DNA of 45,075 bases, from NCBI GenBank assembly GCA_030431515.1, contig JAUIIX010000023.1, forward strand, positions 1 through 45,075, read 5' to 3'. Shown in pieces: positions 1-45,075 of this stretch. The translations under genes were made by a program, and so were the position numbers. The notes under the pieces are model-generated. The model was given only the letters and a program-made list of their open reading frames with translations. It had not been told where the DNA came from and did no database searches. This stretch comes from a bacterium. Its GTDB lineage: Bacteria; Bacteroidota; Ignavibacteria; Kapaibacteriales; UBA2268. Position 1 is the stretch's first letter. Each line of letters begins with the position of its first letter.

Positions 1-973
1 CTGTAGAGTAAGCCAATACTTTTTTAATATCATTTTGAACTAAACCAATAGAAGCAGCGATTAATGCAGTAGTTGCTCCAACTGCAGCAACAACAGCCAT
101 AGTAGTTGGACTTAAAGCAAACAACACACTATTTCTTGCAATTAAGAAAATACCCGCAGTTACCATCGTTGCTGCGTGAATAAGTGCCGAAACTGAAGTC
201 GGACCTGCCATCGCATCAGGTAACCAACCTGCCAAAGGAATTTGAGCAGATTTACCAGTACATGCTAAAAATATCAATAAAGTAATAGCTAATATAACTC
301 CACTACCCACTAAACTCGAAGCATTTGCTACTGCTATAGAAGAAACTTCTACATATTCCAATGTTCCGAAAGTTACAAATGTTAGGAATATTGCAATCAA
401 CATTCCAAAATCACCTATTCTATTTACTATAAATGCTTTATTAGCGGCATCACCTGTCCAAGTAATTCTATACCCATCAAATTTTTGGTCATACCAAAAA
501 CCAATTAATAGATAAGAAGCCAATCCTACACCTTCCCAACCAAGGAAAGTCAAAAGAAAATTACTTGCTAATACAAGATTCAACATCATAAAAACGAATA
601 AGTTTAATGATGCGAAAAATCTATAGAAGCTTCTATCTCCTTTCATATATCCCATAGAATATACGTGAATCAAGAAACCAACTCCTGTAATAATGCTAGA
701 AAACATTAATGATAATTGATCAACTTGGTAAGATATGTTGACTGAAAAATCCCCAGCACCAAACCATTCGAATACAGGAACAATGTGAGCTACTTCCCCA
801 CCTCCTGCTAAAAATGAATTCATAACAGTAATTGTGATTACGAATGAAATCAAAATCATTCCACTTCCGATAATCCCAATTAACTTTTCATTTTTAATAT
901 ATGAACCAAACAATCCCAAGAACAAGAATCCTATCAATGGGAATAAAGGTATAAACTGTATTAATTCAAGCAT
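1..973 (-). CDS. nuoL: NADH-quinone oxidoreductase subunit L (5' part, runs off the window)
   Basis: NuoL is an antiporter-like, proton-pumping membrane subunit of respiratory complex I. About 324 N-terminal codons are present; the rest lies left of base 1. The translation is almost entirely hydrophobic helices and contains the family segments FLGWEGVGLASYLLIGFW, TGKSAQIPLAGWLPDAMAG and SALIHAATMVTAG, with the conserved Lys (TGKSAQ) and His (LIHAAT) of the antiporter channel, ending in KKVLAYST. The start is the ATG at 971-973, preceded by an AGGA ribosome binding site 6 nt upstream. No nuoK precedes it on this strand: about 350 bp of non-coding DNA and a divergent small gene lie upstream, so nuoL starts its own transcription unit or a detached part of the nuo cluster. 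Confidence 0.95.
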   Translation of the reverse strand, partial: MLELIQFIPLFPLIGFLFLGLFGSYIKNEKLIGIIGSGMILISFVITITVMNSFLAGGGEVAHIVPVFEWFGAGDFSVNISYQVDQLSLMFSSIITGVGFLIHVYSMGYMKGDRSFYRFFASLNLFVFMMLNLVLASNFLLTFLGWEGVGLASYLLIGFWYDQKFDGYRITWTGDAANKAFIVNRIGDFGMLIAIFLTFVTFGTLEYVEVSSIAVANASSLVGSGVILAITLLIFLACTGKSAQIPLAGWLPDAMAGPTSVSALIHAATMVTAGIFLIARNSVLFALSPTTMAVVAAVGATTALIAASIGLVQNDIKKVLAYST

Positions 974-1319
974 TTTTAGTCCTGTTTTCTCAATTAAATT
1001 TTGCTTAAAAGTGAAATTTTAAAAAATAATTTTGCAATTTAAAAAATAACCATAGAATTTACAAGCAATATATTATAATTTACTATTAAATGTTATAAAC
1101 AAGGCCACTAAACTTATATAATATTTAATATTTTATTATAAAAATATCTTCTTAAATTTAAAGAAAAGTATAAAATAGATTAATTTGATCTATTCAAACT
1201 TTACAAATCTGCATTACAATAAAATAAAATTTTTACATTTATTCTAACATAAATTATTAAATATGGCATAAAAATTGAAGTAAATATACTAAAAATTATT
1301 AATCTTTTTAGGAGTAATT
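974..1319. other. Divergent intergenic region between nuoL and the 45-aa gene
   Basis: This 346-bp very AT-rich stretch must hold the promoters for nuoL (leftwards) and the small acidic protein gene (rightwards). I see no convincing TAnnTTTG box on either strand. A near-palindrome at 1177-1191 (AGAT...AATT...ATCT) could be an operator but is weak. No ORF is supported. Confidence 0.5.
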
Positions 1320-1457
1320 ATGGAAATGTCAGATTTAAAACAAGAAATCGAGGAAGTAATAAATCAAAGAGACCTCGATAGATTACTATTCGAAACAGAA
1401 AAATCTTTTTCAACAGCATTCGACCCTGACTTCGACGAAGACTTAGATTTCGAATAA
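1320..1457 (+). CDS. 45-aa highly acidic small protein, function unknown
   Basis: The ORF reads MEMSDLKQEIEEVINQRDLD... and ends DPDFDEDLDFE. It is a soluble, strongly acidic polypeptide: a predicted amphipathic N-terminal helix and an Asp/Glu/Phe tail, with no signal peptide, membrane segment or Cys. A good ribosome binding site (AGGAG at 1310-1314) lies 5 nt before the ATG, and a perfect UUCG-loop terminator follows 28 nt after the stop, so the gene is a complete monocistronic unit. Codon choice differs from its neighbours: 4 of 5 Phe are TTC and 5 of 8 Asp are GAC, where the surrounding long genes mostly use TTT and GAT. That pattern is typical of strongly translated genes. I do not recognise the family. 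Confidence 0.8.
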   Translation: MEMSDLKQEIEEVINQRDLDRLLFETEKSFSTAFDPDFDEDLDFE

Positions 1458-1485
1458 AATTTTCTTTTTATACCTTTTATTTTTT

Positions 1486-1509
1486 GGAGACTTCGGTCTC
1501 CTTTTTTTT
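1486..1509 (+). terminator. Rho-independent terminator of the 45-aa gene
   Basis: Perfect 6-bp stem GGAGAC/GTCTCC closed by the very stable TTCG tetraloop and followed by eight T. It lies 28 bp after the stop codon on the same strand. Confidence 0.93.
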
Positions 1510-1593
1510 GCTTTGTACAGAAACAATATATCGGGTATTGAGCTAAGTTGATATGCCGATATTCATAGTAATATTATGAATCCATTGTATTTG

Positions 1594-1690
1594 TAGAGAA
1601 CGGTTAACAAACCTCAAGTTTAAAATTCGCACTTATTTTTAAGTATAATGGCAATGTTATTAATTGCCTTTATGCTCTAAATCCTTCCTA
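1594..1690 (+). repeat. 97-bp interspersed element, copy D (most diverged)
   Basis: It begins TAGAGAACGGTTAACAAACC and ends GCTCTAAATCCTTCCTA. It aligns over its full 97 bp with the copies at 10241-10337, 22699-22795 and 23258-23354 (the last two inverted). The right terminal repeat is degenerate here. An internal hairpin GGCAAT (1650-1655) / ATTGCC (1663-1668) sits where the other copies form hairpins of different sequence. It lies in the 395-bp gap between the 45-aa gene and the glycosyltransferase gene, preceded by a diverged TGAATCCATTG motif. The rest of the gap shows nothing else. Confidence 0.75.
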
Positions 1691-1808
1691 CCTTATCTAT
1701 CATAAAAACAATATTTTTTGCAAAACAAAACCTTCGGAAGATTAAACAAAACTACATTATTATCCACTATCAATATCTAAACTGCAAAAAAATATAATAA
1801 TATTATAC

Positions 1809-1835
1809 AAAAAAAAATGCCCTCAAAATGAGGGC
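1809..1835 (-). terminator. Rho-independent terminator of the giant glycosyltransferase gene
   Basis: Stem GCCCTCA (1819-1825) / TGAGGGC (1829-1835), loop of 3, followed on the minus strand by nine T. It lies 17 bp beyond the stop codon at 1853. Confidence 0.93.
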
Positions 1836-1852
1836 TGATTTATAAATAATTA

Positions 1853-3139
1853 TTATTGATATTCTTCCATTTCTGAAATTAAGTTGTCTATTTCTTCAAA
1901 ATCTGGATAATCATCTTTTAGTTTATTCAAGATACTTAAAGCATCTTCGCTACTACCTAAGTTGAATTTACATTTAGCTTTACCTAAAGATAGACTTATA
2001 TTAGATGGTGCTAATTCTATTCCAGAGTCATAAATTTTCTCTGCATATACATAGTCTTCCATCATATACACTATATCACCAACCATATTTATCAAAAAGT
2101 CTAATGAAATAACATAATTAGTTTCCCATTTATGAGTTTGCCAATCAGTTACAAGTGGATTCAATAATTCAATTGCTTCTACTAAGTTTTCTTCAGATAG
2201 TAATTTTAGTATTTTAAGATAATCAATATCAAATTTGAACTTTTCATAATCTAAATCGGCTACTAAGTTATTTACTTCATCATAGTTTCCTTCTTGAGTA
2301 AATAGCATTGCCTTTATTAATTTTACATAATTTATTAATTCTGGGTCACTTATACTATCTAATATTGGAATTGCACTTTCAGCATCACCAATATTAATTA
2401 GATATTCTGCTTCACCTATTTTTGTAAAGTCATCATCAACATCCTTAATTTGATTTGCATAATCCTTAGATAAATTAGTATTATATAAATAATCAAGACG
2501 AGTGTACATTTTTAGAGTAGCTTTTTCCCAAGTCCAGAATTTTCTTGCTTTGTAGTTTGCTACATATCCCAAGTGTTTAATATAATTAGGATTATTAATT
2601 ATATCCTCAAATATTTTAATAAGGGATTCTTCGTCTGGCTCAAGGAAATAAGTATCTTTAACAAAAGTCTTTTCCTCATTCAATTTTATCAATTTTGGTT
2701 TAGACTCTATCTTCCAACCAACAAATTCATCAACAAAATCATCTGTAGCTCCCCCATCAGTTACAATTACTGGAAGACCACAAGCCATAGCTTCAAGTGC
2801 TGGTAAACAAAAGCCCTCACCTCTATAAGAGCTAACAAAGACATCGCAAGCACGGTAAAGCGAAGCCATTTCTTCTTCAGAAATATCCTCAGTGATATAG
2901 ATAATCTCAGGAGCATCTGGATTTTGCAGTAGTGTGCTTATCTGCTCCTGAGCGTTTTGCCCTTGATAAAATGTATCTCCTCCAATGTCTTTGATGACAA
3001 GCGATACAGGGTCATGTTTTGTATATGTTTTAACAAATGCTTTGAGCAAAACATCTATACCTTTTCTTGGCAGCGTACCACCAACAAAGAGAAATTTTAT
3101 TTTAGAATTAGAATTTATTTTATAATACTTTGATAACAA
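1853..3139 (-). pseudogene. Detached C-terminal part of the giant glycosyltransferase (GT4 C-half plus helical repeats)
   Basis: This frame holds the second Rossmann half of a GT4/GT-B glycosyltransferase, FVGGTLPRKGIDVLLKAF near its start and the nucleotide-sugar binding stretch GEGFCLPALEAMACGLPVIV. About 200 C-terminal residues of TPR-like helices follow. It cannot be a complete enzyme: the acceptor half of the same GT4 domain is at the end of the upstream ORF, which stops at 3115. The only start here is a TTG at 3137-3139 inside the inserted 74 bp, with no ribosome binding site. Removing one 74-bp unit joins the frames exactly at KYKINSN/SKIKF. It is therefore the 3' part of a disrupted gene, a phase-variable gene in its off state, or an assembly error. 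Confidence 0.8.
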
Positions 3140-3198
3140 AATATTAAAAGAAAATAGAGATAATAAATATTAAATTTAAAATTAGAATTTATTTTATA
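3106..3198 (-). repeat. 74-bp insertion bounded by 19-bp direct repeats that breaks the glycosyltransferase frame
   Basis: The 19-bp sequence AATTAGAATTTATTTTATA occurs at 3106-3124 and again at 3180-3198 (plus strand), 74 bp apart. On the coding strand both copies encode YKINSN in frame with their own ORF. Because 74 is not a multiple of 3, the second copy shifts the frame and brings an early stop. Slipped-strand or recA-type deletion between the repeats would restore one continuous protein. Confidence 0.85.
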
Positions 3199-6100
3199 TT
3201 TCGGTCCATAAGGATTAAATATTTCAGGATTTATACCATTAGGCATAACTTGAACTTTATCAAATTCAAGACCAGAGTTAATCATAGATTGTCTCGAAAA
3301 ATTAGAAGGAGTCCATACTTCTTCAGCTTTTTTCAATACATCATAAACATCTTGACGTAAAGCAGTATATTCCCATGGCTGCATAATTATCCATTTAGCA
3401 CCCTCTGGAATATCATCTTGAGGTGGCCATTGGTGGCGAATCCATACATAAGGTAAGTCAGAGTAATCCTCTTCTTCTACTTTATTATCAATATGATGAT
3501 TACTTAATATTTCAAATTTAGTGTTTCCTTCAGGACTAAAATTATCATCTTCATAAGGAATTATTGTTAGATTTACCAACCCAGATTTAATCATATTAAA
3601 TGACACTTCTCTATTAATCAAAGCAAGAGAATGATATACAAACTGAGTACCTTCCCAAATAATATTTAATTTTGCTTTTAATGGATTTAATTGATTATTG
3701 CTATGTTCATAGACTTTGCTTTCTCTTTGTATAGCATTAACTTGAACATCTGAATTGCTTTTTAAAATATTCTCATCAGTTTTTAATTTAAAAACATTAT
3801 TAGATTTCTTTTTAGCTTTAACTGTCATATTCAAGTTAATAAAACCTTGATTTTGAGGGAAATCATGTTCTTCATACGAAGTTATATCAAATCCAGAATT
3901 AGTTAAATGCTTAGTAATTGATTCTTTATCAAATCCAATACAATGATAATCACCAGGATTAGTCTGCCCTCCAAAAATCATATACGAAGCAACATCAGCA
4001 TCCCAATCCCCTCTCATATACGCTTCAATTTGTAATCTAATATTAGGACATCTAATAATAATTTCAGCACCATCTTTTAGAACTCTATTCCACTCTTTCA
4101 ATAACGATTGAGTTTCACGATGTGAGAAATGCTCTAACACATCACTCGCTAAAATTACATCTACAGAGTTATCAGGTATATTCAATTTACGAATATCCAT
4201 CTTCACTACATCTGCTCTTTCGCTGAATAAGTCAATATTAACAAAGCCCTGTCTTATGTCATTTCCACAACCAAGATTAAGTAATAATGGTGAAGGAAGA
4301 GGATCTGGCATTTGCCCAACAGCACTCTTGTTCGAAAAACCACCAGCAATATTATTGTCAAAACTAAGTCTATTCATTGGTGAATTTACATCTTGAGAAT
4401 ATAATTCACTACTAACTTGTGTATTATCATTAACTAACTCAATTTGCTTAATATCTAATTTGTCTTTAAATAAGAACTGAATATCCATAGGCAAACGAGT
4501 ATTTTCAATTGTTCTAAGATATATTTGTTTCATCTGATTGATATAATCACTAAATGAGAAAGTAAGATACGCATTTTCCCTCATCTTTGTAATTAATTCA
4601 GGTGAATTAGTTAACTCTCTTAAAATATTAGCAAGTTCTTCAACATTGTCATATTGGTAAATTCTACCATTAAAGTTATTTTCAATAAAATCAGAAAATC
4701 CCCCTATATTTGGAGCAATAACAGGCAATCCCATAGCAAGAGATTCCAAAATTGCGAAAGGAGCATTATCTTCCCAAAGTGATGGAAGAACAGCAATATC
4801 AATGTTTTCAGATATAGAATTTAATTCTTCAAACTTGTATTCACCTTTCAGATTTACATTAATATTAGTATTAATATTTTCTAAAACTGCTTTGTATTTA
4901 TCATCAACAAAACCATAAATATTTAATTCAGCCGTATCTTTTTGTAAAACACTTGCAGCAACTACTAAATTATGTACACCTTTATGTGGCATAACACCAC
5001 CAATATATCCAATTTTAATTGGTTGACTTATATCTCTATTTTTATTGGTATTTGTTAATTTCTCAACAGACTTAGGAACTTGATTAACAATAGTTATTTT
5101 TTCAGGTCTACACCCAAAATCTATTAATATATCTTTTACACGAGTAGAAACTGCTAAAGTCATATCAATATATTGATTTAACACTTGCCTTCCAGCTTCA
5201 ATTCTATTTAAGTAAGACTCTCTTAAACTTGGATCTTCTTTTAATGCTTCCGAATTTATAATTAAATCAACATTTTCCCATTTCTTCAATTCCGAACTAA
5301 TCATATAAAGATTAGGATCAATCAAATGATAATTAAATGGAGTATATAAAGTCTTATATCCTTTCGTTTTAGCAATTTTAGCAATATTAAAGGACAAGCC
5401 AACGAAATTATGAAAATGAACTAAATCAGGTTTAAACTCATTCAATACTTTCTCAAATATAGCCGAAACACTTGGATCATTTATTTCAAATTCTGCTTTG
5501 TATGGGTCAATGAAATTTATCTCACGATTATATATTCCAAGAAGATTAACACCTTCATCATTCCATTGTTTTATATGGTAAGGAGTTGGATTCCCAACAT
5601 CATCAACACCAGCATAAACAACTAAAACTTCATAACCTTGTTTTACATAATCAACGGCTACATCTCTTGGGAAAATAGTGCCACCACCACTTTCATTCCA
5701 AGCAAACATAGTCATTAATATTTTTAATTTCTTTTTAGAATTATCTTCAAATTCACCATACTTTACAAATTCAATTGCTTCAAGTAATTTATCATAACTT
5801 GTATTCAACAATACATTTACATTTGCTACAAAATCATAACTTGGATTTGCAAATAAAATTTCGCTAACTTTCTTAGCTTTTCTTTGATACAATTCTTCAG
5901 GTAATGGCTTTAAAGCTTCAAATAGTTCTTTCAATTTCTCTTGAAATAACTCAAACATAGTAACATCGCCTGCTATACCATATAATTTATCATCCAAATA
6001 AAACTCATTTGCATCAACTTTTAAGGTCTTTTCCCATTTGGATAAAAAATGCTTGTGATTCTTAGCATCATAAGAATCTGGTTCAGTTATAAATCGTTCA

Positions 6101-9100
6101 AACTTTTTAATCCCTTCAGATTTCTTAGTAATTGACTCGTGATGTATCCCCACTACTTCTGGGTTATACATTACTTTATAGCCATCTTTTCTTACTTTTA
6201 AGCATAAATCTAAATCCTCGTGTCCAAAGAAATATTCTTCATCAAACTTACCAACTTCACTAAACAATTCTTTTCTAATTGCAAGTAAAGCACCTGTTAC
6301 CATTTGAAACTCACGGTATTTATTTACCCATTCTAAACTTGGGTTAGCCGCTAAGTAAATATGATAATGTAAATTAAAGTTTTCGGCGACAGGTCCCCAT
6401 ACAACACCTGCATGTTGAATTAAACCATTAGGATAAACTAACTTCGCACCTTGAATACCTACACTACTATCAGATTTAAACTTGTCTTCAAGTGATTCTA
6501 ACCAACCTGGCTGAACTTCTACATCATTATTCAAAAACACTAAATACTTACCACGAGCAATTGCTGCCCCTTGGTTATTTGCTTTTGAAAACGATTCATT
6601 ATTCTCATTTTTAATTACTTTAACTAAATCAGAAATTGAATTCAAATATGCAAAAGTCTCATCTTCTGAGCCATTATCTATTATTATGACTTCAATTGCA
6701 TATAAAGCAGAAGTTTTATAAATATTCTCAATACATTTTTTAGTAAAACTCAAATTATTATGAACAGGAATAATAATAGAAAAATCAACATGTTCATAAG
6801 GATTAGTCAATTCACTTTTTATATCACTTTTTGCAAGATTATTATTTAACTCTTTAGATTCTTTGATTATTTCTTCATTCAATAATCTTTGCTTTTCCTT
6901 ATTTTGACTTACATTATAATTAGTTTGTTCTTGCTTTTCATCAAAATTAATTTTACCAAGCCATTTTTTATTCAATCTCTGCCAGTTAGGAATATCATGT
7001 TTATGTCTATCTTTAGTTAATGATTCATAGTGATATATAATAGAGTCTGCATTATACCAAATAATTGCTCCAATAGAACTTGCTTTAAAACAATAGTCTA
7101 TATCTTCTAAACCATTAATATATCCTTCATCAAGTCCACCAATAGCAGCTATTAAATCTTCACTTATCAACATAGCAGCACCAGTTACAGCACTCATTTG
7201 CTTAGACTTGTTTATCACATCATTGATATTATGATATTGCTCAATATGATAAGGTGCAAGAGTATTCCCATCTTCAGTCCCTATAACAACACCTTTATGT
7301 TGAATAATTTCTGAATCTGGATATAATAAACAAGAGCCAACAATACTTGCTTTATTATCATTTAAAATTTTTAAAGAGCTATCTAACCAATTTTCAGTAA
7401 CAACAGTATCATTATTTAATAAAAATACATGCTTACCTTTTCTATTTTCGATAGCTTGATTATTAGCAACAGAAAAACCTAAATTATTTTCATTCCTAAT
7501 TAATCTAAATTTATACTCAGATTGTAAATCTTCTAAAACCTTCTTAGTATCAGCATCAGACCCATTATCAACTACAATTAACTCAAATAAAATATAAGTA
7601 TTTTCATAGATAGATCTAATACATTGTTCTGTAATTCCATGCCTATTATAAACAGGTATCACAATTGAAACATCATAATCCCATTCATTTTCAATCACAT
7701 TTTTAGTTTGCGATTTTTCAATCTCTTGCATCTGAATATTAATTTTCTCATCTAATTCAAAAGCTGCAAGATTGTCCGGATTTAATATCATTTCAGTAGT
7801 GATGTTCTCACTTGCTTTTTCAAACTCTGATAAGTTAAACTCACAGTAAGCAAGTAAGTAGAAAATACCAATTTCAGCTGCTTCGGCATTTGTGACATTT
7901 GATTTTGCTGAAATAAATAGTTTATAAGCATCATCGACATAGTTACCTTCTAATAATTTTTTACCTTCTTCTATTAAATTAATTGCTTTAATCAATGGAT
8001 TTGTAATTTTAATTTGATTCAAATCATTAATTAATTCATTAATAGTTTCAATATCATCTTTCGTTTTAAGATTAATCATTTTATTGATCAAACTCTCAAA
8101 TTCCTCAATTCCATTCAAACATTCACTTAATGTTCTTCCTATTGAATACAGATCTGAAAATTCATTTTTACTTTTTTTATAATTTCCACCAAGTCCAGGT
8201 GCATTAATAGATTTTATAGTATCACTTTCGGCCCAACCAAAGTCTATTAAAACTGGCTTTTTATTTTTTAGAATTATATTACTTGGAGAAATATCTCTAT
8301 GTAAGATATTCTTGGATTTCAACTCAAGTAAAATACTAAAACAATGATTAATAAATTCTTTAATTTCTTGATTATTAAGCAAATTCTTAAGTGATTTTAA
8401 TTCGCCTAAGGTCTTCCCTTCTATGAATTTCATTTTAAAAGAAGAGAAATTTATATCTTCTTTATAATCAAACACATTTGGAAAATATTCAGAATCCAAA
8501 GTTGAAAGAATATCATATTCATTTTTAGCTATATTCTTATTAGCTTGTTTTTGAATAATAATTTTTTCATTTTCTAAATATTTATAAATTCTGCTAATAT
8601 AGAAAGTACCTTCATACCAGCATAAAATTCTACTTTGAAGAACAGTTTGAATCGGGTTTATATATCTAAAAGAATAATTAACTAAATCTTTATTTTCATC
8701 ATTTTTAGTATAATTATGTTCATTTATTAAGCTTTCTAAATAAGATATATTGTTAAGTTGCTTTTTAATTAAATTCAAATCAGAACTGGATGATAATTCT
8801 TTAATTACTTTTGTATATGTATTATCACCAGCCCCAAGAAAATAAACTATTGAATATATTAGATATAATATTTTATCGTTATTATTGAGAATATATAAAG
8901 CATCTTGCTTTATTCTATTATTTATTATTTTATTAATTAATTCTTTATTGAATAGATTATCATTTTCACTAATAATTCTAAGATTTATATACAATTTTTG
9001 ATTTTGATATTCGCCTATTTCAAATTGATAAACTAAAAAACCATTCGAATTCTTTAAATTAATTTTATCTAAAATTGTATCAAGATATGCTTTACCTTCA

Positions 9101-9969
9101 TTTGAAATAAGTACATCTATAGTTAAATCATTAAATTTATCATAACTATTTAAAATTATCTCTTCATTTCTAAGAATTACATAAGGTAAGTTTTTTTCAT
9201 TCAATTCAATAAATATATCTTGTAATGGTAAACCAATATATGATTTTTCAATTTCATTTTTTACATTATCTTCTTTAAAAGCAAAATATAGTTTTCTTGT
9301 ATCTTTAATATTCCCTATTACTTCCCAACTATCAAAATGCTTACTAAGTGCTTTTTCAAAATTCTCTTTAGAATACTCTTCAGAAATTACTTCTTTATTC
9401 CATTCAGTATGTTTAAAAAACTTAATTGCCTCATCATCTGGCTCAATCCATTCAATCACAAGAAGTTCATTAGTTAATGAAGAAAGTTTTTTAATAGCTT
9501 GGTCAAGTGAACCATAATCAGCAGTACAAGAGTAAATCCAATGGATAAGTGCAAAAGCAAAAACTAAATCTGCACTTTCACTAATATCAGACACATTTTT
9601 ATTTTCGATTTCAAAGTTTTGAATATTCAGGTGGTTTTTGGCAGCTGTTAACATATTGACATAAGTATTATCCATCTCGACTGCTCTAGCTTTAGCTGCA
9701 CCTTTAAATAGAGAATGAAAACAGAAATATGCAGAATTAGCTCCTAAATCTAAAACACTTTTATCTTTAATCCAATCAGAGTAAAAAATTGAATTAGTCA
9801 ATAACTTTTTATTAACTAATCCTTTATCATCAGGATTTATCTCCATAAATGAATCAGAAAGGAAATACTTTTGATAACCATGAAAAGTAATGACATCGCC
9901 TAAGTCAATTTTACCTGGCTCAGCATATCTATTCGGATCATCGTATAATTCTGTTTGCTTATTAGTCAT
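3115..9969 (-). CDS. Giant multidomain glycosyltransferase/methyltransferase (2,284 aa up to the frameshift)
   Basis: Positions are counted from the upstream alternative TTG/ATG at 9999; I prefer the ATG at 9967-9969 (MTNKQTELYDD). Modules in order: SAM methyltransferase (VLDLGANSAYF, about residue 82); a kinase-like module with HRDISPSNIIL and VLIDFGWAESD (about 560-590); a helical repeat stretch; GT2 glycosyltransferase 1 (VSIVIPVYNRHG about 776, FLLNNDTVV about 863); GT2 number 2 (FSIIIPVHNN about 1073, FLNNDVEV about 1156); GT4 number 1 (IGYIGGVMPHKG about 1663, AILESLAMGLPVIAPNIGG about 1753); a type-11 methyltransferase (LLNLGCGNDIRQGF about 1905, LASDVLEHF about 1956); and the N-half of GT4 number 2 (ending PNGINPEIFNPYG about 2256). 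It stops early after the 74-bp insertion; with it removed the protein would be about 2,700 aa. It most likely builds and modifies a cell-surface glycan or glycoprotein. Substrates cannot be read from sequence. Confidence 0.88.
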   Translation of the reverse strand: MTNKQTELYDDPNRYAEPGKIDLGDVITFHGYQKYFLSDSFMEINPDDKGLVNKKLLTNSIFYSDWIKDKSVLDLGANSAYFCFHSLFKGAAKARAVEMDNTYVNMLTAAKNHLNIQNFEIENKNVSDISESADLVFAFALIHWIYSCTADYGSLDQAIKKLSSLTNELLVIEWIEPDDEAIKFFKHTEWNKEVISEEYSKENFEKALSKHFDSWEVIGNIKDTRKLYFAFKEDNVKNEIEKSYIGLPLQDIFIELNEKNLPYVILRNEEIILNSYDKFNDLTIDVLISNEGKAYLDTILDKINLKNSNGFLVYQFEIGEYQNQKLYINLRIISENDNLFNKELINKIINNRIKQDALYILNNNDKILYLIYSIVYFLGAGDNTYTKVIKELSSSSDLNLIKKQLNNISYLESLINEHNYTKNDENKDLVNYSFRYINPIQTVLQSRILCWYEGTFYISRIYKYLENEKIIIQKQANKNIAKNEYDILSTLDSEYFPNVFDYKEDINFSSFKMKFIEGKTLGELKSLKNLLNNQEIKEFINHCFSILLELKSKNILHRDISPSNIILKNKKPVLIDFGWAESDTIKSINAPGLGGNYKKSKNEFSDLYSIGRTLSECLNGIEEFESLINKMINLKTKDDIETINELINDLNQIKITNPLIKAINLIEEGKKLLEGNYVDDAYKLFISAKSNVTNAEAAEIGIFYLLAYCEFNLSEFEKASENITTEMILNPDNLAAFELDEKINIQMQEIEKSQTKNVIENEWDYDVSIVIPVYNRHGITEQCIRSIYENTYILFELIVVDNGSDADTKKVLEDLQSEYKFRLIRNENNLGFSVANNQAIENRKGKHVFLLNNDTVVTENWLDSSLKILNDNKASIVGSCLLYPDSEIIQHKGVVIGTEDGNTLAPYHIEQYHNINDVINKSKQMSAVTGAAMLISEDLIAAIGGLDEGYINGLEDIDYCFKASSIGAIIWYNADSIIYHYESLTKDRHKHDIPNWQRLNKKWLGKINFDEKQEQTNYNVSQNKEKQRLLNEEIIKESKELNNNLAKSDIKSELTNPYEHVDFSIIIPVHNNLSFTKKCIENIYKTSALYAIEVIIIDNGSEDETFAYLNSISDLVKVIKNENNESFSKANNQGAAIARGKYLVFLNNDVEVQPGWLESLEDKFKSDSSVGIQGAKLVYPNGLIQHAGVVWGPVAENFNLHYHIYLAANPSLEWVNKYREFQMVTGALLAIRKELFSEVGKFDEEYFFGHEDLDLCLKVRKDGYKVMYNPEVVGIHHESITKKSEGIKKFERFITEPDSYDAKNHKHFLSKWEKTLKVDANEFYLDDKLYGIAGDVTMFELFQEKLKELFEALKPLPEELYQRKAKKVSEILFANPSYDFVANVNVLLNTSYDKLLEAIEFVKYGEFEDNSKKKLKILMTMFAWNESGGGTIFPRDVAVDYVKQGYEVLVVYAGVDDVGNPTPYHIKQWNDEGVNLLGIYNREINFIDPYKAEFEINDPSVSAIFEKVLNEFKPDLVHFHNFVGLSFNIAKIAKTKGYKTLYTPFNYHLIDPNLYMISSELKKWENVDLIINSEALKEDPSLRESYLNRIEAGRQVLNQYIDMTLAVSTRVKDILIDFGCRPEKITIVNQVPKSVEKLTNTNKNRDISQPIKIGYIGGVMPHKGVHNLVVAASVLQKDTAELNIYGFVDDKYKAVLENINTNINVNLKGEYKFEELNSISENIDIAVLPSLWEDNAPFAILESLAMGLPVIAPNIGGFSDFIENNFNGRIYQYDNVEELANILRELTNSPELITKMRENAYLTFSFSDYINQMKQIYLRTIENTRLPMDIQFLFKDKLDIKQIELVNDNTQVSSELYSQDVNSPMNRLSFDNNIAGGFSNKSAVGQMPDPLPSPLLLNLGCGNDIRQGFVNIDLFSERADVVKMDIRKLNIPDNSVDVILASDVLEHFSHRETQSLLKEWNRVLKDGAEIIIRCPNIRLQIEAYMRGDWDADVASYMIFGGQTNPGDYHCIGFDKESITKHLTNSGFDITSYEEHDFPQNQGFINLNMTVKAKKKSNNVFKLKTDENILKSNSDVQVNAIQRESKVYEHSNNQLNPLKAKLNIIWEGTQFVYHSLALINREVSFNMIKSGLVNLTIIPYEDDNFSPEGNTKFEILSNHHIDNKVEEEDYSDLPYVWIRHQWPPQDDIPEGAKWIIMQPWEYTALRQDVYDVLKKAEEVWTPSNFSRQSMINSGLEFDKVQVMPNGINPEIFNPYGPKYKINSNFKFNIYYLYFLLIFCYQSIIK

Positions 9970-10150
9970 TGAAAATATTGAATTAATGATAAAATACAAT
10001 ATTTAACTATCAATGACTATGCCAATAATAAAGTTCCATTCTTGTAATAATTCTAAATAAATTTAATAATAATTCTTAAACTCCCCTACTAAGTAAAATT
10101 TCCACTAAATTTCAAAATTCTCTAAATCATTTAGCTGAGTCGAATTGTCT

Positions 10151-10216
10151 CGTCATTCAGAGCGAAGCGATGAATCCATAAAAAAACTATGTCATTCTGA
10201 GGTACTGCCGATGAAT
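10151..10216 (+). repeat. Two CATTC...GAATC interspersed motifs
   Basis: GTCATTCAGAGCGAAGCG followed by ATGAATCC (10151-10177), then GTCATTCTGAG...GATGAATC (10191-10216). The same motif, in inverted form, recurs at about 22817-22844, 23379-23403, 23511-23538 and 23552-23576. Short repeats of this look are familiar between genes in Bacteroidota and relatives. They flank the 97-bp element here and in copies A and B. Confidence 0.75.
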
Positions 10217-10240
10217 CAATCAAAAAAAAGTCTTGAATTG

Positions 10241-10337
10241 TAGGGAACGGTTAGCAAACCACAAGACTTAAATTCGTAACTATTCTAAAAAATAATTGCA
10301 ATTATATAAATTGCAATATCGCTCAAAACCGTTCCTA
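10241..10337 (+). repeat. 97-bp interspersed element, copy C
   Basis: It begins TAGGGAACGGTTAGCAAACC and ends CTCAAAACCGTTCCTA. Terminal inverted repeats GGAACGGTT (10244-10252) / AACCGTTCC (10327-10335) are perfect and TA stands at both ends. The internal hairpin ATTGCAATT (10295-10303) / AATTGCAAT (10309-10317) has 9 perfect pairs and is unrelated in sequence to the hairpins of the other copies. Confidence 0.88.
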
Positions 10338-10482
10338 AATTTATCTTAATGATACTATGTTCTTTGAAATTCGAAAAAGTTCATTTTATAAAAACACATT
10401 ACATTAATTATTCACTTTGTGTATGAATACCGGCTATGATTCATGAAATAATCTAAATAAATTACTTTTTAGTATATAAAGT

Positions 10483-10514
10483 AAAAAAAAGGAAATCGAT
10501 TGATTTCCTTTTTT
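10483..10514 (-). terminator. Rho-independent terminator downstream of the thioesterase gene
   Basis: Stem GGAAATC (10491-10497) / GATTTCC (10502-10508), with eight A on the left and six T on the right, so it can work on either strand. It ends the DUF1573-thioesterase unit, 26 bp past the stop. Confidence 0.9.
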
Positions 10515-10539
10515 GATTATTTAATTGATTTAACTTAAA

Positions 10540-10920
10540 TTATTTATTTAATCTAAGTTCTTCAAGTGTTTTATTATGTGGTTTAGGTCGCCCATTCTGA
10601 TCAACATGAACCATAACGATTTTATCAATAGTAATAATTACAATCTTTGTATCTTTAACTCTAACTTCACATTTTAAAGTAATTGATGTATGACCTATTT
10701 CATAAACCTCTGCACCAATTTCAATAATATCTCCCTGGAATGCAGGATTACGGAAATTAATCTCCGACATAAACTTAGTAACAATATGATTGCTGCCTAA
10801 TTGACACATTGCATAAATCCCAACTTCTTCATCTATCCACTTTAATAGCTGACCACCAAACAATTTATTTGCTGGATTCAAATCTGGTGGAGACACTAAT
10901 TTTCTTGTTTTAAAAATCAT
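10540..10920 (-). CDS. Acyl-CoA thioesterase, hotdog fold (YciA/ACOT type)
   Basis: A 126-aa single-hotdog protein that should hydrolyse acyl-CoA to free acid and CoA in the cytoplasm. The diagnostic segment is PPDLNPANKLFGGQLLKWID, with the family's Asn (N18), the FGG turn over the CoA site and the catalytic acid D30 on the hotdog helix. EINFRNPAFQGDIIEIGAEV is the usual central strand. The length fits YciA-like enzymes. It lies 24 bp behind the DUF1573 gene on the same strand and shares its terminator, so the two are probably cotranscribed. Chain-length preference cannot be told from sequence. Confidence 0.88.
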   Translation of the reverse strand: MIFKTRKLVSPPDLNPANKLFGGQLLKWIDEEVGIYAMCQLGSNHIVTKFMSEINFRNPAFQGDIIEIGAEVYEIGHTSITLKCEVRVKDTKIVIITIDKIVMVHVDQNGRPKPHNKTLEELRLNK

Positions 10921-10944
10921 AATAATCCTAATTTAATATATAAT

Positions 10945-11619
10945 TTATTCCGCTCTACACCAAGCTGAAATGCTTAGTCTTGGTACATCGATATCATTGG
11001 TTAATAAAGTAACAGACATACTATGTGTACCAGATTTTGTTGGTGTATAATATGCCAATACTTCTCTACTTGATTTTGCTTTAATTACGTCTTCTGCATT
11101 AATATTTAATTTCATATCTTCGTGACTTTTTACTATTTTTTTAATAATAATATCATGGTCAGAGTAATTAGTAATAGTAATCTTTGCTTCTGATTTAGTA
11201 TTTGGTTTTACTGTATTAAATGCAAAAAACTTTGGATTTTTATCTAAAGAGGTAACTACATCTGCAGTTAAATTTAATTTAACATTCTTTGCAATAGGGT
11301 CATTAGTCATAATGTTAATATCTTTATGAATAGGACCAATCACACTTTTTAAATCCAATTTTATATCTAATGTTGCAATCTCACCAGGTTGTAAAATATC
11401 TTTATCTAAAGGAGCAGTAGTACACCCACACGCTGGCTTTACTTCAAATATTCTAAGAGGTTGGTCACCAACATTTTTAATTCGTACTAATGTTTTTAAG
11501 GGAGATTCAAAAACTTTTACTTGTCCCCAATCATAAGTATTTCCACCAATTATTTGTATTTTTGGCTGTGAAAAAAGTACAATTGATGTAAAAAATATCA
11601 TTGCTGTTAGTAATTTCAT
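10945..11619 (-). CDS. DUF1573 periplasmic Ig-like protein
   Basis: A 224-aa exported protein. The N-terminus MKLLTAMIFFTSIVLFSQ is a signal peptide. Two immunoglobulin-like beta domains follow, the first with the DUF1573 hallmark VKPACGCTTAPLDKDILQPGE. This family is very common in Bacteroidota and relatives, and its molecular role is not established. The start is supported by AAAGGAAA just upstream of the ATG at 11617-11619. It is divergent from the acyl-CoA dehydrogenase gene (99 bp between starts) and upstream of the thioesterase gene on its own strand. Confidence 0.9.
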   Translation of the reverse strand: MKLLTAMIFFTSIVLFSQPKIQIIGGNTYDWGQVKVFESPLKTLVRIKNVGDQPLRIFEVKPACGCTTAPLDKDILQPGEIATLDIKLDLKSVIGPIHKDINIMTNDPIAKNVKLNLTADVVTSLDKNPKFFAFNTVKPNTKSEAKITITNYSDHDIIIKKIVKSHEDMKLNINAEDVIKAKSSREVLAYYTPTKSGTHSMSVTLLTNDIDVPRLSISAWCRAE

Positions 11620-11718
11620 CGATTTCCTTTAATTTTTATCGGACATAAACGTTTCTATACTCGTTAAAACGAAAATAAATGAATTTTGTTATTTTTATTA
11701 TTAAAAATAGGTAAATAA

Positions 11719-12867
11719 ATGTATTCTTTAAATTTTGATGAAACTCAATTAGAAATACAAAGAGTAGCAAGACAATTTGCTAAAGATGTAGTAGCACAAG
11801 GTGTTATTGAACGTGATATCAATGCAGAGTATCCAATAGATATACTAAAACAAATGGGAGAACTTGGATTTTTAGGTATGACTACTTCTTCTGATTGGGA
11901 TGGTGCCGAATTTGATACTTTATCTTTCGTATTAGCTATGGAAGAAATTGCAAAAGTTGATGCTACAACTGCTGTTGTTATGTCAGTTCAAAATTCTTTA
12001 GTAAACTGGATATTTCAAAATTTTGGTACTGAAGAGCATAAAGAGAAATATTTAAAAAAATTAGCGACTGGTGAATATATAGGTTGTTATTGTTTATCTG
12101 AACCAGAAGCAGGGTCTGATGCGAGAGAGCAACACACTACTGCTGAAAAAGTTGGTGATAAATGGGTACTCAACGGTACTAAAAATTGGATTACCTCGGC
12201 TCCTCATTCTGACGTTTTTATTGTTTTTGCTCAAACTAATTCTGAATTAAAACATAAAGGTATTGCTTGTTTTGCTATTCCAAAAGGAACACCTGGACTT
12301 TCTGTAGGGATAAAAGAAGATAAAATGGGTTTAAGAGCAAGTGATACTTGTTCGGTTGGATTGGTTAATGTAGAAGTAGGAGATGATGCAGTTATAGGTA
12401 AGGTTGGTGAAGGATTTTATATAGCAATGAAAGGTCTTACTGGTGGTAGAATAGGGATTGCAGCTCAAGCTGTAGGAATTGCTCAAGGAGCTTTCGAACT
12501 CGCAGTGAAGTACTCTAAAGAAAGAAAAACTATGGGTGTGCCTATTTGTCAACATCAAGCAATTGAAATCAAACTTGCTCAGATGTCAATGAAAATATCA
12601 GCTGCAAGAGCATTAGTTCACAAAGTTGCCTGGATGAAAGATAACGGATTAGATTGTAATAGAGAATCTTCTGAAGCAAAATTATTTGCATCAACAATTG
12701 CTAACGAAGTTACTCGTGAAGCAGTCCAAGTTCACGGTGGTTACGGGTATGTAAGAGAATATCAAGTTGAACGAATGATGCGAGATGCTAAAGTTACTGA
12801 AATATATGAAGGCACTTCAGAAATTCAACATATTGTAATTGCAAGAGATGTTATAAAGAATAGTTGA
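11719..12867 (+). CDS. Acyl-CoA dehydrogenase (short/medium-chain type)
   Basis: A 382-aa FAD enzyme that introduces the alpha-beta double bond of acyl-CoA in fatty-acid or branched-chain degradation and passes electrons to ETF. The three ACAD domains are complete: N-terminal helices, the central FAD/substrate segment CYCLSEPEAGSDA and WVLNGTKNWITSA, and the C-terminal bundle with VHGGYGYVREYQVERMMRDA. The catalytic base is the Glu of EIYEGTSEIQ, E364. Length and motifs match butyryl-CoA dehydrogenase-like enzymes, but exact substrate is unknown. It is monocistronic, with a bidirectional terminator 40 bp downstream. Confidence 0.93.
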   Translation: MYSLNFDETQLEIQRVARQFAKDVVAQGVIERDINAEYPIDILKQMGELGFLGMTTSSDWDGAEFDTLSFVLAMEEIAKVDATTAVVMSVQNSLVNWIFQNFGTEEHKEKYLKKLATGEYIGCYCLSEPEAGSDAREQHTTAEKVGDKWVLNGTKNWITSAPHSDVFIVFAQTNSELKHKGIACFAIPKGTPGLSVGIKEDKMGLRASDTCSVGLVNVEVGDDAVIGKVGEGFYIAMKGLTGGRIGIAAQAVGIAQGAFELAVKYSKERKTMGVPICQHQAIEIKLAQMSMKISAARALVHKVAWMKDNGLDCNRESSEAKLFASTIANEVTREAVQVHGGYGYVREYQVERMMRDAKVTEIYEGTSEIQHIVIARDVIKNS

Positions 12868-12904
12868 TTTTAAGACTAAATTACTTAATAAGATTATTTT
12901 AAAA

Positions 12905-12940
12905 TAAAAAAATCCTCAGAACATTCTGAGGATTTATTTC
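12905..12940. terminator. Bidirectional terminator between acyl-CoA dehydrogenase and serC
   Basis: 10-bp perfect stem ATCCTCAGAA (12912-12921) / TTCTGAGGAT (12924-12933). The minus-strand exit has a run of T interrupted by one A (strong, for serC); the plus-strand exit is TTATTTC (weaker). Confidence 0.88.
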
Positions 12941-12962
12941 TTTGAAATATATTTAGGAAGAA

Positions 12963-14042
12963 TTATTTATTGTTAGTATAAAATTCTTTCATAAAATCAG
13001 CTAAAGCTTGACAAGATTCAACAGGACAAGCATTATAAATACTTGCTCTAACACCACCAACAGAACGGTGACCTTTCAATCCATCAAGATTTTTAGCAGT
13101 TGCTTCTTTTATAAACTTAGCTTCTAACTCTTCACTTGGTAAGTTAAATGTAATATTCATTAAAGATCTATCCTCTTTATGAGTTACAGCACCTTTATAA
13201 TAGTTAGGCATTTCGTCTATCAAATTATAAATTAATCCAGCTTTATAAATATTTCTATCTTCAATTGCTTTTAATCCACCATCTGCAACAATCCATTTAA
13301 GAGTTTCATTAATTACATAAACTGGAAATACTGGAGGTGTATTAAACATAGATTCAGCTTTAACGTGAGTTTGGTAACTTAACATCGTTAATAAATCAGT
13401 ATTAGCATTGTTTAAAAAATCATTTTTGATAACAACCATTGTAGCACCAGATGGCCCAATATTTTTTTGAGCACCAGCGTATATTAAACTAAATTTAGAA
13501 TAATCTAACTCTCTTGAAAACATATCAGAAGACATATCACATACTAATGGAGCATTTGTTTCTGGTAAGGAATCGAATCTTGTTCCAAAAATAGTGTTAT
13601 TTGAAGTGAAGTGTAAAAAATCAGCATTATCGCTAAGTTTTAAGTTTTTTGGTATATAGTTAAAGTTTTTGTCTTCTGAACTACCAGCTACATTTACATT
13701 TCCTACTTTCTTTGCTTCTTTAATTGCATTAGAAGCCCAAGTACCTGTGTTTACATAGTCTGCAGTAGTTTTAACAAAGTTAAGAGCTACCATTGCAAAT
13801 TGCATTGATGCTCCACCACCTAAAAATAATACAGAATAATCATCTTTTGAAAGATTCATTAGGTTTAGAACATTTTCTTTTACCTCATCAAACAATGCAA
13901 CTATTGGTTTAGAGCGGTGGCTCATTTCCATAATTGACATTCCTAATCCAAGATATTCTTGAACAACATTTTTAGTAGATTCTAAAACAGGAACCGGTAG
14001 AACTCCAGGTCCAGCAGAAAAGTTATGAATTCTATTCATCAT
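12963..14042 (-). CDS. serC: Phosphoserine aminotransferase
   Basis: A PLP enzyme (EC 2.6.1.52) converting 3-phosphohydroxypyruvate and glutamate to phosphoserine in serine biosynthesis; family members also act in pyridoxal phosphate synthesis. The N-terminus HNFSAGPGVLPVPVLE and the segment IMEMSHRSKPI are SerC signatures. The PLP lysine is K193 in YAGAQKNIGPSGATMVV, and GHRSVGGVRASIYNA is the C-terminal phosphate-binding part. The 359-aa length is normal. Two ATGs are adjacent (14040-14042 and 14037-14039) behind AGGTAA; either may be used. It has its own promoter-like box and terminator. No serA is nearby. Confidence 0.95.
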   Translation of the reverse strand: MMNRIHNFSAGPGVLPVPVLESTKNVVQEYLGLGMSIMEMSHRSKPIVALFDEVKENVLNLMNLSKDDYSVLFLGGGASMQFAMVALNFVKTTADYVNTGTWASNAIKEAKKVGNVNVAGSSEDKNFNYIPKNLKLSDNADFLHFTSNNTIFGTRFDSLPETNAPLVCDMSSDMFSRELDYSKFSLIYAGAQKNIGPSGATMVVIKNDFLNNANTDLLTMLSYQTHVKAESMFNTPPVFPVYVINETLKWIVADGGLKAIEDRNIYKAGLIYNLIDEMPNYYKGAVTHKEDRSLMNITFNLPSEELEAKFIKEATAKNLDGLKGHRSVGGVRASIYNACPVESCQALADFMKEFYTNNK

Positions 14043-14069
14043 TTACCTAAATTTGTAATTATTAATCTA

Positions 14070-14077
14070 CAAAATTA
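14070..14077 (-). promoter_or_regulatory. Probable serC promoter -7 box (TAATTTTG)
   Basis: TAATTTTG on the minus strand fits the Bacteroidota TAnnTTTG consensus, in the context TTCATAATTTTGTAG. It would start transcription about 20 nt before the serC start. The -33 TTG is not clear. Confidence 0.5.
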
Positions 14078-14145
14078 TGAATATATATTCTTCTTTCCTA
14101 AAATTCTTAAATAAGAATTATTTTTATTTAATTTTTACTAAAAAT

Positions 14146-15690
14146 TTAGTTCATATTTAAATTATCATCATTTATTAATTTTTTGCCTGTCAATACCATA
14201 GTAGCAGATGCAAGTGAACTTAAAGAATCTGAGAAGGTCTTAATTGTTAACTCTGCTGGTAGATTATCTGATAGATAAGGATTGCCAAAGAATATATTAA
14301 TGATTGGTTTACCCATTGCTAAGCGTTGAGTAATTGAGTAAAGTTTTTCAGTGAATCCAATATCACCTTGATAAGCGTGAGATTTGTAAAAATAAGCGAA
14401 TATAAGAATGTCAGCATCAACAATTCCTTCTTTTAAACCTAATAAATCTTTTTCTTCAATATTTTCATTGATATATGCAAAATCAAAATCACTTTGTAGT
14501 GCTTGTTGCATGAAATTAAAGAATGTAGATGCTTGAATTATATCTTCGTCTTTTTGCAAGAATGCAAAACCAGCTAATTGTTTTTCATTATCTAAAGGAG
14601 TTAAAATTTCTTTTACAGTTAAATCTATAGCTTTTCGAGCTACTTGTAGTGAAAATTTCTCATTTTTCAAATAGTAGTCTTGATTAAATTCAATATTATC
14701 AGGAAGTTTTTTATTTTTTGCCCATTCAAATTTTGAGTTTATTCTATCAATAGAACTTTCAACTTGTTTTAATAAATTTGCATCTTTTTTAATTAAATTT
14801 GCTACACCTTCAATTGCCATTTCAACCTCTTCAGGTAGCAAAAGAATATCATTTCCAGCTTGCAATGCTAGCTCAGCCGCTATAGTTGAATCAAATGAAT
14901 TGGATACTGAATTCATATCTAATGCATCAGGTAATATTATACCATCAAATTTAAGATCTTTTCTTAGAATATCATTCACTGATTTTGATAAAGAAGCTGG
15001 ATAGTGCATTGTATTCAATGAAGGTATTGACAAATGACCAATCATAATTGAATCTACACCATTCTCAATTGCTTTAATAAATGGTAAAATCTCATTATTA
15101 TAAATTTCAACTTTACTTTTATTAATTATTGGTAAATCAAGATGAGAATCAATATCTGTATCTCCATGACCTGGGAAATGTTTAGCACATGACAATACAC
15201 CCATTTCATTCATCCCTTTTATATATGCCGCAGCATGAATTCCAACAGTTTCAGCATCTTCACCAAATGCTCTAATATTTATTATTGGGTTTTTGGGATT
15301 AGAGTTAATATCACAGACAGGAGCAAAATTCCAATTTATTCCAAGATTTTTTGATTCTTGTGCAATTAATTGTGCAACTAAAAAAGTTAATTTGTAATCG
15401 GCAGTTTTACCTAAAGACATAGCATGAGGGAATCCTGTTCCCTCATTAAATCTCATTTTTAAACCAAATTCTAAGTCAGCCGAATAAAATAAATCTTTTT
15501 CAGCATAATTATTGAGTTCATTAATTGTCTTTCTTACGTCTTCTAAATTTACTCTTCCAAATAAACAAAAGGAGTTTATTCCTTGATCTATTAATCTTTT
15601 TATATAAAATTTGTAATCATCAAAGCCAACATATTTATCAACCTGCAATCTCGGCATTATAATACTTGCCGCTAATTTAGAATAATCCAT
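14146..15690 (-). CDS. nagZ: Glycoside hydrolase family 3 beta-N-acetylhexosaminidase (NagZ-like)
   Basis: A 514-aa cytoplasmic-looking GH3 enzyme, expected to release N-acetylglucosamine from recycled peptidoglycan fragments. The NagZ loop KHFPGHGDTDIDSHLDLP carries the His/Asp acid-base pair, and the nucleophile is the Asp of ILPDALDM (D255). NWNFAPVCDIN and IGHLSIPSL are further family segments. The first 340 residues are the TIM barrel; about 170 residues follow as a smaller C-terminal domain, making it longer than the single-domain E. coli NagZ (about 340 aa). No signal peptide is seen. It is the third gene of nhaA-ybgC-nagZ, with 7 bp to ybgC. Confidence 0.88.
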   Translation of the reverse strand: MDYSKLAASIIMPRLQVDKYVGFDDYKFYIKRLIDQGINSFCLFGRVNLEDVRKTINELNNYAEKDLFYSADLEFGLKMRFNEGTGFPHAMSLGKTADYKLTFLVAQLIAQESKNLGINWNFAPVCDINSNPKNPIINIRAFGEDAETVGIHAAAYIKGMNEMGVLSCAKHFPGHGDTDIDSHLDLPIINKSKVEIYNNEILPFIKAIENGVDSIMIGHLSIPSLNTMHYPASLSKSVNDILRKDLKFDGIILPDALDMNSVSNSFDSTIAAELALQAGNDILLLPEEVEMAIEGVANLIKKDANLLKQVESSIDRINSKFEWAKNKKLPDNIEFNQDYYLKNEKFSLQVARKAIDLTVKEILTPLDNEKQLAGFAFLQKDEDIIQASTFFNFMQQALQSDFDFAYINENIEEKDLLGLKEGIVDADILIFAYFYKSHAYQGDIGFTEKLYSITQRLAMGKPIINIFFGNPYLSDNLPAELTIKTFSDSLSSLASATMVLTGKKLINDDNLNMN

Positions 15691-15697
15691 TTAACCT

Positions 15698-16141
15698 TTA
15701 ATCTATTAATTTACAATTTTCTCCGTCATACTGCTTTACTAAGTCACGCAATATATCAGGAATTCTTTCTACTTTTCCTGTCGCAGAATTAACATATACC
15801 AAAACACCTTCACACCTTGCAATTGCAGTTCCATTTCTAAGTGCAATTAAATTCTCAAATCCAATAGATGAATTTTTAATAAATGCACATCTTGTATGAA
15901 CAATATATTCATTTGTGAATTTTGCAGAATTAAAATAATCAATCTTAGTATGAACTGTCATAAGTGGGAATTTCTTTGAGAAAAATTCTTGACTTTTAGG
16001 CATACCTATATCAAAGAGATACTGTGTCCTTGCCCATTCTATCCAATACAAATATTGAATATTATGAACAACTCCAAAAGAATCAACTTCTGAAAATTTT
16101 ACTTCACCATTATATCGATGTTTAAATTTACTTGTATCCAT
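15698..16141 (-). CDS. YbgC-type acyl-CoA thioesterase (4HBT family)
   Basis: A 147-aa hotdog thioesterase of the 4-hydroxybenzoyl-CoA type. The diagnostic stretch is FSEVDSFGVVHNIQYLYWIE, with catalytic D20 and H26, followed by the long hotdog helix. The central strand HTKIDYFNSAKFTNEYIVHT is typical. Relatives hydrolyse short acyl-CoA or acyl-ACP thioesters, and YbgC proteins often sit near tol-pal genes, which are not seen here. It lies 2 bp after nhaA and 7 bp before nagZ, so all three are cotranscribed. Confidence 0.87.
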   Translation of the reverse strand: MDTSKFKHRYNGEVKFSEVDSFGVVHNIQYLYWIEWARTQYLFDIGMPKSQEFFSKKFPLMTVHTKIDYFNSAKFTNEYIVHTRCAFIKNSSIGFENLIALRNGTAIARCEGVLVYVNSATGKVERIPDILRDLVKQYDGENCKLID

Positions 16142-16143
16142 AA

Positions 16144-17487
16144 TTAAGCTTTGCTTGTAGAATTTAATACCTTATTCAACACAATAATACCAAGTACTGA
16201 AGCTATTAATGAAGCTCCTATAATACCTATTTTAGCTTCTTCTTCCATAATATGATTTGTCGGGAATGATAAATTACCTACAAATAGTGCCATTGTAAAT
16301 CCGATTGCACACAATATGCTGACTGCAAATATCATTTTAAAGTTTACACCTTCAGGCAAGGAAGTTAATTTCAATTTATTAAATAACCAAACCATACCAG
16401 TTATCCCGATTATTTTTCCAAAGAATAACCCAAAAGATACACCTAAAGTAATTGGATTTATTAACATATCAGCAGTAAAGTTCCCAAAATAAATACCAGC
16501 ATTTGCTAAAGCAAATATTGGCATAACAATAAAAGCAACGTAAGGATGTAATCCATGTTCTAATCTATGAAGAGGTGACATCATTCTATTTATACCTTTA
16601 GCCATAACGTCTAATGAATCTTGTTCGGCTTCATTCAATTGATGACTAAGGTTTTTATTCATATTATCTTTAAATTTCTTCCACATTGCTTGTGTTCTTT
16701 CAAAGAAAAGTTCTTTTTCAAGTAATGATTTAGCTGGAATAGTAAATGCAGCTATTACACCTGCAACTGTAGCATGAACTCCAGATGCTAAGAAAGCATA
16801 CCAAACTAAAAAACCAAATAAGAAATAAACCCATGCATTATTTACTTTTAATCTATTACATACATACATTGCTCCTATACCAACAAATCCTAAACTAAGT
16901 GCAAGCCAAGAAATATCGGATGTAAAGAAAAAGGCAATTACTAATACTGCCATCAAATCATCTACAATTGCGAGAGCTGCAAGGAATACTTTAAGTCCTA
17001 TTGGAACTCTACTTCCTGCTAAGGACAATATACCAAGTGAAAAAGCAATGTCTGTAGCCATTGGGATAGCCCAACCTTTAGCACTTTCTAATCCTGCATT
17101 AAAAAACATATAAATAATAACAGGTCCAACTACACCACCTATTGCAGCAATTACTGGGAGCAATGCTTTCCTCGGTGTCGATAGTTCACCTACTAATAAT
17201 TCTCTTTTTATTTCTAAACCTACAACAAAAAAGAACATTACCATTAATGCATCATTGATTACATAATAAAATGGATGCTCGAATAATATTAAGTCACCTA
17301 CTTGCACTAAAGTATCGCTTTTCCAAAAAGCATGATAGAATTCATGCCAAGGAGAGTTTGCCCATATCATTGCGATTATTGTTGCAATGATTAGGACTAT
17401 ACCGCCTGCTGTTGTTTTTGCAAAAAACAATTGAAAAGAACGAAGTACGCGATTGTCATTTAAGTCTTCTTTGCGTATATTTGCCAT
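16144..17487 (-). CDS. nhaA: Na+/H+ antiporter NhaA
   Basis: A 447-aa inner-membrane antiporter that expels Na+ in exchange for H+, giving salt and alkaline-pH tolerance. About 12 membrane helices are visible. Key acidic residues are in place: D146 in MATDIAFSLGILSLAG and the ion-binding pair D176-D177 in ALAIVDDLMAVLVIAF, equivalent to D133, D163 and D164 of the E. coli protein. It is longer than E. coli NhaA (388 aa), mainly from a hydrophilic loop around KKFKDNMNKNLSHQLNEAEQ. It is the first gene of its operon and diverges from the exported-protein gene, with only 32 bp between starts. Confidence 0.95.
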   Translation of the reverse strand: MANIRKEDLNDNRVLRSFQLFFAKTTAGGIVLIIATIIAMIWANSPWHEFYHAFWKSDTLVQVGDLILFEHPFYYVINDALMVMFFFVVGLEIKRELLVGELSTPRKALLPVIAAIGGVVGPVIIYMFFNAGLESAKGWAIPMATDIAFSLGILSLAGSRVPIGLKVFLAALAIVDDLMAVLVIAFFFTSDISWLALSLGFVGIGAMYVCNRLKVNNAWVYFLFGFLVWYAFLASGVHATVAGVIAAFTIPAKSLLEKELFFERTQAMWKKFKDNMNKNLSHQLNEAEQDSLDVMAKGINRMMSPLHRLEHGLHPYVAFIVMPIFALANAGIYFGNFTADMLINPITLGVSFGLFFGKIIGITGMVWLFNKLKLTSLPEGVNFKMIFAVSILCAIGFTMALFVGNLSFPTNHIMEEEAKIGIIGASLIASVLGIIVLNKVLNSTSKA

Positions 17488-17519
17488 AAATTTTTCTCTA
17501 TTTTTTTAAAAAATTAATT

Positions 17520-18299
17520 ATGAATTATCCAAATATAAATAAATTATTACCATTTATCCAAAAATTAGTTATTATTTTAATTTTAATTAATATCCCAAAT
17601 ATTCTAAAATCAGCTTCATTATTAGATATTAAAAGTAAAATTGAAAAAGAATATTATTCATTTAATATTTCTTCCCATTCTGAAATAGTTGATTTACTAA
17701 ATGATTATCCAAATGACAATGATATAAAAAATTATTATTTATCTTTTGAATTTCATATTCTTGGTAAAATAGTATATAATGATAATCCTGATTTAGCTCT
17801 TGAATATTTTGAAAAATCTATTGAACATATTGAGCGTGCAATTACTAAAATTACTAAGGAAAACAAGATTCTTCTAAGTGAATTTTATGCAATTCACTCT
17901 TCTGCTCTTGGAAAAAAATCTTCACTTTCTGGTTTGACTGCTTTCTATTGGGGTTTGAAATCACAAAATGCTTACTCCAATGCTTATGATAGTGACAGCA
18001 ATAATAGAAAAGTCCGTTTGATTGGAGCAATTCATTTAATGCATGTACCAGAGGTCTTAGGTGGCGACAAAAAGAAAGCAAAAAAAGTGTTAGAAAAATT
18101 GAGAGATAAAGAACTAACAACAAAAAATAAATATGAATTAATTTGGTCAGATAAAGCAGAAATATTTGCTTACCTTGCTCAAATTGAAATATTGAATAAT
18201 AAAAAGCAAATTCAATATATAGACTCAGCCCTATATTATCAACCTAAATATGATTTTGTTACAAAAGACTTAATAATTCAAATTAAGAAAAAAGACTAA
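17520..18299 (+). CDS. Exported or membrane-anchored helical (TPR-like) protein, function unknown
   Basis: 259 aa. The N-terminus has a hydrophobic segment (residues 11-32, LPFIQKLVIILILINIPNIL), a signal peptide or anchor. The rest is helical with tandem-repeat character (NDNPDLALEYFEKSIEHIERA). The motif MHVPEVLGGDKKKAKKVLEKL resembles the last repeat of TRAP-associated TatT-like TPR proteins, but the similarity is too short to name it. No ribosome binding site is evident. It diverges from nhaA and overlaps the convergent barrel gene by 4 bp. I do not recognise a function. Confidence 0.7.
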   Translation: MNYPNINKLLPFIQKLVIILILINIPNILKSASLLDIKSKIEKEYYSFNISSHSEIVDLLNDYPNDNDIKNYYLSFEFHILGKIVYNDNPDLALEYFEKSIEHIERAITKITKENKILLSEFYAIHSSALGKKSSLSGLTAFYWGLKSQNAYSNAYDSDSNNRKVRLIGAIHLMHVPEVLGGDKKKAKKVLEKLRDKELTTKNKYELIWSDKAEIFAYLAQIEILNNKKQIQYIDSALYYQPKYDFVTKDLIIQIKKKD

Positions 18300-19141
18300 A
18301 TGTTATGGGGTTCCCAGATTAATCTAATAAATGTTGACATTCTTTCTTGTTCTTTATTCAAAGGAATACCTGTAACTATTCCAACTAATAAGTTATCTTT
18401 AATTCCTAATCTCATTTGAGGTCTAAAAGTAGCATCAAATTGATTATTAAGAAATTCTTTGTTTACTTCTAAGCCTATGAAATTTCTTGTTCCTGGAATC
18501 ATATAATGCAAACTTGAATTTATATTTAGATTTATTTTACTCTCATTACCAAAATGTTTCGTTATTTTTGGTCCAGTATAGATTAGTGAATGAAAATTAT
18601 CTCCCCATCTTTTTGCTGCTACAAAAAATGGATTAAAAACATTGCCTGTAAATACTTTATCTTTGTATTTATCAAACTCATTTATTTCAAATTCGTGTAT
18701 ATAGCCGAATGCTAAAGAAGTTGAATTTTCAATACTTACATAAAAACTATATTGGCCTGCTAATTTTAAACTATTAATTTTAGATTTCGGAGCATTTGCT
18801 TTTCCATTTTGTGTAAAATAATAAGTAAATGGAACTTCAATTTCTAATCCTAATCTATCGATTGGAGCAAACTCATATTCAATTAAACCTTCATATTTAT
18901 CAAAATTTACATTATCAGTTAACCCTTTTCCAAAATTCCATTCTTTTTCACCTTTTCTGGCACCTAAATCACGTATCAAATCAATATATAAAGGTTCAGC
19001 ATGTAATACTTTGTCAATGTTATAATTTTCTTCTATTTCACTAATGTAAATACTGTCTAATTTTTGGTCATGAACCGATTCATAACTTTTAATTTCAGAT
19101 GCATTAATTTGCATGAAATAAACTAATAAAAAATAAAACAT
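18296..19141 (-). CDS. Outer-membrane beta-barrel-like protein, uncharacterised family
   Basis: 281 aa. I choose the ATG at 19139-19141 (MFYFLLVYFMQINASE) over the one 27 bp upstream, because GGAG stands 9 nt before it and it opens directly into a signal peptide. The mature protein is rich in alternating strands with aromatic ends (LGLEIEVPFTYYFTQ, SLAFGYIHEFEIN) and ends ...FIRLIWEPHNI, like a barrel. A conserved-looking N-terminal motif HAEPLYIDLIRDLGARKGE precedes WNFGKGLTDN. I associate it with a Bacteroidota family of unclear function, from memory only. It lies downstream of the SDR gene but behind a terminator, so it has its own promoter. Confidence 0.75.
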   Translation of the reverse strand: MFYFLLVYFMQINASEIKSYESVHDQKLDSIYISEIEENYNIDKVLHAEPLYIDLIRDLGARKGEKEWNFGKGLTDNVNFDKYEGLIEYEFAPIDRLGLEIEVPFTYYFTQNGKANAPKSKINSLKLAGQYSFYVSIENSTSLAFGYIHEFEINEFDKYKDKVFTGNVFNPFFVAAKRWGDNFHSLIYTGPKITKHFGNESKINLNINSSLHYMIPGTRNFIGLEVNKEFLNNQFDATFRPQMRLGIKDNLLVGIVTGIPLNKEQERMSTFIRLIWEPHNI

Positions 19142-19215
19142 TTTAATTCTCCGATTAAAAAAAATCAAAAACGAATAGAAATATTAAAAAGTTTCATTTA
19201 ATGAAATTGATTTAA

Positions 19216-19246
19216 TCAAAAAAAAACCGACTTGAAGTCGGTTTTC
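19216..19246 (-). terminator. Rho-independent terminator of the SDR reductase gene
   Basis: Stem AACCGACTT / AAGTCGGTT (about 19226-19242), followed on the minus strand by a long T run (complement of the A run at 19218-19226). It lies 30 bp beyond the stop at 19273. Confidence 0.9.
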
Positions 19247-19272
19247 TTATAAAATAATTAATTTTTTAAGAC

Positions 19273-20088
19273 TTAGATTGTTGAGTCATATTCAAAATAT
19301 TCATAGATAGCATCTCCACCATCTACTCTAATTACATCTCCAGTAATCCAAGTATTTTTTTCATCTGATAATAAGCAAACTGCATTAGCAACATCTTCTG
19401 CAGTTGTAAGTCTTTTTGCTGGGTTTTGTTGTTCACCAAATTTGATCATTTGACTAAATCCAGGTATTTTTGATGCAGCAGGAGTATTTGTTAAGCCAGC
19501 GAATATAGTATTTGCAGTAGTGCCATAAGGTGCTAATTCTACAGCAAGTTGTCTGATATAAGATTCTAATGCTGCTTTGGCTGCAGATACTGCTCCATAA
19601 TTTTTCATTTGGCGAGAACCACCTATTGATGAGAAGCCATAGATTCTTGAATTATCTGCAAGTAAACCAGCTTTAAATATATCTTGAACCCAGTAAACTA
19701 ATGAATTAGCCATTACATCCATTGTCATTTCAATTTGTTTTTTCGTTAACATTGCATCAAAATCTTTATTTATAAAGCTTTTTAATGATCCAAAAGCTAA
19801 AGAATGTACAATTACTCTAAGATTATGATTTTCAACAGTTTTAGAATGAGCATCAATTTCTGCAATTACTTCAGCTCTTCTATCATCAGAAGCTGCATTT
19901 ACATTGAAAAACAAAGCTTTTACGCCTAATGACTCTAATTCAGCTTGAAATTCTTCAGCTTCTTGTTTTGCACTTCCTCTGTCCATGTGAATTCCATAGA
20001 TATTATATCCTTCTTTTGCTAAAGCAAGAGTTGTTGCTTTACCAAATCCACTTGAACATCCTAAAATCAACGCATATTTATTTGACAT
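19273..20088 (-). CDS. Short-chain dehydrogenase, probable enoyl-ACP reductase (FabL/FabI-like)
   Basis: 271 aa. The start is the ATG at 20086-20088 (MSNKYALILG), with AAAAGGTG just upstream; a GTG 9 bp earlier overlaps that binding site. The NAD(P) loop is GCSSGFGKATTLAL and the catalytic segment is YGAVSAAKAALESYIRQLAV. Tyr and Lys are separated by six residues, the enoyl-ACP reductase spacing, rather than three as in ordinary SDRs. A Ser at IYGFSSIGG and the C-terminal DVIRVDGGDAIYEY complete the fold. The likely role is the last reduction of fatty-acid elongation, but another SDR substrate is possible. The first Gly of TGxxxGxG is preceded by Leu instead of Thr. Confidence 0.82.
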   Translation of the reverse strand: MSNKYALILGCSSGFGKATTLALAKEGYNIYGIHMDRGSAKQEAEEFQAELESLGVKALFFNVNAASDDRRAEVIAEIDAHSKTVENHNLRVIVHSLAFGSLKSFINKDFDAMLTKKQIEMTMDVMANSLVYWVQDIFKAGLLADNSRIYGFSSIGGSRQMKNYGAVSAAKAALESYIRQLAVELAPYGTTANTIFAGLTNTPAASKIPGFSQMIKFGEQQNPAKRLTTAEDVANAVCLLSDEKNTWITGDVIRVDGGDAIYEYFEYDSTI

Positions 20089-20127
20089 TTTTAACACCTT
20101 TTAAACTTTTTTCATAATTTAGCAACA

Positions 20128-20135
20128 CAAAATTA
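20128..20135 (-). promoter_or_regulatory. Probable promoter -7 box (TAATTTTG) of the SDR gene
   Basis: TTTCATAATTTTGTGT on the minus strand, nearly identical in context to the boxes before serC and the tRNA gene. It lies 40 nt upstream of the chosen start. Confidence 0.5.
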
Positions 20136-20164
20136 TGAAATTATTTAATTAAAACTTAGAAAAT

Positions 20165-21010
20165 ATGAATAAAAATTATATCGAAGCACCTAAAGCTAAG
20201 AATCCTAACAGTATAGAAGATAACATTATTGCCTTTTGGGAATTGATTTCTATACTAAGGAAAAGATCTGCTTGGGATACTAAACAAAATCACAAAAGTA
20301 TTGCTCCATTAATTATCGAAGAAGTTTATGAAATGATTGACTCAATTAATCAGGAAGATGATGATAATTTTAAAAAAGAATTAGGCGATATTTTACTTCA
20401 TGTATTTATGCACTCCTATTTTGCAGAAGAAAGAGGTGCATTTACACTTGTTGATGTTATTTCTAATATCCATAATAAACTCATTTCTCGTTTGCCAAGT
20501 GTTTTTACAGAGAAGCCGATTGACAATGAAAAAGATTTGATGAAGGATTGGGAAAAACTTAAGAAAAAAGAAGGCAAAAAATCAGTTCTATCTGGTATTC
20601 CTAATGAAACTCCAAGTTTGTTAAAAGCCCAAAGAATCCAAGAAAAAGCTGCAAGAGTTGGTTTTGATTGGGATGACAATGAAGTTGTTTGGAACAAAGT
20701 GTTTGAAGAAATTGAAGAATTTAAAGAAGCAAAAGATAAATTCACTTTTGAAGAAAAGGAAGAAGAATTTGGTGATTTGCTTTTTGCTTTAGTAAATGCT
20801 TCTAGACATGAAGGTATAAGTGCTGAAAATGCAATGATTAGAACTATTAGTAAATTTAAAAGAAGATTTGAATATATAGAAGATAAACTAAAAAGTAATG
20901 GAGATTCTTTTTCAGATAAAAACCTAAATGAACTGGATATAATTTGGAATGAAGCTAAGCAAAATGAAAAAGAAGAAAATGCTCAAAAAAAATATAAATC
21001 TAATTTATAA
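20165..21010 (+). CDS. mazG: Nucleoside triphosphate pyrophosphohydrolase MazG
   Basis: 281 aa, hydrolysing NTPs and dNTPs to NMP and pyrophosphate for pool cleaning and stress survival. Both tandem MazG domains are complete with their Mg-binding acid clusters: domain 1 LIIEEVYEMIDSI and KKELGDILLHVF (about residues 55-85), domain 2 VFEEIEEFKEAKDKF and EEEFGDLLFALVNASRHE (about 180-220). The link KAQRIQEKAARVGFDWDD is characteristic of full-length MazG. The C-terminus is a lysine-rich extension. It diverges from the SDR gene and precedes the LON-domain gene by 33 bp and folP beyond it, probably one operon. Confidence 0.93.
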   Translation: MNKNYIEAPKAKNPNSIEDNIIAFWELISILRKRSAWDTKQNHKSIAPLIIEEVYEMIDSINQEDDDNFKKELGDILLHVFMHSYFAEERGAFTLVDVISNIHNKLISRLPSVFTEKPIDNEKDLMKDWEKLKKKEGKKSVLSGIPNETPSLLKAQRIQEKAARVGFDWDDNEVVWNKVFEEIEEFKEAKDKFTFEEKEEEFGDLLFALVNASRHEGISAENAMIRTISKFKRRFEYIEDKLKSNGDSFSDKNLNELDIIWNEAKQNEKEENAQKKYKSNL

Positions 21011-21043
21011 GTCTATACATCATTTGAAAAACGAAACTAAAAT

Positions 21044-21676
21044 ATGAATATTGGTCTATTTCCCTTAAGTATTGTTCTATTTCCTAATTCATTTTATAAC
21101 TTACATATCTTTGAAGAGAGGTATAAAAAACTAATAAAAGATAGCTTGAAAAATGAAAGTTATTTTGGAATAAATTATGTGCATAATACTAAAATGTATG
21201 ATGTTGGTTGTACTGCTGTTGTCCACAAAATAATCAAAGAATATGAAGATGGGAAATATGATATCATAGTTAAAGGTGTAGAAAGATACTACTTAGAGAA
21301 ATTCATTGAAGGTGATAGAACTTACTATACTGGTGATGTTAAAACTTTTGATGACGGGAATGAATATGTAGATGCAAACTTAGCAATCGAAAGTATTGAA
21401 CAGTTTAATGAAATGATTAGTAATATCAAAATTGCCAGTATAGGTACTATTCCTATGTCTTGTGCTAGTGATAAATATTTGTCTTTTTTGATTGCTCAGA
21501 AAGCTGGTTTTACTGGACTTCAAAAGCAAGAATTACTTGAAATGACTTCTGAAACTAAACGCTTATTATTTATTAAAAATCACTTAAAGAATATTCTTCC
21601 TAATCTTAAAAAAGCTGACCAAATTGATAGAGTTATTATGAATGATGGTTACTTTACAGGAGATCAACTTAAATGA
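21044..21676 (+). CDS. LON substrate-binding-domain protein
   Basis: 210 aa consisting of the N-terminal substrate-recognition domain of Lon protease (PF02190 type) without ATPase or peptidase parts. Hallmarks are IGLFPLSIVLFPNSFYNLHIFEERY at the N-terminus, CTAVVHKI, and IIVKGVERYYLEKF. The C-terminal third is helical (LLEMTSETKRLLFIKNHL). Stand-alone proteins of this type are widespread, and their role is not established. Its stop overlaps the folP start by 4 bp (ATGA at 21673-21676), so the two are translationally coupled. Confidence 0.88.
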   Translation: MNIGLFPLSIVLFPNSFYNLHIFEERYKKLIKDSLKNESYFGINYVHNTKMYDVGCTAVVHKIIKEYEDGKYDIIVKGVERYYLEKFIEGDRTYYTGDVKTFDDGNEYVDANLAIESIEQFNEMISNIKIASIGTIPMSCASDKYLSFLIAQKAGFTGLQKQELLEMTSETKRLLFIKNHLKNILPNLKKADQIDRVIMNDGYFTGDQLK

Positions 21677-22479
21677 TTGGTAGCCGAAACACTTTTCCTA
21701 AGTTAATGGGAGTATTAAATATTACTCCTGATTCGTTTTCTGATGGTGCATTTTATTTTAATCCAAATAGTGCAATTAACCATGCACTTGAATTAATTGA
21801 TGAAGGTGCTGATATTATTGATATTGGTGGAGAAAGCACAAGACCTGGTGCTGATGAAGTTTCCGAACCTGAAGAATTATCTCGGGTTATTCCTGTAGTT
21901 AAAGAATTAAAAAAACTACGACCAAATACACAAATTTCAATTGATACTACTAAATATGAAGTTGCAAAGCAAAGTTTAGACTTAGGTGTTGAGATAATCA
22001 ATGATATTTCTGGACTAAATTTTGAAATAAGATTAGCCGAATTAGCAAAGCAATTTGATGCAGGCTTAGTGATTATGCATATCAAAGGTAAACCAAGAGT
22101 TATGCAGGTTAATCCGACTTATGATGACTTAATTCAAGAAATATATAATCACTTAAGTGAAAAAATAGATTACGCAAACTCATTATCACTCAACAAACTA
22201 TGGTATGATGTTGGTATTGGTTTTGGCAAAACAGCCGAAGATAATATTACTTTGCTAAAAAACTTAGATAAATTTGACAATCTTAATGCAAAACAATTAC
22301 TTGGTATCTCCAGAAAATCCTTCATTGGTAAATTACTAAACGTAGATAGTCCTTTGGACAGAGATTTACCTACATTGCTTATACACTCTCTTTTACTTAA
22401 AAATAATATTGATATTATTCGTATTCATAGCATTAAAGAGTATATTATGCTCAGAAATATTTTTGATTTGTTGCGGTGA
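21673..22479 (+). CDS. folP: Dihydropteroate synthase
   Basis: 268 aa (EC 2.5.1.15), joining p-aminobenzoate to dihydropterin pyrophosphate in folate synthesis; target of sulfonamides. All family motifs are present: LMGVLNITPDSFSDG, IDIGGESTRPGAD, VEIINDISGL, the Lys-containing GISRKSFIGKLL and the C-terminal RIHSI. In the last one Ser replaces the Asp usual in RVHDV. The TIM barrel is full length. The ATG lies inside the stop of the LON-domain gene. No clear terminator follows; transcription would enter the repeat mosaic. Confidence 0.95.
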   Translation: MIGSRNTFPKLMGVLNITPDSFSDGAFYFNPNSAINHALELIDEGADIIDIGGESTRPGADEVSEPEELSRVIPVVKELKKLRPNTQISIDTTKYEVAKQSLDLGVEIINDISGLNFEIRLAELAKQFDAGLVIMHIKGKPRVMQVNPTYDDLIQEIYNHLSEKIDYANSLSLNKLWYDVGIGFGKTAEDNITLLKNLDKFDNLNAKQLLGISRKSFIGKLLNVDSPLDRDLPTLLIHSLLLKNNIDIIRIHSIKEYIMLRNIFDLLR

Positions 22480-22698
22480 TATTTATTTTTTTTAATGAAT
22501 ATTTTCAAAGAACAATTTCAGAATCACAGATTTTATGGATTACGTAGATTTCACGGATTAAGTAAGGTGGTAATTTTTGGGAGATTCTTCACTACGTTCA
22601 GAATGACTTGGAGTTTTTTATGGATTCCGTGTTTCGCTTTGAATGAGGTTATATTTTTTTCGGTTTTGCAAAGAACTGTTTTTCATTTTTAAATATGT

Positions 22699-22795
22699 TA
22701 GGAACGGTTTTGAGCTATAAGACAGATTATAGAATCTTATTTATTCTTTATTATAGTTGCGAATTTTAGATTTGAGGTTTTCTAACCGTTCCCTA
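22699..22795 (-). repeat. 97-bp interspersed element, copy A
   Basis: Inverted relative to copies C and D. Terminal repeats GGAACGGTT (22701-22709) and AACCGTTCC (22784-22792) with TA at both outer ends. The internal hairpin is AGATT (22724-22728) / AATCT (22733-22737). It sits inside block R1. Confidence 0.88.
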
Positions 22796-23109
22796 CAATA
22801 GAAGATTTTTTATACAATGGATTCCACGCTTCGATCTGAATGACGAGAATTTGTATTTAATTTGGCTAAAGCCATTATTATTATATTTTTAACAGGCTGG
22901 GCTGAAGCCCACCCCTATTCATAATACAATTTTTCTCTTCTCTCTGAATGACCCAGTTTTTGCAGTTTTTTGCATTGATTTTTTTATGTTTTTTGGTTAT
23001 TTTTCCTTTTTTATCGTTTGTAATTATTTGTTATTTCTTATGTTATGCTATTTCTGCAGTTTTTGCAGTAAAATGGGTGTTTTTTATCGTTTTCGTAATA
23101 TCTGTTGTT

Positions 23110-23179
23110 CAACTTCTCCGAAGTTGAGGATTAGTAGTGGTTTAACTTTCTATTAACATTAAACTTCTCCGAAGTTTTT
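23110..23179. repeat. Pair of AACTTC-TCC-GAAGTT hairpins
   Basis: CAACTTCTCCGAAGTTG at 23110-23126 and AAACTTCTCCGAAGTTT at about 23161-23177. The outermost base pair changes from C-G to A-T between the two, keeping the stem intact. The second is followed by more T but is not positioned as a terminator for any gene. Confidence 0.7.
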
Positions 23180-23257
23180 TGGATTCCATGTTTCACTTTG
23201 AATGAGGTTATATTTATTTCGGTTTTGCAAAGAACTGTTTTTCATTTTTAAATATGT

Positions 23258-23354
23258 TAGGAACGGTTTTGAGCTAAAAGACAGATTATAGAATCTTATT
23301 TATTCTTTATTATAGTTGCGAATTTTAGATTTGAGGTTTTCTAACCGTTCCCTA
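23258..23354 (-). repeat. 97-bp interspersed element, copy B
   Basis: Nearly identical to copy A. Terminal repeats at 23260-23268 and 23343-23351; internal hairpin AGATT/AATCT at 23283-23296. It was duplicated together with block R1. Confidence 0.88.
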
Positions 23355-23716
23355 AAATAGAAGATTTTTTATATAATGGATTCCACGCTTCGCTCTGAAT
23401 GACTATACAATAAGATTCTGAAACAAGTTCAGAATGACGAGTGGAATTTCAGAATCACAGATTTTATGGATTACGCAGATTTCACGGATTAAGTAAGGTG
23501 GTAATTTTTGGGAGATTCTTCACTACGTTCAGAATGACGTAGAGTTTTTTTGGATTCATCGCTACGCTCTGAATGATGAGAATTTGTATTTAATTTGGCT
23601 AAAGCCATTATTATTATATTTTTAACAGGCTGGGCTGAAGCCCACCCCCTATTCATAATACTATTCTTAGCTTCTCTCTGAATGACGGTATAAAGAATAT
23701 GATATGTATAATAATC

Positions 23717-23742
23717 AAAAAAAAAGGATTATCTCTAATCCT
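23717..23742 (-). terminator. Rho-independent terminator overlapping the ABC-F stop codon
   Basis: Stem AGGATTA (23725-23731) / TAATCCT (23736-23742), loop of 4, followed on the minus strand by nine T. The stem begins inside the TAG stop at 23741-23743, an unusually tight arrangement. Confidence 0.9.
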
Positions 23743-25384
23743 ATTTTATGTTTATGTCTAATTCGTGGAGAGCTTCCATTTTTTGATGCTCTAAAAACTC
23801 TCGTATGTCGCCTGGGTACTCTTTTGTATATCCGCCTTTGAATTCTATCGTTCGAGTAGTTAAACCCTCTAAGAAGTCTCTATCGTGCGATACAACTATC
23901 ATTGCACCTGTGTATTCTCTAAGTGCGTTTTTTAATACTTCTTTGGCTATCATATCAAGGTGATTAGTTGGCTCATCCATTACGAGTAGGTTTACTGGCT
24001 CGAGTAGGAGTTTTGCTAATGATAATCTACTTTTTTCTCCTCCTGAAAGAACGCTTACTTTTTTATAAACGTCGTCTCCACTAAATAGGAATGCTCCTAA
24101 TAGTGAACGAATTTGACTTCTCATTTCGTTTTGTGCGGCATTGTTGATTATGTCGAAAACTGTTAGATTGTCTTGTAATAAATGGGCTTGGTGTTGGGCA
24201 TAGTATCCTAAACTTAGGTTTGCTCCAAATGCTATTTCGCCATCGTAGCTTTCTTGACCTGCTATGATTTTTGAAAATGTAGATTTACCTTCTCCATTTT
24301 TTCCAACAAATGCTACTTTTTCGCCTCTATCAAGTGCAAAGTCTATTCCTTTTAAGACTATTTTTTTTCCATCGTAGGATTTGGTTAAATTTTTAGATTC
24401 GATAACTACTTTACCACTACGAGGTGATTCTGGGAATCTAAATTTCATTGCTGAGATGTCTTCGTCTTCTACTTCGATTACTTCCATTTTGTCAATCATT
24501 TTTTGTTTTGATTGGGCACGAGAAGCAAATGTTGCTTTAGATTTGAATCGTTCGACGAATCTTTCCATTTGTTCTTTTTTCTTTTGTTGGTTTTTAGCTG
24601 ATGCTATTTGCAAATCTCTTTGCATTGCTCTATTTTCCATAAATGCAGTATATGGATATTTTCCGTCATAGATTTTACCAAGTGAGATTTCCATTGTTCG
24701 ATTGGTAACTATGTCTAAGAATCTTTTATCGTGAGATACGATTAAAATTGCACCGTAATACTCTTTTAGGAAATTTTCTAACCAGAAGATTGATTCGATA
24801 TCAAGGTGATTTGTCGGCTCATCAAGTAGTACTACATTGGGTTTACGTAATAGAATTTTAGCGAGTTCTATTCTCATTTGCCATCCACCAGAAAATTCGT
24901 TTACTTTTTTGGAAAATTCATTTCTATCAAAGCCAAGTCCGAGTAATATTTTTTCTACTTCGGCCTCTGATGCACCACCACCGAGTACTTCAAATCGTTC
25001 ATGGGAGTCAGTTAATTCTTCAATTAACTTCATATAAGAATCAGTTTCGTAGTCTGTTCTTTCGGTTAATTCTTGATTAATTTTTTCTATTCTTTCTTCT
25101 AAGTCTTTGATTTCTTTCATTGCTGAGGCAGTCTCTTCAAAGACACTAATTTCAGAATTAGCTCCACCATCTTGGGGTAGATAGCCAATTTCATAGTTAT
25201 TCGGAACTCCAACAGAACCTTTAGAAGATTCTTGTAGTCCGCATATTATTTTTAGTAAAGTAGATTTTCCGTTACCGTTTCTACCGACTAAACCAATACG
25301 GTCTTTGTCTTTAACTGCAAAGGAAACATTGTCGAAAAGGGTTCTGCCACCGAAGTGAATTGTGAGATTATTAACTGTTAACAT
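23741..25384 (-). CDS. ABC-F family ATPase (ribosome-associated)
   Basis: 547 aa from the ATG at 25382-25384 (MLTVNNLTIHFGG); a longer version starting 27 bp upstream is less likely because family members begin at the first strand of the ABC domain. There are two complete soluble ABC domains without membrane segments: Walker A GRNGNGKS and GKNGEGKS, signatures EFSGGWQMRIELAK and VLSGGEKSRLSLAK, and Walker B with NVVLLDEPTNHLD and LLVMDEPTNHLD. The charged linker of about 80 residues between them (KNQQKKKEQMERFVERFKSK) is the ABC-F P-site tether region. Proteins of this type act on translating ribosomes. Which of the Uup, YbiT or YheS-like subgroups it belongs to cannot be settled here. Confidence 0.93.
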   Translation of the reverse strand: MLTVNNLTIHFGGRTLFDNVSFAVKDKDRIGLVGRNGNGKSTLLKIICGLQESSKGSVGVPNNYEIGYLPQDGGANSEISVFEETASAMKEIKDLEERIEKINQELTERTDYETDSYMKLIEELTDSHERFEVLGGGASEAEVEKILLGLGFDRNEFSKKVNEFSGGWQMRIELAKILLRKPNVVLLDEPTNHLDIESIFWLENFLKEYYGAILIVSHDKRFLDIVTNRTMEISLGKIYDGKYPYTAFMENRAMQRDLQIASAKNQQKKKEQMERFVERFKSKATFASRAQSKQKMIDKMEVIEVEDEDISAMKFRFPESPRSGKVVIESKNLTKSYDGKKIVLKGIDFALDRGEKVAFVGKNGEGKSTFSKIIAGQESYDGEIAFGANLSLGYYAQHQAHLLQDNLTVFDIINNAAQNEMRSQIRSLLGAFLFSGDDVYKKVSVLSGGEKSRLSLAKLLLEPVNLLVMDEPTNHLDMIAKEVLKNALREYTGAMIVVSHDRDFLEGLTTRTIEFKGGYTKEYPGDIREFLEHQKMEALHELDINIK

Positions 25385-25479
25385 TTTAATTTCTAAATTT
25401 GCAAAAAGCAAAATTAAGGAATTATTTTTGAATGATGTATAGTATTTGTATTAACAATTTATATTTGGGTGATTTTGTT

Positions 25480-26055
25480 CTATAATATTAATCCCATATT
25501 TATTTCATCTTCAAAGACAAAGTTTTGTTGGTAGATTTGTACGTAGGAATTAGCTGTAGAGACTAATCCAATTGGTTCAAAGTTTTTATTCTTTTTATAT
25601 TTGATGCCTGTGATTAAGTAGTAGCCAAGTGTTTGTCTTATTTCATCTTGGTAGTATGAGTAAGTAAGATTTTCTAATCTTAGTGTAAAATCTTCTGGTT
25701 GGAGTTCTCCATCATTATCAAAATAGTTTACCCAAAATGCGTTAGATGTTACATCTTCGTAAATATATCTTATACTATCGTTTTTAGAAAAATATTGAGT
25801 TGTTAGGTCTGAGTTTATTAATTTATAATTTAATCTTTTACTTTCCAGAAGTTTAACAATATCATACTCTTTACCATTGCGGGAGAATTTAATTTTGGAT
25901 TGTTTATTTAATAAACAACCTATACTTACTAATTTACCATATTTAAAATAGTTATTAAAAACTTCTTGTTCGAAACCAGGAACAGCATCTAATTCCCAAA
26001 TTGTTACATTTTTGTTGTTAATTTCTAAAACTGTGTTATCGTTATGTTTTTCCAT
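25480..26055 (-). CDS. 191-aa protein of unknown function paired with the MotA-like gene
   Basis: A soluble protein without signal peptide or membrane segment, rich in Tyr, Asn and Lys. It begins MEKHNDNTVLEINNKNVTIW. Predicted mixed alpha/beta; the second half (residues 95-190) is strand-rich, with DFTLRLENLTYSYYQDEIRQ and YYLITGIKYKKNKNFEPIGL. I do not recognise a domain. It starts 2 bp after the MotA-like gene, where motB would stand in a stator operon, but it has neither the membrane helix nor the OmpA-type peptidoglycan domain of MotB. A role with the channel is suggested by position only. Confidence 0.7.
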   Translation of the reverse strand: MEKHNDNTVLEINNKNVTIWELDAVPGFEQEVFNNYFKYGKLVSIGCLLNKQSKIKFSRNGKEYDIVKLLESKRLNYKLINSDLTTQYFSKNDSIRYIYEDVTSNAFWVNYFDNDGELQPEDFTLRLENLTYSYYQDEIRQTLGYYLITGIKYKKNKNFEPIGLVSTANSYVQIYQQNFVFEDEINMGLIL

Positions 26056-26057
26056 TA

Positions 26058-26858
26058 TTAATCGCCTTTTTTAAGAGATTTGAATTTAGCTCTCTCGTTT
26101 AAAATTTTAAATTGTTCTTGTGTAGGGTAAAATCCAGAAAGTCTTGCTCTGATAACTGATGGAACCTCCCCTACTACGATTCCATAAACACCATCGACCA
26201 TCATTTGAAAAACTTGCATTTCTTCATTGTGTTTGTTTCTCAGTTTATCGGCGATTGGTAACCAGAAGAAGTTTGCCATAAAAATACCCCAGAATGTGGT
26301 AATGAATGCAAAGGCAATTTTTCTGATTAGTAAGTTAGGTTCTTCTGCTGCGTTAGCAAGTGTTGTGATAAGTGCAATAATTGTTCCGAGTACTCCCATA
26401 GTTGGCGAGAAACCAGCTAATCTTTGGAATAGATCAATGTATGTTTCGTGTCGGTCTGTTATGTAGTTTAATTCAGTTTCACAGAGTTTTTCGTAAGTTT
26501 CGGCTTCAACTCCATCTATTGCGTATTGTAATATTTTTTTTAAAAAAGGATCTTTTACTTTATCTAACTCACTTTCTAAAGTTAGCACACCATCTTTTCT
26601 TGCTTTTGTAGATAAGTAAACTAAAAGATTAATTTGTTTTGTGTAGTCATAATTATTAGTAGTGAATGCTATTCTAATTAACTTAGGTAATTTTTTTATT
26701 TCATTCCAATTTGAGCCAGCAAGAGTTGCGAGGATAGCACCTCCAATAACAACAAGCATTGCTGTCCAGGATAGAACCCAGTAAGGACTTCCTCCTTCGA
26801 AGTAAAATGATGAGAAAACTATTACAATACCAAGAAAAATACCTATAAATGTATTCAT
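26058..26858 (-). CDS. MotA-like proton channel subunit
   Basis: 266 aa, four membrane helices (about residues 3-21, 28-47, 150-172 and 180-203) with the large cytoplasmic loop between helices 2 and 3 that marks MotA rather than TolQ/ExbB. Conserved parts are STKARKDGVLTLESELDKVK, LQYAIDGVEAETYEKLCE and the helix-3 segment FSPTMGVLGTIIALITTL with its proline. MotA with MotB forms the stator that turns ion flow into torque. No motB, flagellar or gliding gene is in the window, and the next gene is the unrelated 191-aa protein. It may power some other envelope machine, or pair with a distant motB. Confidence 0.82.
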   Translation of the reverse strand: MNTFIGIFLGIVIVFSSFYFEGGSPYWVLSWTAMLVVIGGAILATLAGSNWNEIKKLPKLIRIAFTTNNYDYTKQINLLVYLSTKARKDGVLTLESELDKVKDPFLKKILQYAIDGVEAETYEKLCETELNYITDRHETYIDLFQRLAGFSPTMGVLGTIIALITTLANAAEEPNLLIRKIAFAFITTFWGIFMANFFWLPIADKLRNKHNEEMQVFQMMVDGVYGIVVGEVPSVIRARLSGFYPTQEQFKILNERAKFKSLKKGD

Positions 26859-26919
26859 TTTTTTGTTTTTTTATTTTTATATAAAGCAAGATAAAAAAAT
26901 TATTTTATAAATCATAAAA

Positions 26920-27840
26920 TTAAATGTTAACTCTAAAGTAATTGTCGATTTTTTTTACAAATGCTGGTAGCTCTTCTGTTAGTTGATCACGAATAATTTG
27001 AATTAATTTTTCTTTTGGAAAATTATTTTTAACAACTATACTAACTTCTCGAATAGGAACTGGTTCTTCAAATTCTTTTATCATATCTGATTTTTTATTC
27101 ATTACTGAAAGTTCTGGTACTAAAGTATAAGCATAGTTTAAATCAACAATTCTCATCAATGTTTCGATGCTACTTCCTTGATAAGTGATTTTGCTTTCTT
27201 TTATTTTAGATAATTTACAAAGTTCAAGTGTTTGATCTCTGAAGCTATGACCTTCTTCTAATAGTAATAAACCATTTTCTGTTAAGTCTTTTAGTTTAAT
27301 TTTGTTTGCAGAATATAGTTGATGACTTTTTGAAGTGTAAACTAAGAATCTTTCATTGAATAAAGGAATTTCTCTTATTGTTTTTTCGTTTAAAGGTGTT
27401 ACAAGAATCCCAATGTCAATTTCTTCTGATAATAATGACTTTACTAAATTTTTAGTTTGCATTTCTTGAATAATAAACTTAGTATTTGGGTAGCTTTTGT
27501 TAAAGTTTTTAATAAAAATAGGTAGAATATATGATGCTAATGTTGGAATTATTCCAATTTTATAATCACCTTCTATTGATAAATGTTCTTTTTTTGCGAA
27601 GTTTTCAAGTGTATTCATATCATCTAAAATTGCTCTTGCTTTAGATATTATTAATTGTCCTTGTTCTGTTATTTTAAGTGGCTTAGAATTTCTTTTGAAA
27701 ATCACGATGCCGATTTCATCTTCGAGTTTTTTTACTTGAATTGAAAGAGTTGGTTGAGTAACAAAGCATTTAGCAGCGGCTTTATAAAAGCTACCTTCAT
27801 TTGATGTTTCTACAATATATAATAGTTGTTGTAATGTCAT
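26920..27840 (-). CDS. LysR-type regulator, OxyR-like but with Ser at the peroxidatic position
   Basis: 306 aa, the length of OxyR (305 in E. coli). The N-terminal winged helix contains SFYKAAAKCFVTQPTLSIQVKKLE. The effector domain follows OxyR closely: IGIIPTLASYILP, EIDIGILVTP and LLLLEEGHSFRDQTLELC. In E. coli the last stretch carries the redox pair Cys199 and Cys208. Here codon 199 is AGC (Ser, 27244-27246), while Cys208 is kept (27217-27219). It should not form the activating disulfide in the classical way. A 5-bp inverted repeat GTCAT/ATGAC (27836-27852) spans the start codon and might be autoregulatory. No catalase or peroxiredoxin gene is adjacent. Confidence 0.88.
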   Translation of the reverse strand: MTLQQLLYIVETSNEGSFYKAAAKCFVTQPTLSIQVKKLEDEIGIVIFKRNSKPLKITEQGQLIISKARAILDDMNTLENFAKKEHLSIEGDYKIGIIPTLASYILPIFIKNFNKSYPNTKFIIQEMQTKNLVKSLLSEEIDIGILVTPLNEKTIREIPLFNERFLVYTSKSHQLYSANKIKLKDLTENGLLLLEEGHSFRDQTLELCKLSKIKESKITYQGSSIETLMRIVDLNYAYTLVPELSVMNKKSDMIKEFEEPVPIREVSIVVKNNFPKEKLIQIIRDQLTEELPAFVKKIDNYFRVNI

Positions 27841-27898
27841 AAATAGTATGACGAAAGAATATTTATAGTATTATATAAACTATTAATATAATCTATAT

Positions 27899-28648
27899 TT
27901 ATTTGATTATATCATAATATAAATTAAAACTTAATCCATAAGTATTTAATTTATATTCTATTGGGCTTTGATTTTCGAAAGTATAATTAGATAGGTTTGA
28001 TTGAAAACTAAATGATACATCATAATTTAAATTGCTGATTTGTCCTAAATAAGATACTCCAAATAGATATGCTAATTTGAGATTAGTATCTTCATAAGCT
28101 ACTGTTTCTGAATGTAATAGTTCAAATTCATTTATTTGATATTTTCTTATTGAATTGAAATTCATTTTACCAAAGCGAGTTTTAATTCCAGCAAATATAT
28201 CTACATTTTTGAAACCTAAAATGTTATAATGAGTTGTAAAATCTATGTCAATATGTTCAATTGATATTTCTTGGTCATCTGTTAAATTATGAGCAATATC
28301 ATCTTCATTTAGTTTGATAGGATTTTGATTATAAGATGATTTATTTATTTTATTATTATAGTAAGATGTGTTTAATCTAAAAGAAAAATCAGAGAACTCG
28401 TTGTATCTATATTGAATAAAAAGATTTGGAAGGAAATTGTTATCTTCTAAATACTTTGGATTTACACAAAGGCAATCTTCGTCATCTTGAGCTAACTCGA
28501 GAGTATTTAGCATATATCCGAGTCCTACTCCAAGTGAAAAAATTGCTTGATTCTCTTTCTTTTTACTATTTAATAAATCTCTTTTTGGTTCAAATGTTTG
28601 ACCAAAAAGAGATGTTATTGAAATAATATATATTAGAAGTGATAAAAT
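27899..28648 (-). CDS. Outer-membrane beta-barrel-like protein; start codon uncertain
   Basis: The frame with an ATG begins at 28511-28513 (204 aa), but it continues open upstream without interruption to the topA stop and there encodes an obvious signal peptide, ILSLLIYIISITSLFGQ, then TFEPKRD and a strand-rich segment IFSLGVGLGYM. I therefore extend it to the ATT at 28646-28648 as the least bad initiation codon. No ATG, GTG or TTG occurs between the topA stop and 28513. The body is made of alternating amphipathic strands (NLFIQYRYNEFSDFSFRLN) and ends YGLSFNLYYDIIK, a barrel-like C-terminus. It lies 6 bp after topA. Function is unknown; the start could also reflect mutation or sequence error. 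Confidence 0.6.
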   Translation of the reverse strand: MLSLLIYIISITSLFGQTFEPKRDLLNSKKKENQAIFSLGVGLGYMLNTLELAQDDEDCLCVNPKYLEDNNFLPNLFIQYRYNEFSDFSFRLNTSYYNNKINKSSYNQNPIKLNEDDIAHNLTDDQEISIEHIDIDFTTHYNILGFKNVDIFAGIKTRFGKMNFNSIRKYQINEFELLHSETVAYEDTNLKLAYLFGVSYLGQISNLNYDVSFSFQSNLSNYTFENQSPIEYKLNTYGLSFNLYYDIIK

Positions 28649-28654
28649 ATTAAC

Positions 28655-31048
28655 TCACTTTTTCTTAGTTGTCGATTTTGTAGATGCCTTTTTAGTAGGT
28701 GCTTTTTTTGCAGTCGCCTTTTTAGCAGGTGCTTTTTTAGTTGTTGCTCTTCCACCTCTACCCTTTTTGGCAGGTGCTTCAGCAATAAACTTTTTACATT
28801 CTTCTAAAGTAAGTGATTTAGGTTCTTTGTCTTTAGGTATTTTAGCGTTAACTTTTCCATTTGTAATATATGGACCATATCTACCATTTAAGACTTGAAT
28901 ACCTTCTGCTTCAAAATTTAAAATTAATTTATTTCTATCGGCTTCTCTTTTTTCTTCTATCAATGTTATTGCTTGTTCAAATGTAACATCATAGACATCA
29001 ATCTCTTTTAATGATGCAAATGTTTTTCCAAGTTGAACATAAGGACCAAATCTACCTAAATTAGCTTTGACTGGACCTTCTTCAAGTTCTCCAAGTACTC
29101 GTGGAAGTTGGAATAGTTTCAATGCTTCTTCAAGTGTAATTGTATCTATTGAAAGATGTTTTGGTATAGATGCAAATTTTAGTTCTTCGTCAGACTCTTG
29201 GTCGCCAAGTTGAATCATTGCACCGAATCTACCAATTCTTGCATAAATAGGTTTCTGAGTTTTAGGGTCTAATCCAAGTTCTCTTGGTTTTATAGCTTCT
29301 GCTTTTGTAATATTTTCTGAATTTTTAATTGACTTACTAAATGGTATATAAAATTCAGAAATCATTTCATTCCAGACTTTTTTACCATCAGATATTTCAT
29401 CAAATTCTTGTTCTACTTTAGCAGTGAAATTTAAGTCAACTATAGTAGGAAAATGTTCTACTAAAAAGTTATTTACTACCATACCTGTATCAGTTGGGAA
29501 TAATTTAGCTTTTTCTGCACCTGTTATTTCAGTTTCAGTTTTCTCATTAATAACTTGATCTATAAGTGTAAGTAGTTTATATTCTCTTTCAACTCCAGGT
29601 CTATCTTCTTTAATTACATAAGATCTATCTTGAATAGTAGAAATAGTAGGAGCATAAGTAGATGGTCGCCCAATTCCAAGTTCTTCTAACTTCTTAACTA
29701 AAGATGCCTCTGAATATCTTGCAGCGGCTTTTGTAAATGATTGTTTGGCAGTCATTTGCTCTAAATCTACTTCTTCCCCAACTTTTAAGTTTGGTAGAAG
29801 TCCAGCATTGTCTTCATCTTCTTCATCGTCAGAACTTTCAAGATATAATTTTAGAAAGCCATCAAACTTAATTACTTCACCTTTTGCTTGTAGAGTACGT
29901 TCTGATTTTGAAATTCCAATATTAATAGTTGTTCTTTCAAGTTGAGCATCTGACATTTGTGATGCTAAAGTTCTTTTCCAAATTAAGTCATATAATTTTT
30001 GTGCAGAATAATCCATTCCTTGCACAGAAGTTGTATTAAAATCAGTTGGTCTAATAGCTTCGTGGGCTTCTTGAGCACCTGCTGATTTTGTTGTGAATTT
30101 TCTTGTTTGTAAGTACTCTTTTCCAAAGTTATTTAAAATAACGCTTGTTGCGTTTTCAATTGCAGTTTCAGATAAATTTAATGAATCTGTTCTCATATAT
30201 GTAATTTTACCATTTTCATATAATTTTTGAGCAATAGACATTGTTTGTTTTGCTGAGTAACCAAATTTTCTGTTTGCTTCTTGTTGAAGAGTAGAGGTAG
30301 TAAAAGGTGCTGTTGGTTTTCTTGTTCCAGGTCTTTTAGTTACATCATTTACATTTAAAGTAGAATTAAGAACCTCATTTAAGAATACTTTTGCTTCTTC
30401 TTCATCTGCAATTTTTTCTACTAAATTAGCATTTAAAGTTTTGTTGTTTTTACTAATTAAACTTGAAGTAACTTTGAAATAAGATTCAGGTTCAAAATCA
30501 AGTATTTCTCTTTCACGTTCAGAAATTAATCTTACTGCTACAGATTGAACTCTTCCTGCCGATAATCCATATCTTACTTTTTTCCAAAGTACTGGAGATA
30601 ATTCATAACCAACTAATCTATCTAAAACTCTTCTTGCTTGCTGTGCATCTACCAGTTGTTTATCTATTGCACGAGGATTAAGAATAGCTTTTTTAATTGC
30701 TTTTTCAGTAATCTCATGAAATACAATTCTTCGAGTTTTTGATTCGTCAAGTTTTAGAGCTTCTAATAAATGCCAAGCAATTGCCTCACCCTCACGATCC
30801 TCGTCCGTTGCGAGCCATACAATTTCTGCTTCTTTTGCTAATTTTTTAAGTTCGTTTACTGTAGATTTTTTATCTTTGTTGATTTCATATTGAGGAATAA
30901 AACCATTTTCAATATCAATAGACATTCCTGATTTTGGAAGGTCTCTAATATGTCCTATACTTGATTTTACTGTGTAATCTTTTCCGAGTATTTTTTCTAT
31001 TGTTTTCGCTTTTGCTGGGGATTCAACTATAACTAATGATTTAGACAT
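28655..31048 (-). CDS. topA: DNA topoisomerase I
   Basis: 797 aa from the ATG at 31046-31048 (MSKSLVIVESPAKAKTIEK). A type IA topoisomerase that relaxes negative supercoils. The Toprim domain has VESPAKAK and the metal-binding DEDREGEAIAWHLLEAL. The catalytic Tyr is in GKITYMRTDSLNLSE. The C-terminus has three topoisomerase repeat motifs (YARIGRFGAMIQLGD, LGRFGPYVQLGK, LNGRYGPYITNG) instead of Cys4 zinc fingers. It ends in a Lys/Ala/Thr-rich, histone-H1-like tail (APAKKATAKKAPTKKASTKS), probably a nonspecific DNA grip. It has its own promoter-like box and follows the atp terminator. Confidence 0.96.
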   Translation of the reverse strand: MSKSLVIVESPAKAKTIEKILGKDYTVKSSIGHIRDLPKSGMSIDIENGFIPQYEINKDKKSTVNELKKLAKEAEIVWLATDEDREGEAIAWHLLEALKLDESKTRRIVFHEITEKAIKKAILNPRAIDKQLVDAQQARRVLDRLVGYELSPVLWKKVRYGLSAGRVQSVAVRLISEREREILDFEPESYFKVTSSLISKNNKTLNANLVEKIADEEEAKVFLNEVLNSTLNVNDVTKRPGTRKPTAPFTTSTLQQEANRKFGYSAKQTMSIAQKLYENGKITYMRTDSLNLSETAIENATSVILNNFGKEYLQTRKFTTKSAGAQEAHEAIRPTDFNTTSVQGMDYSAQKLYDLIWKRTLASQMSDAQLERTTINIGISKSERTLQAKGEVIKFDGFLKLYLESSDDEEDEDNAGLLPNLKVGEEVDLEQMTAKQSFTKAAARYSEASLVKKLEELGIGRPSTYAPTISTIQDRSYVIKEDRPGVEREYKLLTLIDQVINEKTETEITGAEKAKLFPTDTGMVVNNFLVEHFPTIVDLNFTAKVEQEFDEISDGKKVWNEMISEFYIPFSKSIKNSENITKAEAIKPRELGLDPKTQKPIYARIGRFGAMIQLGDQESDEELKFASIPKHLSIDTITLEEALKLFQLPRVLGELEEGPVKANLGRFGPYVQLGKTFASLKEIDVYDVTFEQAITLIEEKREADRNKLILNFEAEGIQVLNGRYGPYITNGKVNAKIPKDKEPKSLTLEECKKFIAEAPAKKGRGGRATTKKAPAKKATAKKAPTKKASTKSTTKKK

Positions 31049-31076
31049 TTTTCTCAAATTAATAAAGTAAATTTTT

Positions 31077-31084
31077 CAAAACTA
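31077..31084 (-). promoter_or_regulatory. Probable topA promoter -7 box (TAGTTTTG)
   Basis: TAGTTTTG on the minus strand fits TAnnTTTG, 29 nt before the topA start. No clear -33 TTG is seen. Confidence 0.4.
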
Positions 31085-31169
31085 CGAATAAATATTAAAA
31101 AAATTGGAAAATTGGGGAAAAAAGAATTATAATTTTAAATTTAATGAGATTAAGTGTTATAACTATATT

Positions 31170-31193
31170 AAAAAAGGGAACTTTAAAGTTCCC
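31170..31193 (-). terminator. Terminator of the ATP synthase operon
   Basis: Perfect 18-bp palindrome GGGAACTTTAAAGTTCCC (31176-31193), followed on the minus strand by six T. It lies 33 bp beyond the atpG stop. It shows the operon ends at gamma, without beta and epsilon. Confidence 0.9.
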
Positions 31194-31226
31194 TATTTTA
31201 ATATTAAATAAATATTATTTACAATA

Positions 31227-32111
31227 TTAAGCGTTTTCTAATGCGTTTGCACCACCAACAATCTCTAACATTTCTGTTGTAATTGCTGCTTGTCTTTCTC
31301 TATTATAAATGATATTAAGTTTATCTACTAATTCTTTGGCGTTATTAGTTGCATTATCCATAGCCATCATACGAGAAGCTTGTTCAGCTGCATTTGACTC
31401 TAATAAATATCTCCAAGCAGAAATATTTAATAACTTTGGTAATAATTCATCTAATATTGTTGCAGTATCAGGTTCGTAAATATAATCAGTTTTTTGTTTT
31501 GATTCTGTATCTACATTTGCTTGAATAGGTAAAATTTGATTTAATGTTGGTACTTGTTTGATAATATTAATAAAACTATTATTGTAAACAAATACTCTAT
31601 CAATTTCACCACTTTCATATTTAGCTTGAACGTCATCAATGATACTTTGTGCAGTTGAAAACTGTAAATTAGCAAAGATATCTGGGTATTTTGCAATTAC
31701 TTCTAAATTTGATTTAGAGAAAAATGAAGTAGCTTTTTTACCAACTGTAATAATTTGAATTTTAACATTTGGGTTTGCTTTTTTGTAATCCTCAGTAATA
31801 TATTTATAAGTTTCTTTAAAAAGTGCAGAGTTAAAACTACCACATAAACCTCTATCAGAACCAATAACGATAAAAACAGCATTATTTACTGTTTCTCTTT
31901 GTTCTGTCAAAGGGTTAGAATAGTTTTCACCTAATCCACCAATTAAGTTTCCTAAAACTTCATTCAATTTTAAAACGTAAGGACGAGCAGATTCAATTGC
32001 ATTCTGAGCTCTTCTAAGTTTAGCTGCAGAAACCATTTTCATTGCCGAAGTAATCTTAGCTGTATTTTTTACAGTTTTGATTCTACCTCTAATCTCTTTA
32101 AGATTTGCCAT
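31227..32111 (-). CDS. atpG: ATP synthase gamma subunit
   Basis: 294 aa, the central rotor shaft of F1. Both coiled-coil ends are typical: N-terminal ANLKEIRGRIKTVKNTAKIT followed by SAMKMVSAAKLRRAQ, and C-terminal EQASRMMAMDNATNNAKELV with LNIIYNRERQAAITTEMLEI. The middle has VIGSDRGLCGSFN. It is the last gene of the operon, 10 bp after hldD. In most bacteria the next genes would be beta and epsilon, but here a terminator follows. Confidence 0.97.
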   Translation of the reverse strand: MANLKEIRGRIKTVKNTAKITSAMKMVSAAKLRRAQNAIESARPYVLKLNEVLGNLIGGLGENYSNPLTEQRETVNNAVFIVIGSDRGLCGSFNSALFKETYKYITEDYKKANPNVKIQIITVGKKATSFFSKSNLEVIAKYPDIFANLQFSTAQSIIDDVQAKYESGEIDRVFVYNNSFINIIKQVPTLNQILPIQANVDTESKQKTDYIYEPDTATILDELLPKLLNISAWRYLLESNAAEQASRMMAMDNATNNAKELVDKLNIIYNRERQAAITTEMLEIVGGANALENA

Positions 32112-32121
32112 TAATTACTCT

Positions 32122-33081
32122 TTATTTATATTGCCAATCTTTACTTAAATGTTCTTGGACATAGTCCATAATTGCAGATTCAAAAGACATAAATTCATAG
32201 TTAGAAACATTTTTGAATTTGGTCATATCTGCAATAGTGTGATTTTGGTATTGTTTTGATATATCCGAAGGCATATCAATAAATTCAATATTTGGTTTTT
32301 TACCCATAGCTTTAAACACACCATTAGCCAGGTCTAACCAAGTATTTTCAACACCTGTACCCAAATTGTAAATTCCTTTTATGTCATTTTTGTAAAATTC
32401 ATACATTATATTAACAATGTCTTTTACATAGACGAAATCTCTAACTTGACCACCATCTGAAAATCGTGGATCATTTGATTTGAACAAACGAACCACATTA
32501 TTTTCTAGTATTTGATAATATGATTTGTAAATCATACTTGCCATATTTCCTTTGTGGTATTCATTAGGTCCAAATACATTGAAGAACTTGTAACCAGTTA
32601 CTTTATCGATATGATTGTTATCAATTAACCATCTATCGAAAAGATATTTAGAATAGCCGTAAGGATTTAGTGGCTTTAATTTGTCAATGAACTTATCTGA
32701 GAAACCATTTTCACCATGTCCATAAGTAGCAGCACTACTTGCATAATGAAATGGAATATCATATTCTAAAGCTAACTCACATAATTTAATAGAATAATTC
32801 AAGTTATTATGAATTAAATAATCTACATTATTTTCTGTAGTTGAAGAACAAGCACCGAAGTGAAAAATTGCTTCAATTCTATTAAGTATTAAATTCTCGT
32901 CAATATAATTAATAAATTCATTTTTATTAATGTACTTAGAGAAATCTTTATTAAGTAAGTTTTTCCATTTTCCAGTTGAAGCGATATTATCAACTACGAT
33001 AATATCTTTATGATTATTTTGATTTAGTTTTTCTAAAAAAACAGAACCAATAAAACCAGCTCCACCAGTTAGTACTATCAT
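32122..33081 (-). CDS. hldD: ADP-L-glycero-D-manno-heptose 6-epimerase
   Basis: 319 aa (EC 5.1.3.20), an NADP-dependent extended SDR making the ADP-heptose used in LPS inner core. Family marks are the nucleotide loop VLTGGAGFIGSVFLEKLN, HFGACSSTTE, YASSAATYGHGENGFSD, the catalytic Tyr/Lys in LNPYGYSKYLFDRW, and FNVFGPNEYHKGNMASM. These specific motifs distinguish it from UDP-glucose epimerases. Its position is unusual: it lies between atpA (4 bp away) and atpG (10 bp away), so it is cotranscribed and probably translationally coupled with ATP synthase. No other heptose gene is nearby. Confidence 0.93.
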   Translation of the reverse strand: MIVLTGGAGFIGSVFLEKLNQNNHKDIIVVDNIASTGKWKNLLNKDFSKYINKNEFINYIDENLILNRIEAIFHFGACSSTTENNVDYLIHNNLNYSIKLCELALEYDIPFHYASSAATYGHGENGFSDKFIDKLKPLNPYGYSKYLFDRWLIDNNHIDKVTGYKFFNVFGPNEYHKGNMASMIYKSYYQILENNVVRLFKSNDPRFSDGGQVRDFVYVKDIVNIMYEFYKNDIKGIYNLGTGVENTWLDLANGVFKAMGKKPNIEFIDMPSDISKQYQNHTIADMTKFKNVSNYEFMSFESAIMDYVQEHLSKDWQYK

Positions 33082-33085
33082 TTTA

Positions 33086-34639
33086 TTAACTTAATGTTCT
33101 TTTAAAAGACTCTGTAAATTCTTTAATTAATGGATTTAAAATACCATTAATTTCATCAGTTAATGCTTTTTGAATTCTAATTTTCTCAAGTAAATCTTTA
33201 TGTTGAGTATCTAACATTGTAAATAACTCATCTTCATATCTTCTCAATGATTCAAGTGGTAAAGTATCTAAATGTCCTGATGTTGCAGAAACAATAAGTA
33301 CTACTTGCTTTTCAATTGGAATAGGTTGATACTGACCTTGTTTCAAGATTTCAGTTAATCTACTACCACGAGTTAATTGTTGTTGAGTTGATTTATCTAA
33401 GTCAGACCCGAATTTAGCAAAAGATTCAAGTTCTCTATACATTGCTAATTCCAATTTTAGAGGTCCAGCAACTTTTTTCATTGCTTTAATCTGAGCAGCT
33501 CCACCCACACGAGATACCGAAATACCTACGTTTAAGGCAGGTCTCATACCAGCGTTAAATAAGTTTTGCTCTAAATAAATCTGACCATCTGTAATCGAAA
33601 TTACGTTAGTTGGGATATACGCTGATACGTCACCCGCTTGTGTTTCGATAATAGGTAATGCTGTTAATGAACCAGCACCTTTTTCGTCAGAGTATTTTGC
33701 AGCTCTTTCTAATAATCTTGAGTGAAGATAAAATACATCACCAGGATATGCTTCACGTCCTGGAGGTCTTCTTAATAATAAAGAAACTTGACGATAAGCA
33801 GCTGCTTGTTTAGTTAAATCATCATAAATAATAAGTGCGTGCATACCATTATCTCTGAAATACTCACCCATTGAGCAACCACAGTATGGTGCTACGAATT
33901 GAAGTGGAGCAGGATCAGAAGCGTTTGCAGCAACGATAGTAGTATATTCCATCGCACCATTTTTTTCTAATATATGCTGTACTTGTGCAACTGTTGAGCC
34001 CTTTTGACCAACTGCAACATAAACACAAAATACTGGCTCAACACCAGCGGCTTTAGCTTCTGGAGAATGAGTGTATTTTTGATTGATTATAGTATCAACA
34101 GCAACAGCAGTTTTACCAGTCTGTCTATCACCAATGATTAATTCTCTTTGTCCCTTACCTATCGGAATTAATGCATCAATTGCTTTAATACCAGTTTGAA
34201 GTGGCTCAGTTACAGGTTGTCTATCCATAACACCTGGTGCTTTTCTTTCGATAGGGTAAGTTTCTTTAGTTTTGATATCGCCTTTACCGTCGATAGCAAA
34301 TCCTAATGGATTAACAACTCTACCTAATAATTCTTTACCAACTGGTACAGAGGCAATTTTACCAGTTCTTTTAACTGTGTCGCCTTCTTTAACATGTCTA
34401 TCATCACCAAATAATACAACACCAACGTTATCTTCTTCCAGGTTAAGGGCCATGCCCATAATTCCATTTGGAAATTCTACAAGTTCTGATGCCATTACTT
34501 TAGTAAGACCGTAAACACGAGCAACACCGTCTCCTATTTGTAATACAGTACCAACCTCGTAAATATCAGCATCGCTTTCAAATCCTGATAATTGTCTTCG
34601 AAGTATCGCTGAAATTTCTTCTGGTCTAACATCTGCCAT
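33086..34639 (-). CDS. atpA: ATP synthase alpha subunit
   Basis: 517 aa, a nucleotide-binding regulatory subunit of F1. The N-terminus [19 protein letters not shown], the P-loop [34 protein letters not shown] and the signature [20 protein letters not shown] are all intact, ending near [21 protein letters not shown]. The length is standard. It is followed by hldD instead of atpG. Confidence 0.98.
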
Positions 34640-34669
34640 AATAAAAACCTTTAAATTTAATTTTAGTTA

Positions 34670-35209
34670 CTAATTTGAAATAAGAGATTCTCTAATGCCT
34701 TCTAATTTAGATTTAATCGAAGCATCGAAAACCCAATCATCAACTTGAATTTTGATTCCGCCTTTTAAGTTTTTATTAACTTTAAAGTTAGGAATAATAG
34801 TTTTATTCAAATATGTTGAAATTTTAGAATTGATTGAATTTTTGGATTCATCTACTAACTCTACAGCAGTAATAATCTCTACAGGAATTAAGTTATTGTG
34901 TTGATTGTATAACACAATAAATTCTTCAATAATTTGAGAAGTCATAGCATCTCTTTTCTTACTAATTATCAGTTTCATAAACTCATAAGTAAGTTTATCA
35001 AGTTTATCACCAAAAATTTCTAAAAAGATAGCATTCTTTTTAGAGTAATTAATAATTGGACTTAATAATACATTCTCAAATTCTCTAGATATTCCGATTG
35101 TATCTTTGATTAATTGAAAATCTTTCAAGATTACATCAAGATTTCCTTTTTCAAGCGAGATATCAAATAAAGCTGAGGCATATCTTTTTGATGCTTTAGT
35201 ATTAATCAT
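34670..35209 (-). CDS. atpH: ATP synthase delta subunit
   Basis: 179 aa from the ATG at 35207-35209 (MINTKASKRYASALFDIS); a TTG 6 bp earlier is also possible. Delta (OSCP) joins the F1 head to the b stalk. The N-terminal helical bundle begins with the family segment RYASALFDISLEKG, and the C-terminal strand part has LKGGIKIQVDDWVFDASIKSKL. Divergence in the middle is normal for this subunit. It lies 10 bp after atpF and 30 bp before atpA. Confidence 0.93.
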   Translation of the reverse strand: MINTKASKRYASALFDISLEKGNLDVILKDFQLIKDTIGISREFENVLLSPIINYSKKNAIFLEIFGDKLDKLTYEFMKLIISKKRDAMTSQIIEEFIVLYNQHNNLIPVEIITAVELVDESKNSINSKISTYLNKTIIPNFKVNKNLKGGIKIQVDDWVFDASIKSKLEGIRESLISN

Positions 35210-35219
35210 TATCAATTTT

Positions 35220-35708
35220 TTAATTTAAGTGAGAAATATATTTATCAATAAGAGATTTATGCTTATCTGCATCTAATTTTTCTTCAAGAATTTTTTCGGT
35301 AGCCATAATAACTAAATCAGCTACTTCTTTTTTGATTTCACTAACAGCTAAATCTTTACTTCTTTCAATCTCTTTTTTAGCGTCTTCAACTTTTTGATTT
35401 TTAATATTATTAGCTTCTTCAGTAGCCGCTTGCATTAATTTTTCAGCTTGAGCTTTACCATTTGCTAATAATGTTTGAATTTCTTTTTGAGTATTGTCAA
35501 GTTTAGCTTGACTTTCTGCAAGTAATTCTTGAGATTTTTTATTTTGAGCTTCAGCATTAGCAATAGCATCATTTATGTTCTTTTCTCTTTCTTCTAAAGC
35601 ACCAGCAATAGCAGGGAAAGCAAATTTAGAAAGAATAAAGTAAACAATACCAAAAATAACTGTTGACCAAATTAATAGCCCAGGACTTACATTAATTAAA
35701 TTATCCAT
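35220..35708 (-). CDS. atpF: ATP synthase b subunit
   Basis: 162 aa. One N-terminal membrane helix (VSPGLLIWSTVIFGIVYFIL) is followed by a long charged coiled coil (residues 30-155) that forms the peripheral stalk, with Ala-rich AEAQNKKSQELLAESQAKLD. A single b gene is present, not a b/b' pair. It follows atpE after a 67-bp spacer containing a strong hairpin. Confidence 0.95.
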   Translation of the reverse strand: MDNLINVSPGLLIWSTVIFGIVYFILSKFAFPAIAGALEEREKNINDAIANAEAQNKKSQELLAESQAKLDNTQKEIQTLLANGKAQAEKLMQAATEEANNIKNQKVEDAKKEIERSKDLAVSEIKKEVADLVIMATEKILEEKLDADKHKSLIDKYISHLN

Positions 35709-35732
35709 TTTAACCTTTTTTCATTGTAAAAC

Positions 35733-35763
35733 ATAGCGTGCTTTTTAATAGTAAGCACGCTAT
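35733..35763 (-). promoter_or_regulatory. 11-bp intercistronic hairpin between atpE and atpF
   Basis: ATAGCGTGCTT (35733-35743) / AAGCACGCTAT (35753-35763), a perfect stem with a 9-nt loop. On the transcribed strand it is followed by GTTTTAC, too short a T run for an efficient terminator. It could stabilise or process the atpE message, or partly attenuate the distal genes. Confidence 0.8.
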
Positions 35764-35775
35764 ATATTTTAAAAA

Positions 35776-36027
<252 letters not shown>

Positions 36028-36048
36028 TTATTATTTTTAAAAAATATA

Positions 36049-37011
36049 TTAATGACTATGTTCTTCTTCATGACTTTCACCAATTGCTAAACTTACGAAA
36101 ATAACAGTTAGCATTGTGAAAATATATGCTTGTAAAAATGAAACTAAAATTTCTAAGAAATATATGAAAATTGAGAATCCTACGAGTACTGGTGAGAAAT
36201 ATATTCCAAATAAGAATATTAATCCTATTAGGATGTATAGTACTACGTGACCAGCAACCATGTTTGCAAATAATCTGACAGTTAATGCAAATGGTTTTAC
36301 TAACATACCCATAATTTCCAATGGAATCATAAGAGGAGCCAATCCAACAGGTGCACCACCTAATAAATGCTCCAACCAATGTTTTATACCACTTTGTTTA
36401 ATTGCAACTATGTTTATTACAAAGAACGCTATTAGTGCCAAAGCTAAAGGTAATCCTAAAGATCCAGTTGCTGCGTGTCCGCCAGGCACCATACCAATTA
36501 AATTTAATGTAAGTATAAAAAAGAATAATGTTAGAAAGTATGGTAATAGTTTTTTCGTTGTTTTTTCATCTAAGTTAGGACGAATCACTTCATCTTTAAC
36601 AAAGACAACTAATGATTCCATAAGATTTTGGAAACCAGATGGAGCTTTTGTTGCATTTTTTTTGTATTTCTTAGCAATATTCAAAAATGCTGCAATAATT
36701 AATATTGCTGCAATGAATTGAAATGCTACTAAGTTTGTAATTGACAAGTCTAAGTCTGGTGAATGATGATCAGAAGTTCTAACCGGTTTATGATGAGAGA
36801 ATGTATATTGACCACTTTCTTCTAATGCTTTTTTATTACTGAAAAAGTGGAAATTTCCTTCATCATAAAATATATAAGGGAGAATATCAAAATGAAAAGT
36901 ACTATAGTTAAATTCATAGTGATCACCTAAGCCCTCTAATAATTGATTTATTTTTTGGCTAGGGTTCTCAGTACTTTCTGCTTTTTCAACGTGCAAATTT
37001 TCTTCGCTCAT
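36049..37011 (-). CDS. atpB: ATP synthase a subunit
   Basis: 320 aa, the membrane stator subunit forming the proton half-channels. The essential Arg is in FALTVRLFANMVAGHVVLYI. NLIGMVPGGHAATGSLGLPL and SFLQAYIFTMLTVIFVSLAI are the usual C-terminal helices. It has an N-terminal extension of about 100 residues with a His-rich stretch (SHHKPVRTSDHHSPD) before helix 1, an extension common in Bacteroidota relatives. It ends in HEEEHSH. Confidence 0.96.
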   Translation of the reverse strand: MSEENLHVEKAESTENPSQKINQLLEGLGDHYEFNYSTFHFDILPYIFYDEGNFHFFSNKKALEESGQYTFSHHKPVRTSDHHSPDLDLSITNLVAFQFIAAILIIAAFLNIAKKYKKNATKAPSGFQNLMESLVVFVKDEVIRPNLDEKTTKKLLPYFLTLFFFILTLNLIGMVPGGHAATGSLGLPLALALIAFFVINIVAIKQSGIKHWLEHLLGGAPVGLAPLMIPLEIMGMLVKPFALTVRLFANMVAGHVVLYILIGLIFLFGIYFSPVLVGFSIFIYFLEILVSFLQAYIFTMLTVIFVSLAIGESHEEEHSH

Positions 37012-37051
37012 AATTGTAAATTCTCTAAAATAGTTTTTTATTTTTGTAAAA

Positions 37052-37339
37052 TTAACTTTGCAAACTTACGAATTTATTTTTTCTTAAAAAAAATAATATT
37101 TCCACAATCATAAATACGATGTAGCTTGCAAACAAAGTGATAATAAATTCAATGATTTGTATTTCTAATAATAGCAACACTAAAAGAGTAGAAACTAATA
37201 AAAACATAAATCCTATTAATAATGAAAGAAAAAAACCTTTCATCATATCTTCTTTCTTTTTAAAAGTAAACTTTAAAATAAGAATATTTAAAAGAAATTT
37301 AATCAGAGGAAGTATTATCCCGAGAATTATTTCTATCAT
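37052..37339 (-). CDS. Small membrane protein at the head of the atp operon
   Basis: 95 aa with three or four hydrophobic helices (EIILGIILPLIKFLLNILIL, GFFLSLLIGFMFLLVSTLLV, IIEFIITLFASYIVFMIVEI) and short lysine-rich loops. It overlaps the end of the preceding gene by 41 bp and stands where a second AtpI-like assembly protein is often found. Sequence alone gives no firm family. A role in ATP synthase assembly or Mg supply is an inference from place and topology. Confidence 0.75.
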   Translation of the reverse strand: MIEIILGIILPLIKFLLNILILKFTFKKKEDMMKGFFLSLLIGFMFLLVSTLLVLLLLEIQIIEFIITLFASYIVFMIVEILFFLRKNKFVSLQS

Positions 37340-37550
37340 TCTTCTTTCCTAAATAATTTATTTTTACAAATAATCTAATAAATCCCCCTACTACGCTAAA
37401 CAATATAAAGAATATTGTAAATGAAGGATCAGTATCAAATTTTTCATCTAACCACCGCCCTAATAGGACAAATAGTAAAACTGAAAATGCAAATTCTATA
37501 CCTAAGGTTAGATAAGGAGATAACTCTTTTAATACCTTGTTTTCTTTCAA
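37299..37550 (-). CDS. AtpZ/AtpI-family ATP synthase assembly protein
   Basis: 83 aa, two membrane helices. LTLGIEFAFSVLLFVLLGRW followed by LDEKFDTDPSFTIFFILFSV and VGGFIRLFVKIN is the pattern of the small 'ATPase gene 1' family (F0F1-ATPase subunit, AtpZ/I) that leads many atp operons. The Gly-Arg-Trp-Leu-Asp motif between helices is diagnostic. It is the first gene of the operon, about 20 nt behind the predicted transcription start. Confidence 0.85.
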   Translation of the reverse strand: MKENKVLKELSPYLTLGIEFAFSVLLFVLLGRWLDEKFDTDPSFTIFFILFSVVGGFIRLFVKINYLGKKNDRNNSRDNTSSD

Positions 37551-37576
37551 TTTCGTAACCTGTAAGAATATAAAAA

Positions 37577-37606
37577 CAAAATTAAGGAAATAAAAATGAT
37601 TGGCAA
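37577..37606 (-). promoter_or_regulatory. Predicted promoter of the ATP synthase operon
   Basis: On the minus strand TTG (37604-37606), a 19-nt spacer, then TAATTTTG (37577-37584). This matches the Bacteroidota -33 TTG / -7 TAnnTTTG arrangement well. The start would fall about 20 nt before the first operon gene. It is the best promoter in the window. Confidence 0.6.
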
Positions 37607-37703
37607 TTATTTTATATATATTTTTATAATGTTCAAAGTTATAGTTCCATTTATATCATTATTATACATACAGTTAACTAATATAATACTTTTATCCACA
37701 AAT

Positions 37704-37733
37704 AAAAAAAAAGAGAAACTAAAATAGTTTCTC
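37704..37733 (-). terminator. Rho-independent terminator of the Cys-rich peptide gene
   Basis: Stem GAGAAACTA (37713-37721) / TAGTTTCTC (37725-37733), loop AAA, followed on the minus strand by nine T. It lies 29 bp past the stop at 37763 and insulates the gene from the atp promoter. Confidence 0.92.
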
Positions 37734-37762
37734 CTTTTAATGAATGTTTTTTTAATATGGAA

Positions 37763-38182
37763 TTATAAACCACATTTACCTTCACCACATTTGTGTTCTT
37801 CACCTTTTTCTTCTTTGGCTTTTTCACCTTCTTTTTGTGTTTTTTCAGTATTTTCTTTGGTTTTTTCTTCACCACATTTACCTTCTCCACACTTTCCTTC
37901 ACCACATTTGTGTTCTTCACCTTTTTCTTTGGCTTTTTCGCCTTCTTTCTTTGGTGTTTTAGCCTTTTCTTCTCCACCACCACAGGTGTTTTCACCACAA
38001 TTCATTTCAACAGCCATTAAACTTGATTGAAAATCCATGTTTAAATTTGTTGATAAAATATCTGCTCTTAGATTGTTTGCAGAACCTAAATCTGAAATGA
38101 TACCAGCACTTGCAACTGATCCACTTGCTATAAATGCACCAGCAGCTATGCTCAACAAACTACTTTTAGTAGATTTTTTCAT
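37763..38182 (-). CDS. Secreted Cys-Gly-rich low-complexity protein, HvfA-like RiPP precursor candidate
   Basis: 139 aa. A clear signal peptide (LLSIAAGAFIASGSVASA, cleavage near residue 26) is followed by about 35 ordinary residues and a Lys/Glu/Gly-rich tail. All seven Cys (62, 67, 93, 98, 103, 132, 137) are followed by Gly, as NCG, TCG, HKCG or EGKCG; the protein ends EGKCGL. A signal peptide plus repeated EGKCG is the hallmark of HvfA-type precursors, whose Cys are modified by DUF692 (HvfB) and HvfC partners to bind copper. No such partner is in the window. Residues 79-99 and 117-138 are an internal duplication. The start has GAGG upstream, and its own terminator follows. It could alternatively be an unmodified metal-binding protein. 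Confidence 0.7.
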   Translation of the reverse strand: MKKSTKSSLLSIAAGAFIASGSVASAGIISDLGSANNLRADILSTNLNMDFQSSLMAVEMNCGENTCGGGEEKAKTPKKEGEKAKEKGEEHKCGEGKCGEGKCGEEKTKENTEKTQKEGEKAKEEKGEEHKCGEGKCGL

Positions 38183-38278
38183 AAATACCTCAAATAAAAT
38201 TATAAATTAGTTGTTTTTTAATACTATCACGAAATAATAGTAATATTTATTGTAAAACATTAATAATAATTTTAATAT

Positions 38279-40348
38279 TTACTGAATCTTAAATTCTACT
38301 CTTCTATTCTTTGCTCTATTCTCATCACTATCATTTTTCAACATGGGTTTACTTTCACCAAATCCAGTGGCACTAAGTCTTTCTTTTGAGATACCTTTAC
38401 TACTTAAATATTCCATTACTGAAATTGCTCTATCTTTTGATAATTTTAGATTATAACTTGCACTTCCTTGGTCGTCTGTATGCCCTATTATTTCAATTTT
38501 AATTCCTTCATTAGAATTTAAAAAATCAACGAGTGAATTTAGTTCTGAATAAGAATCTGTTTGCAAATCAGCTTTATTGTAATCAAAAAATAAATTATTT
38601 AATATTATTTCTGCACCTTTTTCAATCGGTGTTAGTAATAAATCAACTACTACTTCTTGGTAACGGTGAATATCCGATAAGTCTAAATTTTGACTAATAG
38701 GATAATATCCTTCTTTGATTGCATTAAATGAATATTTTTTACCTCTTTGCAATATAATTTTAAACTCTCCAGAAACATCATCAGAACTAGCAGTTCCAAG
38801 TTTATCGTTAGTTTTTATGTCTTTATATTCTACATTTGCAGAAATTGTCTTTCCTGTTTTTGTATCTTTAACTATACCTTTTACTAAACAAACTGGGTCT
38901 GGTCTAACTGCTGGAGGTAAATTTAGTTTTATCAAATCTAATTCTTTTCCTTCTCTATTTGATGTCATATAAGCAAATTCCCCACTCGCATCTAAAGTTA
39001 AATAAGCATCCCATTCTGGTGAATTTATATTATTTCCCATATTAACAGGTATTGTCCAATTCGTCCATGATTCATCTAATCTTTTTGTCATATAAATATC
39101 ATCTGAACCATAACCACTGAAACCTGCAGTTGAATAATATAAAGTTTTTAAATCAGGAGCTAAAAAAGCACCTGTTTCTTGTGTAAATGTGTTTACTATC
39201 GGGCCTAAATTTTTTGGTTTGCTAAAAGTACCATCTTCTTTTTTAAAACTAACATAGATATCTTTCATTCCAAAGGTAAATGATCTTTGAACAGTTAAAA
39301 TTAAAATATTACCATCAGCAGATAACATATATTCACTATACTTAGAAAAATTTTGAAAATCTTCAATTTTGACTTCCTTAGGTATCTCCCATTTATTTTG
39401 AATTTTTCTACTTATCGATATTCCTGAACTTTTAGGACTTCCATCTTCTTTATAAGTGTTCATTACCATTAATGTATTACCATCAGAAGTAATTGATATT
39501 ATAGAATTATGACCACTATTATTAATTGGTTTTCCTATATTTTCAACTTTTGAAAAAATACCATTAGAATCTTTTATAGCATAGAATACATCACTATCAT
39601 TTATTTTGTCAGGAGTTGATTTATCACTTCGAGTAAAAAACAATATATTTCCATCTGGACTAACTTTTGGTGATTTTTCAGTATGAACACTATTTATTTC
39701 ATCATTTAAGAATTCTTTTTTTATTTCGAAATTTATATCCTCATGTAAATTAATAGGAGATTCCACTTGTTTGATACTAAAATAATCAATATCTATATTC
39801 ATTTTTTTTTGAATTGAAATCCCAAATGAAGTACCGTAAAGTTTAATAGAATCATTCTCGTAAACTTTTTTATTATTTAAATAAAATGAATAATTAGACT
39901 GAACTTTTTCAATTTTTAATATATTATAATCTTTATTGTTGATAATATTTGATTTGATCCATTTTGTATGTTCACTTTCTTGACCTATAGACTTACTATA
40001 TATTTTATAGTTGCCATTTCCAGTCACTAAAAAATAATTAGCATAATCATAATCATAAGATCCAAATACTAATCCATAACCATAGTTATCAGCTCCATTT
40101 ACAAATTTTAACTTTATTTCTAATTCAAAATCTTTATTAGGGTCAATAAATATTTCTCGATTTACATTCAACCACTTTGAAGTAGAATGCATATCTAAAT
40201 TCATTACACCATTTGCAATTTTCACATTGCAAATTTTTGAATTAAAGTCATCCCATAATGATTTACTTCCATCAAATTGTTCATTTATAATATAATTATC
40301 TGAAGAAATTGCTAAATTTAAGTTTAGCAATAATATAAGTAAGTACAT
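38279..40348 (-). CDS. LamG-like / PD40 / OmpA-domain surface protein, paralogue 2
   Basis: 689 aa with an N-terminal signal peptide (MYLLILLLNLNLAISS). Domains in order: a jelly-roll LamG/DUF1080-like domain (about 20-195); PD40 propeller-type repeats with SPDGNILFFTRSD, TSDGNTLMVMN, SADGNILILT and APDLKTLYYST (about 230-470); a carboxypeptidase-regulatory-like Ig domain (KGIVKDTKTGKTISANVEYK, about 485-565); and a C-terminal OmpA peptidoglycan-binding domain (LFFDYNKADLQTDSYSELNS, EIIGHTDDQGSASYNLKLS, NRRVEFKIQ). It should sit in the periplasm or outer membrane anchored to peptidoglycan. It lies 39 bp after its close paralogue. Confidence 0.88.
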   Translation of the reverse strand: MYLLILLLNLNLAISSDNYIINEQFDGSKSLWDDFNSKICNVKIANGVMNLDMHSTSKWLNVNREIFIDPNKDFELEIKLKFVNGADNYGYGLVFGSYDYDYANYFLVTGNGNYKIYSKSIGQESEHTKWIKSNIINNKDYNILKIEKVQSNYSFYLNNKKVYENDSIKLYGTSFGISIQKKMNIDIDYFSIKQVESPINLHEDINFEIKKEFLNDEINSVHTEKSPKVSPDGNILFFTRSDKSTPDKINDSDVFYAIKDSNGIFSKVENIGKPINNSGHNSIISITSDGNTLMVMNTYKEDGSPKSSGISISRKIQNKWEIPKEVKIEDFQNFSKYSEYMLSADGNILILTVQRSFTFGMKDIYVSFKKEDGTFSKPKNLGPIVNTFTQETGAFLAPDLKTLYYSTAGFSGYGSDDIYMTKRLDESWTNWTIPVNMGNNINSPEWDAYLTLDASGEFAYMTSNREGKELDLIKLNLPPAVRPDPVCLVKGIVKDTKTGKTISANVEYKDIKTNDKLGTASSDDVSGEFKIILQRGKKYSFNAIKEGYYPISQNLDLSDIHRYQEVVVDLLLTPIEKGAEIILNNLFFDYNKADLQTDSYSELNSLVDFLNSNEGIKIEIIGHTDDQGSASYNLKLSKDRAISVMEYLSSKGISKERLSATGFGESKPMLKNDSDENRAKNRRVEFKIQ

Positions 40349-40387
40349 ATTTTACCTATTAATTGATTTTTAAAATATTTATATATT

Positions 40388-42454
40388 TTATTGAATTTTG
40401 AATTCTACCCTTCTATTTTTAGCTCTATTTTCATCGCTGTCATTGCTTACTATAGGTTTAGTTTTTCCATAACCAACAGCACTAAGTCTTTCTTTTGAGA
40501 TACCTTTATTAGTAATATAATTCATAACAGATGTTGCTCTACTTTCAGATAATTTTAAATTATAATCAGCACTTCCTTGGTCATCAGTGTGACCAGAAAT
40601 TTCAATTTTTATATCTTTATTAAATTTTAAAAATTCAACTAAATTATTTAATTCTGAATAGGAATCTGATTGTAAGTCAGCTTTATTATATTCAAAAAAA
40701 ACATTATTTAAAATTATTTCAGCACCTTTTTCTATTGGAGTCAGATACAAGTCAACTTCAACTTCTTGATATTTATTTATTTCAGATAAGTCTAAGTTCT
40801 GACTAATAGGATAGTATCCTTCTTTTTTTGCATTAAAAGAGTATTTTTTTCCACGAATTAAAATAATTTTAAAAACACCTGAAATATCATCAGAACTTGC
40901 TGTTCCCATTATTTCATTTGTATTTAAATCTTTATATTCTACAATTGTACTTAATATTTCTTTTGTTTTAGAATCTCTGATTGTTCCTTTTACTAAGCAT
41001 ACTGGGTCTGGTCTTACTGATGGAGGTAAGTCAACTTTTAAAATATCTTGATTATTTTCTTCTTTCACTGAAGTCATATACGCAAATTCACCACTTGCAT
41101 CTAAACTTAAATAAGCATCCCAATCATCAGAATTAATTTTATTACCAAGATTAACAGGTGTACTCCAATTAGTCCAAGTATCATCTAATCTTTTTGTCAT
41201 AAATAAATCATTATATCCATACCCCTTATATCCAAATGTAGAATAATAAAGTGTAGTCTTATCTGAAGCTAAAAACGCTCCTGTTTCTTGAGAAAATGAA
41301 TTTACAACAGGTCCTAAGTTTTTTGGTTTAGAAAAAGATCCATCTTCTTTTTTGAAACTCACATATATATCTTTCATACCAAATGTTTCATTTCTTTCTA
41401 TTGTTGAAATTAATGTTGTTCCATCAGCTGAAAGCATATATTCACTAAATTCAGAATTATTATGAGCATCTTCAACTTTAATTTCAATAGGCACTTGCCA
41501 TTTATTATTAACTTTTTTACTTATTGATATACCACTTCTTTCTGTACTACCATCTGGATTATATACATTTAATACCATTAAACTATTTCCATCTGACGTA
41601 ATTGAAATTGCCGAATTATTATCTTCATTATTCAAGGGCTTACCAATTGATTTTGCAAAAGTAAAATTACCTTGAGCATCTTTTTCTGAATAAAAAATAT
41701 CAGTTCCTAAGTCATTTCCATCTTTATCAATAATTTCTCTATCAAAAAATAAAATATTGCCATCTGGACTTATGTAAGGTGCATTTTCAGATATTTCACT
41801 ATTTATATTTTTACTTAAATATTCTCTTTTAATTTCATAATTAATATCTTTATGTAAATTGATTTCAGTAGCTTCTTGAATTAAACTGAAGTAATCTACA
41901 TCAACACTCATATTGTTTTGTAGTGTAAATCCATTTTGAATACCATAGAATTTTGGCCTATCGCTTTCAAATATTTTATTATTATTTATATAATAAGTGA
42001 AATTATTTCCCTCTTTTAAGATTTTTAGAGTATTAAAATCTGTTTTACTAATAAAATCACTTTTAACCCAATCAGTGTATTCAATAGTTTTACCATTATA
42101 GTCGGCATATACCTTATATTCACCATTATTACTGATTACAAAATAATTAGCATATTTATAATTGTGTGAGGCATAAGCAATTCCATAATCTCCTTCTTTA
42201 TCACCTGAGTTAAATTTTATTTTAGTTTCAATTTGTAAATCTTTAATTGGATGCAAATACATTTCTATTAAAATATTTTCCCATTCAGATTCTTCTACAA
42301 TTTGAATATTCAAAACACCATTATTTACTTTTAATTCTGAAAATTCAACAAAAGAGTTTTGCCATTTATGGTTTACATTGTTAAAATCTTCATTTATAAG
42401 AAAGTTTTCTGATGAAATTGCAAAATTTAATAGTAACACTATTATTAATGACAT
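40388..42454 (-). CDS. LamG-like / PD40 / OmpA-domain surface protein, paralogue 1
   Basis: 688 aa with the same architecture and nearly the same length as the next gene: signal peptide (MSLIIVLLLNFAISSE), jelly-roll domain, PD40 repeats (SPDGNILFFDREI, SADGTTLISTIER, ASDKTTLYYSTFGYKGYGYN), Ig-like regulatory domain and OmpA domain ending AKNRRVEFKIQ. The C-terminal half is nearly identical to paralogue 2 while the jelly-roll half has diverged, so ligand preference may differ. It starts 52 bp behind acr3 on the same strand. Cotranscription with the ars genes is possible, as I see no terminator between them. Confidence 0.88.
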   Translation of the reverse strand: MSLIIVLLLNFAISSENFLINEDFNNVNHKWQNSFVEFSELKVNNGVLNIQIVEESEWENILIEMYLHPIKDLQIETKIKFNSGDKEGDYGIAYASHNYKYANYFVISNNGEYKVYADYNGKTIEYTDWVKSDFISKTDFNTLKILKEGNNFTYYINNNKIFESDRPKFYGIQNGFTLQNNMSVDVDYFSLIQEATEINLHKDINYEIKREYLSKNINSEISENAPYISPDGNILFFDREIIDKDGNDLGTDIFYSEKDAQGNFTFAKSIGKPLNNEDNNSAISITSDGNSLMVLNVYNPDGSTERSGISISKKVNNKWQVPIEIKVEDAHNNSEFSEYMLSADGTTLISTIERNETFGMKDIYVSFKKEDGSFSKPKNLGPVVNSFSQETGAFLASDKTTLYYSTFGYKGYGYNDLFMTKRLDDTWTNWSTPVNLGNKINSDDWDAYLSLDASGEFAYMTSVKEENNQDILKVDLPPSVRPDPVCLVKGTIRDSKTKEILSTIVEYKDLNTNEIMGTASSDDISGVFKIILIRGKKYSFNAKKEGYYPISQNLDLSEINKYQEVEVDLYLTPIEKGAEIILNNVFFEYNKADLQSDSYSELNNLVEFLKFNKDIKIEISGHTDDQGSADYNLKLSESRATSVMNYITNKGISKERLSAVGYGKTKPIVSNDSDENRAKNRRVEFKIQ

Positions 42455-42506
42455 AATATTCCATTATAAATTGAATTGATTATGCAAAATTAATAAAATT
42501 TCATAA

Positions 42507-43538
42507 TTATTTATAAAAAACTTTTTCCAATTTTTTAGATAATGCTACCAAAAGAATCAAAGCAGGTACTTCGATAAGTGGACCGATGACACCTACAAAT
42601 GCTTGTCCGCTATTAATACCAAAAACTGCTATTGACACAGCAATTGCCAATTCAAAATTATTGCCAGTAGCTGTAAATGCAATTGAAACATTTTCAGAAA
42701 ACTTGATTTTATACCATTTTGCAATTACAAAACTTATAAAAAACATAAATACAAAATAAATTAACAGTGGAATTGAAACTAAAAGTACATCAAAAGGTAA
42801 TTCTAATATCATTTCTCCTTTCATACCAAACATTATAATTATAGTAAATAAAAGTGCATACAAAGTCAGTGGCGAAACTTTAGGAATATATTTTCTTTCA
42901 TACCAATCTTCACCCTTCATTTTCACAAATAGCAATCTACTCAAAAAACCTAATAAAAAAGGTAACCCTAAATATATGAGAACACTTTCACTAACTTGTT
43001 CTATACTTATTTCAACAATTTGCCCTTCTAATCCGAATAATGGTGGTAACTTAGTAATGAAAAGCCAAGCATAAAAACTATAAGTAAATACTTGAAAAAT
43101 AGAATTTAGTGCTACTAAAGCTGCTCCCATTTCTTTACTACCTTTTGCTAAGTCATTCCATACAAGCACCATAGCAATACAACGTGCAAGACCTATCAAT
43201 ATTAATCCTGCCATATATTCTGGGTAATCTTGTAAAAATAGAATTGCTAGAATAAACATTAAAATAGGACCGAGAATCCAGTTCAAAAATATAGATAAAC
43301 TAAGGACTTTAACATTTTTGAAAATTGAAGGTAATAGTTTATATTTAACTTTTGCAAGTGGTGGATACATCATTACAATTAGCCCAATAGCTATTGGAAT
43401 ATTAGTAACTCCAATCGAAAAACTATTAACGAAATCAGGAAATGAAGGAATTAAATATCCAATAAAAATTCCTACAAACATTGCAATAAATATCCAAAGG
43501 GTTAAATATCTATCTAAAAATGATAACCTTACATTCAT
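42507..43538 (-). CDS. acr3: Arsenite efflux permease Acr3
   Basis: 343 aa, ten predicted membrane helices, expelling arsenite (and often antimonite) using the proton motive force. Family segments are [30 protein letters not shown] and [18 protein letters not shown] with the functionally essential Cys (C120), plus [21 protein letters not shown] and [15 protein letters not shown]. Length and motifs separate it from the larger ArsB permease. It starts 1 bp after arsC, so the two are coupled. Confidence 0.95.
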
Positions 43539-43539
43539 A

Positions 43540-44103
43540 TTACTTTATCCTTGAAATTAGATAAAATATTTGAGTTGCTATTTCTTCGCATCTTTCTTTA
43601 TAGCCATCTTTTACTTTATCAGTATTATCAAAAATCTTTGGGTCATCAAATGTCAATGAAAACTTTGCTTTTGCACCCATAACATTTGGACAATTTTCAT
43701 CAGCATCTGAGCAAGTCATAATTGCTATAAAATTATCTTTGGAGTTATACTCATCATCATAAAGTTTGGAAAAACATTTGCTTATATTACTACCTACGAA
43801 ATGTTCATAAATCGGATTTTTTCCTTCGCCTTTAACTAATTTAACTCCAAAAGAAGTAATTGCATCAACAGCATTTGGGTTAAACTCAGTTGTTTCCATT
43901 CCACCAGAATAAAAACTTAACTTATCACTTATTCCATAAAAAGCTGAAGCTTCTCTCCCCCACACCTCACACATTTGACTACGTCGACTATTATGAGTGC
44001 AAATAAAATTAATATTTTTAATCTCATTTTTCTTAATAAAATCAGCAATAGTATTTAATAATTCTTTTCTAGAATCTAATATAGTATCAAACTTTTCAAA
44101 CAT
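43540..44103 (-). CDS. arsC: Arsenate reductase, low-molecular-weight phosphatase type
   Basis: 187 aa, reducing arsenate to arsenite for export. The phosphatase-like P-loop is C35-THNSR-R41 ([20 protein letters not shown]), the CX5R motif. The enzyme is longer than the 130-140 aa of thioredoxin-dependent Staphylococcus-type ArsC, with extra sequence around [20 protein letters not shown]. Other Cys occur in [20 protein letters not shown], which could supply the resolving thiols. It resembles the group common in Bacteroidota arsenic operons. It lies 16 bp after arsR and 1 bp before acr3. Confidence 0.9.
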
Positions 44104-44119
44104 AAAAACCCTAAATAAT

Positions 44120-44452
44120 TTAACAACAATCTAAATTTGGAACAGAATCATAATTTAAAAACTCATTCAAAATAAACTTATAATTAGCTAACACATCATA
44201 ATCTATACAATAACAAGTTTTAACCCCTTCTATAGAACCTTTAATCAGCCCAAATTTCTTTAACTCTTTCAGATGTTGTGAAATAGTTGATTGAGATAAA
44301 CCAATTTCGCTTACTAAATCACCACAAACACATTCATTTTTTTGCATCAATTCTTGGAGTATAGCAATTCTGGCAGGATGAGCTAAAGTATTGCAAATTT
44401 TTGCAATTTCAATTTGTTTTTCAGAAAATAAATCTAATTTAGAAAGACCCAT
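44120..44452 (-). CDS. arsR: ArsR-family arsenic-responsive repressor
   Basis: 110 aa, a winged-helix repressor released from DNA by As(III) or Sb(III). The DNA-recognition helix is in EIGLSQSTISQHLKELKKFG. Cys41 and Cys43 (NECVCGDL) form the classic metal site at the start of the recognition region. Further Cys are C20, the pair in KTCYCIDYD and the C-terminal Cys-Cys, which may add ligands. It is first in the arsR-arsC-acr3 operon and has a palindromic operator 25 bp upstream of its start. Confidence 0.93.
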   Translation of the reverse strand: MGLSKLDLFSEKQIEIAKICNTLAHPARIAILQELMQKNECVCGDLVSEIGLSQSTISQHLKELKKFGLIKGSIEGVKTCYCIDYDVLANYKFILNEFLNYDSVPNLDCC

Positions 44453-44476
44453 AAAAATAAAATTCGATAATTAATA

Positions 44477-44494
44477 ATCGCAATATTACGATTA
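44477..44494. promoter_or_regulatory. Probable ArsR operator
   Basis: AATCGCAATATTACGATT is an 18-bp palindrome with one mismatched pair, lying 25 bp before arsR. Its AATCGnnnnnnnnCGATT form resembles known ArsR/SmtB operators, and it would block the ars promoter. Confidence 0.7.
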
Positions 44495-44542
44495 ATAAAT
44501 TAAATAAAAAAATAAAATCTTTAAAAATCTAATTAAATTTCA

Positions 44543-44550
44543 TAATTTTG
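44543..44550 (+). promoter_or_regulatory. Probable tRNA-Arg promoter -7 box (TAATTTTG)
   Basis: TTTCATAATTTTGTAT lies so that transcription would start a few bases before the tRNA 5' end. It has the same box and context as those before serC and the SDR gene. Confidence 0.6.
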
Positions 44551-44559
44551 TATTTTAAT

Positions 44560-44633
44560 GCATCCGTGGCGTAACTGGATAGCGCATCAGATTTCGGCTC
44601 TGAGGGTTGGGGGTTCGAATCCCTCCGGGTGTA
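44560..44633 (+). tRNA. tRNA-Arg (anticodon TCG)
   Basis: 74 nt folding into a full cloverleaf: acceptor GCATCCG / CGGGTGT with discriminator A; D-arm GCGT...GCGC; anticodon arm TCAGA-TTTCGGC-TCTGA with anticodon TCG reading CGA/CGN Arg codons; T-arm GGGGG-TTCGAAT-CCCTC. CCA is not encoded. The 198 bp that follow (44634-44831) show nothing I can name. Confidence 0.95.
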
Positions 44634-44831
44634 CTATTCTTTGAAAAAATTACTTCGCAACTCGTTGCAGTATTTTGCGTTATAGATATTTTAAATTTCA
44701 CTGACTTTAAAATAGAGACGTATATGAGACGTTTTTATCTAAATTTCACTATTTTTGTGAATATTCTATGATTTTGAATACATTATATATGTTAAGATGC
44801 AACTATTGTAGATGAACTAAATTACCACCTA

Positions 44832-45011
44832 CTAGTCCACTAACTCTAACCCACATTCTAATTCACCATCATCTAAGTTTATCAAACCTTGAATATTTGT
44901 ATCATTATATGTTTTCAGACTCTTGATGATATAATTGTAATACTCTTCTCCTTCATCATTCTGATAGATATATTCTTTCTCTAATTCTAAAATTCTTTTA
45001 GTCATTGACAT
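44832..45011 (-). CDS. 59-aa acidic small protein, function unknown
   Basis: An ORF opening MSMTKRILELEKEYIYQNDE and ending LDDGELECGLELVD, with an AGGA ribosome binding site 8 nt before the ATG at 45009-45011 (a second ATG is two codons in). It is soluble, acidic and probably helical in the first half. It has no recognised motif and one Cys. It lies convergent with the tRNA gene. The tRNA-proximal place and orphan nature would suit an integrated element or a remnant, but no integrase is visible. Confidence 0.55.
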   Translation of the reverse strand: MSMTKRILELEKEYIYQNDEGEEYYNYIIKSLKTYNDTNIQGLINLDDGELECGLELVD

Positions 45012-45075
45012 AACAATATCCTAATATTAATAATATAATACTATATATATTAGAATTTTATTTTATCTAAATTAC

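Follow-up and report, generated by a model that had tools for sequence, protein, structure and literature searches.

Can a metallophore precursor whose gene stands apart from its maturation enzymes still be modified in the cell that makes it? An hvfA-like gene in the 45,075-nucleotide stretch of DNA that we analysed (hereafter, the window) raises this question. The initial annotation described it as an orphan, monocistronic precursor of a copper-binding peptide in an FCB-type genome, and proposed that the peptide might be modified by enzymes encoded elsewhere or act unmodified as a metal sponge. Our analysis favours the former. With a probability of roughly 0.8, we read the gene product as an HvfA/oxazolin-type (captophorin) RiPP precursor that is probably matured in trans, to copper-binding 5-thiooxazoles, by an HvfB–HvfC pair encoded on another contig of the same genome, C77. 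The features of the two loci are collected in Table 1.

Table 1 Features of the hvfA locus and the distant enzyme pair. Positions refer to the window unless a contig is named.
Feature	Position	Strand	Basis or remark
hvfA-like precursor ORF	37763..38182	minus	ATG at 38182, stop at 37763; 139 aa
Signal-peptide-like segment, residues 1-26 (MKKSTKSSLLSIAAGAFIASGSVASA)	38105..38182	minus	judged by eye
Post-signal leader motif LGSANNLR, residues 32-39	38066..38089	minus	pattern and leader profile
Core region, residues 61-139, seven Cys-Gly motifs	37766..38002	minus	alignments A2, A5
OmpA/PD40 protein gene	38279..40348	minus	96 nt upstream of hvfA, possibly co-transcribed
OmpA/PD40 tandem paralogue	40388..42454	minus	61% identical to the paralogue at 38279..40348
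acr3 arsenite efflux transporter	42507..43538	minus	TIGR00832, 426.1 bits (cut-off 282.8)
arsC-like low-molecular-weight phosphatase-fold protein, 187 aa	43540..44103	minus	below arsenate reductase cut-offs
arsR/SmtB metalloregulator	44120..44452	minus	PF01022, 49.8 bits; NF033788, 67.5 bits (cut-off 55)
Intrinsic-terminator-like hairpin and T-run	37708..37738	minus	24 nt past the hvfA stop codon
hvfB and hvfC pair	C77:6598-8161		profile searches

The translated reading frame agrees with the initial description of the peptide: a signal-like start, seven Cys-Gly motifs and a C-terminus that reads EGKCGL. Signal peptidase follows an AxA rule. By eye, the peptide begins with a segment rich in Lys, continues with hydrophobic residues and then reads ...VASA followed by GI. 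This start is clear by eye and aligns with the N-termini of relatives' precursors. The seven motifs are one NCG, one TCG, two HKCG and three GKCG, among which EGKCG occurs three times and EHKCG twice. The two atypical cysteines (NCG and TCG) lie in a core insertion that, by alignment, is missing from the sister genus. Between signal and core lies LGSANNLR, a possible recognition element for HvfC.

Profile searches compared the peptide with the current HvfA models. Against the NCBIfam HvfA repeat model NF050137 (cut-off 19.5), the precursor protein scored 18.5 bits (E 0.0012), and its gene reached 21.3 bits, over the cut-off, in the genome search. Three sister-genus homologues adjoining hvfB scored 17.5, 19.2 and 19.4 bits, and two Bacteroidota homologues passed with 44.7 and 23.3. 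The HvfA equivalog model NF050188 gave the precursor 17.4 bits against a cut-off of 95. Because none of five homologues adjoining hvfB reached that cut-off either (17.5, 21.6, 29.6 and 23.5 bits, with no match for L020; the best sister-genus score was 21.6, and 29.6 and 23.5 belong to the two Bacteroidota homologues), this model does not discriminate in the group. DUF2282, the domain of Bufferin BufA1, was absent from the precursor, for which a Pfam scan to E 1 returned two weak unrelated matches. Our own homologue profiles A2 and A5 (the latter built from 26 of 78 relatives' precursors plus the window precursor) matched the window protein at 2.7e-29 and 1.4e-22, scores that are high by construction because both profiles contain it.

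A further profile, of the leader, excluded the window protein. It was built from 78 precursors found among the best 80 of 115 relatives, and the window leader scored 19.0 bits against it. Among 1000 versions with a shuffled post-signal part the highest score was 13.4, and no control ORF, of 95 scored, exceeded 6.1. Of these 78 precursors, 75 have the pattern [LM]G[ST][GA]xx[LVIM]R; among those that do not, two show an MGNG variant and one is cut. The leader ties the window peptide to the relatives' precursors independently of the repeats. In Chitinophaga, precursors beside hvfB (L062, L077, L090, L091 and L092) keep the leader motif but have KCS, KCT, KCA or KCV where KCG would be expected, a naturally occurring substitution at the position that follows Cys. 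Neither the repeat model nor the homologue profile found a second precursor gene elsewhere in the window genome.

A search of the whole genome for the DUF692/MNIO family (PF05114) recovered a single gene, on C77, with 335.9 bits. The initial annotation had found no modifying enzyme in the window, which this result and the scanned window ORFs bear out; it had also reserved the label of a generic Cys-rich protein for a genome with neither a DUF692 gene nor an HvfA match. This genome has one DUF692 gene, on C77, a match that rules out a precursor with no modifying enzyme anywhere in the genome. The encoded protein passes the HvfB equivalog NF003818 (377.9 bits, cut-off 360) and lies below the BufB equivalog (282.5 versus 310). 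The 3' end of hvfB and a DUF2063 gene share 14 bp. This neighbour, the gene to which our DUF2063 assignment applies, passes the Pfam model PF09836 (54.8 bits, cut-off 27.2) and falls below the HvfC equivalog NF050145 (109.5 bits, cut-off 142); alignment A6 combines it with 41 of the 76 partner genes that we identified. The structure predicted for the protein, with a mean pLDDT of 94, resembles gonococcal PME1 (3DEE; Z 16.3, with 3.8 A over 199 residues) and chain A of TglHI (Z 14.4), presumably the partner chain, given that chain D is the DUF692 chain. RRE chains with bound leader peptides gave Z 8.7, hardly above the 8.2 of the unrelated NO66. With its DUF2063 match and the RRE fold of this model, the C77 partner has the predicted make-up of an HvfC (PME1). 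The conjecture that enzymes encoded elsewhere might modify the peptide thus has its candidates, hvfB and hvfC on C77, and the term orphan suits the locus but not the genome.

Several features suggest that the enzyme is competent. Of the 72 columns that show no variation among the best 80 of 115 relatives, C77 HvfB retains 71, and it is conserved at each of the 11 ligand-type positions that we checked. The Glu, His and Asp positions among them other than N171, D213 and H215 we take to be metal ligands in the general sense. These three residues correspond, through the 3bww alignment, to N175, D242 and H244 of Haemophilus influenzae HvfB, of which the Ala variants are inactive according to section 23 of PMC13419390. 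Section 14 of PMC13097082 assigns to MNIOs acting on Lys-Cys (EGKCG) substrates two Arg near the N-terminus and a Phe after the catalytic Asp. One sentence there places the second Arg in the Cys-Lys group, seemingly contradicting the rest of the section, which we followed. C77 HvfB has the Lys-Cys-type residues R7, R8, D244 and F245, with FonB numbering carried over by motif rather than by FonB alignment. Among the best 80 of 115 relatives the combination is RR..DF in 47, RK..DF in 25, RR..DY in 6 and RR..DL in 1, with 1 cut; of four MNIOs taken from other families in the order, the three that were aligned have RS/RT..DE/DA. Because FonB with Ala in place of the RR or F residues still gave modified product (PMC13097082, section 14), these residues tune selectivity and do not decide it, and we treat them as supporting evidence that is not decisive. 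Judged by its residues, C77 HvfB looks functional and of Lys-Cys type.

In the HvfB tree, the enzyme of this genome (G000) sits beside Ignavibacteriota rows with support of 96/77, short of the tool's star, on a branch of 0.84; this long branch and the support values leave the position less than firm. The nearest named hvfB contigs among the best 80 of 115 relatives come from Ignavibacteriota MAGs such as HGW-Ignavibacteriae-4, in line with the FCB-type genome proposed initially. On a contig labelled Bdellovibrionales, an hvfA–hvfB pair (L095, 1554-2736) encodes an HvfB that the tree places, with a long branch, among Bacteroidota rows, which suggests transfer or mis-binning.

We then compared the gene arrangement with that of relatives. 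In the family, DUF692 exceeds the cut-off in 5 of 54 genomes (a sixth has a short match below it), and the precursor occurs in the same five: this genome and four from a single sister genus that have their hvfA, hvfB and hvfC genes in a row. Two genomes of the same genus, with completeness of 92 and 76%, have neither. Across a 395-genome sample of the phylum, profile A5 found the precursor in 7 genomes, one weakly (E 8.6e-4), all 7 with DUF692 over its cut-off; 17 of the 24 DUF692 genomes lack a precursor by A5. Such overlap has a chance probability of 1.2e-9 if genomes are independent, but the genomes are related, so few independent gains lie behind it. In six of the seven, 62-310 nt separate the precursor match from the DUF692 match, both on one strand; the genome studied here is the remaining case. 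The repeat, the leader motif, homologues adjoining hvfB and this co-occurrence all uphold the initial assignment of the gene as an HvfA-like precursor.

Named genomes gave the same picture. Of 115 HvfB relatives we kept the best 80, and 71 of these have a precursor with at least two KCG directly upstream of hvfB, at gaps of 12-307 nt. Seven more have a variant-core precursor there; these failed the two-KCG rule and were accepted by eye among the 78, and for the leader profile any of them with an ORF that began further upstream was taken to start at an internal Met. Two loci (L070 and L104) have no upstream sequence to score, and L083, whose precursor is cut at the contig start, was kept. All 78 scorable loci among the best 80 of 115 relatives thus carry the precursor directly upstream of hvfB, which makes this genome an exception to the linkage. 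L033 and G025:C100 appear to be one and the same contig, and L030-L032 are probably the other sister-genus genomes or close kin, so independence of the 78 loci and the four family genomes cannot be claimed. In a Flavobacteriia MAG (L052, 4627-5484), ORFs that by eye resemble an ECF sigma factor and a small anti-sigma factor lie directly upstream of an hvfA-type precursor, which suggests sigma control of that gene; sigma/anti-sigma genes are described for Buf1 clusters in section 14 of PMC12452194.

Such an exception could arise trivially if one of the two contigs were chimeric or foreign, and the assembly is indeed a 160-contig draft. Yet hvfA and hvfBC both lie inside their contigs, with genes on each side. 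On C77, the permease is 75% identical to that of G002 and 72% to that of G001, both of the same genus, versus 67% to the sister genus. The window contig holds the only copies of topoisomerase I and atpB found in the genome. Its topoisomerase I is nearest to G001, if narrowly (62% versus 61% for G025); its atpB, with 57-60% identity to the sister genus and 46% to G001, is a point for a foreign contig. GC content is similar (28.9 and 29.9%), reported contamination is 0.16%, and the tetranucleotide correlation of 0.974 compares with 0.974-0.993 inside the window, a test that separates poorly because contigs from other genera of the order also reach r 0.96 with the window. On balance an assembly or binning artefact is very improbable, and the split looks real. 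As its cause we considered recombination between OmpA genes and rejected it: DNA matches are at chance level (best E 0.078), and the OmpA proteins preceding hvfA and hvfB share 34.5% identity over an 84-residue OmpA domain. In the stretches read, no hvfA lies upstream of the ATP synthase genes of G001, G005, G025, G070 or G071, and no hvf gene upstream of the C77 permease homologue in G001 or G070.

Decay offers another way to lose the usual gene order, leaving hvfA as a remnant whose peptide or enzyme pair no longer works; the long HvfB branch and the atypical first two cysteines would suit it. Against decay, hvfA, hvfB and hvfC are all open and of the lengths seen in relatives, HvfB has kept nearly all its invariant columns, and the EGKCG repeats are regular and followed by a terminator-like hairpin. 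We regard a remnant as highly unlikely.

The more serious rival, improbable in our view, is that the peptide is exported unmodified and serves as a simple thiol metal sponge, hvfBC having lost its substrate or acting on another. Physical separation of precursor and enzymes speaks for it, as does the published survey: sections 20 and 21 of PMC12452194 allow that unlinked precursors may stay unmodified and count 67 of 2583 Buf_EGKCG genomes without MNIO genes. The profiles would also have passed over any precursor of a different type near hvfBC. Reading the ORFs of at least 50 aa in 3.8 kb around hvfB (about 1.5 kb each way), we recognised no precursor. Set against the sponge are the intact hvfBC with conserved catalytic and Lys-Cys-type residues, the retained leader motif of the window peptide, and the failure of both profiles, and of reading the ORFs near hvfB, to reveal any other precursor. 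With one recognisable precursor and one enzyme pair in the genome, the pairing is simple.

Maturation in trans would then proceed as follows. In the cytoplasm, HvfB (the MNIO) and HvfC (its DUF2063-RRE partner) would bind the leader around LGSANNLR. By analogy with HvfA/FonA-type maturation, in which each Cys becomes a 5-thiooxazole with a change of -4 Da (PMC13097082), the pair would convert the cysteines of the Cys-Gly motifs. Because all seven precede Gly, up to seven rings could form, with NCG and TCG the less certain sites: section 13 of PMC13097082 reports that FonBC modifies some non-EGKCG motifs once only and that charged residues after Cys block modification. The modified peptide would next be exported by Sec and would bind periplasmic copper, most likely buffering excess metal. 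Weighing against this scheme, precursor and enzymes are unlinked and the precursor protein scores under the cut-offs of both HvfA models. The same holds for the long HvfB branch, the HvfC score below its equivalog cut-off, the RRE matches that barely exceed an unrelated chain, the lack of a DoxX gene beside either locus, the NCG/TCG insertion and the 17 of 24 DUF692 genomes without an A5 precursor.

The surroundings of hvfA bear on how the peptide might be supplied. The initial annotation placed the gene on the same strand behind an arsenic operon and envelope genes, and so it is: arsR, the arsC-like gene, acr3 and the two OmpA/PD40 genes precede it, at gaps of 16, 1, 52, 39 and 96 nt. The first three form a complete-looking arsenic operon (42507-44452, minus strand) with the tandem OmpA/PD40 genes close behind; the arsC-like protein is longer than the arsenate reductase models. 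Elsewhere in the window, a 2294-aa ORF (3115-9999, minus strand) unites a protein-kinase domain, a methyltransferase domain and several glycosyltransferase domains that belong to two families; another glycosyltransferase-TPR ORF follows at 1853-3139.

Whether hvfA is monocistronic, as initially annotated, is doubtful. The hairpin 3' of the gene fits that description at one end and sets hvfA apart from the ATP synthase genes; a terminator scan near hvfA made two calls on opposite strands for this one hairpin (shuffle mean 0.1), and a 71-nt fold there has z -4.18. At the other end, the intergenic gaps lead back to the arsenic genes with no terminator-like site between 38000 and 45075. Shuffled sequences gave only 1.1 such sites in that interval, so their absence is weak evidence for read-through. 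Promoter scans were near or within the shuffled range (6 versus 7.3; 64 versus 52.9 +/- 8.5) and uninformative. The gene may be the last of an arsR-arsC-acr3-ompA-ompA-hvfA unit; alternatively, it may have its own promoter within the 96-nt gap. Shared regulation of the hvfA and hvfBC loci was considered and set aside: no word common to the two upstream regions exceeds 8 nt, which at 29% GC is no evidence either way.

From this neighbourhood we offer one speculation, which we judge unlikely. In it, hvfA would have left its cluster and joined a metal-stress unit under ArsR control as the final cistron before the terminator, hvfBC being regulated separately. How much peptide is supplied for maturation in trans would then depend on arsenite or thiophilic-metal stress, and thiooxazole peptides would contribute to defence against arsenic in addition to copper. 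Among the 6 titles listed of 5,516 papers, none linked MNIO peptides to arsenic, a result that does not prove absence.

Comparison with characterised systems sharpens what is unusual here. According to PMC13419390 and PMC13097082, the H. influenzae oxazolin, a thiooxazole metallophore made from HvfA with HvfB, HvfC and HvfX, likewise has a precursor with a signal-like start and repeated EGKCG, an HvfB-type MNIO and an HvfC-type DUF2063-RRE partner. The window precursor differs in its charged spacers between Cys blocks, its NCG and TCG motifs and its distance from hvfBC. Neither locus has an adjoining hvfX/DoxX gene; two DoxX-like genes lie elsewhere in the genome, neither beside hvf genes; one shares 30% identity with the DoxX encoded in the sister genus's hvf cluster, and the other has no clear match. 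The Buf_EGKCG/oxazolin peptides and captophorins, including fontiphorin and bulbicupramide, share EGKCG repeats and an RR/DF enzyme, and in PMC12452194, PMC13097082 and PMC12538549 they are reported mostly from Pseudomonadota, whereas this precursor belongs to Ignavibacteriota and lies away from its enzymes. The family's own homologues adjoining hvfB (L014, L020, L021 and L022) share the leader motif and core repeat and accompany an HvfB that is 64-66% identical to that of C77; they differ in having hvfA, hvfB and hvfC adjacent and a core without the NCG/TCG block.

Stand-alone precursors of the bufferin and oxazolin families, like this one without a linked MNIO, have already been published (PMC12452194, Fig. 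3 legend and sections 14, 20 and 21), so adjacency of precursor and MNIO is an arrangement and not a defining property. Sections 20 and 21 of that survey leave undecided whether unlinked precursors are modified by a distant MNIO or not at all. What sets this genome apart from the cases in those sections is an unusual and clean split, with one recognisable precursor on one side and one enzyme pair on the other. With the precursor and the single HvfBC pair at two loci, the survey's question becomes testable by co-expression of three genes. The leader signature that follows the signal peptide is a candidate HvfC recognition element in Bacteroidota and Ignavibacteriota. In these same phyla the NCBIfam HvfA models miss members of the family, as two of the six precursors scanned pass the repeat model and none of the six the equivalog.
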